This document shows, one piece after another, positions 1 through 64,000 of a stretch of 64,000 nucleotides of DNA (its first letter is position 1; the number at the start of each line of letters is the position of its first letter). The notes below the pieces were generated by a model. It did no database searches. It had not been told where the DNA came from and was given only the letters and a program-made list of their open reading frames with translations. The stretch is from an uncultured Psychroflexus sp. (GTDB taxonomy: Bacteria > Bacteroidota > Bacteroidia > Flavobacteriales > Flavobacteriaceae). The position numbers and the translations under genes were made by a program. The DNA lies in NCBI GenBank assembly GCA_913062845.1, contig CAJXVZ010000011.1:1-64000 (forward strand). The letters run 5' to 3'.

Positions 1-137
1 TTCAACACTTTAAATATAAAGCTATTTCTTTTTTTATGCCATAAAATCTCTAAAAATATTAATCGAACTCAGGTTATCAAAAAGCAAAAAAGATAAATCC
101 TAATAATTTCAACATTGAATTTAGGATTGTTCATACA

Positions 138-281
138 ATGAGTCTGCAATGCAAATACGAATTCGAAAAATGCAGAGAAACCAAGGAAATTCTGGATTCT
201 TTAATCTTTATATACCCTAATAATCATAAACTAAAAAGTCTAAAGGAAAATCTTGTATACGAATATGATTTAGAAGATTAA
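138..281 (+). CDS. possible 47-residue protein
   Basis: A short open frame starts at an ATG and ends in TAA directly next to the stop of the convergent small membrane protein gene. The translation begins MSLQCKYEFEKC and is charged, with no signal peptide or membrane segment. The frame is open upstream to about position 63, so it could be the tail of a longer or decayed gene. I recognise no family. It is listed only because it fills the space exactly and has plausible codon use. Confidence 0.2.
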   Translation: MSLQCKYEFEKCRETKEILDSLIFIYPNNHKLKSLKENLVYEYDLED

Positions 282-545
282 CTATTTCAGCTTGGTATAA
301 ATCAAATTGTTTACCAACCATGAAAAAACAGCATATATGATGGTAACGCCTATAACAATGAGGCCTGCTTTCCAATAAAATTCTTCAGTTCCAATTTCTT
401 CAGGTGAATCTATATAAATGATAAGTATATTCAAACCTCCAATCAGTATACCAAAAACTAATCCCTGTGTAAATGTGTATCTAAAAAAGCCTTTTCGCCT
501 TACTCTACGCCACTTCCTCACAAATCTTTTATCACTTTTACTCAA
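282..545 (-). CDS. small two-helix membrane protein, unknown function
   Basis: The 87-residue protein has a very basic N-terminus (KRFVRKWRRVRRKG), then two hydrophobic helices at about residues 28-46 and 58-78, with a short acidic loop between them. By the positive-inside rule the N-terminus should be cytoplasmic. The start is a TTG, since no ATG exists in this frame. The gene lies 8 bp downstream of the CIA30-domain gene and is probably cotranscribed with it. I do not recognise a named family. Confidence 0.55.
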   Translation of the reverse strand: MSKSDKRFVRKWRRVRRKGFFRYTFTQGLVFGILIGGLNILIIYIDSPEEIGTEEFYWKAGLIVIGVTIIYAVFSWLVNNLIYTKLK

Positions 546-553
546 AACAATTT

Positions 554-1090
554 TTATTTTAAACGGATATTATCGATTAATAACTCAAAATCCTGTTCCT
601 TCTTATTTGCTATCAAAAACCTAACTTCTTCTATTGCATCAAAATTGAAATTTGGCATGTTCAACTGTCGGCCTCTGAACTGTGGTGAAAAATCAGCTAA
701 ATCGATCTTTATGGTTTGCCATTCCCCGTTGGTCTTAAATGCTTTCACATAAGACTGCGGTTGGTTTATATCGCTTTTCAATCTGAATTGATATGTTTTT
801 CCGTCTCCTTTTAACCTTAGTACAATCTGAGTATGATTTGGTTTAACCTCTATTTTTGTTGTATGTCTTACAGAGGCAAAACCACCATTATTAGCTAAAG
901 AAACATGACCGGAAAATTCAGCATAACTTTCTTTAGTTAGGCTGATTTCACTTTTAGAGAGACCACCCATCACTCCATCATTTATTACCTGCCAATCATC
1001 AACAGTTTTAGACTTCTGAAAATCGTAAATGATGATACTATTTGTTAACATGAAAACAAAAAAAATAAAGGACTTTTCTAACCAGAACAT
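554..1090 (-). CDS. exported CIA30-domain protein
   Basis: The protein (178 aa) has a hydrophobic N-terminal segment at about residues 7-22 and then a domain of the complex I intermediate-associated protein 30 (CIA30) type. The diagnostic stretch VINDGVMGGLSKSEI is at about residues 35-49. Later beta-rich segments (GKTYQFRLKSD; WQTIKIDL) fit the galactose-binding-like jelly roll of this family. In eukaryotes the family member NDUFAF1 assists complex I assembly; the bacterial role is not established. The ATG at 1090 keeps the export signal, while an internal ATG at 1051 would remove it. Likely cotranscribed with the small membrane protein downstream. Confidence 0.8.
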   Translation of the reverse strand: MFWLEKSFIFFVFMLTNSIIIYDFQKSKTVDDWQVINDGVMGGLSKSEISLTKESYAEFSGHVSLANNGGFASVRHTTKIEVKPNHTQIVLRLKGDGKTYQFRLKSDINQPQSYVKAFKTNGEWQTIKIDLADFSPQFRGRQLNMPNFNFDAIEEVRFLIANKKEQDFELLIDNIRLK

Positions 1091-1239
1091 AATCCAAAAT
1101 TAAAACAAAGAACAATCAAAAAATACTGATAATAGATTTTAATACAATCATTGGTAACCCATCAACAAAGATTAATTACCTATGCATATAACTAAATGTT
1201 TTGTCTGATATCTAAATTATCTGGTTTTAGCTTTATCAA

Positions 1240-3390
1240 CTATTTTAATTCAACAGGTAATTCTTCAAATCCCATATTGTAAAGGGTAAAGGCAAAAATA
1301 TCTACCTGTTCCTGTATCACCATAGAAGTTGGTTTACCTGCGCCATGTCCCGCATCTGTTTCAATCCTGATAAGTACAGGATCATCACCGGCCTGTTTTG
1401 ATTGCAATTCTGCTGCAAACTTAAAGCTATGAGCAGGAACTACCCTGTCGTCGTGATCTCCGGTTGTGATTAAAGTAGCAGGATAGGATTCGCCTGCTTT
1501 TACATTATGAACCGGTGAATAAGCATATAAATATTCGAACATCTCTTTGTTATCCTCAGAAGTTCCGTAATCATAAGCCCATCCCGCTCCTGAAGTAAAA
1601 GTATGGTATCTCAGCATATCTAAAACACCAACAGCCGGTAAAGCAACTTTCATTAGATCAGGTCTTTGGGTCATTGTCGCTCCCACCAACAAACCCCCAT
1701 TAGAACCACCTCTTATGGCTAAAAAGTCTGATGAGGTATAGTTTTCTTTTATCAGATACTCTCCTGCAGCGATGAAATCATCAAATACATTTTGTTTTTG
1801 CATTTTGGTACCTGCTTTATGCCAGGCTTTTCCGTACTCACCACCACCCCTAAGATTTGCAACAGCATAAATTCCTCCTTGTTCTAACCATACGGTGTTT
1901 GCTGTGCTGAAACTTGGCGTAAGTGAGATATTAAAACCCCCGTATCCATAAAGTATCGTTGGATTTTTTCCATTGAGTTCAATCCCCTTTTTATGCGTAA
2001 TAATCATAGGTACTTTAGTGCCATCTTTGGATGTATAAAAGACCTGTTTACTTTCATAGTTTTCAGAATCAAAATCTATTGCCGAAGCTCTGTAAAGCTC
2101 AGATTTGCCGCTATCGATATCATACTTATAAGTTGAACCCGGGGTGACGTAATTAGTAAATCTATAATACAGGTAATCTTTATCCTCATCAGTTCCAAAT
2201 CCGCCAATAGTACCTATTCCGGGTAGTTCTACGTCTCTGACCAATTCTCCGGATTTTGTATATTGTTTTACTTTTGAGATAGCGTCTATCATATATTCGG
2301 CAAATATATAACCTCCACCGGTAGACGGACTTAATACATTTTCTGTTTCGGGAATTACATCAGTCCAGTTTTCTGGTGATAGATCAGGATAACTGGCACT
2401 GACTATTCTGCCGTTTGGTGCGTCCAAGTTTGTATACATTAATAATGTATTTCCATCACTATCAAGCACTGAAACATCATTATCATAATCGCTCATTACC
2501 GGAATTAGGTCTGAATTCGGGTCCGTAAGGTCTTTTACGAATAATTGATTGCCTGATGTAGAAATTCTCGCCGAAATAGCGAGATATCTGTTATCATCCG
2601 TTACGCCTCCTGAGACATAGCGGTGTTTTTCTTCTTCTGTACCTCCAAAAACTAATTTGTCCTCAGCTTGTGAAGTGCCAAGCTTATGGAAATATAATTT
2701 ATGTTGGTCTGTTTTTGCAGAAAGCTCGCTACCATCCGGCTTATCATAACTGGAGTAGTAAAAGCCTTCATTTTCCTTCCAGGAAACACCACTGAACTTG
2801 ATGTCTACCAATGTATCCTCGATGACTTCTTTCGTTTCCACATCGCTAATGATTATTTTGCGCCAGTCACTTCCACCTTCAGAAATAGAATGTGCGAGTA
2901 TTTTACCGTTTTCTGAAAAACTTAAGCCCGCTAAAGATGTAGTTCCATCTTCGCTGAAAGTATTTGGATCTAAAAACACTTCAGCATCTTCCTCATTCTG
3001 TTCCTTTTTATATCTGTATAAAACTGACTGATTCTGCAACCCATCATTTTTATAAAAATAAAAATAATCGCCTTCTTCAAAAGGAGCGCTTATTTTCTCA
3101 TAATTCCAGATCTCCGTTAGTCTTTCATTGAGCGCATCTCGAAAAGGAATCTTGTCCAGAAAATTCTGGGTCACCTTATTTTGAGCTTTTACCCAATTTT
3201 CAGTTTCTTCACTTCTGTCATCTTCTAGCCAGCGGTAAGGGTCTTTAACTTCTGTCCCAAAATAGGTATCTACAGTATCTACTTTTTTGGTTTCAGGGTA
3301 ATCAATATTATTTTTAAAACTTTCGTTTTCCTTATTTTGGCAGGATACTAGAGCAAAGCAGATAATCATAAAGCTGAGTAGGTATTTCAT
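1240..3390 (-). CDS. prolyl oligopeptidase family (S9A) lipoprotein
   Basis: This is a full-length prolyl oligopeptidase: an N-terminal beta-propeller (about residues 30-430) and a C-terminal alpha/beta hydrolase. The opening segment ([16 protein letters not shown]) is typical of S9A enzymes. The catalytic serine is in GGSNGG, the aspartate in GDHDDRV and the histidine in DAGHGAG. It should cleave short peptides after proline. A lipobox (LVSC) follows a hydrophobic stretch, so the mature enzyme is a lipoprotein of the cell envelope. I chose the ATG at 3390, directly before KYLLSF; the frame extends to a TTG at 3411. Monocistronic, divergent from the giant T9SS gene. Confidence 0.93.
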
Positions 3391-3623
3391 AATATTATTT
3401 TTATTATTCAAAAGTACTAATTTTAAATATTTTTATATTTCACAAATAATATAAAAAACACCATAAATTTACAAAAAAACATCTTCTGATGGATTTAATT
3501 TAATATCAACATAACTTATGATTTATTTCAATAAATATTTACAATTATGTAGTTTTTTTTAGGGTGTCATTTTTTTATTATAAATTGCCCTGGATAATAA
3601 TTATATTTAGTTGGTTATCTAAT

Positions 3624-6600
3624 ATGAAAAACAATATAGTTTTAAGCATATTATTTCTTTTTTGTCATATACTCTCCTTTGCTCAAACTCCACCGGTTAC
3701 TGCAAATGATAGTTACACAACGGAGATTGACACACCATTAACAATAAATGCTGCAAACGGGCTCCTCAGTAATGATACAGACGCTGATGGTGATACCTTA
3801 AATGTAATTGGATTTATTATCAACGGTGACGTATATGCTCCCGGGCAAACGGTTTCTACTTTAGGTGGAAGTGTAACTATAAACGCAGACGGCAGTTTTT
3901 CATATAATCCCAGTAACGGCTTTGATGGTAGTGTGCCTCTTATTGCTTATATTATTTCAGATGGGTCGCTAAATAGTTATGGAAACCTAAATCTAACTAT
4001 TACCAGTCCAGGACCTGCAACCGCTACACCTGACTTTGACACTGCAGATATTAATACTACTCTGAATGTGTCTGCCCCTGGCGTTTTGGCGAATGATACT
4101 TTTGAGGACGAAAATACGATTCAGGTAGTCTCTTTTACTATAAATGGCAACACATATAATGCTGGACAGACTGCAAACACAAGTGCGGGCACTTTTACGC
4201 TGTTTGCAGACGGAAGCTACACATTTACACCTGCAAGCGGATACACCGGTGATGTACCTGAAATTGTCTATACGATTTCTGACGGGACAGAGTCGAGTAC
4301 TTCGTCATTATTTTTGACGGTTGAAAATGTAGAGGAAATAATCCAATTGCAGGCCTTGAGCTCCTGTAATCAAGGTTTTACACCTGAAGGTAATTACAAA
4401 ATCAGATATCAATTTGGCATTAGAAATTTAAGTAATGCCAGAGACTATCATTCCTCAAGTATGATAAATGCTATACAGGTTGTTAAGGATTTTGCCAGTA
4501 TATATGGCCCAGGCTGTGTTATAGAACTTGATGATTTTAATATTATTTCACCTCCGGTTGATGATTTTGTTGGAAATCCTTATCCCATTGATTTTGATAA
4601 TGATGCGGTTAATCAAAGTTTTTTAAGTGGTACTGAAAATAATTTATTTACTGATTTTTCTGTCGACAATTCAGTCTTATACCCAAGACAAAGGGTCAGT
4701 ATTTCATTTTGTCTGATTGTTGAACCCTTTTGTGACGGAAGACCTAATCCAACGCCATCCGGATCTGGGATAGATTTTGAAGCAGAATTAAACCTCACAT
4801 CATCAAATGGTGATTTAGATTCAACACTTCTACTTGAGGATTTTCACACAACAGAAGCAATTATTACTGCCGGTTTTTTAATTCCTGAGAATTCCCCTCC
4901 GGTAAATCCTGATGGCACTTACGATTTCACAAATACTATTGTTATTAAAAATGATGGTAATGCCGTGGCAAATAACGTAAATTTCAATTTGGGATTAGGT
5001 AATTTCATTGATAACACCCTGTCATTTAACACCTTAACAATAACACAAACCTCAGGACCGCCGGTAAATATTAATACTAATTTTGACGGAGACACGAATT
5101 CACTTCTATTACAACCCGGTAATAGCTTGGCACCAGATGAAAGCATTACATTAGAGATTTTTCACATTTTGGACCCTGTTGGCACCAGTGGAAATATAAA
5201 TTTTTCGCAGCCTAATCCATCTCAAACTCAGGGACCATTAGACGGATTTGATGATAGCTTGCCTGAAAACAGTAGAATATACTCTTTTGCTATTTGGGAA
5301 GATGGGCTTGGCAATCATCTTGACAGGTATTATACACTTGGCTCACTGGATCAGGAATTAAGTAATGATCAGTGCATTTGCACTGCGCAAAGAATGACTT
5401 TCGCTTTTTTATCTTCCTCCTCAAGCCTCAAAGAAATTGTAAATATAGATAGTGCACCGGGAGGTATTTTAGAATATGAAGAAATAACATTTCATCTAAC
5501 CGTCACAAATACAAGTCCTGTGGTGGAATTAACTGATTTAATTCTTCAGGACAACCTCTCCGAAATTTGTGATGTTGATCCAATTTCGGTTACAACTCCA
5601 GAGATAGTATCCAGCACCGCAACTGTAAATCCAAATTTGAATCCAAATTACGACGGCATCAATGATATTGATATTTTTGATGGCAATTCAGGGTTAATAA
5701 ATACCGGCGAGTCTATCACAGTTGAAATCACTTTGGTATTCAGTGAGGATTGTATTGGAGAAAACATCATAAATTTTTCCGGAGTAGATCCTGTTGGAAA
5801 CTTGGCGGCATCTGAGGCTTCAATACCTGTAGACACTTCCAATGATAATGATAATGATGGTATATCAAATTTAATTGATATTGACGATGATAATGATACT
5901 ATTTTAGACGTTGAAGAGTCCAATGGTGGCGATCCTCTGGATGATGACGATGGTGATTTTGTACCAAATTACAGAGACACCGACTTTGGACCAGATGCCA
6001 ATAATGATGGTATTGTAGACAGTTTCGATTTTGATGGCGATGGCGTTCCAAATCATTTTGACCTCGATGCAGATGGCGATGGCATTTTTGATATCCAGGA
6101 AGTCAATAATCAAGGGGTTGATACAGACGATGATGGCATGACTAACAATCCAGTTGGTTTCAATGGTCTGGACAACACTGTCGAAACTGATGATACCGGA
6201 AATGCAGCAGTTCTGTACACTATTCCCAATACTGATAATGATCCCAACAACAATTATCTGGATATCGATTCCGATGGTGATGGTATTGTTGATAATATTG
6301 AAGCTCAGCCAACCGATAATTATTTAACACCTTTGAATGTGGTTTCTGATGAAGGTGTAGATGATGCCTACCCTAATGGTCTTGTACCTGTAGATACAGA
6401 AGGTGATGGAATTCCAGACTATATAGACATTAACTCAGATGATGATATCCGGGATGACATTGTTGAAGGTTGGGACTTTGATAGTGATGGCACTCCGGAA
6501 ACTATTGCCTCTGAAAATGATGCCGACAATGATGGGCTTGACGACGCTTATGATAATAATACGGCTCAAGTCAATCCATCAAACAGCCAAATTCCTCAGG

Positions 6601-8003
6601 ATTTTCCTAATATTGATTACGATGTGACGGAAGAAAGAGACTGGCGGGAACCTATGGCGATTGTCGTCATTATTTCAGATGTTACAGAAATTGAAGGCAA
6701 TGAACTGGAGTTTACTATATCGTTAGTGAGATATATTGATAATTCTGAATTTATTCAGTCCTCTGAACCTATCGAAATAACCCTTTCTACAAGTGATGGC
6801 AGCGATAATGCCGGACAATATAACATTGCAATTGCTCCATTCGATTATATTCCGGTTGAAGGAGTTGATATTGTGATACCAGCTTTTACTCAACAATCTT
6901 CTTTTGTAGTTTCCTCTCTGGATGATAATATTTCTGAATTGGATGAATTATTCACATTAAATGCCAGTATTTCATCAAATAATACAGTCAATTCAAATGC
7001 AGAAGGCATAGGTACAATTTTAGATGACGAGCCTTTACCAACAGTCTCCATGAATGATGACATTGTTTTTGAAGGAGAGGATCTCATTTATAATATTTCG
7101 ATAGATATACCGAGTTCAACACCTGTTGTCATTGATATGGTCAGTGCAGATGTAACTGCAATTGCCAATGCAGATTACGATCCCATAAGCTCTCAGTATA
7201 GCATTGAACCAACAATAGACCCCGGTATTCCTAACCTTACAGTACCATCTTTTAATGTTATAACTTTATTAGATAATCAAAATGAAGAAGACGAGGAATA
7301 CCTTAATTTAGTAGGTAATGTAATAAGTAATAATGTGACCAATCCAGCTATTATTCAGTTGGGAACAATTTTGGATGTAGACCCGGATCCTTTGGTCGTT
7401 ATTTCAGATGATGTAGTTATTGAAGGGAATACCCTTGAGTTCACACTAAGCTTGTTAAATGCAGAGCAAGAACTTATGACCAATTACCTACCCATTGATT
7501 TTGAATTAGAAACTATAGATGTTACAACTACTTTAAATCTGGACTATCAATATTTTAATGAATTTGATTTGATACCTGCAGGAGATTCAACTTTAACTAT
7601 ACAGATTCCTACATTCAACGACAATCTTAACGAAAACAATGAATTTATGAATCTTTCTGCAACCATTATTTCTGGAACAGTTTCAAACACCTCGAATGTT
7701 GTATTAGGCTTGGGTACGATTATAGATAATGATATTCCTAATTTATTCACGCCAAATAATGACGGACAAAGTGATGTATTCAGAATAGGAAACTTAGAAA
7801 ACTATCCTAACTTCAAGTTGATCATATTTGACAGATGGGGCGGCGAAATATATAATTACAGTAATAACGGCAATACCAGCCCACAATGGTGGGATGGCAC
7901 TAATAATGGCAATCCTGTTATTGAAGGCGTATATTTTTATGAATTAGATTATAATGATGGTGTTACCAAGCCGAAAACCGGATTTATTCAATTGGCGAGA
8001 TGA
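3624..8003 (+). CDS. giant surface protein with T9SS type B (gliding-motility-associated) C-terminal domain
   Basis: A secreted protein of about 1459 residues. After a signal peptide ending in SFAQ come two cadherin/VCBS-like modules (ANDSYTTEID...LLSNDTDADGD and a second copy with VLANDTFEDEN). Next are DUF11-like beta modules, an Asp-rich thrombospondin type 3-like calcium-binding stretch (repeated DxDxDG units, coded at about 5840-6560), Calx-beta-like modules (EIEGNELEFTISL; VIEGNTLEFTLSL) and a C-terminal CHU_C/gliding-motility-type domain starting FTPNNDGQSDVFRI. That last domain is the type B sorting signal for type IX secretion. The protein probably acts as a calcium-stabilised adhesin. 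I chose the ATG at 3624 over an upstream in-frame start at 3564 because the signal peptide begins there. It overlaps the PorP/SprF gene by 4 bp. Confidence 0.9.
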   Translation: MKNNIVLSILFLFCHILSFAQTPPVTANDSYTTEIDTPLTINAANGLLSNDTDADGDTLNVIGFIINGDVYAPGQTVSTLGGSVTINADGSFSYNPSNGFDGSVPLIAYIISDGSLNSYGNLNLTITSPGPATATPDFDTADINTTLNVSAPGVLANDTFEDENTIQVVSFTINGNTYNAGQTANTSAGTFTLFADGSYTFTPASGYTGDVPEIVYTISDGTESSTSSLFLTVENVEEIIQLQALSSCNQGFTPEGNYKIRYQFGIRNLSNARDYHSSSMINAIQVVKDFASIYGPGCVIELDDFNIISPPVDDFVGNPYPIDFDNDAVNQSFLSGTENNLFTDFSVDNSVLYPRQRVSISFCLIVEPFCDGRPNPTPSGSGIDFEAELNLTSSNGDLDSTLLLEDFHTTEAIITAGFLIPENSPPVNPDGTYDFTNTIVIKNDGNAVANNVNFNLGLGNFIDNTLSFNTLTITQTSGPPVNINTNFDGDTNSLLLQPGNSLAPDESITLEIFHILDPVGTSGNINFSQPNPSQTQGPLDGFDDSLPENSRIYSFAIWEDGLGNHLDRYYTLGSLDQELSNDQCICTAQRMTFAFLSSSSSLKEIVNIDSAPGGILEYEEITFHLTVTNTSPVVELTDLILQDNLSEICDVDPISVTTPEIVSSTATVNPNLNPNYDGINDIDIFDGNSGLINTGESITVEITLVFSEDCIGENIINFSGVDPVGNLAASEASIPVDTSNDNDNDGISNLIDIDDDNDTILDVEESNGGDPLDDDDGDFVPNYRDTDFGPDANNDGIVDSFDFDGDGVPNHFDLDADGDGIFDIQEVNNQGVDTDDDGMTNNPVGFNGLDNTVETDDTGNAAVLYTIPNTDNDPNNNYLDIDSDGDGIVDNIEAQPTDNYLTPLNVVSDEGVDDAYPNGLVPVDTEGDGIPDYIDINSDDDIRDDIVEGWDFDSDGTPETIASENDADNDGLDDAYDNNTAQVNPSNSQIPQDFPNIDYDVTEERDWREPMAIVVIISDVTEIEGNELEFTISLVRYIDNSEFIQSSEPIEITLSTSDGSDNAGQYNIAIAPFDYIPVEGVDIVIPAFTQQSSFVVSSLDDNISELDELFTLNASISSNNTVNSNAEGIGTILDDEPLPTVSMNDDIVFEGEDLIYNISIDIPSSTPVVIDMVSADVTAIANADYDPISSQYSIEPTIDPGIPNLTVPSFNVITLLDNQNEEDEEYLNLVGNVISNNVTNPAIIQLGTILDVDPDPLVVISDDVVIEGNTLEFTLSLLNAEQELMTNYLPIDFELETIDVTTTLNLDYQYFNEFDLIPAGDSTLTIQIPTFNDNLNENNEFMNLSATIISGTVSNTSNVVLGLGTIIDNDIPNLFTPNNDGQSDVFRIGNLENYPNFKLIIFDRWGGEIYNYSNNGNTSPQWWDGTNNGNPVIEGVYFYELDYNDGVTKPKTGFIQLAR

Positions 8004-8962
8004 TAGAGCAGTTTTTTAAATACAAGTATTCAAAGACTAAAACCTATTTGTTTTATTTAGGTGCTTTTTTATTTTGCTTTTTTAATACTAATGCTCAGCA
8101 AGTGCCTCACTACGCGCAGTACATGTATAATACACAAGTATTAAATCCTGCATTTGTAGGTTTGCGGTCTGATTTTAACGCTACTTTATTATCACGAGGT
8201 CAATGGGTAAATGTCGATGGCGCACCTCAAACCACCACTTTTTCAGTAAACACGAGATTAAATTCAGGTTTTGGTCTTGGTGCCGTTGTTATAAGCGATC
8301 AAATTGGTCTTCTAAATAATACCAACACAAGCTTAAATGTATCCTATACTATCCCTACCTCTCAAAATGGAAGACTGGCTCTAGGCTTAAAGGGTGGTCT
8401 TGGTTTTTACAATAATGATTTGGCAAGTGGAATAACTGTAGATAATGAAGTCTATGCTTCTACAACCGGAGAGTTTTTTGATCTTGGTTTTGGTATGCTT
8501 TACAGCACAAACAAGTTTTATGTCGGTTTATCTGCTATGAATTTATTTGAATCACCGATGTTCTTCCTGGATGAAAGCCAATCGACAATTAAAGGTTTGG
8601 AACGCGCAAATTATTTTTTGACCGGTGGAACTGTTTTTGAACTTTCGAGGTTTGGTGACATCAAATTCCTGCCTTCTACGATGATAAAATACACACCTAC
8701 TTTACCAATTTCCATTGACCTGAATGCTAACTTCAGGTTTAATAATATTTTTGAAGTTGGTGTATCTTATCGACATCAAAACTCAGTCAGCGCCATGGCA
8801 TCGGTCATTTTATATAACAGGATACGTATTGGTTATGCTTATGAGAACTACTTTACCACAGCGGTTCAGAATTTGAATACACACGAAATTATTCTACGTG
8901 TAGACCTTAAACTCAATCGAAAAAACAAATGGTTGTTTTTGGATTGTTGTAGTTATAAATAA
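8000..8962 (+). CDS. PorP/SprF family T9SS outer-membrane protein
   Basis: The 320-residue protein has a hydrophobic export signal ending near NTNAQ, followed by the family hallmark HYAQYMYNTQVLNPAFVG. The rest is a predicted beta-barrel with alternating strands. PorP/SprF proteins often sit directly downstream of a type B sorted giant protein and help its secretion or surface anchoring, and this pair fits: the genes overlap in an ATGA and must be cotranscribed and translationally coupled. The protein ends in KNKWLFLDCCSYK. The inferred role is as the dedicated partner of the adhesin encoded upstream. Confidence 0.93.
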   Translation: MIEQFFKYKYSKTKTYLFYLGAFLFCFFNTNAQQVPHYAQYMYNTQVLNPAFVGLRSDFNATLLSRGQWVNVDGAPQTTTFSVNTRLNSGFGLGAVVISDQIGLLNNTNTSLNVSYTIPTSQNGRLALGLKGGLGFYNNDLASGITVDNEVYASTTGEFFDLGFGMLYSTNKFYVGLSAMNLFESPMFFLDESQSTIKGLERANYFLTGGTVFELSRFGDIKFLPSTMIKYTPTLPISIDLNANFRFNNIFEVGVSYRHQNSVSAMASVILYNRIRIGYAYENYFTTAVQNLNTHEIILRVDLKLNRKNKWLFLDCCSYK

Positions 8963-8982
8963 TTCTAAGGCTATTTTGTTTT

Positions 8983-10005
8983 TCAATTGTACCTTAAATA
9001 AATGTCACTAACTATTTTCTGAGCTCTTTTCCCATACACCGAAAACCTATTATTCTGCCAATTTTTATATTTTTCCGGCGCATGAAACCACTTCCATAAA
9101 AACCCGCCGGCAAACCAGTCTTTACCCCATACACTTTCAAATACAGCCTGAAGCAAGACGGCTTGTGCATCTTCATTGATTTGCCCTTCAATTCTTCTGG
9201 AATCCCAGGGTTCTTTTCCGGCAAAGTCAATACTACGATAACCAAATTCAGTAAATAATATCGGCTGTTGGTGTGCTTCAGACAATAATTTCAATTGACG
9301 ATTTAAAATTTCCCATCGGTTTTTAACATCTGCTAAATTCGGCATCTTCTGCTCAGATATAGGAAAATAAGCATCTACACCTATGAAATCCAAATCAGAC
9401 CAGAACGGGACATTATCAATTTTATCCCAATTCTCAGCATAGGTAAACTGACCCGAATAAACTTCTTGAACAGACAAATTCAAATCTTCCCAAAAATTTG
9501 GTCTTTCTTCAACAAAAGCATTCAGCTCTGTACCTAAACAAAATATTTCAGCATTCGTACCTTCAGCTACTTCTGCATAATCAAGGATCATCTTTTTGTA
9601 TTGTTCTTCATATGCCTGCCAGTCTTCTTCTGATATCATTGAAATGTTTCCGGTAAAATCGCCATTGCCGATCCAGATTTGTGGTTTCAACATCACTTTA
9701 ATGCCGTATTTATGCATCATTGCTATACTTTGTCTTACGCCTGCCATGCGTTCACCATACCATTGCCTGGGGTGATTGTAATGTAATTCAGGACTGTTTA
9801 TATTTTTCATAAATCCAAAAGGCATGATTGAAACCCAGTTGGCATGCATCTTCAGAACAGGCTCAACATGACTCTGTTGAATGGTATCTCTGGAAGCTAC
9901 AAAGCTAAGGCCGTTTATCTTATTTACTATTTCAGATTGGGGCTTACACTGGGTTAGTATTCCCAGACTATACAGCAGAATTATAATAAATTTTAACTTT
10001 TGCAA
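8983..10005 (-). CDS. GH113-like glycoside hydrolase, probable lipoprotein
   Basis: The protein (340 aa) has a hydrophobic N-terminus ending in LTQC, a permissive lipobox, then a TIM-barrel hydrolase domain resembling family GH113. The likely acid/base glutamate is in FCLGTELNAF and the nucleophile in ILFTEFGYRS. Other barrel landmarks are LKPQIWIG, DFIGVDAYFP and a Trp-rich end (GGFLWKWFH). Characterised GH113 enzymes are beta-mannanases, but substrate is not provable here. No ATG gives the signal peptide, so the start is the TTG at 10005. It is convergent with the PorP/SprF gene and divergent from the FAD oxidoreductase gene. No SusCD pair is adjacent. Confidence 0.8.
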   Translation of the reverse strand: MQKLKFIIILLYSLGILTQCKPQSEIVNKINGLSFVASRDTIQQSHVEPVLKMHANWVSIMPFGFMKNINSPELHYNHPRQWYGERMAGVRQSIAMMHKYGIKVMLKPQIWIGNGDFTGNISMISEEDWQAYEEQYKKMILDYAEVAEGTNAEIFCLGTELNAFVEERPNFWEDLNLSVQEVYSGQFTYAENWDKIDNVPFWSDLDFIGVDAYFPISEQKMPNLADVKNRWEILNRQLKLLSEAHQQPILFTEFGYRSIDFAGKEPWDSRRIEGQINEDAQAVLLQAVFESVWGKDWFAGGFLWKWFHAPEKYKNWQNNRFSVYGKRAQKIVSDIYLRYN

Positions 10006-10094
10006 AAGACTATTGTTTACTTTTATATCGTAAATATCTACAAATGTTTAGTTTTACTTAGACATTTTAACCATTTGTATTTTAAAAAACAATA

Positions 10095-11399
10095 ATGCTC
10101 CACATTGTCATCATAGGAAACGGTATCTCTGGAATTACAGCAGCAAGACATATCCGAAAAAATTCTGAAGCCAAAATCACCATCATATCTGCAGAAACGA
10201 AATATTTTTTTTCCAGGACAGCTCTAATGTATGTGTATATGGGACATATGCAATGGGAAAACATCAAACCTTATGAAGACTGGTTTTGGGAAAAGAACAA
10301 CCTTGAACTGAAACAGGCTTATGTCAAAAAAATAAACCCTGATGATAAGTCCCTCACTTTTGAAAATGATTCTGAAATGAGTTACGATAAACTCATCATA
10401 GCCTGCGGTTCTAAACCCAATAAATTTGGCTGGCCTGGCCAGGATTTAGATGGTGTTGCAGGTTTATACTCAAAACAGGACCTGGACTATTTAGAAAAAC
10501 ATGCCCCGACCAATAAGCTTTGTAAAAGGGCAGTGATTGTTGGTGGTGGATTGATAGGCATTGAGTTGGCAGAAATGTTTTGCTCGAGAAATATTCCTGT
10601 GACCATGCTCGTTAGAGAAGAGAGTTTTTGGAACAGTGTTTTGCCAAAAGGTGAGTCTCAAATGATCAACGAACATATCCGGGAACATCATGTCGATTTG
10701 CGTCTTGGCGTAAATTTAGAATCCATCAATCCTGATCAAAACAATAAAGTGAAATCGGTTACGATAAAAGAAACCGGAGAGGTAATCGAATGTGATTATG
10801 TCGGACTAACCGCCGGTGTCTCGCCAAATATAGATTTTCTAAAATCAAGTGGTTTAGAGATGAGTAAAGGCATTTTGGTCAATCGCTTTTTAGAGACCAA
10901 CATTAAAGATATTTACGCCATAGGAGATTGTGCCGAACAGCGAGAACCGATTGGAAACCGACCCGCCGTTGAGGCAGTTTGGTACACCGGGCGTATGATG
11001 GGCGAAGTTGTCGCACAAACTATTTGTGGACGTAAAACCGCTTATAATCCTAGCCATTGGTTCAATTCTGCCAAATTTTTTGACATAGAATACCAAACTT
11101 ATGGCTGGGTGCACAGCGAAAAACGTTTACCGGATTATGAAAAACATTTCCATTGGAAACACCCTGAAAAAAATATATGTGTGACCATTGCCTATCATAA
11201 AGATAACCTTCAGTTTTTAGGTATAAACACCTTTGGCATACGTATGCGGCATGAGGTTTTTGAGCAATGGCTTAACGAAAAACAAGATTTAGATCATGTT
11301 ATTTATAACCTAGAACAGGCAAATTTTGATCCCGAGTTTTTTAAACGCTATGAAAGTGAAATATTGAAATCATATAAACAGGAATTGAGAGAAATTTAA
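10095..11399 (+). CDS. NAD(P)/FAD-dependent oxidoreductase
   Basis: This 434-residue pyridine-nucleotide-disulphide-type oxidoreductase has an N-terminal FAD-binding Rossmann fold (VIIGNGISGITAARHIR), a second NAD(P)-binding fold (AVIVGGGLIGIELAEMF, about residue 150) and the FAD-closing motif IYAIGDCAEQ (about residue 277). It resembles the flavin modules of nitrite and rubredoxin reductases. No redox-active CxxC pair is present at the usual disulphide position. A C-terminal extension of about 120 residues follows. The gene is 57 bp upstream of a membrane polyferredoxin, with only a palindromic repeat between, so the two probably form one electron-transfer unit. Partner and acceptor are unknown. 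Confidence 0.85.
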   Translation: MLHIVIIGNGISGITAARHIRKNSEAKITIISAETKYFFSRTALMYVYMGHMQWENIKPYEDWFWEKNNLELKQAYVKKINPDDKSLTFENDSEMSYDKLIIACGSKPNKFGWPGQDLDGVAGLYSKQDLDYLEKHAPTNKLCKRAVIVGGGLIGIELAEMFCSRNIPVTMLVREESFWNSVLPKGESQMINEHIREHHVDLRLGVNLESINPDQNNKVKSVTIKETGEVIECDYVGLTAGVSPNIDFLKSSGLEMSKGILVNRFLETNIKDIYAIGDCAEQREPIGNRPAVEAVWYTGRMMGEVVAQTICGRKTAYNPSHWFNSAKFFDIEYQTYGWVHSEKRLPDYEKHFHWKHPEKNICVTIAYHKDNLQFLGINTFGIRMRHEVFEQWLNEKQDLDHVIYNLEQANFDPEFFKRYESEILKSYKQELREI

Positions 11400-11409
11400 T
11401 TGTAGACCC

Positions 11410-11442
11410 AGACCTCACAGGTCTCGGAGACCTGTGAGGTCT
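11410..11442. repeat. perfect 15-bp palindromic hairpin repeat
   Basis: The arms are AGACCTCACAGGTCT and its exact reverse complement, separated by CGG. There is no T-run on either side, so it does not look like a classical terminator. It lies between two co-oriented genes. Similar AGACCTCACAGG-type palindromes are familiar from flavobacterial intergenic regions, which suggests a dispersed REP-like element rather than a gene-specific site; that comparison is from memory and not computed. Confidence 0.8.
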
Positions 11443-11456
11443 AAAAATCATAAACG

Positions 11457-13043
11457 ATGAGTACAACCCAAAATATATCCATAACCGGTCGCGCTGGAGA
11501 CAACCTGAATCCTCAGCAAAAAATATCAGCTATATTGGGTATGGCCGGCCTGTTGATTTTAGTTTTAGCGATTTTCAACTTGTCTTTCCGACCTAAAGTC
11601 CTTTGGCTTGGTCTGTCTTTATTGATGATGTTAAGTGGTATCATCTGGTACGCCAAGGCCAGTTACGCTGATACCAAAGCTGGTATAAAAAATAACGGTG
11701 TATTTTTTAAATCTATATCTTCACGTGGTTTATGGGCTTACCTGACCGGAGTTGGTTTAACCGGATTTTATATTGTTCTCTACTTTTATCCGGAATATCT
11801 TGGACTTGTAAAAGAAGGCGACAACACGGGAATTATTGCACTTTTCGATCCCCTAAGCAAAGCCTTAAGTGGTAATCCGGCCAGTCAATGGTTTGTATAC
11901 GGCACGCTTTACACACTTGTCATCTTAGGCTTTGGAATAAAGTTTCTATGGAAATACAGACACAGCAAATACCAACAGATCCGTACCATTTCAGTCATGT
12001 TTTTCCAGACGGCTTTTGCGTTTTTGATACCTGAATTTACGGCCCGTCTTAACGGAGATAATCTGAATTTACCCTACTACGACCTAAAAAACATATGGCC
12101 ATTATATTATTATAATTTTGACCAATACCGGGTAGATGCGATGATCAGCTCCGGAGATATTGGTTTGGCGTTTCTCATCTTTGGAGTAGCTTCTATATTT
12201 ATCATCACGCCAATTCTTACATATTTTTACGGCAAACGCTGGTATTGTTCTTGGGTCTGTGGTTGTGGTGGATTAGCTGAAACTTCCGGAGATAGTTTTA
12301 GACATCTTAGTGATAAATCCTTATTTGCCTGGCGATTGGAGCGCTGGCTCATTCATTTGGTTTTGGTGTTTGTTATTGTGATGACTACCGCTGTTGTATA
12401 TTCTTATCTTTCTACCGGGCAGTATTGGTTGAAGGGTGATGTATTTTTATGGAGTGTAGGAATCCTGTTGACACTGGTATTTACTGGTGTGATGGTCTTC
12501 AAAAGAGAGCAGTTCCAAAAAGACGCTAAGATCGGAGCCATTGGATTCATTACTGTGATTCTTGTATTGATTGGTCTACACCATTTTTATGGAACACAAT
12601 TATTTTTGTTTGATACTTACGAAATAAGAAGCACATACGGCTTTTTGATCGGCAGTATCTTTTCCGGAGTTGTTGGTACTGGTTTTTATCCCATTTTCGG
12701 TAATCGCGTCTGGTGCAGGTTTGGTTGTCCTATGGCTGCTATTCTTGGCTTTCAACAAAGGTTATTTTCGAAATTCAGAATTACCACAAACGGCGGACAG
12801 TGTATTTCCTGTGGGAATTGTTCTACCTATTGTGAAATGGGTATAGACGTTCGTGCTTATGCCCAAAAGGGTGAAAATATTGTACGTTCTTCATGTGTTG
12901 GTTGCGGAATTTGTTCAGCTGTTTGTCCACGTGGTGTTTTGAATCTGGAAAACGATTCTCTCAATGGACGCATAAACCCGAAAGATATCCTTCTGGGAAA
13001 TGATCTCGATTTGATGAAGTATGTGAATAACAGGAGGAAATAG
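11457..13043 (+). CDS. membrane polyferredoxin (NapH/NosR/CcoG-like), two [4Fe-4S] sites
   Basis: The protein (528 aa) has multiple membrane helices and four cysteine clusters. Two are the CxxxCxC/CxxxCP motifs characteristic of NapH/NosR-type proteins (WYCSWVCGCGG at about residue 263 and VWCRFGCPMA at about 418). Two are ferredoxin motifs of CxxCxxCxxxC type (CISCGNCSTYC at about 447 and CVGCGICSAVCP at about 480). It should pass electrons between a membrane pool and a soluble partner. The FAD oxidoreductase directly upstream is the obvious partner. No nitrate, nitrous oxide or cytochrome oxidase genes are nearby, so the terminal acceptor is unknown. Confidence 0.87.
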   Translation: MSTTQNISITGRAGDNLNPQQKISAILGMAGLLILVLAIFNLSFRPKVLWLGLSLLMMLSGIIWYAKASYADTKAGIKNNGVFFKSISSRGLWAYLTGVGLTGFYIVLYFYPEYLGLVKEGDNTGIIALFDPLSKALSGNPASQWFVYGTLYTLVILGFGIKFLWKYRHSKYQQIRTISVMFFQTAFAFLIPEFTARLNGDNLNLPYYDLKNIWPLYYYNFDQYRVDAMISSGDIGLAFLIFGVASIFIITPILTYFYGKRWYCSWVCGCGGLAETSGDSFRHLSDKSLFAWRLERWLIHLVLVFVIVMTTAVVYSYLSTGQYWLKGDVFLWSVGILLTLVFTGVMVFKREQFQKDAKIGAIGFITVILVLIGLHHFYGTQLFLFDTYEIRSTYGFLIGSIFSGVVGTGFYPIFGNRVWCRFGCPMAAILGFQQRLFSKFRITTNGGQCISCGNCSTYCEMGIDVRAYAQKGENIVRSSCVGCGICSAVCPRGVLNLENDSLNGRINPKDILLGNDLDLMKYVNNRRK

Positions 13044-13164
13044 TAAATCTTTCCAGGTCTTCAAAGTAAAGATTATAAAAGTTCTAGTTAAAGTATGTCA
13101 CTATTTATCTAAACTAACCCGGAAATTAATAATTTGAGAATTATAAAAAATTAAGCATTAAGCT

Positions 13165-13923
13165 ATGAAATCAAAATTTTTAAATGTCTTTAAAATTAAG
13201 ATCGCAATACTTCTAATGATGACTGGAATAAGTTTTTCTTTTCAGAATTGTATCGGTCAGGAAAAACAAAAGTCCGCCTCAGATTCGGAATTATATACTT
13301 TCAGAAATGATAATCCTAATGGCATAGGTAAATGGTTTATGGGAAGGGAAATTGCGCATGTCATGGGGTATCAGGGGATGGCCTGGCTAAACCGACCAGA
13401 TCGCGAACAGGAAGAAAATGTATCGCTCCTTCTAAAGAATATGAATATAAAACCCGATGATGTAATTGCCGATATTGGTGCAGGATCAGGATATCACGTA
13501 TTTAAAATGGCACCAATGGCGAATAAAGGAAAAATTTACGCCGTAGACATACAGCCGGAAATGCTGGCTGAGATAAAACGGATCAAAAAAATAAAAAAAG
13601 TTAATAACGTTGAATTAGTTCAGGGGACTGAAAAATCTTCAAATCTACCCGTTAACAAAATAGACAAAATCCTTATGGTAGATGTGTACCACGAATTTAG
13701 CTTTCCCTATGAAATGCTTCAATCTATCAAGTCTGCGCTTAAAGAAAATGGGAGAATATATTTGATAGAATACAGAGGTGAAGACAAAACCATTCCTATA
13801 AAAACCATTCACAAAATGACAGAAAAACAGGCTATGAAAGAGCTTGAGTTTGCAGGATTCAAACTTGTTCAAAATATTGAGAATTTACCCTGGCAACATT
13901 GTATGATTTTTGAAAAAGAATAA
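13165..13923 (+). CDS. class I SAM methyltransferase-like protein with export signal
   Basis: The 252-residue protein starts with a basic stretch and a hydrophobic segment (about residues 12-30) ending SFQNCIGQ, which looks like a signal peptide or loose lipobox. It then has a Rossmann methyltransferase domain: motif I VIADIGAGSGYH (about residue 99), AVDIQPEMLA (motif II) and ILMVDVYHEF (motif IV). The methyl acceptor is unknown. Export would be odd because S-adenosylmethionine is cytoplasmic; the segment might instead be an anchor facing inwards. It stands alone between the polyferredoxin gene (121 bp gap) and a bidirectional terminator. Confidence 0.8.
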   Translation: MKSKFLNVFKIKIAILLMMTGISFSFQNCIGQEKQKSASDSELYTFRNDNPNGIGKWFMGREIAHVMGYQGMAWLNRPDREQEENVSLLLKNMNIKPDDVIADIGAGSGYHVFKMAPMANKGKIYAVDIQPEMLAEIKRIKKIKKVNNVELVQGTEKSSNLPVNKIDKILMVDVYHEFSFPYEMLQSIKSALKENGRIYLIEYRGEDKTIPIKTIHKMTEKQAMKELEFAGFKLVQNIENLPWQHCMIFEKE

Positions 13924-13928
13924 AAAAA

Positions 13929-13960
13929 GGCTTCAACAAAACTGATGAAGCCCTTTTTTT
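13929..13960. terminator. bidirectional intrinsic terminator
   Basis: The stem GGCTTCA / TGAAGCC encloses a 10-nt loop and is flanked by a run of A on the left and a run of seven T on the right (13954-13960). It lies between the convergent methyltransferase-like and cupredoxin genes and can end transcription from both sides. Confidence 0.85.
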
Positions 13961-13977
13961 AATTTGTAGAATATTAG

Positions 13978-14595
13978 TTACTGGATCATGATTTTTTTGG
14001 TCAGGTAACTCTTTTTTCCTGATATTCTTACATAATACAATCCTGTTTCAAAATCGGATACATCTATAGGTTTATCTGTATCAAACCCTTTGTTGATTTG
14101 TTTTATTTTTTGTCCTAAAGCATTAAAAATTGTAATGGACAAATCAGACGAATTTATACCCTCAAACTCGATATAAAACTCATCTGAAGCTGGATTTGGA
14201 TACACAGTCAATGATTCCTGGAGAGAAAAATTTGCGGTATTTAATGTCCCTTCCGGAACAACTGTAATGGTACCAAACATACTTCCTGCATGTGGTGAAC
14301 AAACATAATCGTTCTCACCTACTTGTGTGAAAGTGTAAGAAAATGTTGATCCAGGTCCTTGTAATGGGCTGGAAAAACTTTCTGTGGCTCCGGGCTCACT
14401 CACAACATTGTGATTACCATTGGCATACCAGTTCCAAATTACAGTATCACCTTCTTCAATGGTTCGATTGGAATTTGCATCACCTGATGCACTGGGATTT
14501 GAGCCAAAGCTCCAATCGATGTTGTAAGTCTCTGTTTGTGCGTTTGCACAAATCGCTATGTTTAAACATAAAGTAATTAGTAAATATTTTTTCAT
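13978..14595 (-). CDS. secreted cupredoxin with T9SS type A sorting domain
   Basis: The protein (about 205 aa from the ATG at 14595; a GTG lies two codons upstream) has a signal peptide ending in ANAQ. A single plastocyanin-like domain (about residues 22-115) follows, and the C-terminal T9SS type A sorting domain starts at LTVYPNPASDEFYI and ends KKIMIQ. All four type 1 copper ligands appear to be present: His in GNHNVV, then Cys, His and Met in CSPHAGSMFG. It should be a blue copper electron carrier or copper binder exposed at the cell surface or released. It is convergent with the methyltransferase-like gene and has no operon partner. Confidence 0.88.
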   Translation of the reverse strand: MKKYLLITLCLNIAICANAQTETYNIDWSFGSNPSASGDANSNRTIEEGDTVIWNWYANGNHNVVSEPGATESFSSPLQGPGSTFSYTFTQVGENDYVCSPHAGSMFGTITVVPEGTLNTANFSLQESLTVYPNPASDEFYIEFEGINSSDLSITIFNALGQKIKQINKGFDTDKPIDVSDFETGLYYVRISGKKSYLTKKIMIQ

Positions 14596-14695
14596 AAGCA
14601 CAATTTTTTATAAAAATACCTACTAATCAATAAAATATATTCTTAAAAATGAATAGTTGTGAAAGAATTAACGCTGGTGAAAATTTACAGGGAAT

Positions 14696-15175
14696 TTATG
14701 AATTCAGTCTCCAGATCTCAAAATTCAGGGCAGTTGCAAAAATAACCCAAAGCAGGTAAGGAATAAGTAAATAAGCTGCAAGCCTATTCACCACTTTAAA
14801 CCATTTTATAGTCAAGCCAATGAGAATGAGTAAGATTAGAATGACCAATAGACCCCACAAAATTTCCTGCAAACTAAAAAAGACTATAGACCATAACGCA
14901 TTGAAAAGCAACTGAAATACAAAGTGATACAGCGCAGTTTTAACCCAGATATGATGTAAACCTCTGCTCCAGACAATACCTGCAGAAATTCCCATCATTA
15001 CATACAAAATGGTCCAGACTGGTGCAAATATCCAGTTTGGTGGCGTAAATGAAGGTTTTTTAATAGTCGTATACCAGGTGTCTACACTACTTTGGGTAGC
15101 GATACTCGCAAAAAAACCAATTAGTAGGCATATTACAATGCTTACAGTAACCCGCGTGACTAACTTTTTCTTCAT
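14696..15175 (-). CDS. TspO/MBR family membrane protein
   Basis: The 159-residue protein has five predicted membrane helices and the aromatic-rich TspO signature: WYTTIKKPSFTPPNWIFAPVWTILYVMMG at about residues 33-61 is split between the first loop and helix 2, and the later helices keep LFNALWSIVFF and LLPYLLW-like patterns (YLLIPYLLWVIFA). Family members bind porphyrins and sterol-like ligands and are involved in stress responses. It ends FEIWRLNS. It is monocistronic and divergent from the mevalonate genes. Family assignment is firm; ligand is unknown. Confidence 0.93.
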   Translation of the reverse strand: MKKKLVTRVTVSIVICLLIGFFASIATQSSVDTWYTTIKKPSFTPPNWIFAPVWTILYVMMGISAGIVWSRGLHHIWVKTALYHFVFQLLFNALWSIVFFSLQEILWGLLVILILLILIGLTIKWFKVVNRLAAYLLIPYLLWVIFATALNFEIWRLNS

Positions 15176-15239
15176 ATAGGACTAAATTAAACAAATATTT
15201 TAATTGTAAAAATTTTTCAATGTATGAAGACTAAATATA

Positions 15240-15247
15240 TACATTTG
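15240..15247 (+). promoter_or_regulatory. candidate -7 element (TAnnTTTG) for the mevalonate genes
   Basis: TACATTTG matches the Bacteroidota -7 consensus TAnnTTTG and lies about 20 bp before the GTG start of the decarboxylase gene, which would give a leader of roughly 13 nt. I find no convincing -33 TTG at the usual spacing, so this is a candidate only. Confidence 0.4.
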
Positions 15248-15266
15248 CAATTCATTTGATAAAATC

Positions 15267-16337
15267 GTGTTTGAACCTTTAGAAATCATAAACAGTCTTA
15301 GCAGTTGTAACACAGCATATTCTTCTCCAAGTAATATAGCGCTTATTAAGTATTGGGGGAAACATCCTGTTCAGCTGCCAGCCAATCCATCTGTCTCATT
15401 TACACTGGATAAATGTAAAACAGAAACAAGGCTCAAAGCAGAAAAAACTTCTGGTACTTTGGATTATTTTGACATTGAAGTAGTGGTCGATGGTAAAGCC
15501 AATGAAGATTTCAAACCAAAAATTATTCATTTTTTTAAGAGGATTGAGCCTTATTTTAATTTTTTGAAAGATTACAGGTTTAAAATTGAAACCTCCAACA
15601 CTTTCCCACACAGCAGCGGTATAGCTTCGTCGGCAAGTGGTTTTTCGGCTTTAGCGGCCTGCCTGATAAAAACAGAACAAAAACTTGCAGGCGATGAAAG
15701 CCATAAACTCAACCTGAACAAAGTTTCATTTATTTCCCGATTAGGCTCGGGAAGTGCTGCCAGAAGCGTGCAAGGGCCGCTAATGGTCTGGGGAAAACAT
15801 AATGATATATGTGGTAGTCAAGATGAAATCGCAATTAAATATGACCATATCCATCCTGTATTTCACGATTATCAGGACGTTATATTGTTGGTAGATAAAG
15901 GTCAGAAAAAGGTAAGCAGCACTGTGGGACACGGATTAATGAACAACCATCCTTTTGCGAATGCCAGGTTTAAACAAGCCCACGATAATATGTCTGCTTT
16001 GTTGATAGCATTAAGTGAAGGAAATCTGGATGATTTTATCAAAATCACTGAAAATGAGGCGCTTTCTCTTCACGCTATGATGATGAGTAGCAATCCTTAT
16101 TTTATATTAATGAAGCCAAATACACTTCATATCATAGAACATCTCTGGGATTTTAGAGAAAAAACAGGTATTCCTGTCAGTTTTACTTTGGATGCCGGAG
16201 CTAATGTCCATGTCTTATTTCCTAATGTTCACGTAACCAAAGTTTTAGAGTTAATTAATACCAAATTAATTAGATTTTGTCAAAATGAACACTATATTTG
16301 CGATAATATTGGTGATGGATTAAAAGCATTATCATAA
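15267..16337 (+). CDS. mvaD: diphosphomevalonate decarboxylase
   Basis: This GHMP-superfamily enzyme (356 aa) performs the ATP-dependent decarboxylation of mevalonate 5-diphosphate to isopentenyl diphosphate. The N-terminal motif SPSNIALIKYWGKH and NPSVSFTLD are diagnostic. The phosphate-binding motif is PHSSGIASSASGFSAL (about residue 112), and RLGSGSAARSVQGP carries the conserved Ser/Arg region. FTLDAGANVHVLFP near the C-terminus holds the catalytic-site aspartate. The start is a GTG; no in-frame ATG lies near the expected N-terminus. It is 10 bp upstream of the mevalonate kinase gene and forms an operon with it and the UbiA gene. Confidence 0.95.
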   Translation: MFEPLEIINSLSSCNTAYSSPSNIALIKYWGKHPVQLPANPSVSFTLDKCKTETRLKAEKTSGTLDYFDIEVVVDGKANEDFKPKIIHFFKRIEPYFNFLKDYRFKIETSNTFPHSSGIASSASGFSALAACLIKTEQKLAGDESHKLNLNKVSFISRLGSGSAARSVQGPLMVWGKHNDICGSQDEIAIKYDHIHPVFHDYQDVILLVDKGQKKVSSTVGHGLMNNHPFANARFKQAHDNMSALLIALSEGNLDDFIKITENEALSLHAMMMSSNPYFILMKPNTLHIIEHLWDFREKTGIPVSFTLDAGANVHVLFPNVHVTKVLELINTKLIRFCQNEHYICDNIGDGLKALS

Positions 16338-16347
16338 AACAATCATT

Positions 16348-17286
16348 ATGAAAGGTCCTTTATTTTACTCGAAAATTTTATTGTTTGGAGAGTACGGTAT
16401 CATAAAAGATTCGAGGGGTTTATCTATACCCTATAACTTTTACAATGGTGCTTTAAAAATAGATCAACTTGATACTCAGCAAAAGAAAGATTCTAATCAA
16501 AAGCTACTGAATTATGTCTATCACCTTACTGAGATTCACTATAATACCTCTATTCCTGTAGAATTTGATTTAGAAGAACTTCGTAAGGATTTAGAAAAAG
16601 GAATGTATTTTGACAGTAGCATACCTCAGGGCTATGGTGTTGGTAGTAGCGGAGCTTTGGTGGCTGCTATATATGATAAATATGCAACAGACAAAATAAC
16701 AGTTCTTGAGAATTTGAATCAGGAAAAGCTAAAGGTTCTAAAAGGTATTTTTGGAGAAATGGAATCTTTTTTCCACGGAAAATCCTCTGGTCTAGATCCA
16801 TTAAACAGTTATTTAAGCCTTCCTATCCTTATCAATTCAAAGGATAGCATAGAGCCTGCAGGCATTCCATCTCAAACCAATACTGGTAAGGGTGCTGTTT
16901 TTCTTTTGGACAGTGGTGTTGTTGGTGAAACAGCTCCAATGGTTAATATTTTTATGGAAAACATGAAACAGGATGGCTTTAGAAAAATGTTGAAAAACAG
17001 ATTTATTAAGCACACCGACGCTTGCGTTGAAAGCTTTCTGAATGGAGATGTCAAAAAATTGTTTTCTAATGTAAAATCCCTTTCTAAGGTTGTTCTCGAA
17101 AACTTTAAGCCAATGATTCCTAAAGATTTCCACGAATTATGGAAACATGGTTTAGACACAAATTCTTACTATCTAAAACTTTGCGGCTCTGGCGGAGGAG
17201 GTTATATGCTTGGGTTTACAGAAGATATAGAAAAAGCCAAATCTGCATTGAAAGGTCATAAAGTAGAAGTCGTTTACAACTTTTAA
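16348..17286 (+). CDS. mevalonate kinase-like GHMP kinase
   Basis: The 312-residue GHMP kinase begins KILLFGEYGIIKDSRG, the typical substrate-binding start of mevalonate kinases. It has the ATP-binding glycine motif PQGYGVGSSGALVAAIYD at about residues 89-106 and the C-terminal motif LCGSGGGGYMLGF at about 281. Its place between diphosphomevalonate decarboxylase and a prenyltransferase supports phosphorylation of mevalonate to 5-phosphomevalonate. A phosphomevalonate kinase role cannot be fully excluded from sequence alone, but the GYDIA-type kinase elsewhere in this window is the better candidate for that step. Gaps are 10 bp upstream and 17 bp downstream. Confidence 0.88.
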   Translation: MKGPLFYSKILLFGEYGIIKDSRGLSIPYNFYNGALKIDQLDTQQKKDSNQKLLNYVYHLTEIHYNTSIPVEFDLEELRKDLEKGMYFDSSIPQGYGVGSSGALVAAIYDKYATDKITVLENLNQEKLKVLKGIFGEMESFFHGKSSGLDPLNSYLSLPILINSKDSIEPAGIPSQTNTGKGAVFLLDSGVVGETAPMVNIFMENMKQDGFRKMLKNRFIKHTDACVESFLNGDVKKLFSNVKSLSKVVLENFKPMIPKDFHELWKHGLDTNSYYLKLCGSGGGGYMLGFTEDIEKAKSALKGHKVEVVYNF

Positions 17287-17303
17287 TATCCCTCCGTTTA
17301 TTT

Positions 17304-18215
17304 ATGAAAACTTCAAACAAGTCTTTGACTTTTAAATTCGTTGGCTTGTTTTTTAGCGCAAGAGGCTACAATATTTTAATGATTATTCTGGCGCAATACC
17401 TTGCATCAATATTCATTCTAGCTCCAGACAGTCTAACATTGAAACAAATTCTCTTTGATGAAAATTTATTAATCATTGTTTTATGCAGTGCTTTGGTCAT
17501 TGCCAGTGGTTACCTTATCAATAATTTTTATGATTCTGAAAAAGATCTCATCAACAAACCTCTAAAAACTTATATTGATAATAAGGTCAGCCCAAGAACC
17601 AAGCTTTCGATCTACTTTATTTTAAACTTTATCAGTATAATTTTAGCCAGTTATATTTCCTTCAGGGCTGTAATTTTTTTTTCAGCTTATATTTTTGGCA
17701 TATGGCTATATTCCCATAAACTAAAACGAATCACTTTCATTGGTAATATGATTGCAGCATCTCTGGCGATCACCCCTTTTTTTGCTGTTTTTGTCTACTA
17801 TAAACATTTTGAGCCGGTTATTTTTTTCCATGCTGTCTTTTTATTTCTACTGATCCTGATCCGCGAGATCACTAAAGATCTTGAAAACTTAAAAGGGGAT
17901 TTTGCCCAAAACTATAGTACCATTCCGGTGAAATTTGGTGAAAAATATACCAAATCGGTACTTAGTATTATATTTTTCCTCGCTTTTCTGACAACTTTGT
18001 TGTTGGTATATTTTTTCAATCTAGGATATATGAATTTTTACTTTTATACCTGCCTGGGCGCTTTTGTATTCTTAGTGATTTATTTGTGGAGCTCTCACAA
18101 GCGTATCCAGTTTAAAATCCTTCATATACTTCTGAAAATACTCATTATAGTTGGTGTTTTCAGTATTTTGCTAATCGATACTGATTTGGTATTAAAAAAG
18201 ATGATTGATTTTTAA
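17304..18215 (+). CDS. UbiA family prenyltransferase (geranylgeranylglycerol-phosphate transferase-like)
   Basis: The 303-residue protein has about eight membrane helices and both Asp-rich prenyl diphosphate-binding motifs: NNFYDSEKD (about residue 73) and REITKDLENLKGD (about residue 187). UbiA enzymes move a prenyl chain from prenyl diphosphate to an acceptor. Flavobacterial homologues beside mevalonate genes are commonly labelled geranylgeranylglycerol-phosphate geranylgeranyltransferase; quinone or haem synthesis are the alternatives. The position as third gene of the mevalonate operon ties it to isoprenoid supply. It is convergent with the aldo/keto reductase gene. Confidence 0.88.
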   Translation: MKTSNKSLTFKFVGLFFSARGYNILMIILAQYLASIFILAPDSLTLKQILFDENLLIIVLCSALVIASGYLINNFYDSEKDLINKPLKTYIDNKVSPRTKLSIYFILNFISIILASYISFRAVIFFSAYIFGIWLYSHKLKRITFIGNMIAASLAITPFFAVFVYYKHFEPVIFFHAVFLFLLILIREITKDLENLKGDFAQNYSTIPVKFGEKYTKSVLSIIFFLAFLTTLLLVYFFNLGYMNFYFYTCLGAFVFLVIYLWSSHKRIQFKILHILLKILIIVGVFSILLIDTDLVLKKMIDF

Positions 18216-18250
18216 AAATACCGGAAACGGCAACAAAATGCCAGAATTAA

Positions 18251-19198
18251 TCAATCATCATAGATATTAGTATACTTTGAATTGTTTTCGAAGAATTTAC
18301 CATTCACATATCTGTAATGCTTATCCAGACTTTTTAAAGTTTTCAAATCTTGATCGTCGAACTTAATTTCTGCACTTTCAAGATTTTCTTTGATTCTGTC
18401 TGCATTTGTTGATTTAGGTATCACAGCCGTATCTCTATGCAGGTGAAAAGCAATGAGCACCTGTGCTGAAGTGCATTGATGTTTTTCAGCAATATTTTTG
18501 ACGGTTTCATTGCCCATCATATCAGGTTCATCATCGGCTTTCATTTCCGGTGTCCTATCACCGCTTCCTAATGGTGAAAAAGCAGTCAGATGTATATTAT
18601 TTTTATGGCAAAAATCAAGTAGATCATCTTGCCGAAGTAAAGGATGTAATTCTACCTGATTCATTTCCGGATTATCATCTGTTTTACTCATGAGATCTTT
18701 AAGCTTTTTCTTACTAAAATTTGACACCCCAACATGTTTCACAAGGCCTTGCTTTTTGGCTTCGAGCATAGCATCCCATGTTTCAATAATCGGCACCTCA
18801 TCCAAAGATAAATAATCATCATCACCCTGCGGAAATCCTTCTAAACCCGATTTAAAGGCCACCGGCCAATGCATGAGGTAGAGGTCAAGATAATCTAATT
18901 GTAAGTCTTTTAAAGATTTTTTTAATGCAGGTATAACGTCTTCCCTTCGGTGTGCATTATTCCACAGCTTTGACGTCACCCATAAATCTTTTCTGGTGAT
19001 TATACCTTCATATAGGGCTTTGTGTATACCATTACCAACTTCTTTTTCATTCCCATACACTAAAGCACAGTCAATATGGGTATAGCCGGTTTTCAGCGCG
19101 GTATAAACCGCTTCTTCAACCTTACCTTTGTCTGATTTCCAGGTACCAAGTCCAATTGCGTCTAATTTGTCGCCATTTCTGAATTCTAAAGTTTTCAT
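18251..19198 (-). CDS. aldo/keto reductase
   Basis: The protein (315 aa) is a full-length TIM-barrel aldo/keto reductase. The catalytic tetrad is visible: Asp and Tyr in HIDCALVYGNEKEVG, Lys in WVTSKLWN and His in LYLMHWP. The NADPH-binding end is AVIPKSTNADRIKENLE. It should reduce aldehydes or ketones with NADPH in the cytoplasm; the substrate is not predictable. No signal peptide. It appears monocistronic, since about 120 bp separates it from the GH16 gene. Confidence 0.94.
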   Translation of the reverse strand: MKTLEFRNGDKLDAIGLGTWKSDKGKVEEAVYTALKTGYTHIDCALVYGNEKEVGNGIHKALYEGIITRKDLWVTSKLWNNAHRREDVIPALKKSLKDLQLDYLDLYLMHWPVAFKSGLEGFPQGDDDYLSLDEVPIIETWDAMLEAKKQGLVKHVGVSNFSKKKLKDLMSKTDDNPEMNQVELHPLLRQDDLLDFCHKNNIHLTAFSPLGSGDRTPEMKADDEPDMMGNETVKNIAEKHQCTSAQVLIAFHLHRDTAVIPKSTNADRIKENLESAEIKFDDQDLKTLKSLDKHYRYVNGKFFENNSKYTNIYDD

Positions 19199-19316
19199 TC
19201 TTTTTTACCTAAAGTTAAATTTTATTGGCGACCTGAAAGAAGGTTTATGAAAATTTAACCCAGGAAATAAAAGTTTAGACCTTTTATTACTTCAAAGATA
19301 TGAAGTTGAGATTTTA

Positions 19317-20921
19317 TCAGAGCTTAATTAGTTTTTTAGTAAAAATATTCTGTGATGTGTTCTGCAGCCTTAAGATGTACACTCCATTAGATAACTCGGC
19401 AAGATTTATTTGACCATTTTCAACTTCACCACTCTCTATCAACATACCCAAATTATTGAACAATTGATATTTCTGAATATTTTCATTTTCAATTCGAAGA
19501 ATGTCTCTAACAGGGTTTGGATATACGGCCAGTTTTGAAAAGCTTTGATCTTCTGTATCAAAGTTTTCTTCCTGATAAACCCGAATATAGTCAACCTCCA
19601 TCGCACTTTGTGTAAAGCCTGTACCATTGATAATAGGTAGTATTGCAACGTTAAATAAAAAATACTGAGGGGCATCAAAAGGCCATGTACTTGGGTCCTT
19701 AACCGGTGGATCGTAAACATAGTGTGTCACACCATCAACCTGAAATTCAACGTAATCTTCGGTCCAGATCATGGTGTAAACATGAAAATCTGTGGAAGCT
19801 GTTGGTATGACTTGTCCTCCATGGTTGACAGTCGCTCCAAAACTTGATGGCGTATGTATGGCACTGGAGATATAGTTTTGATTGTCGCCCCAGTGTTCCA
19901 TAATATCCAGTTCCCCACAAGCAGGCCATGGGGTTGTGTCAAAACCCTGATTATCCCAGTAACCACCGTTCTCGTCTATATTCTGACCTAAAGTCCAAAG
20001 TGCCGGCCATGTCCCGACACCCGTAGGCAGCTTGGCCCGGATATCTACTTTCCCGTAAGTGAAGGCATATTTAGAATTTAATCTGGCTGATGTATAATTT
20101 TTGGTCACACCCTGATCAAAATAAACTTCAGCTCTGGCTGTTATCTTTAAAGTTCCGTTGCTGACTTCAGCATTCTCTATTCTGTCTGTGTAGTGTTGAA
20201 TTTCTCCGTTGTACCAGGAATTTCCCTGAGGCAGCTGCGTTTGATGATACCATTTGGTGTCATCTACCGGACCTGTATAATTGAATTCGTCCTGCCAGAC
20301 CAATTCATTAAAATTATGATTAGGCGTAGAATTATCATTATCGCTGGTAAATGAAAAATCATCGATGTACGCAATGACATTGGCATTATTATTCTCGCCA
20401 TTTACCTGCAATAGCAAACGGTTTAAGTCGTCTCGTTGAGAAGGTGGCGGTGAGTTAGGATCGAGGTTGATATAATTGTCCAAATTAAAATCGAAAGTAA
20501 CATATTCCCATTGGTCTAGATCCAGAGGTTTTATTATTTCGGTTTGTGTGCTCCAGGGTGCAGCCAGACTGCCATTTTGCAATTTCAATGAAATTTGATT
20601 CGGCGCGCTGCCGGTTAAGCTTGAAGAGTCTATGTAAACCCAAACACTGAATTCATGTGTTCCGGACAGGTTAAAGGTTTCCGGAAAATTAAAGCCTACA
20701 TTGGCAAAAGTTCCGCCGATGTCTTCATAGCGCATGACATGTCCTGATGGATTATCTGAATTTTGATTTGGATTATTAAAATGCGTATCCATAAAACAAT
20801 CATCAGAAAACCAGGATAAGTCTGTTGTTGGGTCCTCAAAATCTTCTGATAAAGAAGTCTGAGCAAGTAGGTTTATATTTAAAATTAAACCTACTACAAT
20901 AAAGTAGTATGTCTTTTTCAT
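19317..20921 (-). CDS. GH16 beta-glucanase with T9SS type A sorting domain
   Basis: The 534-residue secreted enzyme has a signal peptide ending LLAQ, then a beta-sandwich carbohydrate-binding-like domain (about residues 22-190). A GH16 domain follows (about 205-450), with the catalytic motif GELDIMEHWG whose two glutamates are nucleophile and acid/base. A type A sorting domain starts at LAVYPNPVRDILRI and ends TKKLIKL. GH16 members with this motif cleave beta-1,3 or mixed beta-glucans such as laminarin, common algal storage glucan. I chose the ATG at 20921; a TTG three codons upstream is the alternative. No SusCD or other glycan genes adjoin it. Confidence 0.92.
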   Translation of the reverse strand: MKKTYYFIVVGLILNINLLAQTSLSEDFEDPTTDLSWFSDDCFMDTHFNNPNQNSDNPSGHVMRYEDIGGTFANVGFNFPETFNLSGTHEFSVWVYIDSSSLTGSAPNQISLKLQNGSLAAPWSTQTEIIKPLDLDQWEYVTFDFNLDNYINLDPNSPPPSQRDDLNRLLLQVNGENNNANVIAYIDDFSFTSDNDNSTPNHNFNELVWQDEFNYTGPVDDTKWYHQTQLPQGNSWYNGEIQHYTDRIENAEVSNGTLKITARAEVYFDQGVTKNYTSARLNSKYAFTYGKVDIRAKLPTGVGTWPALWTLGQNIDENGGYWDNQGFDTTPWPACGELDIMEHWGDNQNYISSAIHTPSSFGATVNHGGQVIPTASTDFHVYTMIWTEDYVEFQVDGVTHYVYDPPVKDPSTWPFDAPQYFLFNVAILPIINGTGFTQSAMEVDYIRVYQEENFDTEDQSFSKLAVYPNPVRDILRIENENIQKYQLFNNLGMLIESGEVENGQINLAELSNGVYILRLQNTSQNIFTKKLIKL

Positions 20922-20991
20922 AATAGACAAATCTACAAATAATTAAGGTGTATAAATCTGATTTTAATCGATTTAACGCTAAGTTGAAGAT

Positions 20992-22020
20992 TTATGCGTT
21001 GGCTATCAGTTTTTGTGTTATAATGTCGAGTTCTTTATCAACGGATTCATCGGATACATAGTTTAAAGCATCTGCTTTTAACTTCTGAAGATTTTCGGGT
21101 GTAGCATTATCCATTTCTATATCGGCCGTCCTGACCTCCGGTTCTAACCTGTGATAATTATTTTTATCTGTCTGAAAGGCCAAGGTGTCATATATCTTAT
21201 CAAGATGGTAATGCGTTACACTGGAGCTACCAGACATCATGATCTCAATAACTGGTTTTACCCATTCAATTTGGCCCCAGTTTTTGATTTTGTCGTGACC
21301 GTAGGACTTGCTCTGACTTCCGGTCCCAACAGAAATGATCAGCATGTCCTTGGCTGATGGATAGTCGGTCTTATGAGGAAAAGTCATAGCTCTTGCTTCA
21401 GAATAGGCCGCCATCGCCGGATTGTTAGCAAAAAGACCTCCATCTACCAAAGCAAAATTGCTGCCTATTTCATTAGTTACTTTAGCGGCTTCAAAATAAG
21501 TAGGCGCTGCAGAAGTCGCTCTGGCTACATCTTTAACTTTAAAATTATAAATTTTATTGGAAGCTTTGTGCTGTTTAAAAAAATGAGGCTTTGCATTTTC
21601 TACGTCATAAGAAGCTATGATACAGGGTTTAAGTAAATCACTGAGCATTAGGTCTTTGAAAGTGTTATCGAGTGCTTTCTCTAAAGCTTTTTCATTGTAC
21701 TTTTCATCAAATATACCTACACCGCTTCTTATTTTCTGCCATAGATTGACACTAAAAATATCGCTGCCTTTTTCCAGGTAAAGATCAACAGAGTCCTGGG
21801 CAGAAAAGAGTGGTTTTTGGTTTTCATCGGGAATTAAATAGGATAATGAAAGAATACCGCCTGTACTGGTTCCCGCCAAAAGATCAAAATAGTCTGCAAT
21901 CCTTGCATTTTTATTACCGGAAAATCTTTGTAGTTTTTCTTCCAGCCTGACCATAACGATTCCCGGAAGTATGCCTCGAATACCACCGCCGTCAATTGAT
22001 AAAATCCTCACTTTAGACAT
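20992..22020 (-). CDS. patatin-like phospholipase
   Basis: The cytoplasmic protein (342 aa) carries all patatin landmarks: the oxyanion-hole glycine motif DGGGIRGILPG at residues 9-19, the nucleophile elbow GTSTGG at about residue 50, and the catalytic-dyad aspartate in DGGLFANNP at about residue 191. Enzymes of this kind hydrolyse acyl esters of lipids. The C-terminal part has a long conserved insert (GQIEWVKPVIEIMMSG). No signal peptide or adjacent effector genes are seen, so it may act in lipid turnover. It sits 37 bp downstream of the GlsB-like gene. Confidence 0.92.
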   Translation of the reverse strand: MSKVRILSIDGGGIRGILPGIVMVRLEEKLQRFSGNKNARIADYFDLLAGTSTGGILSLSYLIPDENQKPLFSAQDSVDLYLEKGSDIFSVNLWQKIRSGVGIFDEKYNEKALEKALDNTFKDLMLSDLLKPCIIASYDVENAKPHFFKQHKASNKIYNFKVKDVARATSAAPTYFEAAKVTNEIGSNFALVDGGLFANNPAMAAYSEARAMTFPHKTDYPSAKDMLIISVGTGSQSKSYGHDKIKNWGQIEWVKPVIEIMMSGSSSVTHYHLDKIYDTLAFQTDKNNYHRLEPEVRTADIEMDNATPENLQKLKADALNYVSDESVDKELDIITQKLIANA

Positions 22021-22057
22021 ACATCAGGGTTTAAAATTTGAGTTTAAGTAATGGCTA

Positions 22058-22297
22058 CTATTTTTTAATAGCACTTATAATAAAAAGTAAGAGCCAGGCT
22101 CCTCCAACGGATACGATAATCTGCCATAGCAGACCACTACCACCAACACCAATAAGGTCTGCAACCCAACCACCAACAACACCGCCGACAATTCCAAAGA
22201 TGATATTACCTAACACACCGAAACCTGAGCCCCGGAAAAGTCTTCCGGCAAGCCATCCGGATATAGCCCCAATAAGAATAAAAATAACAAAATTCAT
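22058..22297 (-). CDS. GlsB/YeaQ/YmgE family (transglycosylase-associated) membrane protein
   Basis: This small protein of about 79 residues has three glycine-rich membrane helices and the family pattern ISGWLAGRLFRGSGFGVLGNI followed (with overlap of the next helix) by GIVGGVVGGWVADLIG, then a C-terminal helix ending in SAIKK. Family members are stress-induced inner-membrane proteins of unclear mechanism. I chose the ATG at 22297; a TTG two codons upstream is possible. It is immediately upstream of the patatin gene on the same strand. Confidence 0.9.
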   Translation of the reverse strand: MNFVIFILIGAISGWLAGRLFRGSGFGVLGNIIFGIVGGVVGGWVADLIGVGGSGLLWQIIVSVGGAWLLLFIISAIKK

Positions 22298-22382
22298 GAT
22301 CAACAGTTTTTTTAAGCAGGATAAATATACAAACTTTTGTTAAGGAAATTAAGAAAAATTCACCTATTCTGAAGTAATGTTT

Positions 22383-23285
22383 TTAAAGATTTGAAAATGG
22401 ATGAAATTTATTTATGACCTGTTTAAGATGAGAATTATCCAAATGCGTATAAATCTCCGTTGTAATGATACTCTCATGCCCAAGCATCTGCTGAATAGCT
22501 CTTAGGTCTGCGCCATTTTCAAGCAAGTGTGTTGCAAAAGAATGTCTGAATGTATGAGGACTAACTGTTTTTTTTAGATTTACTTCTTTAGCCAATTGCT
22601 TAATAATTGTAAACACCATAGCTCTGGTTAATCGTTTTCCTCTTCGGTTTAAGAACAATATATCACTTTCACCGGATTGGGTTTTTTGATGAATCCTGAT
22701 GTGATCTCTGTAAAGATTGATATATTTAATAGCATTGTCATTTATGGGTACAAACCTGTCTTTTCTGCCTTTGCCATGAACTTTTATAAAGCCTTCTTCA
22801 AAAAACAGATCAGAGAGTTTAAGGTTCGTCAATTCGCTTACTCGAAGTCCACAGGCATAAAGGGTTTCTACAATGGCACGATTTCGTTCTCCCTGTGGAT
22901 GTGTCAAATCTATAGCGGCTATCATTTTATCTATTTCTGCCAGACTCAAAACCTCAGGTAATTTCTGACCAATTTTTGGTGCTTCGATCAAAGCCATGGG
23001 ATTGTCTTTCCTGAGTTTTTCAAAAATTAAATAATCAAAAAACCGCTTTAGACCTGAGATCAATCTGGCCTGACTTCTGGCATTTAAAACCTTAGAAACG
23101 GCATAAATAAAATTTTTTAGTTCATCTTCATCTATGTTCTCAGGTTCGGCTATACTTTGAAATTCTTGCAGATAACCCATCAATTTTCTAATGTCGTACT
23201 CGTAATTGAGAATTGAATTTTCTGTCAATCCACATTCAATTTTCAAATAAAGTTTAAAATCCTCTAAAGCATGTTTCCAGGTCAT
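22383..23285 (-). CDS. xerD: tyrosine recombinase XerD
   Basis: The 300-residue site-specific recombinase has an N-terminal SAM-like DNA-binding domain and a C-terminal catalytic domain with Arg in ACGLRVSEL, Lys in HGKGRKDRF, the HxxR box in SPHTFRHSFATHLLENGAD, His in LGHESI, and the nucleophile Tyr in TTEIYTH. Length and spacing match chromosomal XerC/D, which resolves chromosome dimers at dif, rather than a phage integrase. Its ATG overlaps the stop of folC by 4 bp, so it is translationally coupled to that gene. Confidence 0.93.
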   Translation of the reverse strand: MTWKHALEDFKLYLKIECGLTENSILNYEYDIRKLMGYLQEFQSIAEPENIDEDELKNFIYAVSKVLNARSQARLISGLKRFFDYLIFEKLRKDNPMALIEAPKIGQKLPEVLSLAEIDKMIAAIDLTHPQGERNRAIVETLYACGLRVSELTNLKLSDLFFEEGFIKVHGKGRKDRFVPINDNAIKYINLYRDHIRIHQKTQSGESDILFLNRRGKRLTRAMVFTIIKQLAKEVNLKKTVSPHTFRHSFATHLLENGADLRAIQQMLGHESIITTEIYTHLDNSHLKQVINKFHPFSNL

Positions 23286-24511
23286 TCTTCATCGGGTAAA
23301 AGTTCTGCCACAGTAAAGATACTGCCTCCAACAAATATAAGGTCTTTTGGCTTAGCCTGGAGTTTTGCCTGACTAAAAGCCTCTTGTAGTGATGAAAAAT
23401 AAAGGGCTTTAATATCAATGCCGTTCAAGGTATCTTTCAGTTTTTCAACCGGCATTGCTCTTGGGATATCCGGTGCAGAAAAGTAGTAATTGGCGTTTTG
23501 AGGCAAAAGATCTATCATAGCTACGACGTCTTTATCATTTACAAAACCCATGACCAGATGTAAATCATTATATGTCATCGTATCTAATTGCATGCCAACG
23601 TAAGTCAGCCCTTCAAGGTTGTGGGCTGTGTCTGCCAGACACAATGGGTCTTCATTTATTTTTTGCCAACGTCCCTTTAGACCAGTGTTTTGTACAACCT
23701 TAGCCAGGCCGTTTTTTACATTTTCATCTGAAATTCTCCAATTCCTATCTCTTAACACTTTCAGGCTTTGCAAAACAGTTTTCTGATTTTTGATCTGATA
23801 AAGCCCCTTTAAATCGCATTCATTAAGCTGATGATTGTCTTCTTCTGCAAAGTAGATAGGCGAAGACAATTTTTTCGCAACCTCTTCAAAGACAGTTCTG
23901 GTCTCTGTATGTATTTCTCCTATAACGACCGGGGTTTGAGATTTAATGATTCCTGCTTTTTCCCTGGCAATTTTCGGTCTGGTGTCCCCAAGAAATTGCA
24001 TATGGTCAAAACCGATATTGGTAATTACAGAAAGCTCAGGATGAATGATATTAGTGGCATCTAATCGACCACCCATGCCAACCTCTACTATGGCTATATC
24101 GACATTTTCCTCAGCAAATACCTGAAATGCTAAGCCCACGGTCATTTCAAAAAAAGATAGCTTGTGCCTTTCAAAAAAGCTTTTGTGTTGAGCTACAAAG
24201 TCTACAACCTTTTCTTTGCCAATCATCTGTCCGTTTATGCGAATGCGTTCCCTAAAATCCTTTAAATGTGGTGAAGTGTAAAGACCGACTTTGTAACCCG
24301 CTTCCTGAAAAACAGATGCCAGCATATGGCTACAGGAGCCTTTCCCGTTCGTGCCGCCTACATGAATGCTTTTAAACTTGTCTTCCGGGTGATCGAGGTA
24401 GCCTGCGAGGCGTTTGATGTTGTGCAGATCTTTGCGATAAGCCGCCTGACCAATACGCTGGTACATGGGGAGTTGAGAGAAAAGCCAATTGAGGGTTTCA
24501 GAGTAGGTCAT
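23282..24511 (-). CDS. folC: bifunctional dihydrofolate/folylpolyglutamate synthase
   Basis: The protein (409 aa) is a Mur-ligase-like ATPase that adds glutamate to dihydropteroate and tetrahydrofolate. The P-loop is VGGTNGKGSCSHML at about residues 51-64. Other conserved parts are VGLYTSPHLKDFRERI, EVGMGGRLDATNI and NIGFDHMQFLGDTRPKIAREKAGI (in two parts). The C-terminal domain has LADTAHNLEGL. Full family length. It lies 31 bp downstream of an S9 peptidase gene and overlaps xerD by 4 bp. Confidence 0.95.
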   Translation of the reverse strand: MTYSETLNWLFSQLPMYQRIGQAAYRKDLHNIKRLAGYLDHPEDKFKSIHVGGTNGKGSCSHMLASVFQEAGYKVGLYTSPHLKDFRERIRINGQMIGKEKVVDFVAQHKSFFERHKLSFFEMTVGLAFQVFAEENVDIAIVEVGMGGRLDATNIIHPELSVITNIGFDHMQFLGDTRPKIAREKAGIIKSQTPVVIGEIHTETRTVFEEVAKKLSSPIYFAEEDNHQLNECDLKGLYQIKNQKTVLQSLKVLRDRNWRISDENVKNGLAKVVQNTGLKGRWQKINEDPLCLADTAHNLEGLTYVGMQLDTMTYNDLHLVMGFVNDKDVVAMIDLLPQNANYYFSAPDIPRAMPVEKLKDTLNGIDIKALYFSSLQEAFSQAKLQAKPKDLIFVGGSIFTVAELLPDEE

Positions 24512-24542
24512 GATGCAAGATCTTTTAGGAGTTTAGAATAAA

Positions 24543-26468
24543 TTACTTAACATTCTTAACCGTCTCATCCAGCCATTTAAAGAATTCACGTTGCCATACA
24601 AGGCTGTTTTGAGGTGAAAGAACCCAGTGGTTTTCCTCCGGAAAATACAGGAGTTTTGATTTTATGCCTTGTAATTGAGCAGCCTGGAAAGCTTCTAAGC
24701 CTTGCCCGATAGGCACTCTAAAGTCCTTTCCACCTTGAATGATCAAAATTGGTGTATTCCATTGGTCTACAAAATTTATAGGATTAAATTCTGAATAGGA
24801 TCTTTGGGCAGCCGCATTCTCTTTATCCCAATACGCACCTCCCAAATCCCAGTTTGGAAAAAACAACTCTTCGGTAGTGCCGTACATAGATCGCCAGTTG
24901 AAAATGCCGTCATGAGAAATAAAAGATTTGAATCTACCTTCGTGAATGGCTGCCAGGTAAAACACGGAATAGCCGCCATAACTCGCACCCACACAACCTA
25001 ATCGATCTTTGTCAACATAAGGCTCTTTGGAAATATCGTCAATGGCAGAGAGGTAATCCTTCATATTTTGACCACCATAATCTTTGGAGATCTGTTCGTT
25101 CCATTCCACGCCATGTCCGGGCATGCCTCGTCTGTTTGGAGCGACAACGATATAGCCGTTTGCCGCCATCAACTGGAAATTCCAGCGGAAGGAATAGAAC
25201 TGTGATAACGCGCCTTGTGGTCCGCCCTGGCAATACAATAAGGTAGGATATTTCTTAGTCGGATCGAAATCCGGCGGGTAAATTACCCAGGTTACCATGT
25301 CTTTCCCATCGGTGGTCTTAACGATGCGTTTTTCGATGTTGGACAGTTTAATGTCAGCATAAATGTCGGTATTGGCTTTTGACAATTGTGTCATGGCTCC
25401 GGTTTCGGTATGTAGCTTATAAATTTCCGCCGCGTGGTTCATGTCTCGTCTGTAAACAATCAAGTGCTCCCCACTTTGACCGATGATGCCATTCACATCG
25501 AATTGCCCTTCAGAAATTTGCTTAGGCCGTACCCTCATTTTGCTCTTCCCCGGGTTATCGATTTCAAAGGCCTGCACCGTGCCGCCAACGGGTGCTGTGA
25601 AGTAAATTTTTGATCCGTCTTCGCTCCAGATAAAGCCATTTACGGTACCGTCCCAGTCAGCCGTGAGGTTTATATCGCCAAAAGGCATTCTTATGATGAT
25701 GTCATTTTTATCAGACTCGTAGCCGTCTCGTTTCATCTGTAACCATGCCAACGTCCCTCTGGACGAAAATGCAGGCTGAGTGTCATAACCTTTATTATAC
25801 CCCGTGAGGTTTGTGGTTTGTTTTGTCTCTAAATTGTACTCATAAATGTCCGAATTGGTGCTCACTGCATAATCTGTACCTGAAAGCTTCTTAGTGACAT
25901 ATAGTACTTTTTTGGAGTCCGGACTCCAGATGAAATCTTCATCACCGCCAAAAGGTTGTTGAGGGCAATCGTGAGGTTCGCCTGCCATCAGGTCTATTCC
26001 TGCATCGTCTTCGTCTGTAGCTGATTGTAAAAACACATGGCTATACGCACCGTCTTCCCATTTGTCCCAGTGTCTGTAATTGAGTTGATCGTAAATGTAA
26101 ACATTCGATTTTGGCGCATCCTGATAAAAATCGCTTCCCGTAACCTTTTGAAGTTTAACTTCTTTGGCGACCAGTTTCCATTTTCCATCAGGGGAAATGT
26201 GATTGTCTTTCACCAAATCGCCCACCTCATCTAACATTTGGATATTGCCATTCTCTATCGAAACACTGTACAGCTGACTGGTACGCTCACCGGTCTCGAC
26301 GTCAAAAGTGGAGGTTCTGTACACCACGTGTTCGCTATCTCTAGTTAAACCAACGGCTGACACACGGTGTAATTCAATGAGATGTTCCGGGGTCATGACG
26401 TTTGTTTGACTAAAACAAAATGTGAAGGCTAAAAGGCTAAAAAGAGTAAAAATGAGCTGTTTATTCAT
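24543..26468 (-). CDS. exported S9 family (DPP/acylaminoacyl-peptidase type) serine peptidase
   Basis: The 641-residue enzyme has a signal peptide (ending FCFSQ), a beta-propeller (about residues 25-385; WSPDSKKVLYV and WSEDGSKIYF are TolB-like blades) and an alpha/beta hydrolase domain. The catalytic serine is in GASYGGYS, the aspartate in QGGKDFRVP and the histidine in PEENHWV. It should act on peptides in the periplasm. I chose the ATG at 26468 (KQLIFTLFSLLAF follows); the frame continues upstream to 26582, but that part reads like non-coding repeat sequence. It is distinct in type from the prolyl oligopeptidase at the left of the window. Confidence 0.93.
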   Translation of the reverse strand: MNKQLIFTLFSLLAFTFCFSQTNVMTPEHLIELHRVSAVGLTRDSEHVVYRTSTFDVETGERTSQLYSVSIENGNIQMLDEVGDLVKDNHISPDGKWKLVAKEVKLQKVTGSDFYQDAPKSNVYIYDQLNYRHWDKWEDGAYSHVFLQSATDEDDAGIDLMAGEPHDCPQQPFGGDEDFIWSPDSKKVLYVTKKLSGTDYAVSTNSDIYEYNLETKQTTNLTGYNKGYDTQPAFSSRGTLAWLQMKRDGYESDKNDIIIRMPFGDINLTADWDGTVNGFIWSEDGSKIYFTAPVGGTVQAFEIDNPGKSKMRVRPKQISEGQFDVNGIIGQSGEHLIVYRRDMNHAAEIYKLHTETGAMTQLSKANTDIYADIKLSNIEKRIVKTTDGKDMVTWVIYPPDFDPTKKYPTLLYCQGGPQGALSQFYSFRWNFQLMAANGYIVVAPNRRGMPGHGVEWNEQISKDYGGQNMKDYLSAIDDISKEPYVDKDRLGCVGASYGGYSVFYLAAIHEGRFKSFISHDGIFNWRSMYGTTEELFFPNWDLGGAYWDKENAAAQRSYSEFNPINFVDQWNTPILIIQGGKDFRVPIGQGLEAFQAAQLQGIKSKLLYFPEENHWVLSPQNSLVWQREFFKWLDETVKNVK

Positions 26469-26644
26469 CTTAAGTCTTGTTTGAATTTGAAAGGTGTAAT
26501 TTAAGCAATATTGTTCAACTTTTTTAGCAACTGAACTAGTAATTCTTTGCGTCCTCCGCGACTCAGCAGTGAACATAATCAACAGCTCAACCCTTGTGTT
26601 CCTGAAAATAAAAAGGCAATAATTGAATTGAGCTCTATTTTTCC

Positions 26645-27397
26645 CTACATTATTTTTTTAGCCACATAAAACCCATAGCTGTAATACTTCTTGTATTTAA
26701 GGTATTTTTGGATTTCGTCTTTCTCAGCTTCAACAATGGCTTTGGCGGTTTCGGAATGTTTGTGTGTTTTCAGAAATGCATCAAAACGCTCCTGCATAGG
26801 TTTGTAATACGTATCTATCCAGCTGCTTTCCGGCAGGTAAAAATACCCAACAGGCGAAAAACCGTGTTTCTCCAGAATATGCATTTTGTTGGAAGCGGTA
26901 TCAATTTCAGGATACTCGGTATTCCAATGTTTTTCGATCTCTGCAGGTCGTGTAGCTGTTGTCCAGGTAATTTCACTTAAAGCCATATAACCCCCAACTT
27001 TAAGAAAGCGTTTCCACTGGTCAATTCCTTTTTCAAAACCAATATTGTAAATGGCACCTTCAGACCAAATGATATCAAATTCTTCGAGGCCAAAAGTCAA
27101 ATCATCCATCGATTTTTCAAGGGTGGTGACTTTATCCTCTAATCCAAGCGCTTTTGAATTTGCAACTAGCTTTTCTAAAAACTCAGGGAACAAATCCACA
27201 GCGGTTATTTTAGCATTCAGCTCTTGGGCAAGGTCAATGGTTTGAGCGCCGGTTCCACAACCGATATCTGCGATTTTTAGAGTTTTACCAGAATCTATGT
27301 TTATAAAACTCAAGGCTTTTAAGGTGTCATGATGACTCCCCGGACCTTGCCTGTCGGCCTTGATATGGAAGTCAACTAAAAGTTCAAGTTCGTTCAT
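26645..27397 (-). CDS. class I SAM-dependent methyltransferase
   Basis: The cytoplasmic protein (250 aa) has motif I IADIGCGTGAQTIDLA at about residues 42-57, the acidic loop AVDLFPEFLEKL, and motif IV DIIWSEGAIYNIGFE. Methyl acceptor is unknown; overall length and the C-terminal YYSYGFYVAKK resemble small-molecule methyltransferases. It lies 34 bp downstream of the GH125 gene and is probably cotranscribed with it, although no functional link is obvious. Confidence 0.88.
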   Translation of the reverse strand: MNELELLVDFHIKADRQGPGSHHDTLKALSFINIDSGKTLKIADIGCGTGAQTIDLAQELNAKITAVDLFPEFLEKLVANSKALGLEDKVTTLEKSMDDLTFGLEEFDIIWSEGAIYNIGFEKGIDQWKRFLKVGGYMALSEITWTTATRPAEIEKHWNTEYPEIDTASNKMHILEKHGFSPVGYFYLPESSWIDTYYKPMQERFDAFLKTHKHSETAKAIVEAEKDEIQKYLKYKKYYSYGFYVAKKIM

Positions 27398-27431
27398 GTG
27401 GTTTTATGCTGATTGTTGACATCACTGCTGG

Positions 27432-28868
27432 TCAAATTTTAGTTTCTAGAAGCGCCGGCATCTCTTTGTAAATTTTGACAATAAGCTCACCAAAAAGCGT
27501 GTTGGCCCAGGCAAACCAGCTACGGGTGAAGTTGCCGGCATCGTCCTTATGAAAGGATTCGTGCATAAAGCCTGTATTGGCGTGGGTTGCTTTCAGGCTC
27601 TTCAAACAAAAACGGATTTCGTCCTCATCTTCAGACGTCAGCGCTCTTAGAATGATGCCCATAGGCCAGATGTTCGATTTACCCGTGTGCGGACTGCCCT
27701 GCCCTTCGGCAGCTTTGCCTTTTAAGTAGTAAGGGTTATGCTCGCTTAGTAGAAATCTTCTGGTGTTTTTATACACCTTATCATTTTTGAAATCCGGATC
27801 TAAATACGCTAAAGACATCAGCGATGGCACGTTGGCATCGTCCATAAAGACTTTGTTGCCAAAACCATCAATTTCGTAGGCGTAAATTTTGCCAAAATCT
27901 AAATGCTTCTGAACGGCATACGTCTGTATGGCTTCGTCAATTTCTTGTGCAAATGCCAGACATTCCTCTGCAAATTCAGGGTCTTTCAGCACTTCTTTGT
28001 AAATCCTTCCCAGTTGTTTTAGGGATAGCGACGCAAAAATATTGGAAGGGATCAGTAATGGGAATAAGGTGGCATCATCTGAAGGTCTGAAGGAAGAATG
28101 GATTAAACCGGTGTATTTTGTAGGACGCCCTGTACCATCAAAGACCGGTGAATCGACCATATTGCTGGTTTTTCGAATGAATTCATAAGGCGATGTGCCG
28201 TTTTTGCGTTGTTCTGCTCTAAAGGTCTCTACCACAAACCGCATGGCTTTGTCCCAGTTTTTATCAAAAACAGTAGTGTCTCCGGTGCGTTCGTAATAAT
28301 TATGAGACAATCGTACGGCATAGCACAAGGAATCGATTTCCCACTTCCTTTCGTGCACGCCGGGTACCGGTCGCGGAATATCGTCGTTCCAGTGCGACTC
28401 TTTAGATAGATCCTTGTAAAACGCATTGGCATAAGGATCGATCAAGATGCATTTCACCTGCCTGTTGATAAGCCCTTTTACCAGGTCATTCAACTTTTTG
28501 TCTTTAGTAATCAATGGCATGTAGGGCCAGACTTGCGCCGTCGAATCTCTTAGCCACATGGCATCAATATCTCCGGTAATAATAAAGGTGTCAGGCTTGC
28601 CATCAATAAGCTCATAATCTACTGTGGTGTCCAATGTATTAGGGTAACAGTTTTCGAACATCCATGCCAATTCATTATCTTTTATAAATGCCTTGATCGC
28701 TTGGATTTGCTTTTCAATTTCAAGACTGGTAAAAGTTCTTTCAGAGACCGGCGGTCGTTTGGAGCTAAACTTATCATCACCCGAAATGACTGACCAATGT
28801 AACCCCGTTGGCGCAACAACCGCAGCTGAAGCTAATGCATTGGCTTTGATAAAGGTTCTTCGTTTCAT
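27432..28868 (-). CDS. GH125 exo-alpha-1,6-mannosidase family protein
   Basis: The 478-residue protein begins MKRRTFIKANALASAAVVAPTG, resembling a Tat or Sec export signal with twin arginines at residues 3-4. The rest is a GH125 (former DUF1237) alpha/alpha barrel: MWLRDSTAQVWPYMPL (about residue 104), WEIDSLCYAVRLSHNYYE, FRPSDDATLFPLLIPSNIF and FMHESFHKDDAGNFTRSWFAW (C-terminal, split by the active site). Known members release mannose from alpha-1,6 linkages. Export suggests action on external or periplasmic glycan. Downstream is a methyltransferase gene. Confidence 0.92.
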   Translation of the reverse strand: MKRRTFIKANALASAAVVAPTGLHWSVISGDDKFSSKRPPVSERTFTSLEIEKQIQAIKAFIKDNELAWMFENCYPNTLDTTVDYELIDGKPDTFIITGDIDAMWLRDSTAQVWPYMPLITKDKKLNDLVKGLINRQVKCILIDPYANAFYKDLSKESHWNDDIPRPVPGVHERKWEIDSLCYAVRLSHNYYERTGDTTVFDKNWDKAMRFVVETFRAEQRKNGTSPYEFIRKTSNMVDSPVFDGTGRPTKYTGLIHSSFRPSDDATLFPLLIPSNIFASLSLKQLGRIYKEVLKDPEFAEECLAFAQEIDEAIQTYAVQKHLDFGKIYAYEIDGFGNKVFMDDANVPSLMSLAYLDPDFKNDKVYKNTRRFLLSEHNPYYLKGKAAEGQGSPHTGKSNIWPMGIILRALTSEDEDEIRFCLKSLKATHANTGFMHESFHKDDAGNFTRSWFAWANTLFGELIVKIYKEMPALLETKI

Positions 28869-28937
28869 AAGCTTGCTAATGAATTATTCTCAAAAATACA
28901 ATTTTATGTGATGACTAAATTCTTTCATAAATAAAAA

Positions 28938-28967
28938 ACCACCTGCCAAAATCATGACAGGTGGTTT
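28938..28967 (-). terminator. intrinsic terminator after sucB
   Basis: A 9-bp stem (AACCACCTG / CAGGTGGTT) with a 12-nt loop is followed, in the minus direction, by a T-run (the A-run at 28934-28939 on the plus strand). It lies 23 bp beyond the sucB stop codon. Confidence 0.85.
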
Positions 28968-28989
28968 CAGATATCAAATTAAATACCGC

Positions 28990-30252
28990 CTAAAGCTCCA
29001 GTGCTTTCTTTACATCGTTGTTCATCAATAGCTCTTCCGGATTTTCAAGGGCTTTTTTCACTTCTACCAGGAATCCAACAGACTCACGGCCGTCGATAAT
29101 TCTATGGTCATAAGATAGCGCCACATACATGATCGGTCTTACGACGACCTGTCCATCCACAACTACCGGACGTTCCACAATGTTGTGCATGCCTAAGATT
29201 CCACTTTGAGGTGGGTTTATAATTGGTGTAGACAACATAGACCCAAAAACACCACCGTTGGAAATGGTAAAGGTTCCGCCTGTCATTTCATCAACTGTGA
29301 TTTGCCCTTCTCTGGCTCTGATCGCTAAACGTTTCACTTCCTGTTCTACGCCTCTAAAACTAAGGTTTTCAGCATTTCTCATCACCGGCACCATTAAGCC
29401 TTTAGGTCCTGAAACCGCAATAGATATGTCTTTGTAATCGTAAGTGATCATTTCCTTACCATCGATCATCGAATTAACCGCTGGGAATTCATCCAAGGCT
29501 CTGACCACAGCTAAGGTAAAGAATGACATAAAGCCTAAGCTGACGCCATGCTTTTCTTTGAACTCTTCTTTGTATTTGGCTCTAAGGTCAAAGATTGGCT
29601 TCATATCGACTTCATTAAAAGTCGTCAGCATGGCGGTTTCGTTCTTGGCACTGACCAGACGCTCTGCAACCTTTCGTCGCAGCATTGATAGCTTTTTACG
29701 GCTTTCGCCTCTGCTGCCTTTACCTGGTGTACCCATAGATGGTTTTGGCTCAGCTTTTACAGCATCATCTTTAGTAATACGACCATCACGCCCGGTACCT
29801 TTGACATCGCTGGCCGGAATATTCTTTTCGTCCAGAATTTTCTTCGCCGCCGGTGAAGGAGAGCCTGAAGCATAAGACTCTTTTTTTTCTTGTTGAGTCT
29901 CTTTTTGTTGTTTTTCAGAAGACTGCTTTTCTTCTTTTGACTCTTCCTTTTCTTCTGATTTTTCTTCTTTTTTCTCCTCTTTTGAATCATCAGCGCTTTC
30001 ACCGGAAGGCTTTTCAGCTTCGGTATCAATCAGACAAACCACTTGTCCTACTTCAACCACATCACCTTCTTCAGCCTTAAGGGTGATGATACCACTGGCT
30101 TCTGCAGGCAGTTCAAGGGTTGCTTTATCGCTGTCTACTTCTGCTATAGGTTGATCTTTTTCAACGTAGTCTCCGTCTTGTACTAACCATTCTGCAATTT
30201 CAACTTCGCTGATGGATTCTCCCGGAGAAGGAACTTTCATTTCTAGAGCCAT
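28990..30252 (-). CDS. sucB: 2-oxoglutarate dehydrogenase E2 (dihydrolipoyl succinyltransferase)
   Basis: The protein (420 aa) has one N-terminal lipoyl domain with the lipoylated lysine in [11 protein letters not shown] (residue 43), a Lys/Glu-rich flexible linker (about 80-125), a peripheral subunit-binding domain ([20 protein letters not shown]) and a catalytic acyltransferase domain ending with the active-site motif [12 protein letters not shown]. It transfers succinyl groups to CoA in the TCA cycle. It is downstream of sucA on the same strand with an AT-rich gap of 133 bp. The E3 subunit is not in this window. Confidence 0.96.
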
Positions 30253-30385
30253 ATTATTTTAGTTTAATGTTTTTAAAGTTTCAAGTTTCTGGTTTTATGT
30301 CTAACTAATACTTGAAATCAATTGACTATTTAATAATTATTTCTTTTCTATGTTTATTTCTTCAATCTTTGTACTCTATATTGTA

Positions 30386-33175
30386 CTAAAGATTAATATT
30401 ATCTTTCGAAGCATCGAATACATAATCGATAACTTCTTTGTGTCTTTTTTCAAACCTTGCTGAGCTTCCTGCTGCAGGTGATCCGTAGAAACGTCTGCTG
30501 CAAACTCTGAATGATCTTGCCTTTTCATACTGTAAAACCAAATGTGAATAAGCTCCCATATTTCGTGGTTCTTCCTGTGCCCATACAATATCTTCAGCTT
30601 TAGAGTATTTATCCAAAATCTTTTCCATGTGTTCAATTGGTAAAGGGAAGAGTTGTTCTAATCTTACCAATGCCACATCATCTCTGTCGTTTTCTTCTCT
30701 GTATTTCAACAGGTCATAGTAAAATTTACCACTACAGAACACAAGTGATTTTATCTTTTCAGGTTTGGCATTATCAACATCCATCACAGGCTGAAAACTT
30801 CCATTGGCTAAATCTTCTTTGGTTGAGATAACCTTCGGATGTCTCAACAGGCTTTTTGGGGTAAAAATGATGAGCGGTTTTCTGAAGTTAGTTTTGATTT
30901 GACGCCTTAAGATATGATACATATTTGCCGGTGTAGTACAATTGGCCACATACATATTGTCTTTGGCACAGAGCTGAAGGTATCTTTCCATTCTGGCTGA
31001 AGAATGCTCAGAACCTTGTCCTTCGTAACCATGCGGTAAAAGCATGACCAATCCATTTTGAGTTTTCCATTTATCTTCCGCAGAAGAAATGTACTGATCG
31101 ATCATGATTTGAGCACCATTACTGAAATCTCCAAACTGCGCTTCCCATATCGTGAGCGTTTGCGGGCTCGCCATGGCATAACCATAGTCAAAACCAACCA
31201 CAGCATATTCAGACAACAAGGAATTATAAATATAAAAATGGGCGTTGTCGTTTATTTTATTATGCAATACTATTTCCTCTTCGTCCTCTTCAACTTTAAT
31301 CACACCATGACGGTGCGAAAATGTACCTCTTTCTACATCCTGACCTGTTAATCTTACATCATGACCTTCTTCTATAACAGAAGCATAAGCTAAAACTTCA
31401 GCCAGACCCCAGTCCAGTTTATTTTTTTCAAAATACATTTTATGACGGGTGTCTATGATCTTTGAAGCTTTACGTAAAAACTTTTTATCTTCAGGAAGTT
31501 TGGTAATGGTTTCAGCTATTTTATCCAGCTTTTCCAAATCATATGTTGTATCCACTTCAGCCAGCATTTTTTCCTGATTGGCGTATTCAAAACCTTCCCA
31601 TTCTTCCTTCATGATTGGGGTTATGAAAGATTTGTCTTCTTTTTTGGAATCTGCCAGTTTTTCTTCCAGTTCTTTTTTGTAATCTTCCTCAAGCTTAGAA
31701 ACATAAGCATCATCTACAATATTTTGCTCTTTCAGTTTTTTGACATAAATATCTCTAGGATTGTCGTGCTTGGCAATAGCCTTGTAAAGTTTAGGTTGCG
31801 TAAAACGAGGTTCGTCACCCTCGTTATGACCATATTTTCGATAACCCAACAAATCTATAAAAACATCACGTTTAAATTCCATTCTAAATGCCAAGGCAAA
31901 CTTCATGGCATGTACAACGGCTTCGACATCATCGGCATTGACGTGTAAAACCGGCGAAAGCGTGACTTTACCTACATCTGTGCAGTAGGTTGAAGAACGA
32001 CCATCCAGATAGTTGGTGGTAAAACCAATCTGATTGTTCACAACAATATGAATGGTTCCCTGAGTAGTATAACCTTCAAGTTTTGCCATCTGCACAATTT
32101 CATAAGCAATCCCCTGACCGGCTATTGCGGCATCACCATGCACAACAATAGGAAGAACATTCTGCTCCTGATCTTTATGATGATCGTCTTGTTTGGCCCG
32201 GGCTATACCCTGAACCACGGCACCAACAGTTTCAAGGTGCGAAGGGTTTGGGGCGATATTGAGGTTAATTTCTTTGCCGGTATCTGTTTTTCTGATACAG
32301 GTCCAACCCAGATGGTATTTTACATCACCATCAAAAACTTCCTGTTCGTAGTCTTTGCCTTCAAATTCGTTGAAAATTTCTTTCGGGTCTTTCCCAAAAA
32401 TATTCGCTAGAGTATTCAATCGACCTCTGTGGGCCATACCCATGACAAACTCCTTGACACCAAGATCGGCTGCATTTTCTATTAGCGTATCTAATGCAGG
32501 AATTAAGCTTTCGTTACCTTCTAATGAAAAACGCTTTTGACCAATAAAATTTTTATGCAGAAAGGATTCAAAAGTCACCGCCTGATTGAGCTTTTTTAAG
32601 ATGTGCTTTTTTTCGTCAGCGCTTAATTTGGGCTGGTTTTCATTATGATAAATTTTCTCCTGTATCCAGGATACAATTTCAGGTTGCCTGATATAAACGT
32701 ATTCGATACCGATAGCGTCACAAAAAACGCTTTCCAAAAAATCAATAATACGCTTGAGCGTTGCCTTTCCTATGCCAATAATCTCACCGGCATTGAACTC
32801 TTTATCCAAATCGGATTGAGATAAACCAAAGTTTTCAATGTCCAGGGTTGGCGCATATTTTCGCCTTTCACGAACCGGATTGGTTTTAGTAAACAAGTGT
32901 CCTCTCGTTCTGTAACCATCTATCAATCTGATCACCTGAAATTCTTTTTGAATTTCATCAGAGGGTTTAATATGACCATTTTCCAGGAAATCGATGTTTT
33001 GATTTACAGCTGAATGATTATCCTCAAGGTCTTCGGTCACGTCCTTACCAAAATCAAAGCCCTGAAAGAAGGCACGCCAGCTTGGCTCTATGCTATCGGG
33101 ATATTTCAGGTATTTTTGGTAAAGTTCGTCTAGTTGATCAGGGTGAATGGTATTCAAAAACGAAAAGGGATCCAT
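30386..33175 (-). CDS. sucA: 2-oxoglutarate dehydrogenase E1 component
   Basis: This 929-residue thiamine diphosphate enzyme decarboxylates 2-oxoglutarate and feeds succinyl groups to the E2 subunit encoded downstream. It has the N-terminal E1 segment (SFLNTIHPDQLDELYQKYL), MAHRGRLNTLANIFGK at about residue 243, the cofactor-binding HGDAAIAGQGIAYE and the Glu-rich late motif AQEEPRNMGAYSH. Length is normal for the family. There is no fused acyltransferase domain as in actinobacterial KGD. Cytoplasmic. Confidence 0.97.
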   Translation of the reverse strand: MDPFSFLNTIHPDQLDELYQKYLKYPDSIEPSWRAFFQGFDFGKDVTEDLEDNHSAVNQNIDFLENGHIKPSDEIQKEFQVIRLIDGYRTRGHLFTKTNPVRERRKYAPTLDIENFGLSQSDLDKEFNAGEIIGIGKATLKRIIDFLESVFCDAIGIEYVYIRQPEIVSWIQEKIYHNENQPKLSADEKKHILKKLNQAVTFESFLHKNFIGQKRFSLEGNESLIPALDTLIENAADLGVKEFVMGMAHRGRLNTLANIFGKDPKEIFNEFEGKDYEQEVFDGDVKYHLGWTCIRKTDTGKEINLNIAPNPSHLETVGAVVQGIARAKQDDHHKDQEQNVLPIVVHGDAAIAGQGIAYEIVQMAKLEGYTTQGTIHIVVNNQIGFTTNYLDGRSSTYCTDVGKVTLSPVLHVNADDVEAVVHAMKFALAFRMEFKRDVFIDLLGYRKYGHNEGDEPRFTQPKLYKAIAKHDNPRDIYVKKLKEQNIVDDAYVSKLEEDYKKELEEKLADSKKEDKSFITPIMKEEWEGFEYANQEKMLAEVDTTYDLEKLDKIAETITKLPEDKKFLRKASKIIDTRHKMYFEKNKLDWGLAEVLAYASVIEEGHDVRLTGQDVERGTFSHRHGVIKVEEDEEEIVLHNKINDNAHFYIYNSLLSEYAVVGFDYGYAMASPQTLTIWEAQFGDFSNGAQIMIDQYISSAEDKWKTQNGLVMLLPHGYEGQGSEHSSARMERYLQLCAKDNMYVANCTTPANMYHILRRQIKTNFRKPLIIFTPKSLLRHPKVISTKEDLANGSFQPVMDVDNAKPEKIKSLVFCSGKFYYDLLKYREENDRDDVALVRLEQLFPLPIEHMEKILDKYSKAEDIVWAQEEPRNMGAYSHLVLQYEKARSFRVCSRRFYGSPAAGSSARFEKRHKEVIDYVFDASKDNINL

Positions 33176-33195
33176 ATAATTATTGAAATTTCAGG

Positions 33196-33203
33196 CAAAT
33201 TTA
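33196..33203 (-). promoter_or_regulatory. candidate -7 element for sucA
   Basis: The minus strand reads TAAATTTG, matching TAnnTTTG, about 21 bp before the sucA ATG. No -33 TTG at standard spacing is visible. Confidence 0.35.
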
Positions 33204-33280
33204 CGAATTTAGCTTCAATTATGCTTAATATTTTAACTTATACAAAACACGGAAAGTTTTAAACCAAAAGTGATGAATTT

Positions 33281-34348
33281 TTAAGCTATAGAAATCACTT
33301 TACCATCCAAGGTGTTGTAGCTTCGCATTAAGTTTGCGGTCATACAAGAATGTACAGGTAAGATCAATAAATGGTCACCTATTTGATAATTGTCTATCAA
33401 ATCTAAAGGCGCAGACACGATACCATGTTCCTGAGACAAGCCTTTAACAAACATATCCTGGATAAGATTTCCCCAGCCTGAATTTGTCTTTTCTGCCACT
33501 CTTCCATAAATTGTTCCCTCAACATCTCCCAGACGTTCTTTTGAAAAATGCACACCACCACCGTAAATTACAAGTTCTAAGCGATCCTTATGTATGGCGA
33601 CAATTGGGCAAGCCATAGCTACTGCAATTTGAGATATATCACAAGAACCTATTTGATGTTGCATCAGGTCATAAAACACGAAATTTCCCGGACATAGCTC
33701 ATCTATACCCGAAAAGTCCTCTGCAACACTGCATGAAGGCGTGTCGCCTAAAGCTATTTTAGCAAAAGGAAAATGCTTTGATAATCCTGACATGATTTGT
33801 AGTGTACTTGTATGAATTCTTTTGATATCTTCAGCATTCCGGCATTGATAGGTATGACCTGAATGCGCATAAAATCCCACAAAGGACATCCGGTCACTAT
33901 CGTCAATCACTCTTAATATTTGATTGATAAGCTTTACATTTGAAGGATCGACGCCTGTGCGGTGATAACCTGCATCTATTTGAATATAGACGCTAACAGA
34001 AGATTTGAGATGTTTTGCAAGGAAGGTAATGCTTTCCAGGTTCTCTATATTCAAATGTAGTCTGGTTTTATGCGCTAATTCATTAATAGTATCAATTTCA
34101 TTGATGTTAGTGGGAAAAGCTACTAAAATATCATCCCATTCATCAGAAAAATATCTGGCCATGGTCAAGGAAGACACGGTGATCTTTTTAACACCAACTT
34201 CATTAAACCATCTGCCGATTTCCAGCGATTGATGAGTCTTAAAATGTGGTCTTAGCTCGACATGTTGATTGCTTGCTCTATCATACATCATTTTGATGTT
34301 TGATTTGCATTTTTGTTCGTCGATAAGTAAGGTTGGTGTTTTTATCAT
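33281..34348 (-). CDS. D-threonine aldolase / D-serine dehydratase-type PLP enzyme
   Basis: The 355-residue protein has an alanine racemase-like N-terminal barrel with the PLP lysine in LRPHFKTHQSLEI (about residue 36). Its C-terminal domain carries the metal-ligand pair His/Cys in ILPVHSCMTANLM (about residue 331), typical of the zinc-dependent DSD1 / D-threonine aldolase family. GFYAHSGHTYQ and GDTPSCS are further conserved stretches. Expected reaction is cleavage or dehydration of a D-3-hydroxy amino acid; the exact substrate is open. The ATG lies 36 bp downstream of the SGNH lipoprotein stop. Confidence 0.87.
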   Translation of the reverse strand: MIKTPTLLIDEQKCKSNIKMMYDRASNQHVELRPHFKTHQSLEIGRWFNEVGVKKITVSSLTMARYFSDEWDDILVAFPTNINEIDTINELAHKTRLHLNIENLESITFLAKHLKSSVSVYIQIDAGYHRTGVDPSNVKLINQILRVIDDSDRMSFVGFYAHSGHTYQCRNAEDIKRIHTSTLQIMSGLSKHFPFAKIALGDTPSCSVAEDFSGIDELCPGNFVFYDLMQHQIGSCDISQIAVAMACPIVAIHKDRLELVIYGGGVHFSKERLGDVEGTIYGRVAEKTNSGWGNLIQDMFVKGLSQEHGIVSAPLDLIDNYQIGDHLLILPVHSCMTANLMRSYNTLDGKVISIA

Positions 34349-34384
34349 TTGATAATTTGCTTTAAAATCTACTAAGAATAAATT

Positions 34385-35176
34385 CTATTCGTCTAAAATC
34401 TGTTTGACCTCTGGCAAAATTTCTTCAACCCATAAACTGTATTGAAATCCGCTGGGATGAAGGTTATCAGGTGCCAGGGCTCCTTCAGAGTCTCCCAGAT
34501 TTCTTGAAATATCTGTGATATTGATAAACGGTATGCCAAGTTCCTGACACCTTTGCATCATATGATCATTGTACATATCCAGCTCAGCGGCAATAACCTC
34601 TGGGTCACCCCATGAATTTCCAAAGGGCGTGATACCGTAATCCGGAATAGAGACCACGAAAACTCGCTCGGAGCCACCTGCAATATCAATGGACTTTTGA
34701 ATCAGGATTTCAAACTCATTAATAAATGTCTGGAAAGGCACACTATTGAATTGATTATTGACGCCAATTAGTAAAGACACCAAATTAAAATTATGTGGTT
34801 CATTGTCTTCAACTGCATTGATGAGATCGCTTGTTTTCCAGCCGGTTTGGGCAATGATTTCTAAATTTACGATGTTATAACCTTCTGCGCCTAATTTGAC
34901 TGCCAGCTGATTAGGCCATCTTTCTTCTTGTACAACACCCTGACCTATGGTGTAAGAATCGCCAAGTGCTAAATACTTTACAGGTTCACTTTCAACGGGA
35001 TTATTTGGATCTGTGGGATTATCGGTCGGATCATCAGGCGGGTCATTGACAGGACCTTCAAATGGATTGTCAGTTATTATATCAGGGTTATTTTCAGCAA
35101 AGTTGTCATCATCCTGACAAGATGTAAGCAGGCAAAATGACAGTAAGAGTAATAATGTTTTGAAGGGAAATTTCAT
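34385..35176 (-). CDS. SGNH/GDSL hydrolase lipoprotein
   Basis: The protein (263 aa) has a lipoprotein signal (LSFCLLTSCQDDD), then a Pro/Asp/Asn-rich spacer (about 30-65) and an SGNH hydrolase domain: block I LALGDSYTIGQG, block II/III around QTGWKTSD and LIGVNNQFN, and block V DNLHPSGFQYSLW with the catalytic Asp and His. It should be an esterase or acetylesterase tethered to the membrane by its lipid; the acidic spacer after the cysteine fits surface export in Bacteroidota. Substrate is unknown. Confidence 0.9.
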   Translation of the reverse strand: MKFPFKTLLLLLSFCLLTSCQDDDNFAENNPDIITDNPFEGPVNDPPDDPTDNPTDPNNPVESEPVKYLALGDSYTIGQGVVQEERWPNQLAVKLGAEGYNIVNLEIIAQTGWKTSDLINAVEDNEPHNFNLVSLLIGVNNQFNSVPFQTFINEFEILIQKSIDIAGGSERVFVVSIPDYGITPFGNSWGDPEVIAAELDMYNDHMMQRCQELGIPFINITDISRNLGDSEGALAPDNLHPSGFQYSLWVEEILPEVKQILDE

Positions 35177-35258
35177 TTGTTTCTATTCAATCAATGACTG
35201 AGATTAAAGATATTATTTAAAGCTCTAATCTACAAGCTAGTGGCTACCAGCTAAGATA

Positions 35259-36287
35259 CTATTTTCCTTGCTGCTCCTGCCATTTCTTTCTGGCATATTC
35301 CTGCATATCGACTGCCATGTCGGTTTCATCAACAATTTCTACACCGAGAAGAGATTCTAAAATATCTTCAAAGGTCACTAATCCAATTATTCCGCCATAC
35401 ATGCCCTGAATGACAGAAATATGTTCCTTTTTTTGTATCATCGTTTCCCAGGCATCAAAAAGGGTGGTGTGTTTTGGAAACTGTAAAAGATCTCTTTTGA
35501 TGTCTTTAAGCTTTAAATCCTTCTGTTCTTCTACCAGTTTTTCAAAAACCTTTTGCCGCATGACGTAACCGGTGACCATATCCTTTTCTTCTTTATAGAT
35601 CGGTATTCTTGAAAAATGAAATTTATCCTTTTGCTCAAAAAACTGTTGAAGTGTCATTTCTTCATTTGCAGTCTCAACCACAATTCTGGGCGTCATGATC
35701 TCTTCTATTTTTAGGCTTTTCAGTTTTATGATATTTTGAATGATAGCATTTTCCTTACTTTTAAAAATACCTTCCTTAACGCCTATACTGGCTAATGCTG
35801 AAATTTCTTCTCTGCTGGTGGTAGGCTCGGTGTGTTTTTTAGAGATTAGTTTTGTTATAAGAGAAGAAACCCAAACTAAAGGATAAGTTACAAAAATAGT
35901 TACTTTTATCAGGCCGGATACAGCACTCAATAAAGATCGGTTATAATTAGCACCTAATGTCTTTGGGATGATTTCTGTAAATACCAAAATTAAGATGGTC
36001 AATACCGCTGAAACCACTCCGAAGTATGCTTCTCCAAAGACTTCAATGGCCTGAGCACCAACACCCGCAGCTCCAACCGTATGCGCTACTGTGTTTAAAG
36101 ACAAGATAGCTGAAAGCGGTTTATCTACGTCTTCTTTATACCTTATCATGGTGTTTACTTTCTTGTCACCGTTTTCAGCTCTGGATTTCAGATAAGATAT
36201 CGGCAAAGACAATAGCACAGCTTCCATAATTGAACAAAAAAAAGATGTGACTAATGCAATAAAGAGATAAACCAGTAAAAGAAACAT
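35259..36287 (-). CDS. CNNM-domain (DUF21) transporter-like protein with CBS pair
   Basis: The 342-residue protein has an N-terminal DUF21/CNNM membrane domain with about four helices (FCSIMEAVLLSLP at residue 17; TVGAAGVGAQA; ILVFTEIIPKTLGA at about 110). It also has a cytoplasmic CBS pair (LKIEEIMTPRIVVETANEE and ISVIQGMYGGIIGLVTFEDILESLLG). No C-terminal CorC/HlyC domain follows. Relatives are linked to magnesium or cobalt efflux or homeostasis; the haemolysin name is historical. Confidence 0.9.
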   Translation of the reverse strand: MFLLLVYLFIALVTSFFCSIMEAVLLSLPISYLKSRAENGDKKVNTMIRYKEDVDKPLSAILSLNTVAHTVGAAGVGAQAIEVFGEAYFGVVSAVLTILILVFTEIIPKTLGANYNRSLLSAVSGLIKVTIFVTYPLVWVSSLITKLISKKHTEPTTSREEISALASIGVKEGIFKSKENAIIQNIIKLKSLKIEEIMTPRIVVETANEEMTLQQFFEQKDKFHFSRIPIYKEEKDMVTGYVMRQKVFEKLVEEQKDLKLKDIKRDLLQFPKHTTLFDAWETMIQKKEHISVIQGMYGGIIGLVTFEDILESLLGVEIVDETDMAVDMQEYARKKWQEQQGK

Positions 36288-36304
36288 AGAAGAGGTTTAA
36301 AATT

Positions 36305-36312
36305 CAAATATA
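36305..36312 (-). promoter_or_regulatory. candidate -7 element for the CNNM gene
   Basis: The minus strand reads TATATTTG, matching TAnnTTTG, 18 bp before the ATG. A leader of about 12 nt would result. A -33 element is not obvious. Confidence 0.4.
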
Positions 36313-36468
36313 AGTGTTTGAAGATTATTAGGCTCATTCTTTTTTTCTACATTTACTATCCAAAATTAATTGACTTAGGCAAATAAATATTGTTTTAGTA
36401 TATGACAAAAAATATATTAACCCAAAGTAATAAAATCAGTTCTAGCCTTTACCCTTAAGGCAGCCTGA

Positions 36469-36519
36469 TTTTCTCAATTTCATCCGCCTCGGGCGGAGTG
36501 GGGCAAAAAATTGAGAAAA
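36469..36519. repeat. nested palindromic intergenic element
   Basis: Outer arms TTTTCTCAATTT (36469-36480) and AAATTGAGAAAA (36508-36519) are exact reverse complements. Inside, TCCGCC TCG GGCGGA (36483-36497) forms a second hairpin that is much more GC-rich than its surroundings. It lies in a 487-bp non-coding stretch (36288-36774). It resembles dispersed REP/MITE-like elements more than a terminator, since it is about 180 bp from either gene. Confidence 0.7.
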
Positions 36520-36594
36520 ATATGTTGAAATCAATTTATGTCAAGTACTTAAAAATAATATAACGTTCTATATATTTGATTTCAAAAGCAAATA

Positions 36595-36700
36595 TAACTT
36601 GGTGGTTCTCTGAGACTTCTTAGTGTTTCCTTTGTGTTAAAGCTATAACACTGAGCTACGCTAAGAATACTCTAAGTTTCACAAAGAAAGGTTTTGAGTT
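36595..36700. other. non-coding stretch with imperfect CTTTGTG/CACAAAG repeat-like sequence
   Basis: The gap between the CNNM gene and the next coding region contains a higher-GC block built of short related words (TTAGTGTTTCCTTTGTGTTAAAG-like on one side, CTAAGTTTCACAAAGAAAG on the other; partial reverse complements). I see no reading frame. Such phrases recur between genes in many Bacteroidota genomes, so this is probably a degenerate dispersed repeat. The rest of 36288-36774 is AT-rich and shows nothing else apart from the nested palindrome and the CNNM promoter. Confidence 0.4.
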
Positions 36701-36774
36701 TAATGTAATGTATATCAAACAATTAATGGGATTCATTAGATGCAAGTCAAAATATTAATTTAAAATATTCCTAC

Positions 36775-37482
36775 TTGAAGAAAACGTTAAAAATAGTATT
36801 TAAAGGCTTTCTGATTGTTATAAGTATGTTGGTTCTTCTTTTTCTGGTTCTGAAAGTAACTTATAACGATGAAATTCCGGAAGGTGTTTCGGGTGCGCCT
36901 GCTGATGAATTAGCCCATGATATCTTAGAAGCTTTAAACTATGAAAACTATAAAGATGCCAAAGAAATTCACTGGACCTTCAGAGGTGTGAATCGCTATG
37001 AATGGCATAAGCAAAAGCAAGTCGTGAAAGTTTTCTGGGATGGTATGCAGGTAGATTTATGGACTACCTCTCCAGAGGAAAGCACTGTTTTTAAATCCGG
37101 TAACGAGATTGAAGGTGACGCCAAACGAGAAGCCATTGACTATGCTGTGAAAAACTTCAACAACGATAGTTTTTGGGTGGTCGCCCCTTTTAAACTTTTT
37201 GATCCCGGCACGGAGCGCTTTCTAATAAAAGAAGATGGCCAGGAAAAACTGCTGGTTCAATATACCTCTGGTGGTACAACTCCAGGCGATGCTTATCTTT
37301 GGGAAGTTGATGAAAATCAGATTCCAACAGCCTTCAAAATGTGGGTCAGCATTATTCCATTAGACGGCCTTAAAGCAGAATGGTCTGAATGGAAAATGAC
37401 AGAAGCCGGGTTTCCTCTAGCTTTTGAAAAAACTATTTTTGGAATTGAAATACCTATTTCAGGTTTGAAGGTGGTAAGATGA
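36775..37482 (+). CDS. membrane-anchored hypothetical protein
   Basis: The 235-residue protein has an N-terminal hydrophobic segment (about residues 8-26) acting as signal anchor, then a soluble domain of about 200 residues rich in Trp. Conserved-looking stretches are DAKEIHWTFRGVNRYEWHK, VKVFWDGMQVDLWT and GDAYLWEVDENQIPTAFKMW. I do not recognise a named function; similar proteins occur as hypotheticals in flavobacteria. The start is a TTG, since no in-frame ATG is available. Convergent with the TonB-dependent receptor-like gene. Confidence 0.75.
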   Translation: MKKTLKIVFKGFLIVISMLVLLFLVLKVTYNDEIPEGVSGAPADELAHDILEALNYENYKDAKEIHWTFRGVNRYEWHKQKQVVKVFWDGMQVDLWTTSPEESTVFKSGNEIEGDAKREAIDYAVKNFNNDSFWVVAPFKLFDPGTERFLIKEDGQEKLLVQYTSGGTTPGDAYLWEVDENQIPTAFKMWVSIIPLDGLKAEWSEWKMTEAGFPLAFEKTIFGIEIPISGLKVVR

Positions 37483-37561
37483 ATGATTTATGAACTTTTT
37501 GATATTTCGAGTATCAATACTATTCAATTGAAAGTTGATTTTTAAAGTAAATTTCTTCAAG

Positions 37562-40288
37562 CTACAACTTATAGATCACACTCAACACAATAGTCCTTGG
37601 CTGGATAAAAATACTTCGGTCTGAAGCCAGGAAATTACTGACTGAATTCTCTTGCTGAAAACGTACATCAAACAAATTCTGAACGCCCAATTCAAACCGC
37701 CAGGCGGTGTCTTCTTTCCAATATTCTAATGAAGCACCACCTATTTCAAAACGGTTGAAGGTGTTTTGAGCTCGGTTTTCAAAGTAATTGTATCTGTAAT
37801 CAAATTTGAATAAAAAATCTTTCCAAAAATCGTATTCTACAAATACAAAAGGCTGGATTTGCATAAAATTATTATCAAAGTTGGCTGTTTCCAGACTGTT
37901 GAAAGTCTGCGACCAGCCAAACTCAAAATTTGGCCATTTCTTAAAACGGGTTTCTGCCTTAAGCTCGTAATTGATGTTTTGGGAGTTGTAGTCTAAAGTC
38001 TCCTCGTTTATAATGCGTTTATAGTTGCTCAGATTAATATTTGAATTCAGTGTCAATTGCCATTTACCCAAACGTTTTGAAAACATACCATTAAAGCCGT
38101 AATTTTCTTCGGGCAGGTCGGTGTAAAATGTCGTATTTACCTGGTCTATACCTTCAATCTGGGTTTGGTTTCTGATGCTGAATTCCCGTTTGGTATAGCG
38201 TAAACCGGCACTGATGGTAACACCTTTAAACATATTAAATTTAAAATACCTAAAACTCAATCTGTGGTAGAGTTGGTTTTCCAGATCTTCGCTGCCTCGG
38301 GACAAACTGTTAAAGGACAATAATCTTAAACGATTAGCAAACTGCGTCGCATTACCAAAATTAGAGATCAAATTGTATTTAAAACTGAACCTTTCACCCG
38401 AGTTTTTCTTATACTCTAAATCGACTTCTGGTAGCAGTACAGCTTTGGTATTATCAGCAATGTTTTCCTGAAACTGATCGACCTTCCAGTCATAATGGTG
38501 TAAGACCAAACCGGGTTTTCCGATGAGTTTACCAATTTTAAATTTGTATTGAAAACCGGCGTAGCCATCTATAAGCCGGTAATCTATGGCATTATTAAAG
38601 CCTGCTGAGCCAAAATCGTTTAATGAGCCATCATTAAGCAATTGCTGGTCGGTGTTGTTAAAATCTGAATTGAAATAATTAACCCCGACAATAGGATAAA
38701 TATGATTAAAATTATTCAGCACCCAATAATGCTTAGCGTTTAGCCTGAACAACTGTGTGTCTTCTGCAGTGTTTTGCAACAGGTTAAACGGCGTGCCTTC
38801 ATCTACAAAGGGAATTAAGCCTGAAAACACCGGTTGATTAAACAACCAATCTAAACTGTTTTCCTGCTGTTTGATTTGGTATTTGGCATTGACACTCGTG
38901 GTATGTTTATAAGAAAACTGTTTGTTGAGCGAGACTTCCTGAATAAGCGAGGTTGACGTCGGCATTTGCTGCGTATTGATAAACTGTGCATTGCTTGCCG
39001 TTTCTGAAGTGGTGTTATTGACCAAATCGCCGTCTGAAGTTTTAAACAGCACATTGTACTTGAGATCGGTATCATCAAAATTGTCATAACTGAATTTGAC
39101 TTTATTGATGCTAAACAAGGTATTTTCCTGAGCCGTAATTTGTCGGTTTTCGGTTTCTCTGCCGGAGGTTAAATATTCGTTTTGGATGTTGGTTTGGGTT
39201 TGTATTTTGCCTTTATTGATGATGGAATAGGCATCAAAGGTAGTGTTTTTAAACAATTCCTGTGAAATACTACCGGCACCAAAATCATTTTTGGAAAACA
39301 CAAAATCACTTTGACTGAGAAACTGTGCAAAATCATCCCGAAACAAACTGAAAAAGCCCGAAGGATCATTAATGGATTGCGCATAACCGCCTTCAAAATT
39401 CACATAATCCTGAACGGTAAACGACTTTTTACCAATATTATTAAAATCGCCTATGATGTTGACGGCAGTTTTTGGACTGTAATAGAACAAGGTAGGATGC
39501 ACAATATAACGGTCTTCATGACCTGCACCGGCTTGCACATCTCCAAAGGCAAATTTCTTTTTGCCTTCTTTGAGTTTGATGTTAAGCGCCATACGGTCGC
39601 TGTCTTCCAGACCTTTGAGGAAGGCGACCTCACTATAATTGTCTAAGGCTTCTACTTCATCTACGGCATCGGCAGGAATGTTGTTCACACCCAGTTTTTC
39701 ATCGCCGGTAAAGAATTCTTTACCGTCTACCATGAGTTTGGTCACCGGTTTGCCGTTTACGGTCACATTTCCTGCACGATCGACTTCTATACCGGGCAGT
39801 TTTTTGAGGATATCCCGGAGTTTACGTTCTTCTCCGGTTTTAAACTGGTCGGTGCGGTAGGTAATGGTATCTTCTTTAACGATGACCGCCATCTCGGCTT
39901 TGATGAGGACCTCTTCAAGGGTTTCTGTACTTTCTTGTAAGGTGTAGTTTTTGACCTTGTCGGCAGTTAATGTAAGCGTATCTGTTATTTTTTTATAGCC
40001 CAGATGGGTAATGGCGATTTGGTAAGGAATGTTGTTTTCAAGTTTAAGTTTATACTCGCCTTCCAAGCTTGAAATGGCAAAAGTAATGTTGACATCCTCT
40101 TGGGTTAGAGGTGTAGCAATGATGTTTGTGTTCGGAATGGGGTTTTGGAGGGAGTCTTGGGTTTTGCCGGTGAGTTGATGGGTTTGGGAAAAGGAAAAAA
40201 TGGGTATTAATAAGAAAACAGCTATGATTAGATAGCTGTTTTTGAAATCAAATATTAAATATTTTAAATTAATTTCTAGTAGTTTCAA
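37562..40288 (-). CDS. TonB-dependent receptor-like outer-membrane barrel with carboxypeptidase-regulatory domain
   Basis: The protein (908 aa) has a signal peptide ending FSFSQ and a CarboxypepD_reg-like beta domain (HQLTGKTQDSLQNPIPNTNIIAT...). A plug domain follows (LRDILKKLPGIEVDRAGNVTVNGKPVTKLMVDGKEFFTGDE, read in pieces at about residues 157-200), then a long beta-barrel ending PRTIVLSVIYKL. The subgroup is the outer-membrane beta-barrel family that often accompanies GLPGLI proteins. The only start that keeps the signal peptide is a TTG at 40288, overlapping the GLPGLI stop by 20 bp. Substrate is unknown; energy would come from ExbB/ExbD/TonB. Confidence 0.87.
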   Translation of the reverse strand: MKLLEINLKYLIFDFKNSYLIIAVFLLIPIFSFSQTHQLTGKTQDSLQNPIPNTNIIATPLTQEDVNITFAISSLEGEYKLKLENNIPYQIAITHLGYKKITDTLTLTADKVKNYTLQESTETLEEVLIKAEMAVIVKEDTITYRTDQFKTGEERKLRDILKKLPGIEVDRAGNVTVNGKPVTKLMVDGKEFFTGDEKLGVNNIPADAVDEVEALDNYSEVAFLKGLEDSDRMALNIKLKEGKKKFAFGDVQAGAGHEDRYIVHPTLFYYSPKTAVNIIGDFNNIGKKSFTVQDYVNFEGGYAQSINDPSGFFSLFRDDFAQFLSQSDFVFSKNDFGAGSISQELFKNTTFDAYSIINKGKIQTQTNIQNEYLTSGRETENRQITAQENTLFSINKVKFSYDNFDDTDLKYNVLFKTSDGDLVNNTTSETASNAQFINTQQMPTSTSLIQEVSLNKQFSYKHTTSVNAKYQIKQQENSLDWLFNQPVFSGLIPFVDEGTPFNLLQNTAEDTQLFRLNAKHYWVLNNFNHIYPIVGVNYFNSDFNNTDQQLLNDGSLNDFGSAGFNNAIDYRLIDGYAGFQYKFKIGKLIGKPGLVLHHYDWKVDQFQENIADNTKAVLLPEVDLEYKKNSGERFSFKYNLISNFGNATQFANRLRLLSFNSLSRGSEDLENQLYHRLSFRYFKFNMFKGVTISAGLRYTKREFSIRNQTQIEGIDQVNTTFYTDLPEENYGFNGMFSKRLGKWQLTLNSNINLSNYKRIINEETLDYNSQNINYELKAETRFKKWPNFEFGWSQTFNSLETANFDNNFMQIQPFVFVEYDFWKDFLFKFDYRYNYFENRAQNTFNRFEIGGASLEYWKEDTAWRFELGVQNLFDVRFQQENSVSNFLASDRSIFIQPRTIVLSVIYKL

Positions 40289-41000
40289 GCAAATTATTTC
40301 TTATCTCAGCATAATATTTTTCAGACTCATCAAATGTTTTAATATTTTTTTTATTCAAGAATTCTATTGTATCTGGAATTTTGTTATTGGTTTCTTTTAT
40401 GTCAATTAATTGAAATTTGACAAAATCAGTTTTAAGAGTTATAATAAGTCCAGGTAAATTAGCAAAATATGTTGGGCCACCTACGTAATTTATTTTTGGA
40501 GAAAACCATACCTCTAAACCATCCAATAATTTGTGATATGAATTATCTTTATTAATCAAAGGTACTGCTTTTAAACATTCAAGCCCATTAATAATCTTAG
40601 TTTCATTAAATATTTGCCATTTTACTGTTTTGACATCAAGCTTAGTAACGAAAGGGTGATGGTTATTAAAGTAAAATGTACTACCATTAGCGTAAAGGAC
40701 ATTTTGCTTTAATCTCAACAAGTTATATACAATAGAAGAATTAGAAATTGTTCTATTATCACTACTCATTTTATCAGGTGCAGAAAAATAATACTGATTT
40801 CTTGAACATATTATATTAATCAATAAGTTTTCTGTATTTTTTTTAATTAATGATTCTCTTCTTTTTAAAACATTAACTAACATCTGATCATCATAATCAT
40901 TAGGATTAATTGTATAATATTCCTTGATTGAGTAGGTAGCTTCAATATTCTGGCAGTAAATAAATTGAAAAATAAAGAAAAAAAATACAGAAATCTTCAT
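40269..41000 (-). CDS. GLPGLI family protein
   Basis: The 243-residue exported protein has a signal peptide (FFFFIFQFIYCQN) and the family-naming motif seen here as YFANLPGLIITLKTDFVKFQL (residue about 175 onward). Upstream, WQIFNETKIINGLECLKA and VWFSPKINYVGGP are also typical. GLPGLI proteins are periplasmic or outer-membrane associated, of unknown function, and are often encoded beside TonB-dependent barrels, as here. It sits 7 bp downstream of a small secreted protein gene and overlaps the barrel gene by 20 bp, so the three form one operon. Confidence 0.9.
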   Translation of the reverse strand: MKISVFFFFIFQFIYCQNIEATYSIKEYYTINPNDYDDQMLVNVLKRRESLIKKNTENLLINIICSRNQYYFSAPDKMSSDNRTISNSSIVYNLLRLKQNVLYANGSTFYFNNHHPFVTKLDVKTVKWQIFNETKIINGLECLKAVPLINKDNSYHKLLDGLEVWFSPKINYVGGPTYFANLPGLIITLKTDFVKFQLIDIKETNNKIPDTIEFLNKKNIKTFDESEKYYAEIRNNLLETTRN

Positions 41001-41007
41001 ACTTGAA

Positions 41008-41247
41008 TTAATTCAAAACTACAGTAACCTCATAATCAGAACTACCACCATTTAAAATACAAGTTTCGTATGCAAACATGTATAAATCATAAGAATCTTG
41101 TAAAGAATATGCTCCAGGATATAACAAATCTTGTTCAAAAACTCCTAGGGCATAATCATCGCAATCTTGAGTACCTTGTAAAGATACAAACCCACTACTG
41201 CCAAAAGTAAACACTCCCAACATTAAAATTAATAATACTTTTTTCAT
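41008..41247 (-). CDS. small secreted cysteine-containing protein, unknown function
   Basis: The 79-residue protein has a clear signal peptide (KKVLLILMLGVFTFGSSGF) and an acidic, Tyr-rich mature part of about 55 residues with exactly two cysteines (GTQDCDDYA and YETCILNGG) that could form a disulphide bond. It starts with ATG and lies directly upstream of the GLPGLI and receptor-like genes. I recognise no family. It could be a cofactor or ligand of the neighbouring pair; this is inference from position only. Confidence 0.7.
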   Translation of the reverse strand: MKKVLLILMLGVFTFGSSGFVSLQGTQDCDDYALGVFEQDLLYPGAYSLQDSYDLYMFAYETCILNGGSSDYEVTVVLN

Positions 41248-41858
41248 GATAAAAAATTTTTAGACCCGCGTTTTATTAGCAGGCGAGTTAAACATGTTGT
41301 AAAACTCAGAAAAAAAAAACATATCAACCAATTTTTAAATGTTAATAAATAGTTAAATGATGAATATACGATAAAGTTTTAAGCTTATTTAAAAATAGTT
41401 TTCAATATATATTTGTTTTTGTTGAATAATTGTCAATATGTATTGGTTTGATGCCTAATGTATATTTACAAAAAGTCATTATCTATCTACATTTTATTTT
41501 CAACTTTTTAAATCCAATTATCTTTCTCATTGTTTTGAAATGTACATGAGTACTATTAAATAAGGCATTAGAGGCTAGATTTATTAATATATTATGGTAA
41601 ATGTATTATTTTTTATGGTTTTTTACAAATCCGAATGTTAGCGATTTGATATAAGATATTGTTGTTTAATTAATTATAAAGCCTTTAATATTAACGTACA
41701 GTTAGCGTCATCTAAAACTTTTTAATATTGAAGATTCAAAAGACCTATCGAATACGCTACTCGCTTTTATTATAAATTTATTTGAAGTTTAATTAAAAAG
41801 AAGGCACTCAGACCAAAGGAGATTGTTGGCCTATCTCACAAGCTAAGTTTTTCAAACC
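41248..41858. other. 611-bp AT-rich intergenic region, nothing coding seen
   Basis: This stretch separates the small secreted protein operon from the paaZ gene. It is strongly AT-rich with many in-frame stops on both strands. A TATATTTG on the plus strand (41408-41415) has no gene behind it. No tRNA-like or terminator-like structure was evident. It must hold the promoter of the secreted protein operon. Confidence 0.6.
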
Positions 41859-44366
41859 TCACAAAATTCCAAACTGTTCAAAATGGTGGTTAAAGTGCTT
41901 TCTGTTGAGTAATTTCCATTCAAAATAATTGAGTTCACCAAACACCACATTTTTTGTGGTTTTTTCAGGCTTTTCTTTAAAATAATTTTCAAACCTGTCG
42001 TAGGCTTCCAAAAATGCAGCTTTTGCTGTTTCAAGGTCAGGATGTATAAGTTTTTCCAGACCTTCATCCTTCATCAAAGGCATTTTATAGTTTTTTGGCA
42101 TTTTTTCATAATTATATAGGGATTCCTGCACTTTTTCCAGATGCTCATCAGATGTAGCCACTTCTATCTGAAAATCTTCAACTGCAATTTTTAAGGTAAA
42201 TTCTAGATGTTCCAGCATATGCTGTGGTGTCATGATGCCCCATTTTGGTTTAGTGTCCTTTTTAAGCCCGTTTAGCTTGTCTTCCAGGACTTTTCTGTCA
42301 ATATCAACAAAGGTGTTTTGCTTTTTTTGAACCATGGTGAGAATTGTTGCTATGGCGACCAGCTTTTCCTGTGGGTCTTCTTCCTGAGCATCAAAGACCT
42401 CAACATACCATTTTACAATACCACTAGGTAGCTCTTTGCCTTTTTGCTCTCTGTCCACTTTTTGCTTGCAGGTTAAGCGTACATAGATCGTATCGTTATG
42501 GTAAAGCGGTCTTAGGAAGCGTATATCTTCCAATCCATAATTTGCCGCAACCGGGCCTTTATTTGGATAAACAAACAAACCAGCTGCCGCAGAAATGATA
42601 AAATAGCCATGAGCCGTGCGTTTTTCAAAAATACTGCCTTCCAAAGAAGTGATATCGGTATGGGCGTAAAAATGATCCCAGGTGAGGTTGGCAAAATTGA
42701 TGATATCTGTATCGGTTAAAGTACGTTTGTGGGTTTCTAATGACATGCCCGGCTTTATATCTTCCCATTGGTAAGCAAAAGGATGTTTTTCTGATGTTTT
42801 GTAGTCAGCCTTTGGCTGGTAGATACCGGTAATTTCAGTTAATGTGGTTGGACTGCCCTGAATAGCACAACGCTGAAGATAGTGCTTTACGCCGCGCTTT
42901 CCTCCCATTTCTTCGCCACCACCGGCACGACCCGGACCGCCATGTACCAAAGTTGGCAGTGGCGAACCATGACCTGTACTTTGCTTTGCCGACTCGCGAT
43001 TGATGGCTAAAATACGCCCATGATGTGAGGCTGCATTTACAGTGTACGCTCTCGCAATGCTATCGTCATTGGTGAAAATTGAACTCACCAGAGACCCTTT
43101 GCCTTTTTTGCTGATCTCTACGGCTTCTTCCAGATCTTTATAAGGCATCAAAGTACTTACAGGACCAAAAGCTTCAGTAACATGAGCAGCTTCATTTTTT
43201 AGAGGTTGGTCTTCACGCAGTAGTATTGGCTTGATGAAGGCGCCTTTATCAAAGTCTGCACCTATAAGCTCAACGGCGTCAAATCCACCATAAACAATTT
43301 CGGCAGTTTCTGCTATTTTTTCTACCTGAGATTTTACATTTTCAACTTGTTTTTTGTCAACCAGACATCCCATCCGTACTTCTTTAAGTCTAGGATCTCC
43401 CATTGTGACCTTATCCAGTGCTTTCCCTAAAGCGATCTGAACATCTTCGATAAGGTTTTCGGGCACGAGTATGCGTCGGATAGCTGTACATTTTTGACCG
43501 CATTTTACAGTTATTTCATTACGCACCTCTTTGATAAACAAATCAAATTCTGGCGTGCCGGGCACAGCATCTTCGCCAAGAATACTTGCGTTCAAAGAAT
43601 CTGCTTCCATGGTAAAAGGCACAGATTCCTGTAAAAGTTGAGGATGATTTTTTAACATACGTCCTGTAGATGCAGAGCCGGTAAAAGTTACAACATCCTG
43701 GGATTGAACCGTGTCCAGTATATTTTTTGCTGTTCCGGATATTAACTGTAGTGCGCCTTCCGGCAAAATACCTGAATCTATAATGCATTTTACCATGGCT
43801 TCCGTAAGGTAAGCCGACTGCGGTGCAGGTAGAACTACAGCGGGTACACCAGCAATCCAGTTGCAGGCACATTTTTCCAACATGCCCCAAACCGGAAAGT
43901 TAAAGGCGTTAATATGTACGGCAACACCTTCTTTAGGTACCAGAATATGATGCGCCATAAATCGTCCGCCACGAGACAAGTCTATTGGGTCGCCTTCAAC
44001 ATCATAGGAAGAGTTTGGAAATAATTTTCGCAAAGAAGCATTGGCGAATAGGTTACCAATACCACCATCTATATCAAACCAGGAGTCCAGTTTTGTAGCG
44101 CCCGTACGATAACTGATTTCATATAGGTCCTTTCGTTTTTTCTGGAGGTAAAAGGCAAGCTTTTTTAGCATAAGTCCGCGCTCCTGAAAAGTCATTTTTC
44201 TAAGGCTTTTTCCTTCTTTTCGACCATATTCCAGAACACCCGGAATGTCCAGACCTTCAATATTAATGTTGGTAAAATGTTCACCGGTGACGGCATCGTA
44301 AATGGGTTGGCCTTCGCCCTTACCCTGTGTCCATCGACCGTTGATATAGCTTTGTGTGGTTTGCAT
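41859..44366 (-). CDS. paaZ: PaaZ-type aldehyde dehydrogenase/enoyl hydratase with extra C-terminal DinB/DUF1569-like domain
   Basis: In order: an aldehyde dehydrogenase domain (about 1-515; catalytic Glu in FTMEADSLNAS and Cys in CGQKCTAIRRI), a MaoC-like hydratase domain (about 535-680; NLTWDHFYAHTD with Asp and His) and a C-terminal domain of about 150 residues. That last domain has WGIMTPQHMLEHLEF and LNRKHFNHHFEQFGIL, whose histidines suggest a DinB/DUF1569 metal-binding fold. PaaZ opens the oxepin-CoA ring in phenylacetate breakdown and oxidises the product. The usual length is about 680 residues, so the tail is an addition. No other paa genes are nearby. It starts 3 bp after the toxin stop codon. 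Confidence 0.9.
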   Translation of the reverse strand: MQTTQSYINGRWTQGKGEGQPIYDAVTGEHFTNINIEGLDIPGVLEYGRKEGKSLRKMTFQERGLMLKKLAFYLQKKRKDLYEISYRTGATKLDSWFDIDGGIGNLFANASLRKLFPNSSYDVEGDPIDLSRGGRFMAHHILVPKEGVAVHINAFNFPVWGMLEKCACNWIAGVPAVVLPAPQSAYLTEAMVKCIIDSGILPEGALQLISGTAKNILDTVQSQDVVTFTGSASTGRMLKNHPQLLQESVPFTMEADSLNASILGEDAVPGTPEFDLFIKEVRNEITVKCGQKCTAIRRILVPENLIEDVQIALGKALDKVTMGDPRLKEVRMGCLVDKKQVENVKSQVEKIAETAEIVYGGFDAVELIGADFDKGAFIKPILLREDQPLKNEAAHVTEAFGPVSTLMPYKDLEEAVEISKKGKGSLVSSIFTNDDSIARAYTVNAASHHGRILAINRESAKQSTGHGSPLPTLVHGGPGRAGGGEEMGGKRGVKHYLQRCAIQGSPTTLTEITGIYQPKADYKTSEKHPFAYQWEDIKPGMSLETHKRTLTDTDIINFANLTWDHFYAHTDITSLEGSIFEKRTAHGYFIISAAAGLFVYPNKGPVAANYGLEDIRFLRPLYHNDTIYVRLTCKQKVDREQKGKELPSGIVKWYVEVFDAQEEDPQEKLVAIATILTMVQKKQNTFVDIDRKVLEDKLNGLKKDTKPKWGIMTPQHMLEHLEFTLKIAVEDFQIEVATSDEHLEKVQESLYNYEKMPKNYKMPLMKDEGLEKLIHPDLETAKAAFLEAYDRFENYFKEKPEKTTKNVVFGELNYFEWKLLNRKHFNHHFEQFGIL

Positions 44367-44369
44367 GGT

Positions 44370-44717
44370 TTAGTATTTTAATAAATCGTTCAATGTGTAT
44401 TTTATCTTGTTGAGCTCTTCTTCAGAGATTTTACCAATCTTTTTCTTAAATCTTAATTTGGACAGTGAGCGAACATGAAATACCAAAATTTCAGATTTTT
44501 TTTGTAAACCGTTTTCAGTATTGGGTTTCAAAATTACATTACCTTCAAAATCATGAATGCTCGAAGTTATTGGACACACTATGATGACATTTAAATTTTT
44601 ATTTAAAGTATCACCACTTATAACTACTGCTGGTCTATTACCAGATTGTTCACTTCCGGAAACCGGGTCAAAATATACATGCCATAAATCCTTTTGACGA
44701 ATGTTCAAATCACTCAT
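44370..44717 (-). CDS. PemK/MazF family toxin (endoribonuclease)
   Basis: The 115-residue protein starts RQKDLWHVYFDPVSGSEQSGNRPAVVISGD (in two parts: the conserved loop and the GxRPxVVIS strand) and continues CPITSS and VRSLSKLRF, the hallmarks of MazF/PemK ribonucleases. The Arg in GNRP and the Thr/Ser in PITSS are likely active-site residues and are intact. It shares one base (TAATG) with the antitoxin gene upstream, so the two are translationally coupled. It is 3 bp upstream of paaZ, which may therefore share its transcript. Confidence 0.92.
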   Translation of the reverse strand: MSDLNIRQKDLWHVYFDPVSGSEQSGNRPAVVISGDTLNKNLNVIIVCPITSSIHDFEGNVILKPNTENGLQKKSEILVFHVRSLSKLRFKKKIGKISEEELNKIKYTLNDLLKY

Positions 44718-44959
44718 TAGCTGTCATACTTTTTCAACACTTCATAATAGTCTGCCATTCCTTCTTCTGCAATATCCATAATTTCTTTTGATTTTGAAGC
44801 TCTCTGAAATGATTTGGCATATTTTACTCTTTGTATTTCATCTAAAAAATGTCCTAATGCTTTTTCAATGATTTTATTTTTAGGTATTTTTAATTCTTTA
44901 GATGTTTCAGCCAGTTTTTGAAGCATCTCTTCCGGTAAAGATGATGTAAATGTTGTCAT
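44717..44959 (-). CDS. ribbon-helix-helix-type antitoxin
   Basis: This 80-residue protein has an N-terminal beta strand and helices of CopG/ribbon-helix-helix type (TTFTSSLPEEMLQKLAETSK; IPKNKIIEKALGHFLDE) and a charged C-terminal tail (EEGMADYYEVLKKYDS) expected to wrap the toxin. It is the first gene of the intact toxin-antitoxin pair and probably represses its own promoter. It is clearly homologous to the antitoxin at 45135-45383. Confidence 0.9.
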   Translation of the reverse strand: MTTFTSSLPEEMLQKLAETSKELKIPKNKIIEKALGHFLDEIQRVKYAKSFQRASKSKEIMDIAEEGMADYYEVLKKYDS

Positions 44960-44975
44960 TAAAGAAATTTTTATT

Positions 44976-44983
44976 CAAATATA
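44976..44983 (-). promoter_or_regulatory. candidate -7 element of the toxin-antitoxin operon
   Basis: The minus strand reads TATATTTG, 17 bp upstream of the antitoxin ATG. The same octamer sits at nearly the same distance before the paralogous antitoxin gene, which raises confidence. Confidence 0.5.
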
Positions 44984-44986
44984 ATT

Positions 44987-45009
44987 AATATTTACAAAAT
45001 GTAAATATT
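44987..45009. promoter_or_regulatory. candidate operator: 9-bp inverted repeat
   Basis: AATATTTAC and GTAAATATT are exact reverse complements separated by 5 nt, just upstream of the candidate -7 element of the antitoxin gene. A dyad at this place is what an autorepressing ribbon-helix-helix antitoxin would bind. The sequence is AT-only except for one G/C pair per arm, so chance cannot be excluded. Confidence 0.4.
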
Positions 45010-45055
45010 TTAAAAATTGCTATTTTTTTGAAAATGCATAGAATGCTAGCTTTGT

Positions 45056-45145
45056 TTAGATACTATGTAAAAGTTTAATGGCTTCTTCGCTGCCAATAAT
45101 TGGGTCGAAATATACCTGCCAGATTTCCTTTTGTTTAATCTCCAC
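45056..45145 (-). pseudogene. truncated PemK-type toxin remnant
   Basis: After the second antitoxin, overlapping its last codons, a GTG-started frame encodes only 29 residues: VEIKQKEIWQVYFDPIIGSE and a short unrelated end. The first 20 residues align with the N-terminus of the intact toxin (RQKDLWHVYFDPVSGSE) at the same position relative to the antitoxin. Homology stops just before the GxRPxVVIS strand, so the active site is missing. It is the deleted stump of a second toxin gene. Confidence 0.85.
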
Positions 45146-45383
45146 TTTCAAGTTCTAAAAGCTGATTGTAGTAATCTGCCATTCCTTCTTCAGCCATTTT
45201 AATCATATCCTCATCTTTAGCCATTCTTTTATAAGACTTTAGATAAGCCAATTTGTCTAATTGTTCTAAATATATTTCAAGAGCTTTTTCAATGATTTTG
45301 TTTTTAGGCATTTTTAGGTCCTTTGAAGCTTTTGCAAGTTCTTTAAGCAGATTATCGGGTAGAGTTGACGTGTATGTTGCCAT
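45135..45383 (-). CDS. orphan ribbon-helix-helix-type antitoxin, paralogue
   Basis: The 82-residue protein aligns along its whole length with the antitoxin of the intact pair (TYTSTLPDNLLKELAKASK; MPKNKIIEKALEIYLEQ; AEEGMADYYNQLLELE). The frame is intact, although its toxin has been reduced to a 29-codon remnant. It may still repress promoters or neutralise the neighbouring toxin. Transcribed in the same direction as the intact pair, 176 bp upstream of it. Confidence 0.88.
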   Translation of the reverse strand: MATYTSTLPDNLLKELAKASKDLKMPKNKIIEKALEIYLEQLDKLAYLKSYKRMAKDEDMIKMAEEGMADYYNQLLELESGD

Positions 45384-45397
45384 TTAATTATTTTACT

Positions 45398-45440
45398 CAA
45401 ATATAAATAATATTTTTACTTTATAAATAAAATTTATAAA
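45398..45440 (-). promoter_or_regulatory. candidate promoter and inverted repeat of the orphan antitoxin
   Basis: TATATTTG (minus strand, 45398-45405) lies 15 bp before the ATG, as in the intact pair. Upstream, TTTATAAAT and ATTTATAAA (45420-45440) form an exact 9-bp inverted repeat with a 3-nt spacer. The region is nearly pure A/T, so the repeat is weak evidence alone, but the arrangement mirrors that of the paralogous operon. Confidence 0.4.
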
Positions 45441-45443
45441 TAT

Positions 45444-46685
45444 TCAAGTGTAAAAAAAGACAGACCATAGATAAATGAAATTAAAAATTACAAGAAAACA
45501 TAGGCAAATGATGCTAAAAATCTTGAATGTTTTATTTAAACGAAAAGCGACAGGAACATTTGGTTTACGGAATAACTGAAAGTTGAACCATGCTAAAAAC
45601 GGAGCAGTCAGAAAGGATAAACCTGCGGCAAAATCTACCAATAGCTTAAACCGGCTCTGTCCAAATTGAATGATAACTAAAGCTACAATACTTAAAATAA
45701 TTAAACTCAGAGTGTAGATTTTAGTAGATCTTTGAGGCTGATTAGCCTTTTCTAAAATAAAGATCTCTGAAATCACCCTCGGAAAGGCATCTGCTACACT
45801 CAGCGTAGTGCTAAACATGGTTATGAAAGCGGCTAAACCAATAAAAGGTCTGGTCCACTGACCAAGTGTTTTAGCGTAAATATCAACCAACTGACCTGAG
45901 AAAGCAATACTACTGTTAGAAAAGGCTATACCCAGACCATGCATAACCATAACTCCTAAAGCAAAAAATAATACAGCAATCAAAGAGGCTCCAATATAAC
46001 CAATGTTAAAGTCTAAAGCAACGTCTTTTGATGATGTCTTTTCCCCTGTTTGTTTGCTTTTCTCCTTTGTCCAGATAGAATGCCAGATCGATGCATCTAT
46101 AGGAATAGGCATCCAACCCATAAAAGAAACAATAAAGGCAATGCTGGTTGCGGTTGTCAAGGACGGAACTTCTATTTTGGTATGATTCTGTTCCAGGTTA
46201 AAAGCTGCCATCATTACAGCCAAAAGCGTCAATAGCGTCAACAAACTGATTATAATTTTCATGCTCTTATCTAGGGTATTGTATTGCCCTACAAATAGAA
46301 CACCAAAACAAATTATAAGTATGAAAAGACACCACACACTTACGGAAATCTCTAAAGGAAAAAAGTAAGCTGCCAGACCACCGGTCACTAAGGTGACGGC
46401 AGCCAGTACAATAAACATACTGGCAAGCGTAATAAAAATATAGGTGTAGTACTGAAATTTCCCGAGGTTTTTATAACCTTCTATCAGATGTTTCCCGGTT
46501 GCTGCTGTGTATCGTGGTCCCATCATCATAAAAGGATATTTTGAAATACAGGCTACAACAAGCGCAAAAATGAGGACCCAACCGTATTCTGCACCGGCTC
46601 TGGTAGATTGAACCAAATGAGATACTCCAATAGCTGCTCCTGCCAGTAAAAATCCCGGTCCAATGTTTTTAGTTAAGCGAAACAT
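45444..46685 (-). CDS. Nramp-related membrane transporter lacking the DPGN motif
   Basis: The protein (413 aa from the ATG at 46685; another ATG at 46727 adds 14 residues) has about eleven membrane helices and an overall Nramp-family pattern. Helix 1 reads GPGFLLAGAAIGVSHLVQSTRAGAEYG, where classical Nramp proteins have DPGN, and helix 6 reads MGWMPIPIDASIWHS, where they have a Met-Pro-His metal site. The canonical manganese ligands are thus replaced. It is probably an inner-membrane cation or solute transporter with altered specificity. It is divergent from exbB. Confidence 0.82.
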   Translation of the reverse strand: MFRLTKNIGPGFLLAGAAIGVSHLVQSTRAGAEYGWVLIFALVVACISKYPFMMMGPRYTAATGKHLIEGYKNLGKFQYYTYIFITLASMFIVLAAVTLVTGGLAAYFFPLEISVSVWCLFILIICFGVLFVGQYNTLDKSMKIIISLLTLLTLLAVMMAAFNLEQNHTKIEVPSLTTATSIAFIVSFMGWMPIPIDASIWHSIWTKEKSKQTGEKTSSKDVALDFNIGYIGASLIAVLFFALGVMVMHGLGIAFSNSSIAFSGQLVDIYAKTLGQWTRPFIGLAAFITMFSTTLSVADAFPRVISEIFILEKANQPQRSTKIYTLSLIILSIVALVIIQFGQSRFKLLVDFAAGLSFLTAPFLAWFNFQLFRKPNVPVAFRLNKTFKIFSIICLCFLVIFNFIYLWSVFFYT

Positions 46686-46852
46686 GCTACCAATATAATT
46701 TATTTTGGTGTTATTTTGAAAATTCATTCCAAATGTTCCAGACAGCAAATGAATAATTTTATCACATTTTTATTACAGCAATGATAAAGTTCAATTCAAA
46801 AATGTAATTTAGTGCAAAATTTTTCGTTTTTGTTTTAAACCATAAATCAACT

Positions 46853-47551
46853 ATGCTATTAAGCCTTATACAAACCGGAGCTGACCAGGCAGAACAAGCT
46901 GCAGAAATCTCTGAAGAAAAATCCATTTCCCTGCTGGAACTCTTATTCAGTGGCGGACTTGGGGGTACAATCATCATTATCATTCTCGGGGTTTTGCTGT
47001 TTGCGGCCATCTACATTTATTTCGAAAGGATTTTTGCCATTAAAGCCGCTTCCAAAACAGATAAGAACTTTATGTCTCAGATCAAAGACTATGTCGTAAG
47101 TGGTAAAATTGAGTCTGCAAAAGTACGCTGCGCTCAGGAAAATTCACCGGTAGCCCGATTAACGGCTAAAGGTATTTCAAGAATTGGCAACCCTTTAGAA
47201 GACATCAATACAGCGATAGAAAATGCCGGAAGACTCGAAGTCTACAAGTTGGAAAAAAATGTGAGTATCCTCGCAACAATTGCAGGTGCGGCTCCTATGA
47301 TCGGCTTCTTGGGTACTGTGATTGGTATGGTTTTAGCCTTTCATGAACTGGCGACAAGTAGTGGGCAGGCCGAAATGGGATTACTTGCAGAAGGAATTTA
47401 CACCGCAATGACCACCACGGTTGCCGGACTTGTAGTGGGTATTATTGCCTACATCGGTTATAATCACCTTGTTGTCAAAACAGATAAAGTGGTTCACCAG
47501 ATGGAAGCAACTGCTGTAGATTTTCTGGACCTTTTAAACGAACCAACCTGA
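46853..47551 (+). CDS. exbB: MotA/TolQ/ExbB proton channel family protein
   Basis: The 232-residue protein has three membrane helices: one near residues 38-58 and two in the conserved C-terminal half (LATIAGAAPMIGFLGTVIGMVLAF, read across helix 2, and GIYTAMTTTVAGLVVGIIAYIGYN). These form the proton channel of the ExbB-ExbD motor that energises TonB. It is followed after one base by exbD. The N-terminus (LLSLIQTGADQAEQAAEISEE) is typical of Bacteroidota forms. Confidence 0.94.
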   Translation: MLLSLIQTGADQAEQAAEISEEKSISLLELLFSGGLGGTIIIIILGVLLFAAIYIYFERIFAIKAASKTDKNFMSQIKDYVVSGKIESAKVRCAQENSPVARLTAKGISRIGNPLEDINTAIENAGRLEVYKLEKNVSILATIAGAAPMIGFLGTVIGMVLAFHELATSSGQAEMGLLAEGIYTAMTTTVAGLVVGIIAYIGYNHLVVKTDKVVHQMEATAVDFLDLLNEPT

Positions 47552-47552
47552 T

Positions 47553-47945
47553 ATGAATTTAAGAGGAAGAAATAAAGTCAGTGCAACTTTCAGCATGTCT
47601 TCTATGACAGACATTGTATTCTTGTTGTTGATCTTTTTTATGTTGACATCACCGGTCATTACACCTGAGGCCTTAGATCTTATTTTACCAAAAGCCAAAG
47701 GTAAAACCACTAATAAACACAATTTGTCGGTTAGTATCAACAAAGATCTTGAGATCTATATCAACAAAGACCGGGTCAGTGAAAGCAATCTGGAACGAAA
47801 TTTGATTGATAGATTGAAAGATGCAGAAAATCCAACCATAATTTTGAGGGCTGAAGAAGGTGTACCGGTCGAAAAAGCGGTAAAAGTGATGGATATAGCG
47901 AACAGAAACCGCTTTAAGGTAGTATTGGCCGTGAAACCGAATTAG
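47553..47945 (+). CDS. exbD: ExbD/TolR family biopolymer transport protein
   Basis: The protein (130 aa) has one N-terminal membrane helix (MTDIVFLLLIFFMLTSPVI, residues about 18-36) with the conserved Asp of the channel (SSMTDIVF). A small periplasmic domain follows and ends KVVLAVKPN. It forms the peptidoglycan-side stator of the Ton motor. Just 1 bp separates it from exbB. Confidence 0.94.
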   Translation: MNLRGRNKVSATFSMSSMTDIVFLLLIFFMLTSPVITPEALDLILPKAKGKTTNKHNLSVSINKDLEIYINKDRVSESNLERNLIDRLKDAENPTIILRAEEGVPVEKAVKVMDIANRNRFKVVLAVKPN

Positions 47946-48038
47946 CCTTCGACTGCTCAGGCTGACAATAATAATGAGAAGAAAAATCACAATATAAATA
48001 TAAAACGAAAAGCCCCCCTTTGGGGGATTTAGGAGGCT
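47946..48038 (+). repeat. repeat-like intergenic segment that supplies a Shine-Dalgarno site
   Basis: The 93-bp gap between exbD and the tonB-like gene has two repeat-like phrases: CCTTCGACTGCTCAGGCTGAC directly after the exbD stop (as 47947-47966) and a C-run/G-run hairpin (CCCCC TTT GGGGG, 48014-48026) followed by GATTTAGGAGGC. Both resemble phrases scattered in flavobacterial genomes. The AGGAGG at 48031-48036 lies 2 nt before the ATG, an unusually strong ribosome binding site for this phylum. Confidence 0.55.
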
Positions 48039-48932
48039 ATGGCATTAATAGAAACCAAATACGAGAAAAAATCACTGGCCATTACCAGTATTCTGTATGC
48101 CCTTTTGATATTATTACTTCTCTTATTAGGTTTAAAATACTTTGACCCTCCAAAGGAAAAAGGAATTCTGGTCAATTTTGGAACTACAGAAATGGGGCAA
48201 GGCAACACCCAACCTACCACGCCGGTAAAAACATCACCAAAACAAAACATACCAGAGCCAACACCTCAGCCGCAAACCCAACCTACGAGCAGCGAAGTCA
48301 AAGAAGAAGTTGCTACACAGGATAATGAAGAAGCCCCTGTAATCAAAGAAGAAGAAGACAAGAAAGAGATTGAGCCGGAGAAAAAAGAGCCTGAAAAAGA
48401 AGAACCCAAAGAAGAGGTTCCGGAAAAACAAACCAAACCGGTTGAAGAAGAACCTAAAGAAATTCCCGAAAAAGAACCTGATCCACAACCGGACAAAGCT
48501 GTTACCGACGCCATGAACAATTTGTTAAATGGTCCAAAAAATGAAGGTGAATCTCAAAACAGTGAAGGTAATGACCAAACTGATGGAGACAAAGGTGATC
48601 CTGATGGCGATCCGGGTGCAAAATCTTATTACGGTACCGGAAAAGGACTTGATGGTGACGGTAATTACAGATTAGGTGGAAGAAAAGCCCTCACTAAAAC
48701 TAAATATACACAAGAGTGCAATGAATCCGGCACAGTAGTCGTAAGAATTGAAGTCGATAAAAATGGGAATGTTCTTAAAGCTACCCCAGGAGCTCAAGGC
48801 ACAACAAACTCTGCTTCATGTCTTTTAAATCCTGCTAAAAGAGCAGCCTTAGATACCAAATTCAATAAAGACAGTAATGCACCTTCACGTCAGGTAGGTT
48901 ATATTACTTACGAGTTTAGGTTATCAGATTAA
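48039..48932 (+). CDS. TonB-like energy transducer
   Basis: The 297-residue protein has a short cytoplasmic N-terminus, one membrane helix (SILYALLILLLLLLGLKYF, about residues 17-35), and a periplasm-spanning Pro/Glu/Lys-rich region (about 65-155). A C-terminal TonB-type domain (SGTVVVRIEVDKNGNVLKAT, about residue 227) follows, ending YITYEFRLSD. It links the ExbB/ExbD motor to TonB-dependent barrels. Third gene of the exbB-exbD unit, with a 93-bp gap. The C-terminal domain has two cysteines (QECNES; ASCLLNP). Confidence 0.9.
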   Translation: MALIETKYEKKSLAITSILYALLILLLLLLGLKYFDPPKEKGILVNFGTTEMGQGNTQPTTPVKTSPKQNIPEPTPQPQTQPTSSEVKEEVATQDNEEAPVIKEEEDKKEIEPEKKEPEKEEPKEEVPEKQTKPVEEEPKEIPEKEPDPQPDKAVTDAMNNLLNGPKNEGESQNSEGNDQTDGDKGDPDGDPGAKSYYGTGKGLDGDGNYRLGGRKALTKTKYTQECNESGTVVVRIEVDKNGNVLKATPGAQGTTNSASCLLNPAKRAALDTKFNKDSNAPSRQVGYITYEFRLSD

Positions 48933-49013
48933 AAGCTTTGAGATTACTCAGATAAAACAGGTCCAAAGCGTATAAGATGCTAAATAATTAAGGCGTGCTC
49001 TATTGATGATGTG

Positions 49014-49481
49014 TCAGGAATCAGCTTTTAACTTGTCTAAAATCTTATCCGTTGCCTGATCGAGCATGTCATAAACATGCTTAAAACCGCTTTCACCACC
49101 CATATAAGGGTCGGGTACATCCAGATTGTCACCCGGAAAGATTTCATTCAGGATAAGGCTGACTTTCTTTTGGTCTTCATCATTTCTGGCCAAAGCAAGC
49201 ACATCTGAATAGTTTGAGTTGTCCATGACATAGATCTTGTCAAAATGATCAAAATCTGAAGTTTTGAATTGTCTGCCGCGTTGGTCTGTGATGTCCAAAC
49301 CGTGTTCCTGAGCGACCTTTATGGAGCGTTTATCAGGTAACTGCCCAATATGCCAGTCTCCGGTGCCCGCCGACTCGACATACACTTTTTCTGAATCGAC
49401 CTTGGATTTTAACAAACCTTCAGCCAATGGCGATCGACAAATATTACCAAGGCAAACCATAAGTACTTTTGTCTTTTCCAT
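49014..49481 (-). CDS. low-molecular-weight protein-tyrosine phosphatase
   Basis: The protein (155 aa) has the P-loop VCLGNICRSPLAEG at residues 9-22 with catalytic Cys and Arg, and the general-acid Asp in VPDPYMGGESGF at about residue 120. It removes phosphate from tyrosines and is cytoplasmic. It begins 2 bp after the dnaA stop codon and is almost certainly cotranscribed with it. Targets are unknown. Confidence 0.94.
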   Translation of the reverse strand: MEKTKVLMVCLGNICRSPLAEGLLKSKVDSEKVYVESAGTGDWHIGQLPDKRSIKVAQEHGLDITDQRGRQFKTSDFDHFDKIYVMDNSNYSDVLALARNDEDQKKVSLILNEIFPGDNLDVPDPYMGGESGFKHVYDMLDQATDKILDKLKADS

Positions 49482-49483
49482 AG

Positions 49484-50911
49484 TTATTCAACTAAACGTT
49501 TGTCCAGATCCTCAACAAATTTTTTGAATTGCTTGTCTGTCGAAGTTAAGTTATTCACAGTTTTACAAGCGTGAAGTACGGTTGCATGATCCCGGTCTCC
49601 TATCTGCTTTCCGATACTGGCCAATGAGGCTTTTGTCATCTTTTTGGCAAAGTACATCGCAATTTGTCTGGCCTGTACAATGTGTCTTTTTCGGGTTTTG
49701 GACTGCAGGGTTTCTATATCCATCTGGAAATAGCTGCTAACTACTTTTTGAATTTCTTCAATTGAAATATCTTTCTTCGAATTGTGCACATAGTTTTCTA
49801 CGATACGCTTAGCCAGAGTTATGTCGACCTCCTCTTTGTTGAATGAAGAATGTGCAATAAGCGAAATGATCGCGCCTTCCAGTTCGCGGATATTTGTCTT
49901 AATATTTTTAGCGACATAGTTAATGATGTCTTCACTTATCTCTACACCATCTTCATAAAGCTTGTTGGTGATGATCTTTTTTCGTGTTTCAAAATCAGGT
50001 TTTAAAAGCTCTGCAGACAATCCCCATTTGAATCTGGACAGCAAACGCTTTTCAATTTCCTGCATGTCTACCGGCGCCTTATCGCTGGTAAGAACTACCT
50101 GTTTTCCATTTTGGTGTAAATGATTGAAGATATGGAAAAAAACTTCCTGAGTTCCCTTTTTACCGGATAATAATTGAATATCATCAACAATTAAAACATC
50201 AATGATCTGATAGAAATGAATGAAATCATTGCGTGTATTTTTCCTTACAGATTCTATATACTGTTGTGTAAACTTTTCTGCTGAAATATAGAGAACTGTC
50301 TTGTTGGGATAATTATCCTTAACTTCTACGCCTATGGCGTGTGCCAAGTGGGTTTTTCCCAGTCCGACACCACCAAAGATCAACAACGGGTTAAAAGAAG
50401 TTCCGCCTGGTTTTGCCGCAACGGCCTTAGCAGCTGATCGGGCCAGCCTGTTGGATTGTCCTTCCAGAAAATTATCAAAATTGTAATTCGCATTGAGCTG
50501 TGAATCTATTTTTAAATTTCTGATACCGGGAATGACAAACGGATTTTTTAACTCAGGACTTTTGGTATTTAGGGCCATACTCACGTTTTGGGAGTTGACT
50601 TTACTCCTTTGAGAGCTTGGGATCTTTTCTGTAAAAGCCGACTTATTATCTCTGGCATTTTCCATTTTGATCACATAAATGAGTCTGGCCTGATTACCTA
50701 AGCTTTTGGTTAAAGCTACTCTTAGCAGCTTTACATAGTGTTCTTCCAGCCACTCATAAAAAAATTTAGAAGGAACCTGAATACTTAGAGCGTTATCAGT
50801 AAGCTTTACAGCCTTTATAGGCTCAAACCAAGTTTTGTAAGCTTGTGGTGTGATGTTATCCTTTACAAAAGACAAACAATTCTCCCAAACTGATTCCGCA
50901 GTTTTATTCAT
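49484..50911 (-). CDS. dnaA: chromosomal replication initiator DnaA
   Basis: This 475-residue initiator has domain I (SVWENCLSFVKDNITPQAYKTWF, N-terminal), a linker, an AAA+ domain with Walker A GGVGLGKTHLAHA (about residue 182) and Walker B VLIVDDIQLL, and the C-terminal DNA-binding domain with the signature IGDRDHATVLHACKTV. It opens oriC and is ATP-regulated. I see no cluster of DnaA boxes in the 174-bp gap upstream; one TTATTCACA lies inside the gene (49551-49559). It is divergent from a thioesterase gene. Confidence 0.97.
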   Translation of the reverse strand: MNKTAESVWENCLSFVKDNITPQAYKTWFEPIKAVKLTDNALSIQVPSKFFYEWLEEHYVKLLRVALTKSLGNQARLIYVIKMENARDNKSAFTEKIPSSQRSKVNSQNVSMALNTKSPELKNPFVIPGIRNLKIDSQLNANYNFDNFLEGQSNRLARSAAKAVAAKPGGTSFNPLLIFGGVGLGKTHLAHAIGVEVKDNYPNKTVLYISAEKFTQQYIESVRKNTRNDFIHFYQIIDVLIVDDIQLLSGKKGTQEVFFHIFNHLHQNGKQVVLTSDKAPVDMQEIEKRLLSRFKWGLSAELLKPDFETRKKIITNKLYEDGVEISEDIINYVAKNIKTNIRELEGAIISLIAHSSFNKEEVDITLAKRIVENYVHNSKKDISIEEIQKVVSSYFQMDIETLQSKTRKRHIVQARQIAMYFAKKMTKASLASIGKQIGDRDHATVLHACKTVNNLTSTDKQFKKFVEDLDKRLVE

Positions 50912-50999
50912 TTTTTATTCTAAATTTACATTTTTTGGGGTAGAAAAAATACCTCGTTTTGACTTTACAAATATGTGAACAAATCAATTCATAAAAAAA

Positions 51000-51007
51000 T
51001 AAATTTG
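51000..51007 (+). promoter_or_regulatory. candidate -7 element for the thioesterase gene
   Basis: TAAATTTG matches TAnnTTTG about 79 bp before the ATG, in the dnaA-thioesterase divergent gap. The -33 part is not clear. Confidence 0.3.
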
Positions 51008-51085
51008 CTATTGATATTGTTCTTTTTTTTGTGTATACAAAACGATTTTAAAATTAAGAAATAAAACTAAATAAAAGATGAAATA

Positions 51086-51475
51086 ATGAAGTTTAATTAT
51101 AAAATTCGTTATGCCGAAACTGATCAAATGGGCGTTGTGCACCATGCGAATTACTTGCTATATCTGGAACAGGCTCGCATAGACTGGCTCGAAAAAAAAG
51201 GTGTAAATTATGCTGAATTAGAACAACAAGGTATTATGCTTCCGGTCTACAACATCAACATTGATTATAAAAGACCAATAAGGTTTGGAGATACCGTAAA
51301 AGTTGATGTACAAAGAGGAGAAATGCATGGTGTCAGAATACCTTTTGACTATAAGCTATACAACTCAAAGGATGAGTTAATTGTTGAAGCGCAGGTTACG
51401 CTCATATTCACATCGGCTGAGACCAGAAAACCAATTAAATGTCCGCCGGACTTGTTTAAAATTTTAAATACTTAA
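51086..51475 (+). CDS. acyl-CoA thioesterase (YbgC/4HBT family)
   Basis: The 129-residue hotdog-fold protein has the family signature YAETDQMGVVHHANYLLYLEQARIDWL (residues about 8-34, shown across its loop), with the catalytic Asp in ETDQMG. It hydrolyses acyl-CoA thioesters. Its stop overlaps by 4 bp the stop region of the convergent GYDIA kinase gene. No signal peptide. Confidence 0.93.
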   Translation: MKFNYKIRYAETDQMGVVHHANYLLYLEQARIDWLEKKGVNYAELEQQGIMLPVYNINIDYKRPIRFGDTVKVDVQRGEMHGVRIPFDYKLYNSKDELIVEAQVTLIFTSAETRKPIKCPPDLFKILNT

Positions 51476-52377
51476 TACACCAAATCCTTATAATTGAAAA
51501 TAACGCTATACCCGTTGTTTTGAAAATATTCAAGATCTTTTTGCTGACGAACTGTTACCAATACAAAATCACCGCCCCAGGCACCAAGACTTTTTACAAC
51601 TCCTGACTTGTATTCTGAAAATAAATGTGGCTGAATAGCTTCTCTTCCAATGATTTCAGAAATAATGCTTTCGTGTGCTCTTAGAAAATTCTCAAATGAT
51701 TTAAGCTCTTTTGTCTTTGTCAATTTTCTGGAAATCTTTGAGATTTCTTCAATTACCCTTTTATCTGGTCTTTTTTTTCGGTATTCAGCTATGCCTTCAC
51801 GACTGTTTTGCTTTTTATTGAGATATACAAAATATAGATGTGGTTTCAGGTTTTCGTCTAACTCTACAACGCGGGTATGAATTTTATCTTCATGTCTCGA
51901 ATAGATAAATGGAGACTTATTGCCTGCTGCTGCAATATCGTAGCCACTGCCTCCAAAGGTGTTTTTAAGCAGAAAATAAGGATCTATATCTGCCCACTGT
52001 GATAAATTGTTGATCAAGGTTGATGATGAACCTAATCCCCAGTCTTTTTCAAAATCCAATTTTGTCGTAAAAGAATATTTACTTTCAAATAGTTCAGGTC
52101 TTAACCTATAGATAACTTTCAATATTTCAAAAAGTCGCTTTTCAAAATCATTCTTATGCTTATTATTCAGGATATCCTCAAGAGTGAACAGGGATTCATG
52201 CCACAGTTTACCGTTTTTTAAATAACTCGTCCATTGAAAGCTGTTTCCAGTTGTTTTTTGAAGGCTTAGGGACTGTCCGGGTTTACATGGCAATGCCAGG
52301 GCCTCCGCGCCATCCAAAACCACATATTCTCCTGTGAGAAGTAGTTTACCTTGGCTGTAAAAGTCTTGAGTTGACAT
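51472..52377 (-). CDS. GYDIA family GHMP kinase, candidate phosphomevalonate kinase
   Basis: The 301-residue GHMP-fold protein starts FYSQGKLLLTGEYVVLDGAE, has DWGLGSSSTLINNLSQW as ATP-binding motif (about residue 114) and the naming motif GGSGYDIAAAGNKSPF at about residues 141-156, and ends with SLGAWGGDFVLVTV (third GHMP motif). It shares one base with the HMG-CoA reductase stop upstream (TGATG), which strongly suggests a mevalonate-pathway role. With mevalonate kinase and decarboxylase coded elsewhere in this window, the missing step is phosphomevalonate kinase. That assignment is inference. Confidence 0.85.
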   Translation of the reverse strand: MSTQDFYSQGKLLLTGEYVVLDGAEALALPCKPGQSLSLQKTTGNSFQWTSYLKNGKLWHESLFTLEDILNNKHKNDFEKRLFEILKVIYRLRPELFESKYSFTTKLDFEKDWGLGSSSTLINNLSQWADIDPYFLLKNTFGGSGYDIAAAGNKSPFIYSRHEDKIHTRVVELDENLKPHLYFVYLNKKQNSREGIAEYRKKRPDKRVIEEISKISRKLTKTKELKSFENFLRAHESIISEIIGREAIQPHLFSEYKSGVVKSLGAWGGDFVLVTVRQQKDLEYFQNNGYSVIFNYKDLVY

Positions 52378-53666
52378 CAGGATCTGACCGATTTTATAAA
52401 TTCTACCACATGATTATGGGTGGCTGTATGTGTTTTGAAATATTCTATAGCCTGTTCTTTTTCTTGATTTGTCGCATCAAACTGGTTTAAAATATTCAAT
52501 AAATGCATTTTCATATGTCCTTTTTGAATACCCGTTGTCACCAAAGAATGTACAGCTCCAAAATTCTGTGCCAGACCAGCAACAGCAATTATTCTCATGA
52601 GTGTTTCTGCTGATGGATTGTCCAGCATTTTTAATGCAATTTTTACTAATGGATGAAGCGCTGTTAAACCACCAACTGTTCCGACAGCAATGGGCACTTT
52701 GATCCAAAACCTGAAAATCTCATCCTTGACTTCTACGTGCGTTAAGCTCTTGTAATGGCCTTCCTTTGCTGCATAAGCATGTACGCCTGCTTCGACTGCT
52801 CTGAAATCATTTCCTGTGGCCAGGACCACAGCATCTATTCCATTCATGATGCCTTTGTTGTGAGTCACAGCACGGAAGGGTTCTACGTTGGCTATTTCTA
52901 CGGCATATTTAAATCTCTTGGCAAAATTTAAGGCATCTTTTTCATTGTCGGCTAGATTCCGAACAGGACAAGAAACCTCAGCTCTTACCAGACAATCAGG
53001 AACATAGTTTGACAAAATACACATGATGACTTCAATATTGAATTCTGTAGGCATGACCTTTTCCAAGGTTTTACCAAACTGCTCCAGGCAGGAATTAATA
53101 AAGTTTGCACCCATGGCGTCTGCTGTATCAAAGGTACAGTGCAGTTGGTAATAGTTATCGAGCTGCTGAGTCTTGTCAACCAGTTCAATATTTTTTATTC
53201 CACCACCACGTTTTTCCATATTTGTAGTGATAGACTTTGCATCATCAAAAAATTGCTGAAGATTTTGCTCAAAGTGGTATTTTAAGTCGTCATATTCTCC
53301 TTTGAAAGTAAAGTGCACCTGCCCTACTTTGGTCATACTGACAACTTCGGTTTTAAAACCGCCTTTGTCATCCCAAAATTTGGCAGCTTTACTCGCTGCT
53401 GCAATAACTGAACTTTCTTCAATGACCATAGGAATACAGTAAACCTTGCCATCTATAGTAAAGTTGGGCGCCACACCAAAGGGCAGATAATAATTTGAAA
53501 TCGTGTTTTCCGCAAACTCGTCGTGAAGTTTCTGAAGTTTTTCATCTGAATTCCAATACTGTTCAATAATATCCTTTGCGTAAGGTGTATCTTTTAAATA
53601 CTGCTCACAAACCCAGTTTATTTTTTCATCTTTAGAGAGCTTTGAAAACCCTGAGATTTTGGTCAT
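52377..53666 (-). CDS. mvaA: hydroxymethylglutaryl-CoA reductase, class II type
   Basis: The protein (429 aa) matches bacterial class II HMG-CoA reductases: the catalytic Glu region IPMVIEESSVIAAASKAAKFW (about residue 78, given in two parts), the Lys/Asn loop THNKGIMNGIDAVVLATGND and the late His in GIQKGHMKMHL. It reduces HMG-CoA to mevalonate in the cytoplasm. It lacks the membrane part of eukaryotic forms. It is fourth in a tight five-gene operon, 3 bp after the DUF4296 gene, and its stop overlaps the GYDIA kinase start. Confidence 0.94.
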   Translation of the reverse strand: MTKISGFSKLSKDEKINWVCEQYLKDTPYAKDIIEQYWNSDEKLQKLHDEFAENTISNYYLPFGVAPNFTIDGKVYCIPMVIEESSVIAAASKAAKFWDDKGGFKTEVVSMTKVGQVHFTFKGEYDDLKYHFEQNLQQFFDDAKSITTNMEKRGGGIKNIELVDKTQQLDNYYQLHCTFDTADAMGANFINSCLEQFGKTLEKVMPTEFNIEVIMCILSNYVPDCLVRAEVSCPVRNLADNEKDALNFAKRFKYAVEIANVEPFRAVTHNKGIMNGIDAVVLATGNDFRAVEAGVHAYAAKEGHYKSLTHVEVKDEIFRFWIKVPIAVGTVGGLTALHPLVKIALKMLDNPSAETLMRIIAVAGLAQNFGAVHSLVTTGIQKGHMKMHLLNILNQFDATNQEKEQAIEYFKTHTATHNHVVEFIKSVRS

Positions 53667-53669
53667 GTT

Positions 53670-54146
53670 TTATTGTATTTTCTGAAGACTCTTTTTGTTT
53701 TTAGGCTTTATAGAGTCATTTTTAGTTTTGTTTTTGAGTTTTAATTCTTCTTTTTTCAGGCTGTCTCTGACATTTACAATAGAATCTATCTCGTCTTTTT
53801 TATGGTTGATATTTCTCGTCACCGCATCATAAATTTCCTGGTTCGCTTCAAATTCCAGATTGTAAAAAGCAATATTCTGAGCTAAAGTTGAACTATCTAT
53901 ATCAAACTTTTTCAGGATATGGTCTGAAACTTCAATCTCAAAAGACTTCAAGGTTCTTGGGCTTGTTCTGTCCAAAGCATCCAGAATGATCATGTCTGTG
54001 TAAATGTCTACCATTTTATCTTTTGGAATAAGATTTTCAGGCTTTTCCCGCTTTTGAACATCACTACATCCCATAAAAGCAGCAGAAACTAAAACTCCAA
54101 AGCAAAGCAGGATGTATTTACCTGTCAAATTCAAGACGTTCTGCAT
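53670..54146 (-). CDS. DUF4296 lipoprotein
   Basis: About 158 residues from the ATG at 54146. A lipoprotein signal (LLCFGVLVSAAFMGCSDV) precedes the DUF4296 domain (LIPKDKMVDIYTDMIILDAL; HILKKFDIDSSTLAQNIAFY) and a Lys/Glu-rich C-terminal tail. The function of this Bacteroidota family is unknown; the fold is likely helical. Its start overlaps the end of the dihydroorotase gene by 29 bp. An upstream in-frame start at 54191 would add residues lacking signal character. Confidence 0.88.
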   Translation of the reverse strand: MQNVLNLTGKYILLCFGVLVSAAFMGCSDVQKREKPENLIPKDKMVDIYTDMIILDALDRTSPRTLKSFEIEVSDHILKKFDIDSSTLAQNIAFYNLEFEANQEIYDAVTRNINHKKDEIDSIVNVRDSLKKEELKLKNKTKNDSIKPKNKKSLQKIQ

Positions 54147-55452
54147 TTTGGATATCATTAAATCTGAAGTTATCATAGATGAGTTTACCATTAATAAATG
54201 TTTTCTCTATCTGTGATTGAAATGTTGTGCCTTCAAAAGGAGACCAGCCACATTTGTAGAGTAGGTTATCTTTTGTAATTGTCCAGGGACTGTTGGTATT
54301 AATTAAAGCCAGGTCTGCTTTATACCCTTCCCTGACAAATCCTCTTTTATGTACATCAAACAATATGGCAGGATTATGGCAATACTTTTCTACTATCTTT
54401 TCAATGCTGATTTTGCCCTGATGGTAGTATTCTAAAAGAGCCGGTATAGCATGTTGTACCAGTGGTCCGCCACTAGGTGCTTTGGTATACACCTGAGCTT
54501 TTTCCTCGAGCGTATGCGGTGCGTGGTCTGTTGCCAAAACATCTATTTTATCATCCAATAAGGCTTGAAGCAAAATATCTCTGTCTTGAGCTGTTTTGAC
54601 GGCAGGGTTCCATTTGATATGGGTTCCCTTTTCGTCGTAATCCTCTTCTGAGAACCAAAGGTGGTGAACACAAACTTCTGAGGTTATTTTTTTGTCCTGA
54701 AGCGGAATAGTGTTATCAAATAAGTGGGTTTCTTTTCCGGTTGACAAATGAAAAACATGCAGTCTGGCTCCGGTTTTTTTAGCCAAATCTACTGCTCTTG
54801 ATGAAGAAAGATAACAAGCTTCCTCACTCCTGATCTTTGGATGAAATTTAATTGGTATATCATCACCATATTTTTCTTTGTAAATTGCAGTATTGCGGTT
54901 TATGGTATCCTCATCTTCACAATGTGTAGAAATGATGACCGGTGATTCCTTAAAAATATCTTCCAGGACTTCCCAATCATCCACCAGCATATTGCCTGTT
55001 GAAGAACCCAGAAATAATTTGAGTCCGGCTGTAGTTCTGGGATTTATCTTTTTAATCTCTTCGAGATTATCGTTTGTTCCTCCAAATTTGAAAGAATAGT
55101 TAGCATAACTGGTCTTTCTGGCGATTTCAAATTTTTCTTCCAGTAATTCCTGTGTTACAGTCTGAGGATTGGTATTGGGCATTTCCATAAAAGAAGTTAT
55201 ACCACCGGCAACGGCTGCTAGTGAACCATGTTTTATAGTCTCTTTATGCGTAAGCCCTGGTTCTCTGAAGTGTACCTGATCATCAATTGCACCCGGAATA
55301 AGGAATTTGCCTTCAGCATCTATGACCTGATGAGCCTTTTCTATATTAATATTCCTGTCTATTTTTTTTATAATGTTATTTTCTATGTAAACATCAGTTT
55401 CTGTAATTTTTTGCTCGTTAACAACCTGAGCATTTTTTATAAGTATGGACAT
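54118..55452 (-). CDS. pyrC: dihydroorotase
   Basis: The 444-residue amidohydrolase has the metal-binding HxH of the family, here DDQVHFREPGLTHKET (about residue 60), then EMPNTNPQTVTQE, the Lys in GLKLFLGSSTGN, His in VFHLSTGKE and the late Asp in DVLATDHAPHTLEEK. It converts carbamoyl-aspartate to dihydroorotate in pyrimidine synthesis. I chose the ATG at 55452, two bases after the stop of the glycosyltransferase gene; the frame extends to a TTG at 55458. Confidence 0.94.
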   Translation of the reverse strand: MSILIKNAQVVNEQKITETDVYIENNIIKKIDRNINIEKAHQVIDAEGKFLIPGAIDDQVHFREPGLTHKETIKHGSLAAVAGGITSFMEMPNTNPQTVTQELLEEKFEIARKTSYANYSFKFGGTNDNLEEIKKINPRTTAGLKLFLGSSTGNMLVDDWEVLEDIFKESPVIISTHCEDEDTINRNTAIYKEKYGDDIPIKFHPKIRSEEACYLSSSRAVDLAKKTGARLHVFHLSTGKETHLFDNTIPLQDKKITSEVCVHHLWFSEEDYDEKGTHIKWNPAVKTAQDRDILLQALLDDKIDVLATDHAPHTLEEKAQVYTKAPSGGPLVQHAIPALLEYYHQGKISIEKIVEKYCHNPAILFDVHKRGFVREGYKADLALINTNSPWTITKDNLLYKCGWSPFEGTTFQSQIEKTFINGKLIYDNFRFNDIQNAERLEFDR

Positions 55453-55454
55453 GA

Positions 55455-56189
55455 TCAATTAAATTTATTTTTTAGAAATACACTTTTAAATTTCAAATTT
55501 ATGACACCAAAAACAGCTTCCCAAATTATACGCTTATCCATTTTGGATTTTCCTTTGGTCCTGTCGGTAAAGATTATCGGGATTTCCCTCACGTCAAAAC
55601 CTAAGTAGTGCGCTTTAAATTTCATTTCTATTTGAAAGGCATACCCGACGAATTTTATCTTGTCTAAATTAATGGTTTCAAGGACTTTACGGTGATAGCA
55701 TACAAAACCTGCTGTAGTGTCAAATACCGGTATTCGGGTTATTAACCTTACATACTTTGAAGCTAACCAGGAGAGCAAAACCCGGTTCATAGGCCAGTTG
55801 ATCACATTTACACCTCCTATGTACCTGGAACCTATACTCATATCAGCGCCTTTTTTGCGACAGACATTGTAAAGCCTTATCAAATCATTAGGGTTGTGAG
55901 AATAATCGGCATCCATTTCAAAGATGTAGTCATAATTCTGCTCTAAAGCCCATTTGAATCCGGCTATGTAAGCTCTGCCCAATCCGTCTTTTTCTTTTCT
56001 TTCGAGCAAAAACAAACGGTCTTTATATTTATTTTTCAATTGCCTGACCTTAGCAGCTGTGCCATCCGGGGAACTGTCATCAACCACAAGCACATTAAAG
56101 CTAACATCCTGAGCAAAAACATTGGTTAGAACCTTTTCAATGTTTTCTATTTCATTGTATGTAGGAATAATTACAAGACGTTTTTGCAT
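55455..56189 (-). CDS. polyprenol monophosphomannose synthase-like GT2 glycosyltransferase
   Basis: The 244-residue GT2 enzyme begins RLVIIPTYNEIENIEKVL, has VVDDSSPDGTAAKVRQL and the DXD motif in FEMDADYSHNPNDL, and ends after KGKSKMDKRIIWEAVFG without clear membrane helices, as in single-domain dolichol-phosphate-mannose synthases. It should transfer a hexose from a nucleotide sugar to a polyprenyl phosphate. The ATG at 56189 is preferred to a TTG at 56210. First gene of the operon that also carries pyrC and HMG-CoA reductase. Confidence 0.92.
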   Translation of the reverse strand: MQKRLVIIPTYNEIENIEKVLTNVFAQDVSFNVLVVDDSSPDGTAAKVRQLKNKYKDRLFLLERKEKDGLGRAYIAGFKWALEQNYDYIFEMDADYSHNPNDLIRLYNVCRKKGADMSIGSRYIGGVNVINWPMNRVLLSWLASKYVRLITRIPVFDTTAGFVCYHRKVLETINLDKIKFVGYAFQIEMKFKAHYLGFDVREIPIIFTDRTKGKSKMDKRIIWEAVFGVINLKFKSVFLKNKFN

Positions 56190-56260
56190 GTGCTTGACGT
56201 TAATCCGCAAAAATATAATATTATTTCTTATGAATTTTCTTAGTTGCTTTAGTTTTGGCT

Positions 56261-56268
56261 TAATTTTG
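56261..56268 (+). promoter_or_regulatory. candidate -7 element for DUF4271-hemD
   Basis: TAATTTTG matches TAnnTTTG just before the TTG start of the DUF4271 gene, with a TTG at 56244-56246. The expected leader would be only 5-11 nt. Confidence 0.3.
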
Positions 56269-56278
56269 TAGGTAAAAT

Positions 56279-56941
56279 TTGACGGTGATCAGAGATGTTG
56301 ACTCTTACGATTGGTTTACGATAAGCCTGATTTTGATCGGTTTTGGGCTGGTTTTTTTAAAACGGCTGAATAAGCCTAAGTACAACAAGTATTTTCAGCT
56401 ATTGTACACCAAGACCTATTTCAAGGCAAAATTGAAGGAAACCCGCTACATCTCTTTATTTGAAAATATAGCTTTTATACTGGCCAATATCGTCGCTGCC
56501 CAGCTTGTCTATATCTTTATGATGGAAAAAGAGGCTCCTGAATTGTTCTTTTCCGAGGCACTTTTGAATCTACTATCTGTTTTTATGATCATAAGTCTGT
56601 TTTTTTTCATTAAATACCATTTTGAAAAACTCATCAACTTTTGTTATCACAATCATGAATTTTTGAACATGTATTTATTTTTCAAACAGGTAATATGGTC
56701 TTATGCTGTCTTTCTGTCCCTTCCTTTTTTGATTTTTTTCATTTACTTCCCTGACAGCAACATCAATTTTTTGTATGTTACTCTTGGTGTTTCTGCAGTC
56801 TATTTTATCATTAATATTTTTTATTTTTTATATAAAAACAGAAGTTTTGCAATAAGAAATTGGTATTATTTTATTTTGTACCTTTGCGCCCTTGAAATAG
56901 CACCTTATTATTTTTTATATAATCTGTTTGTTATTGAGTAA
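56279..56941 (+). CDS. DUF4271 membrane protein
   Basis: The protein (220 aa) has about six membrane helices and the DUF4271 pattern, including NKPKYNKYFQLLYTKTYFK after helix 1, NHEFLNMYLFFKQ and the end YLCALEIAPYYFLYNLF. Family function is unknown, but it is commonly encoded just before hemD in flavobacteria. No ATG is available; the start is a TTG at 56279 or the GTG two codons later at 56285. A 19-bp gap leads to hemD. Confidence 0.87.
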   Translation: MTVIRDVDSYDWFTISLILIGFGLVFLKRLNKPKYNKYFQLLYTKTYFKAKLKETRYISLFENIAFILANIVAAQLVYIFMMEKEAPELFFSEALLNLLSVFMIISLFFFIKYHFEKLINFCYHNHEFLNMYLFFKQVIWSYAVFLSLPFLIFFIYFPDSNINFLYVTLGVSAVYFIINIFYFLYKNRSFAIRNWYYFILYLCALEIAPYYFLYNLFVIE

Positions 56942-56960
56942 ATTTTGAAAAAAGTATTCT

Positions 56961-57707
56961 ATGAAAGTGAAAACCATACTTATTTCACAACCCGAACCTA
57001 AGATCGAAAACTCTCCTTACGCTGAGCTTGAAGAAAAGCTGAATGTTAAGATAGACTTTATACCATTTATACACGTTGATGGTGTCGAAAGCAGAGAGGT
57101 TCGACAACAAAAAATAGACTTATCAAAATTTACAGCTATCATTCTAACAAGTAGAAACGCTGTTGACCATTTTTTTCGCATTGCTGAGGAAATGCGTTAC
57201 AAGATACCAAATTCTTTAAAATATTTTTGTCAAAGTGAAGCTGTGGCATACTACCTTCAAAAATATGTGGTTTACAGAAAGCGTAAGATTTATGTTGGCA
57301 AGCGAACATTTCAGGATCTTATTTCCAATATCAAAAAGCACTCAGACGAGAAATTTCTTTTACCGTCTTCTGATGTTTTAAAGCCTGTTATACCTCAGCA
57401 GCTGGATAAAATCGGTATAGACTGGAAAAGAGGTATTTTCTACAAAACTGTAGTCAGTGACCTTTCCAATCTTAAGGATGTTTTTTACGATATCCTGGTA
57501 TTTTTCAGTCCAAGTGGAATAAAATCCCTTTATGAAAACTTCCCTGATTACGAGCAAAATGATACCAGAATAGCCGTATTCGGAAATTCTACACTATCGG
57601 CTGCAGAAGACATGGGTTTAAGGATAGACATTAAAGCACCTACACCGGAGACACCTTCAATGACAATGGCACTTGAGAATTATATCAAGGCTCAGAATAA
57701 AAAATAA
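56961..57707 (+). CDS. hemD: uroporphyrinogen-III synthase family protein
   Basis: The 248-residue two-domain protein shows HemD-like features: AIILTSRNAVDHFFRIAE (about residue 53), KYFCQSEAVAYYLQKY, FLLPSSDVLKPVIP, FYKTVVSD and VFFSPSGIKSLYENF (about residue 172), then AVFGNSTLSAAEDMGL. The enzyme closes and inverts the linear tetrapyrrole in haem synthesis. The family is weakly conserved, so the assignment rests on these landmarks and on the DUF4271 neighbour. Convergent with the peroxidase gene, 6 bp apart. Confidence 0.88.
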   Translation: MKVKTILISQPEPKIENSPYAELEEKLNVKIDFIPFIHVDGVESREVRQQKIDLSKFTAIILTSRNAVDHFFRIAEEMRYKIPNSLKYFCQSEAVAYYLQKYVVYRKRKIYVGKRTFQDLISNIKKHSDEKFLLPSSDVLKPVIPQQLDKIGIDWKRGIFYKTVVSDLSNLKDVFYDILVFFSPSGIKSLYENFPDYEQNDTRIAVFGNSTLSAAEDMGLRIDIKAPTPETPSMTMALENYIKAQNKK

Positions 57708-57713
57708 ATCATT

Positions 57714-58835
57714 TTAAAATTTCGTCACACCTTCTGTTGTGAGGGTTTTGATGAAAGCCAAAAGGTCAGCCTGTTCTTGCTTTGTGAGTTCTAAGGGTTC
57801 GAGCATCTTGGCTTTCTGAGGTCGTTTTCTCGTTGTATCTTTTTTGAAATACCTGGGACTTACAGGCATGGGATTCCCTAAATTGTAATAGGTGATCACA
57901 TCTTTCAAAGTTTTGAAAAACCCTGTGTGCATCCATGGTCCTGTCATTGAAACTTCCCGTAAAGTTGGTGTTCTGAATTTTCCGATGTCGTTTTTATCTC
58001 CTGTGAAATAATATAAACCCAGATCTTCATTTTTGGTTCCAAAGTGACCTAAACCATCATTGTGAAATTGATTATCACTAAAATACGGTGTATTATGGCA
58101 ATTAATGCATTGGGCTTTTGTTCTGAACAAGTGCAAACCCCGAACTTCACTGTCTGTAAATAGTTCAGATTTACCCGAAATGAATTTATCGAACTTTGAA
58201 GGTGGACTTACAATTTGTCTTTCAAAAACGGCAATGGCCTTTTGAATATTTTGCATATTGATTTGGTCCTCACCGAATGCCTTTTCAAACAGCTCCTGAT
58301 ATTTTGGTAAATCCTGAATGGTCTTAACTGCTATAGGCAGTTTTTCATTCATTTCAACAGGGTCTGCTATAGGAAACATAGCCTGGTGTTCAAGACTTAG
58401 AGCTCTTCCATCCCAAAAAAGTTTCTCAGCATAGGCAGCATTCAGAATGGTCATGGCATTACGCTTACCTGTTTGTTCGTCGTGACCAAAGGAACGCTCC
58501 TCATGATCGGTCCAGCCTTTTGAAGGTACATGACAAGTCGCGCATGACACCTCATTACTTTTGGAAAGCCTTCTTTCAAAAAACAAGGCTCTGCCGAGAT
58601 CATATTTTTCGGTTGTGTAGGGATTATCTTTATTTTCATCCAATCCAGGAAGAACGCCAATATCCTCAAAACTATCTTTATCGATACTTTCGTGTAATTC
58701 CGGCTCAGGCCATAGTGAATAATCTCCACTGCTATAGGCAGCTCTTAAACCTTCAACAGACTCATAGTCCGGGTTTTTATCTTCCTGACAGGACCAAAAA
58801 AACGTAATAATAACTAAAACAAGAATCTTCTTCAT
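57714..58835 (-). CDS. dihaem cytochrome-c peroxidase / MauG-like lipoprotein
   Basis: The 373-residue protein has a lipoprotein signal (ITFFWSCQED) and two c-type haem motifs: SCATCHVPSKGW (about residue 98) and QCINCHNTPYF (about 247). Other family parts are NAMTILNAAYAEKLFWDGRA and FRTPTLREVSMTGPWMHTG. Classical members reduce hydrogen peroxide; MauG/MbnH-type relatives oxidise protein tryptophans. It is the last gene of the SusC-SusD-lipoprotein operon, 6 bp after the lipoprotein gene, so its substrate may be tied to that uptake system. Confidence 0.92.
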   Translation of the reverse strand: MKKILVLVIITFFWSCQEDKNPDYESVEGLRAAYSSGDYSLWPEPELHESIDKDSFEDIGVLPGLDENKDNPYTTEKYDLGRALFFERRLSKSNEVSCATCHVPSKGWTDHEERSFGHDEQTGKRNAMTILNAAYAEKLFWDGRALSLEHQAMFPIADPVEMNEKLPIAVKTIQDLPKYQELFEKAFGEDQINMQNIQKAIAVFERQIVSPPSKFDKFISGKSELFTDSEVRGLHLFRTKAQCINCHNTPYFSDNQFHNDGLGHFGTKNEDLGLYYFTGDKNDIGKFRTPTLREVSMTGPWMHTGFFKTLKDVITYYNLGNPMPVSPRYFKKDTTRKRPQKAKMLEPLELTKQEQADLLAFIKTLTTEGVTKF

Positions 58836-58841
58836 AAATCA

Positions 58842-60356
58842 TCAAAACTCAAAGTAATTTGCACAATCTTCATTTAACAGCGGTGGATCGTCAGATACAC
58901 TTTCTGAATAGATAAACACTTTTTTCTCTGCATTTTCACTTCCACCAATAACTGTTTCATCTGCAATAAGTGTCACAAACATTTCCCATCTGTTCTCTGT
59001 GGCATTAAACTCGTAAGTACCACTACCACAAACAGGTATATTGTATTGTACTTCTACATCATTTTCATCTACCAAAAATACTAAAGTTTGTGCGATTACC
59101 CTAACGGATCCCTGATCGGGATTATTGCCGTTTTCAGGGAAAAATTCTATAGATTCCATTTGATTGTAAGCAGGAGATAATGCACTTGCACCATTGTAGA
59201 ATCTTCTGAGATTAAAAGGGTTGGTGCCTATAATATTTCCATTAGGATTGGCTATAATATTTCTGAAGCCTATTTTATATTTATGGTAACCCTGACCATT
59301 GTCAAACTCAGATCCCGGATCAACATCTACCGGTCTTGTAAAGGTGGCAAAATCTGCCCATTCGCACGCCAGATCATCATCTGCATCAAAATACCAGGCC
59401 TTGCCAAAAGTGCGGTGAAAGATATTATTGGCATTATACCAGTTTGACGCCGGATCTCCTGTTCTGGTAATGGTTTCTTGCGGTGTGGTAGCTACAATCA
59501 AAGAATTGCCCTGGCGCTCAAAACCCGGATCGTTCACATCAATCAGATTAATGTTTAAGGTTGCTCCGAAATTTGGTGCGTCCTCAGTGAGACTCAAGGT
59601 GTAAGATAGGTTTTTACCTAAACCCTGAATAGACGATTGATTAATATCAAACTGAAATTCTGCTGCAAGACCTTCATCACAGGGAAACTGGATGAATTCT
59701 GTATTAAGGAAATCCAAACCTTCAATTTCTGTCTGACTAACCAGTTGATCGAAAATCACATCAAAGCTTACACTTTCACCGGCGTTTCCATTCAGGTTGA
59801 AATTTTGTTCTTCTAAAGCATAAGTTACCGGTTGTGTGTTACCAATATTTAGTACAAACTCATCCAATTGCAAAATACTTCTATCGTAGCCAATACTGAA
59901 TTCCGGGTTTGAGACTGAGGTCAATTTAAACCTGATAGACTCTTGATTCAAATTTTCAAACCTGGTTTTAGGCAAAACATAAATCGTATCGCTGGGTTGA
60001 GTTTTTGAAAACTGAAGCTGAAGATTTTCCGGAAAAATTTCAAAATTCTGTTGAATGAAATCACTTGAAAAAACTGTTTCAAAATCAGCAGTTACGGACT
60101 GTTCCAATTCATCTCTGGAGCTGGCGATCACCGGTATCTTCAGCGTGTCTCTTTTTTGAAGGGTGTATTCACCTACCTCCTGTGCAGAAAGTGTTTGTTG
60201 CGGGAACTCCAGAATATCGCCATTTTGCGTCAGTTTGAAGCTGAAACGTACAAAACTTTCTTCGAGGGTAGTTTCCGGCAAGGCCTTATCATCTTCACAG
60301 GATGTAAAACCAAACATTATGGTAAGCAACAATATGTAAATATCAGTAGCCTTCAT
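58842..60356 (-). CDS. lipoprotein of a SusCD operon, unknown family
   Basis: About 504 residues from the ATG at 60356. The lipobox is FGFTSCEDD, followed by acidic residues that fit surface export. The rest is beta-rich with many Asn/Asp and suggests several Ig-like domains (ADFETVFSSDFIQQNF; VSFDVIFDQLVSQTE) and a C-terminal domain (CEWADFATFTRPVDVD). I do not recognise a named family; position is that of SusE/F-type surface glycan-binding lipoproteins. Its start overlaps the susD stop by 14 bp. An in-frame start at 60419 is less likely. Confidence 0.8.
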   Translation of the reverse strand: MKATDIYILLLTIMFGFTSCEDDKALPETTLEESFVRFSFKLTQNGDILEFPQQTLSAQEVGEYTLQKRDTLKIPVIASSRDELEQSVTADFETVFSSDFIQQNFEIFPENLQLQFSKTQPSDTIYVLPKTRFENLNQESIRFKLTSVSNPEFSIGYDRSILQLDEFVLNIGNTQPVTYALEEQNFNLNGNAGESVSFDVIFDQLVSQTEIEGLDFLNTEFIQFPCDEGLAAEFQFDINQSSIQGLGKNLSYTLSLTEDAPNFGATLNINLIDVNDPGFERQGNSLIVATTPQETITRTGDPASNWYNANNIFHRTFGKAWYFDADDDLACEWADFATFTRPVDVDPGSEFDNGQGYHKYKIGFRNIIANPNGNIIGTNPFNLRRFYNGASALSPAYNQMESIEFFPENGNNPDQGSVRVIAQTLVFLVDENDVEVQYNIPVCGSGTYEFNATENRWEMFVTLIADETVIGGSENAEKKVFIYSESVSDDPPLLNEDCANYFEF

Positions 60357-61809
60357 TCTGGACCATATTTTCGTTGATGAGTATAGAGCTCTGCGGGATT
60401 GGCAGAATAAATCTGTCATTAGGATAATCTAATTGACAAATGCTGATGTTGCAACCATCATTTCTCACAATAGATTGCTCATTTCTGGCCAAATCAAAAA
60501 GCAAGTGACCTTCAAAAGCCAACTCTCGTCTACGCTCCAGTAAAATTTCATCGATTAAGGCCTGACCCGACAAATTGAGCAATTCTGCATTAGGGTCGGC
60601 TCTTTCTCTGATGCTCTGCAGGTCTGTTAAGGCCTGCTGATCTTGGTTGAGCCTGGCGTGAGCTTCTGCCTTATTCAATATGACCTCAGAGAGTCTGATC
60701 ATGATCGCGCCATCATCATCTACATATTTTTGCGTATAAATATAAGGTCGGTCTTCAACACCTGTTCCTGTTTGTGTTGGAATATTCAACGTAACCAGCA
60801 TGCCGTCTTCTCCTCTGATATCGCCGTCTTCATAAAGAGAAACAAGGTCGTTTGAGGCTGTATATCTTTGAAAATCTGCAAGTTCTCCATTGAGAAAAGC
60901 ATAACCATAGAATTCAGAGACACTGGATGAAATATTGGTGCCATCATCACCGGTAACCGGTGGAGTAAATTCAAATAATGTTTCAGAAATCGGTTGAAGC
61001 GCTGTCCATTGTTCTACAAATAATTCCCTTGGTGTCAACGCGATACCTGCATTTAAAACATCAGTTGCAACAGCGATACAATTTTCCCAATCTCCCTTGT
61101 AAAGGTATAATCTGGATAGCAAACCCCTGACATTGTTGACATTAAAATAACTGGTCTCAGGGCCTGGCAGTGCAGGATTATCTGTAAATAAGGATAAAGC
61201 TTCAAGAAAATCCGCTTCAATAAGGTCATAGGTTTCTGCTACTGATTCTCTAGCGGGAAAATCCTCACCGGCTACTAAAGTCCTTGTGTTGTAAACTATT
61301 CCCGGATGCTCAGCATTTGCTGAAAAAGGATAAGTTTGAGCGAATAATCTTGATAATTCAAAATGTACACTTGCCCGCATCGCTAAGATTTCTGCACGAA
61401 TCTGTTGCTCTAAAGACGCGTCAAGTTCCGGCACATTAGCCATGTTTTCCAAAATAAGATTCAAAGCATTAATAATACTATAAGCATTTTCATAATAAGA
61501 TGAAAAAGTACCCTCGTCTGATTGCTCCTGAAAGGCATAAACCGGCTGAAACTGATCGGGCACATCTGCAATTCCTTGCTGATTCGGCGCAAATTTTACA
61601 TTTCCTGCAACGGCATCTGCATAAACAAAGGAAAGACCAGAATATAGTGCTTCATACTCTGCATAAACGCCACTAACAGCTTGTAAAAGCCCTTCAACTG
61701 AAGAAAACTGCTGAGATATGGAAACCTGTTCTACAGGTTCACGATTCAGGAAGTCTTCACACGAAGTAAAAACCATAATAAGAGCTGATATGTAAAAAAA
61801 TCTTTTCAT
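60343..61809 (-). CDS. RagB/SusD family nutrient uptake outer-membrane lipoprotein
   Basis: The protein (488 aa) has a lipoprotein signal (IMVFTSCEDFLNREPVEQVS, residues 11-30) and the SusD tetratricopeptide-like start (FSSVEGLLQAVSGVYAEYEAL), AEILAMRASVHFELSRLFAQTYPF, IRLSEVILNKAEAHARLNQ and ILLERRRELAFEGHLLFDLAR. SusD caps the SusC barrel and binds the nutrient at the cell surface. It shares one base with the susC stop (TAATG), and the lipoprotein gene follows with a 14-bp overlap. Confidence 0.95.
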   Translation of the reverse strand: MKRFFYISALIMVFTSCEDFLNREPVEQVSISQQFSSVEGLLQAVSGVYAEYEALYSGLSFVYADAVAGNVKFAPNQQGIADVPDQFQPVYAFQEQSDEGTFSSYYENAYSIINALNLILENMANVPELDASLEQQIRAEILAMRASVHFELSRLFAQTYPFSANAEHPGIVYNTRTLVAGEDFPARESVAETYDLIEADFLEALSLFTDNPALPGPETSYFNVNNVRGLLSRLYLYKGDWENCIAVATDVLNAGIALTPRELFVEQWTALQPISETLFEFTPPVTGDDGTNISSSVSEFYGYAFLNGELADFQRYTASNDLVSLYEDGDIRGEDGMLVTLNIPTQTGTGVEDRPYIYTQKYVDDDGAIMIRLSEVILNKAEAHARLNQDQQALTDLQSIRERADPNAELLNLSGQALIDEILLERRRELAFEGHLLFDLARNEQSIVRNDGCNISICQLDYPNDRFILPIPQSSILINENMVQNEGY

Positions 61810-64000
61810 TAAAATCCAAGGTTAAATCCACAGGTGATGGTTCTCATTTCAGGATAAGTGAAGCGCAATTCTTCTACATCATTGCCTGGTCCTGCATTTT
61901 TATACCAGTAGGCCAGATTGTCGGCATTCACAAATATACTAAATCTGTCGATGTTCAGTTTTTCAATGAGTTTATTTTCTATGTTGTAGTTGATGCTCAA
62001 ATTTTGAAACTTGATATAACTCACCTCATAAACATACTTGGTCGAATTTCTTATAATCGGCATAGAAGGATCAAATCTGGAGTTTCTGGCAATATCTCCG
62101 GGTTGACGCCAAACGTCTCCGGTTTCAGCAATCATATTCCGCGTGGTAAATAATTCATCCGTAGCTTCCAGACTTCTGTCCATAAGGAAGTCACCGCCAT
62201 AGGAATATAAGAATCTTGCGGTGATATTTAGGTTTTTCCCGATTTGAAATTGATGTTGAAAGCTCCCAAAATAGCTTGGAAGACGATCGCCAATAATTTC
62301 CCAGTCTACATTATCAAAATTTTCCCTGTAAGTTATACCATCATAAAGTTCACCATCTTTACGGTAAAGGTTACGGCCTGTTGCGGGATCAACACCTGCC
62401 CATTCCACACCCCAGATGGCTGATGTACTCGCGCCAACACGTAGTGCAGAAGCTCTTTCTGAAGAAGAAAACTCAGAACTTAAATTCTCTACAGACAATA
62501 CTTTATTTCTGTTTCTGGAATAGTTGGCCCTGAATCTCCAGCTGAACTTGTCCTTGTCTACAAGTAATGCATTAACTGCCAGTTCAATTCCGGTATTTTC
62601 CATGCTTCCTACATTTGCCTGAACATTGGTAAAGCCGGATTCGGGAACAATATTAGTTGATGAGATGATATCTGTAATTTCATCTCTGTAAACTTCTGCG
62701 GTAAAATCTAACCTGTTGTCAAAAAGTTTGATATCAATACCTGTGTTGAATTTTATATTCCTTTCCCAGGATAAGTTCGGGTTTGGCGCACTAGCAGGAA
62801 AAGCAGAATCGTTTGTATTATATCCACTTAGATCGTTAATATCTATATTATACAATCCTTGAGCCCTGAAGCTGCCAATACGTGAATTTCCTGATGAACC
62901 ATAACTGACACGCCATCTTAAAAATTTCAGTTTTTTAAAACCTTTCATGAATTTCTCTTTGGTAAGCACCCAACTTGCGCCTAAAGCTCCGTTGTAGGCT
63001 GCATTCACATCACCTCCAAAGGCTGAGCTTTCATCCTGCCTGATGCTACCTGTAAGGAAATATTTTTTATCAAAATCATAGTTCAGTTGTGTAAAGAAGG
63101 AACGTCTTGCGTTTTCTGAGGTAAAGCTGTTTATAGCAACATCATTGGCGTCCTCAAAGCTGTTATTCTTGTTTTGTTCTATAAAACCACTGCCTAAAAT
63201 ACGGCGATTGGTGTTTTTTTGTTCATTTATTTCTGTTCCTATTAAGCCGTCCAGATTATGCTTTTCATTAAAGGTATTTTGATAAGAAGCTGTGGCGTTT
63301 AAAGTAAAGTTCTCGACTCCTCTTTCAAACCTGATCTTTCTGCCCCAATTCGGATAGGTAACTCCATCAACTTCAAAACTACCACTAAGCCTGCCTGAGG
63401 AGTTATCACCTGAGAAATACCGGTCCTGTACTTTATCAGTATAATCCAAACCTCCAATCACCCTGGCTGTCCAGTGCTCATTGAACTTATAGCTTAAATT
63501 CAGGCTGGTGATCAAACCAATGGTCTCTGCTTCTGATAGGTTTTGTTCCAACACGGCTAAAGGGTTCCCAAGAACACCGGTTTCGATAATGCTAAAGTTA
63601 CCGTCTTCATCAAAGGGTGATACATTGGGCGGTAGCGGAAAACTAAACAATTGATTGGGGTTGCTCTTTTGAACCAGTGAAGGTGAAAAACTTAAACTGG
63701 CGGAAAAGCCTTTATGTTGATATCCAAGATTAAGATTTCCCCTTAAATTTTGAAATTCATTTCCTACCTGAGCCTCATCATTAACAAGGTAAGAAAGAGA
63801 ACCTCTGTAATTGAATTTTCCTTTTTTTTGAGATATATTGAATTGTGTCCGGCTAAAAAAACCACTTTCATTCATCAGGTCGAACCAGTTGGTATCTGTT
63901 GTTGAAGAACCAGCTAATGCTGTTGCGCTTTCTAAAGTTTCGCCGGTGTTCAGATAATATTCAACAAGTAGGTTATGGTATTCCGGACCACTGAGGAAAT
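61809..64000 (-). CDS. SusC/RagA family TonB-linked outer-membrane protein (5' end outside window)
   Basis: The frame is open to the right edge of the window, so the N-terminal signal, carboxypeptidase-like domain and part of the plug are missing. The visible part, about 730 residues, begins in a region (SGPEYHNLLVEYYLNTGE) typical of SusC plug-barrel junctions, with NTDWQD-like TNWFDLMN. It continues with barrel strands to YPEMRTITCGFNLGF. KEKFMKGFKKLKFLRWRVSYGSSGNSRIG-type sequence is typical. It imports nutrients with SusD, using TonB energy. The substrate is unknown. Confidence 0.95.
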   Translation of the reverse strand, partial: FLSGPEYHNLLVEYYLNTGETLESATALAGSSTTDTNWFDLMNESGFFSRTQFNISQKKGKFNYRGSLSYLVNDEAQVGNEFQNLRGNLNLGYQHKGFSASLSFSPSLVQKSNPNQLFSFPLPPNVSPFDEDGNFSIIETGVLGNPLAVLEQNLSEAETIGLITSLNLSYKFNEHWTARVIGGLDYTDKVQDRYFSGDNSSGRLSGSFEVDGVTYPNWGRKIRFERGVENFTLNATASYQNTFNEKHNLDGLIGTEINEQKNTNRRILGSGFIEQNKNNSFEDANDVAINSFTSENARRSFFTQLNYDFDKKYFLTGSIRQDESSAFGGDVNAAYNGALGASWVLTKEKFMKGFKKLKFLRWRVSYGSSGNSRIGSFRAQGLYNIDINDLSGYNTNDSAFPASAPNPNLSWERNIKFNTGIDIKLFDNRLDFTAEVYRDEITDIISSTNIVPESGFTNVQANVGSMENTGIELAVNALLVDKDKFSWRFRANYSRNRNKVLSVENLSSEFSSSERASALRVGASTSAIWGVEWAGVDPATGRNLYRKDGELYDGITYRENFDNVDWEIIGDRLPSYFGSFQHQFQIGKNLNITARFLYSYGGDFLMDRSLEATDELFTTRNMIAETGDVWRQPGDIARNSRFDPSMPIIRNSTKYVYEVSYIKFQNLSINYNIENKLIEKLNIDRFSIFVNADNLAYWYKNAGPGNDVEELRFTYPEMRTITCGFNLGF

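Follow-up and report, generated by a model that had tools for sequence, protein, structure and literature searches.

Organization and conservation of the SusC-SusD-LIP-PER operon

The window, the whole 64,000-nucleotide stretch of uncultured Psychroflexus sp. DNA under study, ends with four genes on the minus strand. These genes encode a SusC/RagA-like TonB-dependent transporter (61809..64000, cut by the window end), a SusD/RagB-like lipoprotein of 488 aa with a SusD_RagB domain (60343..61809), a putative surface lipoprotein of a new family, here LIP (504 aa; 58842..60356, counted from the lipoprotein start), and a dihaem MauG/MbnH-like enzyme of 373 aa with a CCP_MauG domain, here PER (57714..58835). 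On the contig, the full susC gene spans 61809-64868 (1019 aa); its start, given as TTG by the mechanical ORF list, is uncertain. The part of SusC inside the window matched TIGR04056 (8e-103; 345.5 bits, the cut-off of 368.25 being set for the whole protein), SusD matched PF07980 (7e-24), and the first gene runs directly into the second with a 1-bp overlap, as in SusC-SusD uptake systems. CarbopepD_reg_2, plug and barrel domains were identified in SusC; an STN domain was not listed for this species, and was present on SusC of the only relative tested.

SusD and LIP overlap by 14 bp and a gap of 6 bp separates LIP from PER, so that the single tightly packed operon proposed in an earlier sequence-only reading was borne out. 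Among loci containing LIP in named genomes (n = 77, after exclusion of a weak match, G130, with E 3e-4 in a 184-aa frame), PER followed SusC-SusD-LIP in 70, two of them with an extra gene between LIP and PER; a Met-zincin-type gene (DUF4953) took its place in 5, and the remaining 2 lay at a contig edge. Since the order recurs in 70 of the 77 loci and in three more outside the named set (L200, L202 and L203), the operon is real, beyond chance. A start codon yielding the exact 14-bp SusD/LIP overlap was available in 74/76 cases. The set occurs in marine and soil Bacteroidota; LIP was found in only 3 of the 395 genomes of a class-wide draw, and the system is therefore rare, mainly in Flavobacteriaceae.

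A PER gene with its own promoter and unrelated neighbours in relatives would speak against a functional unit. For the most part this was not observed, as the 7 best-scoring PERs among 199 family genomes all came directly after LIP; nevertheless, the estimated LIP-PER spacing in 29/70 loci (57-334 bp) leaves room for a promoter. More distant enzymes adjoined DUF6850, MbnP or other genes. A Bacteroidota promoter pattern gave 0 matches in L002 (0.76 expected), and neither generic promoter matches (30 vs 22.2 in shuffles) nor terminator-like matches (4 vs 5.8) were in clear excess over chance. A FecR gene with an ECF sigma factor was found upstream in 60/77 loci, and a gene for an ELWxxDGT T9SS protein scored above 100 bits in 29/77. 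These sigma/anti-sigma genes and the ELWxxDGT protein, like the protease replacement and the TonB/DUF4876 kin described below, are additions to the sequence-only reading. hemD was discarded as a neighbour, the HEMD match being absent in the closest relative (L018).

Analysis with Pfam revealed no hydrolase among the four genes, and no glycan enzyme that would mark a polysaccharide utilisation locus (glycoside hydrolase, lyase, sulphatase or carbohydrate esterase) was detected in them or in the conserved neighbours tested, annotation having covered a minority of the ORFs that flank the 77 loci. Because the four genes lack a glycan enzyme, we infer, as had been proposed, that the cargo may reasonably be something other than a plain polysaccharide.

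Features of the LIP and PER proteins

Comparison of LIP with Pfam and profile models resulted in no family match. Its structural model contains two Ig/Calx-beta-like domains (residues ~32-294), followed at the C terminus by a small beta-barrel-like domain (~295-504), in which W321, C331 and W333 are invariant; together with C498, they were kept in 76/76 rows compared (71 PER-type rows, the window's plus those of 70 loci, together with 5 of the protease type; L040 and L066, at contig ends, were left out). The earlier description of LIP as rich in aromatic residues did not hold, since its content of F+Y+W (12.5%, with 4 Trp) is close to the mean of 42 ORFs of the window (11.4%, sd 3.7). The lack of a visible match between LIP and MbnP, also noted earlier, was confirmed: PF20243/TIGR04052 gave no match, and profile similarity to MbnP was confined to the signal region. 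Two further identities were discarded, DUF4876 (no sequence match, with profile similarity only in the N-terminal 54 residues) and DUF4843 (no sequence or profile support), and PF08522 weakly matched 1/78 LIP members (E 0.052). In structural comparisons, NCX1 CBD12 (Z up to 11.5) ranked above 3n91 (Z 9.8, with a poor superposition, rmsd 20.8) and the Bacteroides protein 4dqa (Z 8.7, rmsd 3.0, 107 aligned). Bacteroides proteins such as 4dqa are SusE-position lipoproteins, and the Ig-like part of the LIP model is reminiscent of them. For the C-terminal domain, Foldseek gave no match at E 0.001, and the best VIA Z was 7.0; among the weak rows were small barrels and lipocalins, along with a Riemerella haemophore (E 0.029) and accessory lipoproteins of Bacteroides. 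A solved MbnP structure for comparison was not found by sequence.

PER contains the haem motifs CATCH (98-102) and CINCH (243-247), conserved W141 and E161 residues, and an N-terminal extension carrying Y34/W42. Its best PDB matches were bacterial CcPs, with one of whose His residues, presumably the catalytic one, H118 is aligned; this His was kept in 68/70 PERs (the window and 69 loci; L053, where PER is split into two ORFs, was left out). By alignment, Y317 falls where the second haem would have its sixth ligand, and in the same 70 rows this residue was always Tyr (70/70), not the Met of classical CcPs; it aligns with a BthA Tyr. W141 may be the interhaem Trp by CcP numbering; it aligns with a BthA Trp, at odds with the Ser stated for the interhaem position of BthA (PMC6405878). 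Classical bacterial CcPs are described as Met-His enzymes, and BthA and MauG as Tyr-His enzymes forming high-valent states (PMC6405878). Judged by the aligned Tyr, PER fits the MauG/BthA-type (Tyr-His) dihaem enzymes. The best-scoring model for the window's PER was that of the MbnH family (TIGR04039; 252.2 bits, under the cut-off of 362.85); the MauG model gave 223 bits, below its cut-off of 444. The TIGR04039 cut-off was also missed by two enzymes that have MbnP as a neighbour (226 and 270 bits), and for the L011 and L132 enzymes the MauG model was slightly ahead of the MbnH model, again below cut-off. These data agree with the earlier view of an operon whose enzyme is MauG/CcP-like, with MbnH/MauG kinship.

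Regarding protein location, 74/78 LIPs carried at least two acidic residues (D/E) at positions +2 to +6 downstream of the lipid-bearing Cys, with CSKDDY in 42. Acidic residues at these positions are described as a surface-export signal, LES (PMC5080379). PER had been called a lipoprotein, and a lipobox is indeed found in the window's PER; across the family, however, a simple pattern with some misses (e.g. L090) and doubtful matches (e.g. L073) detected it in just 26 of the same 70 PERs, the window's included, and not in the other 44. LIP would thus be placed at the cell surface and PER in the periplasm, separated by the outer membrane.

Relationship with known systems and replacement of PER in a sister lineage

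A tree was built with 26 LIP-type enzymes (window, 24 of the 69 loci and L146), all 6 DUF4876-type and 22 MbnP-type enzymes, the latter with three identical pairs. LIP-type PERs formed a tight group tied to one operon type, with their closest kin in TonB receptor-DUF4876-DUF6850 cassettes, followed by MbnP-MbnH pairs. The Flavobacteriaceae cassette shares with the present operon the N-terminal extension of the enzyme and receptor and lipoprotein genes next to the enzyme gene; by contrast, SusD is absent from the cassette read (L132), and DUF6850 and DUF4876 are absent here, where just 6 bp separate LIP and PER. In low iron, receptor/DUF4876 operons are upregulated 20.8-214.5 fold in P. gingivalis and 36.7-128 fold in B. 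thetaiotaomicron, and no dihaem enzyme is among the genes named in the cited part of that work (PMC10434189).

As in the methanotroph MbnP-MbnH/MbnT/FecIR systems, and also in MopE/SACCP and CorA/CorB, a dihaem enzyme adjoins the gene of an exported partner. The similarity extends to the TIGR04039 match of PER and to TonB receptors with FecI/FecR-like genes, described near some methanotroph MbnP/MbnH pairs (PMC3621798). Unlike those pairs, LIP is not recognisably MbnP, the transporter is a SusC-SusD pair, and PER lies under the MbnH cut-off and outside the MbnP-linked tree group. With MauG, PER shares the aligned Tyr, as it does with BthA; it differs from this TTQ biosynthesis enzyme in its score and in lacking a methylamine dehydrogenase context. 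Like Sus/RagAB loci with their SusE-position lipoproteins, the operon combines SusC, SusD and a third lipoprotein, here one with a 4dqa-like Ig part. It differs in that no glycan enzyme is encoded by the four genes, the enzyme being a dihaem oxidant that a Met-zincin replaces in one lineage.

This lineage comprises L026, L075, L083, L087 and L089, five MAGs in which the Met-zincin-type gene follows LIP. L026 and L089 showed a DUF5118-DUF5117-DUF4953 arrangement by Pfam, visual inspection of L075 and L087 showed a HExxHxxGxxHN motif, and the L083 copy is cut by the contig end. The five LIPs lay on one side of a branch of a quick tree (SH-aLRT 96). No CCP_MauG match was detected in any of the five genomes (0/5), and therefore the system can do without PER. 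Lack of oxygen as the cause of the swap was ruled out by the presence of COX1 in 4/5 of them. DUF4953 genes were found elsewhere too, PER-type genomes included, and the DUF5117/DUF4953 proteases did not prove to be common SusCD neighbours (0/15 sampled loci adjoin SusC/SusD).

Potential role of PER in cargo processing

The presence of a predicted protease in the place of PER, with the same pump, suggests that the enzyme acts on the cargo of that pump. We tentatively favour, as possible rather than probable, a ligand-responsive outer-membrane uptake module whose cargo is oxidised by periplasmic PER after import. SusC-SusD and surface LIP, in SusE's place, would capture a cargo, probably a peptide, protein or metal chelate, which in most species would be sensed through SusC by the ECF sigma/FecR pair; the Tyr-type PER might then oxidise the arriving cargo using peroxide, its place being filled in the sister lineage by the predicted protease. 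The conserved gene order, the upstream FecR genes, the STN domain of the relative's SusC, the Tyr of PER and the low-iron response of receptor/DUF4876 operons speak for this reading; the limitation of the swap to one lineage of five MAGs and the occurrence of DUF4953 genes elsewhere speak against it. An unlikely, more specific form of this proposal is that PER would be a MauG-type protein oxidant attacking an imported polypeptide or metal-protein, with oxidation and proteolysis as interchangeable means of opening the same cargo.

MbnH converts a Trp of MbnP to kynurenine. By analogy, PER might oxidise an aromatic residue of LIP in the periplasm, and the modified LIP would bind metal or cargo at the surface. 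The lipoprotein is equally suggested as a target by the genes next to the 30 best enzyme loci, LIP in 7 and MbnP in 17, and the idea gains from the preference of PER for the MbnH-family model, even below its cut-off (252 vs 363 bits), from the methanotroph gene neighbourhoods and from the full conservation of W321, W333, C331 and C498. It has to be noted, however, that W321 and W333 are just as invariant (5/5) in the genomes without a MauG/CcP match, which led us to demote Trp oxidation of LIP, put forward in the sequence-only reading, from leading idea to a rather unlikely one. Further points against it are the restriction of MbnP similarity to the signal region, an MbnP neighbour (own MbnP model) in only 2/11 lower-scoring enzyme loci, and the predicted location of mature LIP and PER on opposite membrane faces, with an export signal on LIP and most PERs lacking a detectable lipobox.

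The CCP_MauG fold, the CcPs among the top PDB matches and the retention of H118 are also what an ordinary periplasmic peroxidase would show, kept because the transporter or a metal cargo would generate peroxide. We consider this unlikely, given the Tyr in 70/70 PERs at a place linked to high-valent chemistry in BthA and MauG (PMC6405878), the single tight group tied to one operon type, and the replacement by a predicted protease. The target of the enzyme might also be the ELWxxDGT propeller-like protein, with processing in the periplasm ahead of T9SS export. Its genes accompany PER and, at L089, the protease (at L075, a fragment at the contig edge scored 56 bits), and in the window's genome it sits at the site that the complete set occupies in a genome of the same genus. 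Still, 48/77 loci have no such gene above 100 bits, some being cut by contig ends, and this target appears very unlikely.

Among the major nutrient importers of Bacteroidota are the SusCD systems, mostly read through their hydrolases as glycan or peptide systems. Literature searches on SusD with MauG or cytochrome c peroxidase, on DUF4953 with SusC and on ELWxxDGT retrieved no papers, and no case of a SusCD importer with a dedicated MauG-type protein oxidant, nor any paper on such a cargo class or processing chemistry, was found in the literature searched. Under the cargo-processing reading, the conservation of a SusCD set that includes a predicted high-valent haem oxidant, exchanged for a predicted protease in a sister lineage, would point to such a cargo class and processing chemistry. 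For MauG/MbnH-like enzymes, few of whose substrates are known, the operon provides a testable context in named species, with a natural enzyme-swap control.

Organization and conservation of the operon

The four genes of the operon lie on the minus strand and comprise SusC (61809 to beyond 64000, completed outside the window at about 64868 on a contig reaching 67090), SusD (60343-61809), the lipoprotein LIP (58842-60356) and, as the last gene, the dihaem enzyme PER (57714-58835). The tight packing claimed in the sequence-only reading was borne out: SusC and SusD overlap by 1 bp, SusD and LIP by 14 bp, and 6 bp separate LIP from PER. PER matched CCP_MauG in Pfam at 1.5e-57. For LIP, the cut-offs applied gave no match to Pfam, to NCBIfam or to PDB sequences. 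The region 5' of SusC contains a terminator-like hairpin (8034-8063 of locus L002, after the sorting-tail remnant), a T9SS sorting-tail remnant immediately upstream of SusC (about 8050-8300 of L002, about 64950-65200 of contig C11, just outside the window) and an FG-GAP/T9SS protein truncated by the contig end. The remnant shows 36% identity over 59 residues with the tail of this adjoining protein, and terminator-like hairpins are no commoner at L002 than expected by chance (4 vs 5.8 in shuffles).

A scan of genome contigs from 84,980 species with the LIP alignment revealed 77 loci, mainly from Flavobacteriaceae; some others came from MAGs labelled Fulvivirga, Prolixibacteraceae, Bacteroidales, Chitinophaga or unclassified. 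A literature search of open-licence PMC papers yielded none on this gene set. The order SusC-SusD-LIP-PER was uninterrupted in 68 of the 77 loci; five carried a different gene in the place of PER, two stopped at a contig edge (for one of these, L040, the genome does carry PER, at the start of a contig), and in two LIP and PER were separated by an extra gene (about 210 aa; L035, 11473-12114; L082, 11475-12107). Relatives of this small protein recur in or near LIP operons (L035, L047, L050 and L065), and the L082 copy had no significant match in Pfam. A start codon permitting the 14-bp SusD/LIP overlap was present in 74 of 76 cases. LIP-PER spacing, estimated by presupposing the N-terminal length seen in the window, was at most 30 bp in 39 of 70 loci, 57-334 bp in 29, and more than 670 bp in the two with the extra gene. 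PER in L053 and SusC in L069 each appear as two ORFs, possibly owing to frameshifts or sequencing errors.

Upstream of SusC, FecR was found in 60 of the 77 loci, with an ECF sigma factor listed alongside, and an ELWxxDGT-repeat protein (>100 bits) in 29; all five such proteins tested had TIGR04534 repeats and a T9SS tail. True LIP genes were present in 7 of 199 genomes of the family (8 counting a dropped weak match) and in 5 of 27 genomes of the genus, including that of the window. Three loci from the genus search, outside the 77 (L200, L202 and L203), all keep the four genes. In L203, ELWxxDGT-SusC-SusD-LIP-PER follows homologues (70% and 43% identity) of the gcvP-like gene, named by eye, and the 274-aa gene that adjoin the ELWxxDGT gene of the window's genome (L101, contig C63, 7694-9163). 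On the simplest reading, the operon of the window would have been relocated or replaced, leaving its ELWxxDGT gene behind. The LIP of a MAG listed in the genus (G613; loci L199 and L023) is far from the other LIPs of the genus, with a profile score of 660 vs 340-419 bits for the others; transfer, contamination or misplacement are possible readings.

PER and its dihaem relatives

PER-like matches at 1e-40 or better occurred in 125 of the 199 family genomes, falling into distinct score classes. Neighbours of the 30 best enzyme loci, several of which matched models built from themselves, were LIP (7), MbnP (17), DUF6850 (4) and others (2: L111, adjoining a DUF4876 set on the opposite strand, and L114, on a short contig). 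Lipoprotein pairing of such enzymes is not universal, since MbnP was the neighbour in only two of 11 lower-scoring loci, and several of these 11 adjoined a protein of about 500 aa with a single haem motif. The window's genome also has an MbnP-MbnH-like pair (PF20243 plus a dihaem enzyme; L142, contig C40, 4919-6770) adjoining an SBBP-repeat-like protein. A further arrangement, resembling methanobactin-linked sets, comprises a lipoprotein of about 305 aa, a 661-aa protein with no SusC match, an MbnP-like lipoprotein and a dihaem enzyme (L187, 1070-6007; L190, 5264-10173).

In a quick tree including 26 of 71 LIP-type rows, for which the program warned of long branches, LIP-type enzymes formed a single group (SH-aLRT 100). 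Its sister side held six enzymes from or like those of the TonB-DUF4876-DUF6850 cassette, with MbnP-linked enzymes opposite. LIP- and DUF4876-type enzymes have in common an N-terminal extension, bearing Y34 and W42, that is absent from MbnP-linked ones. Both haem motifs, W141, E161 and Y317 were invariant in all 70 LIP-type PERs. By CcP numbering, W141 is a candidate for the interhaem Trp; BthA is said to carry Ser at that position, yet a BthA Trp aligns with W141. Y317 aligns with a BthA Tyr, and passages of PMC6405878 describe Tyr-His haem ligation in BthA and MauG vs Met-His in CcPs. PER is therefore predicted from its sequence to be a strong oxidant, not an ordinary peroxidase.

Structure of LIP and replacement of PER

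The AlphaFold model of LIP was confident (mean pLDDT 85.8), with a pair of Ig-like domains followed by a barrel-like domain at the C terminus (pLDDT 89.9 when folded alone). In structure comparisons of the model, the N-terminal part matched NCX1 Calx-beta tandems (Z 11.5, rmsd 7.8) and the Bacteroides protein 4dqa (Z 8.7, rmsd 3.0, 107 aligned), which, like similar Bacteroides proteins, we take to be a SusE-position protein; the C-terminal domain had no clear structural match. In 74 of 78 LIPs the lipid Cys is followed by at least two acidic residues, a surface-export signal according to passages of PMC5080379. Among 70 PERs, a simple pattern detected a lipobox in just 26. On these sequence signals, LIP should face outward and PER should be periplasmic.

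The five loci with another gene after LIP (L026, L075, L083, L087 and L089) carry a Met-zincin-type gene, assigned by Pfam in L026 and L089 (DUF5118, DUF5117, DUF4953), by a zinc motif found by eye in L075 and L087, and truncated at the contig end in L083. All five genomes had a DUF4953 match. Being MAGs, they may be incomplete; searches for CCP_MauG at 1e-5 and for PER at 1e-10 found nothing in any of them. The LIPs of these five loci lie together on one side of a branch (SH-aLRT 96), and W321, W333, C331 and C498 of LIP are invariant in both groups (71 PER-type and 5 protease-type rows). Lack of oxygen does not account for the swap, COX1 being present in four of the five genomes.

Cargo or lipoprotein as possible substrate of PER

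Modification of LIP by PER is kept as the main rival explanation because of two parallels. One is MbnH, which reportedly modifies MbnP. The other is the MauG-like enzyme for which modification of MopE is proposed in passages of PMC3621798.

The nearest kin of PER serve TonB cassettes, and passages of PMC10434189, which name no dihaem enzyme, report that in P. gingivalis and B. thetaiotaomicron the receptor/DUF4876 part of such cassettes rises strongly when cells are starved of iron. This kinship, together with the predicted periplasmic location of PER and the interchange of oxidant and predicted protease, leads us to favour action on imported cargo. The enzyme place of the module can hold either an oxidant or a predicted protease, and an incoming peptide, protein or chelate would be the substrate of PER.
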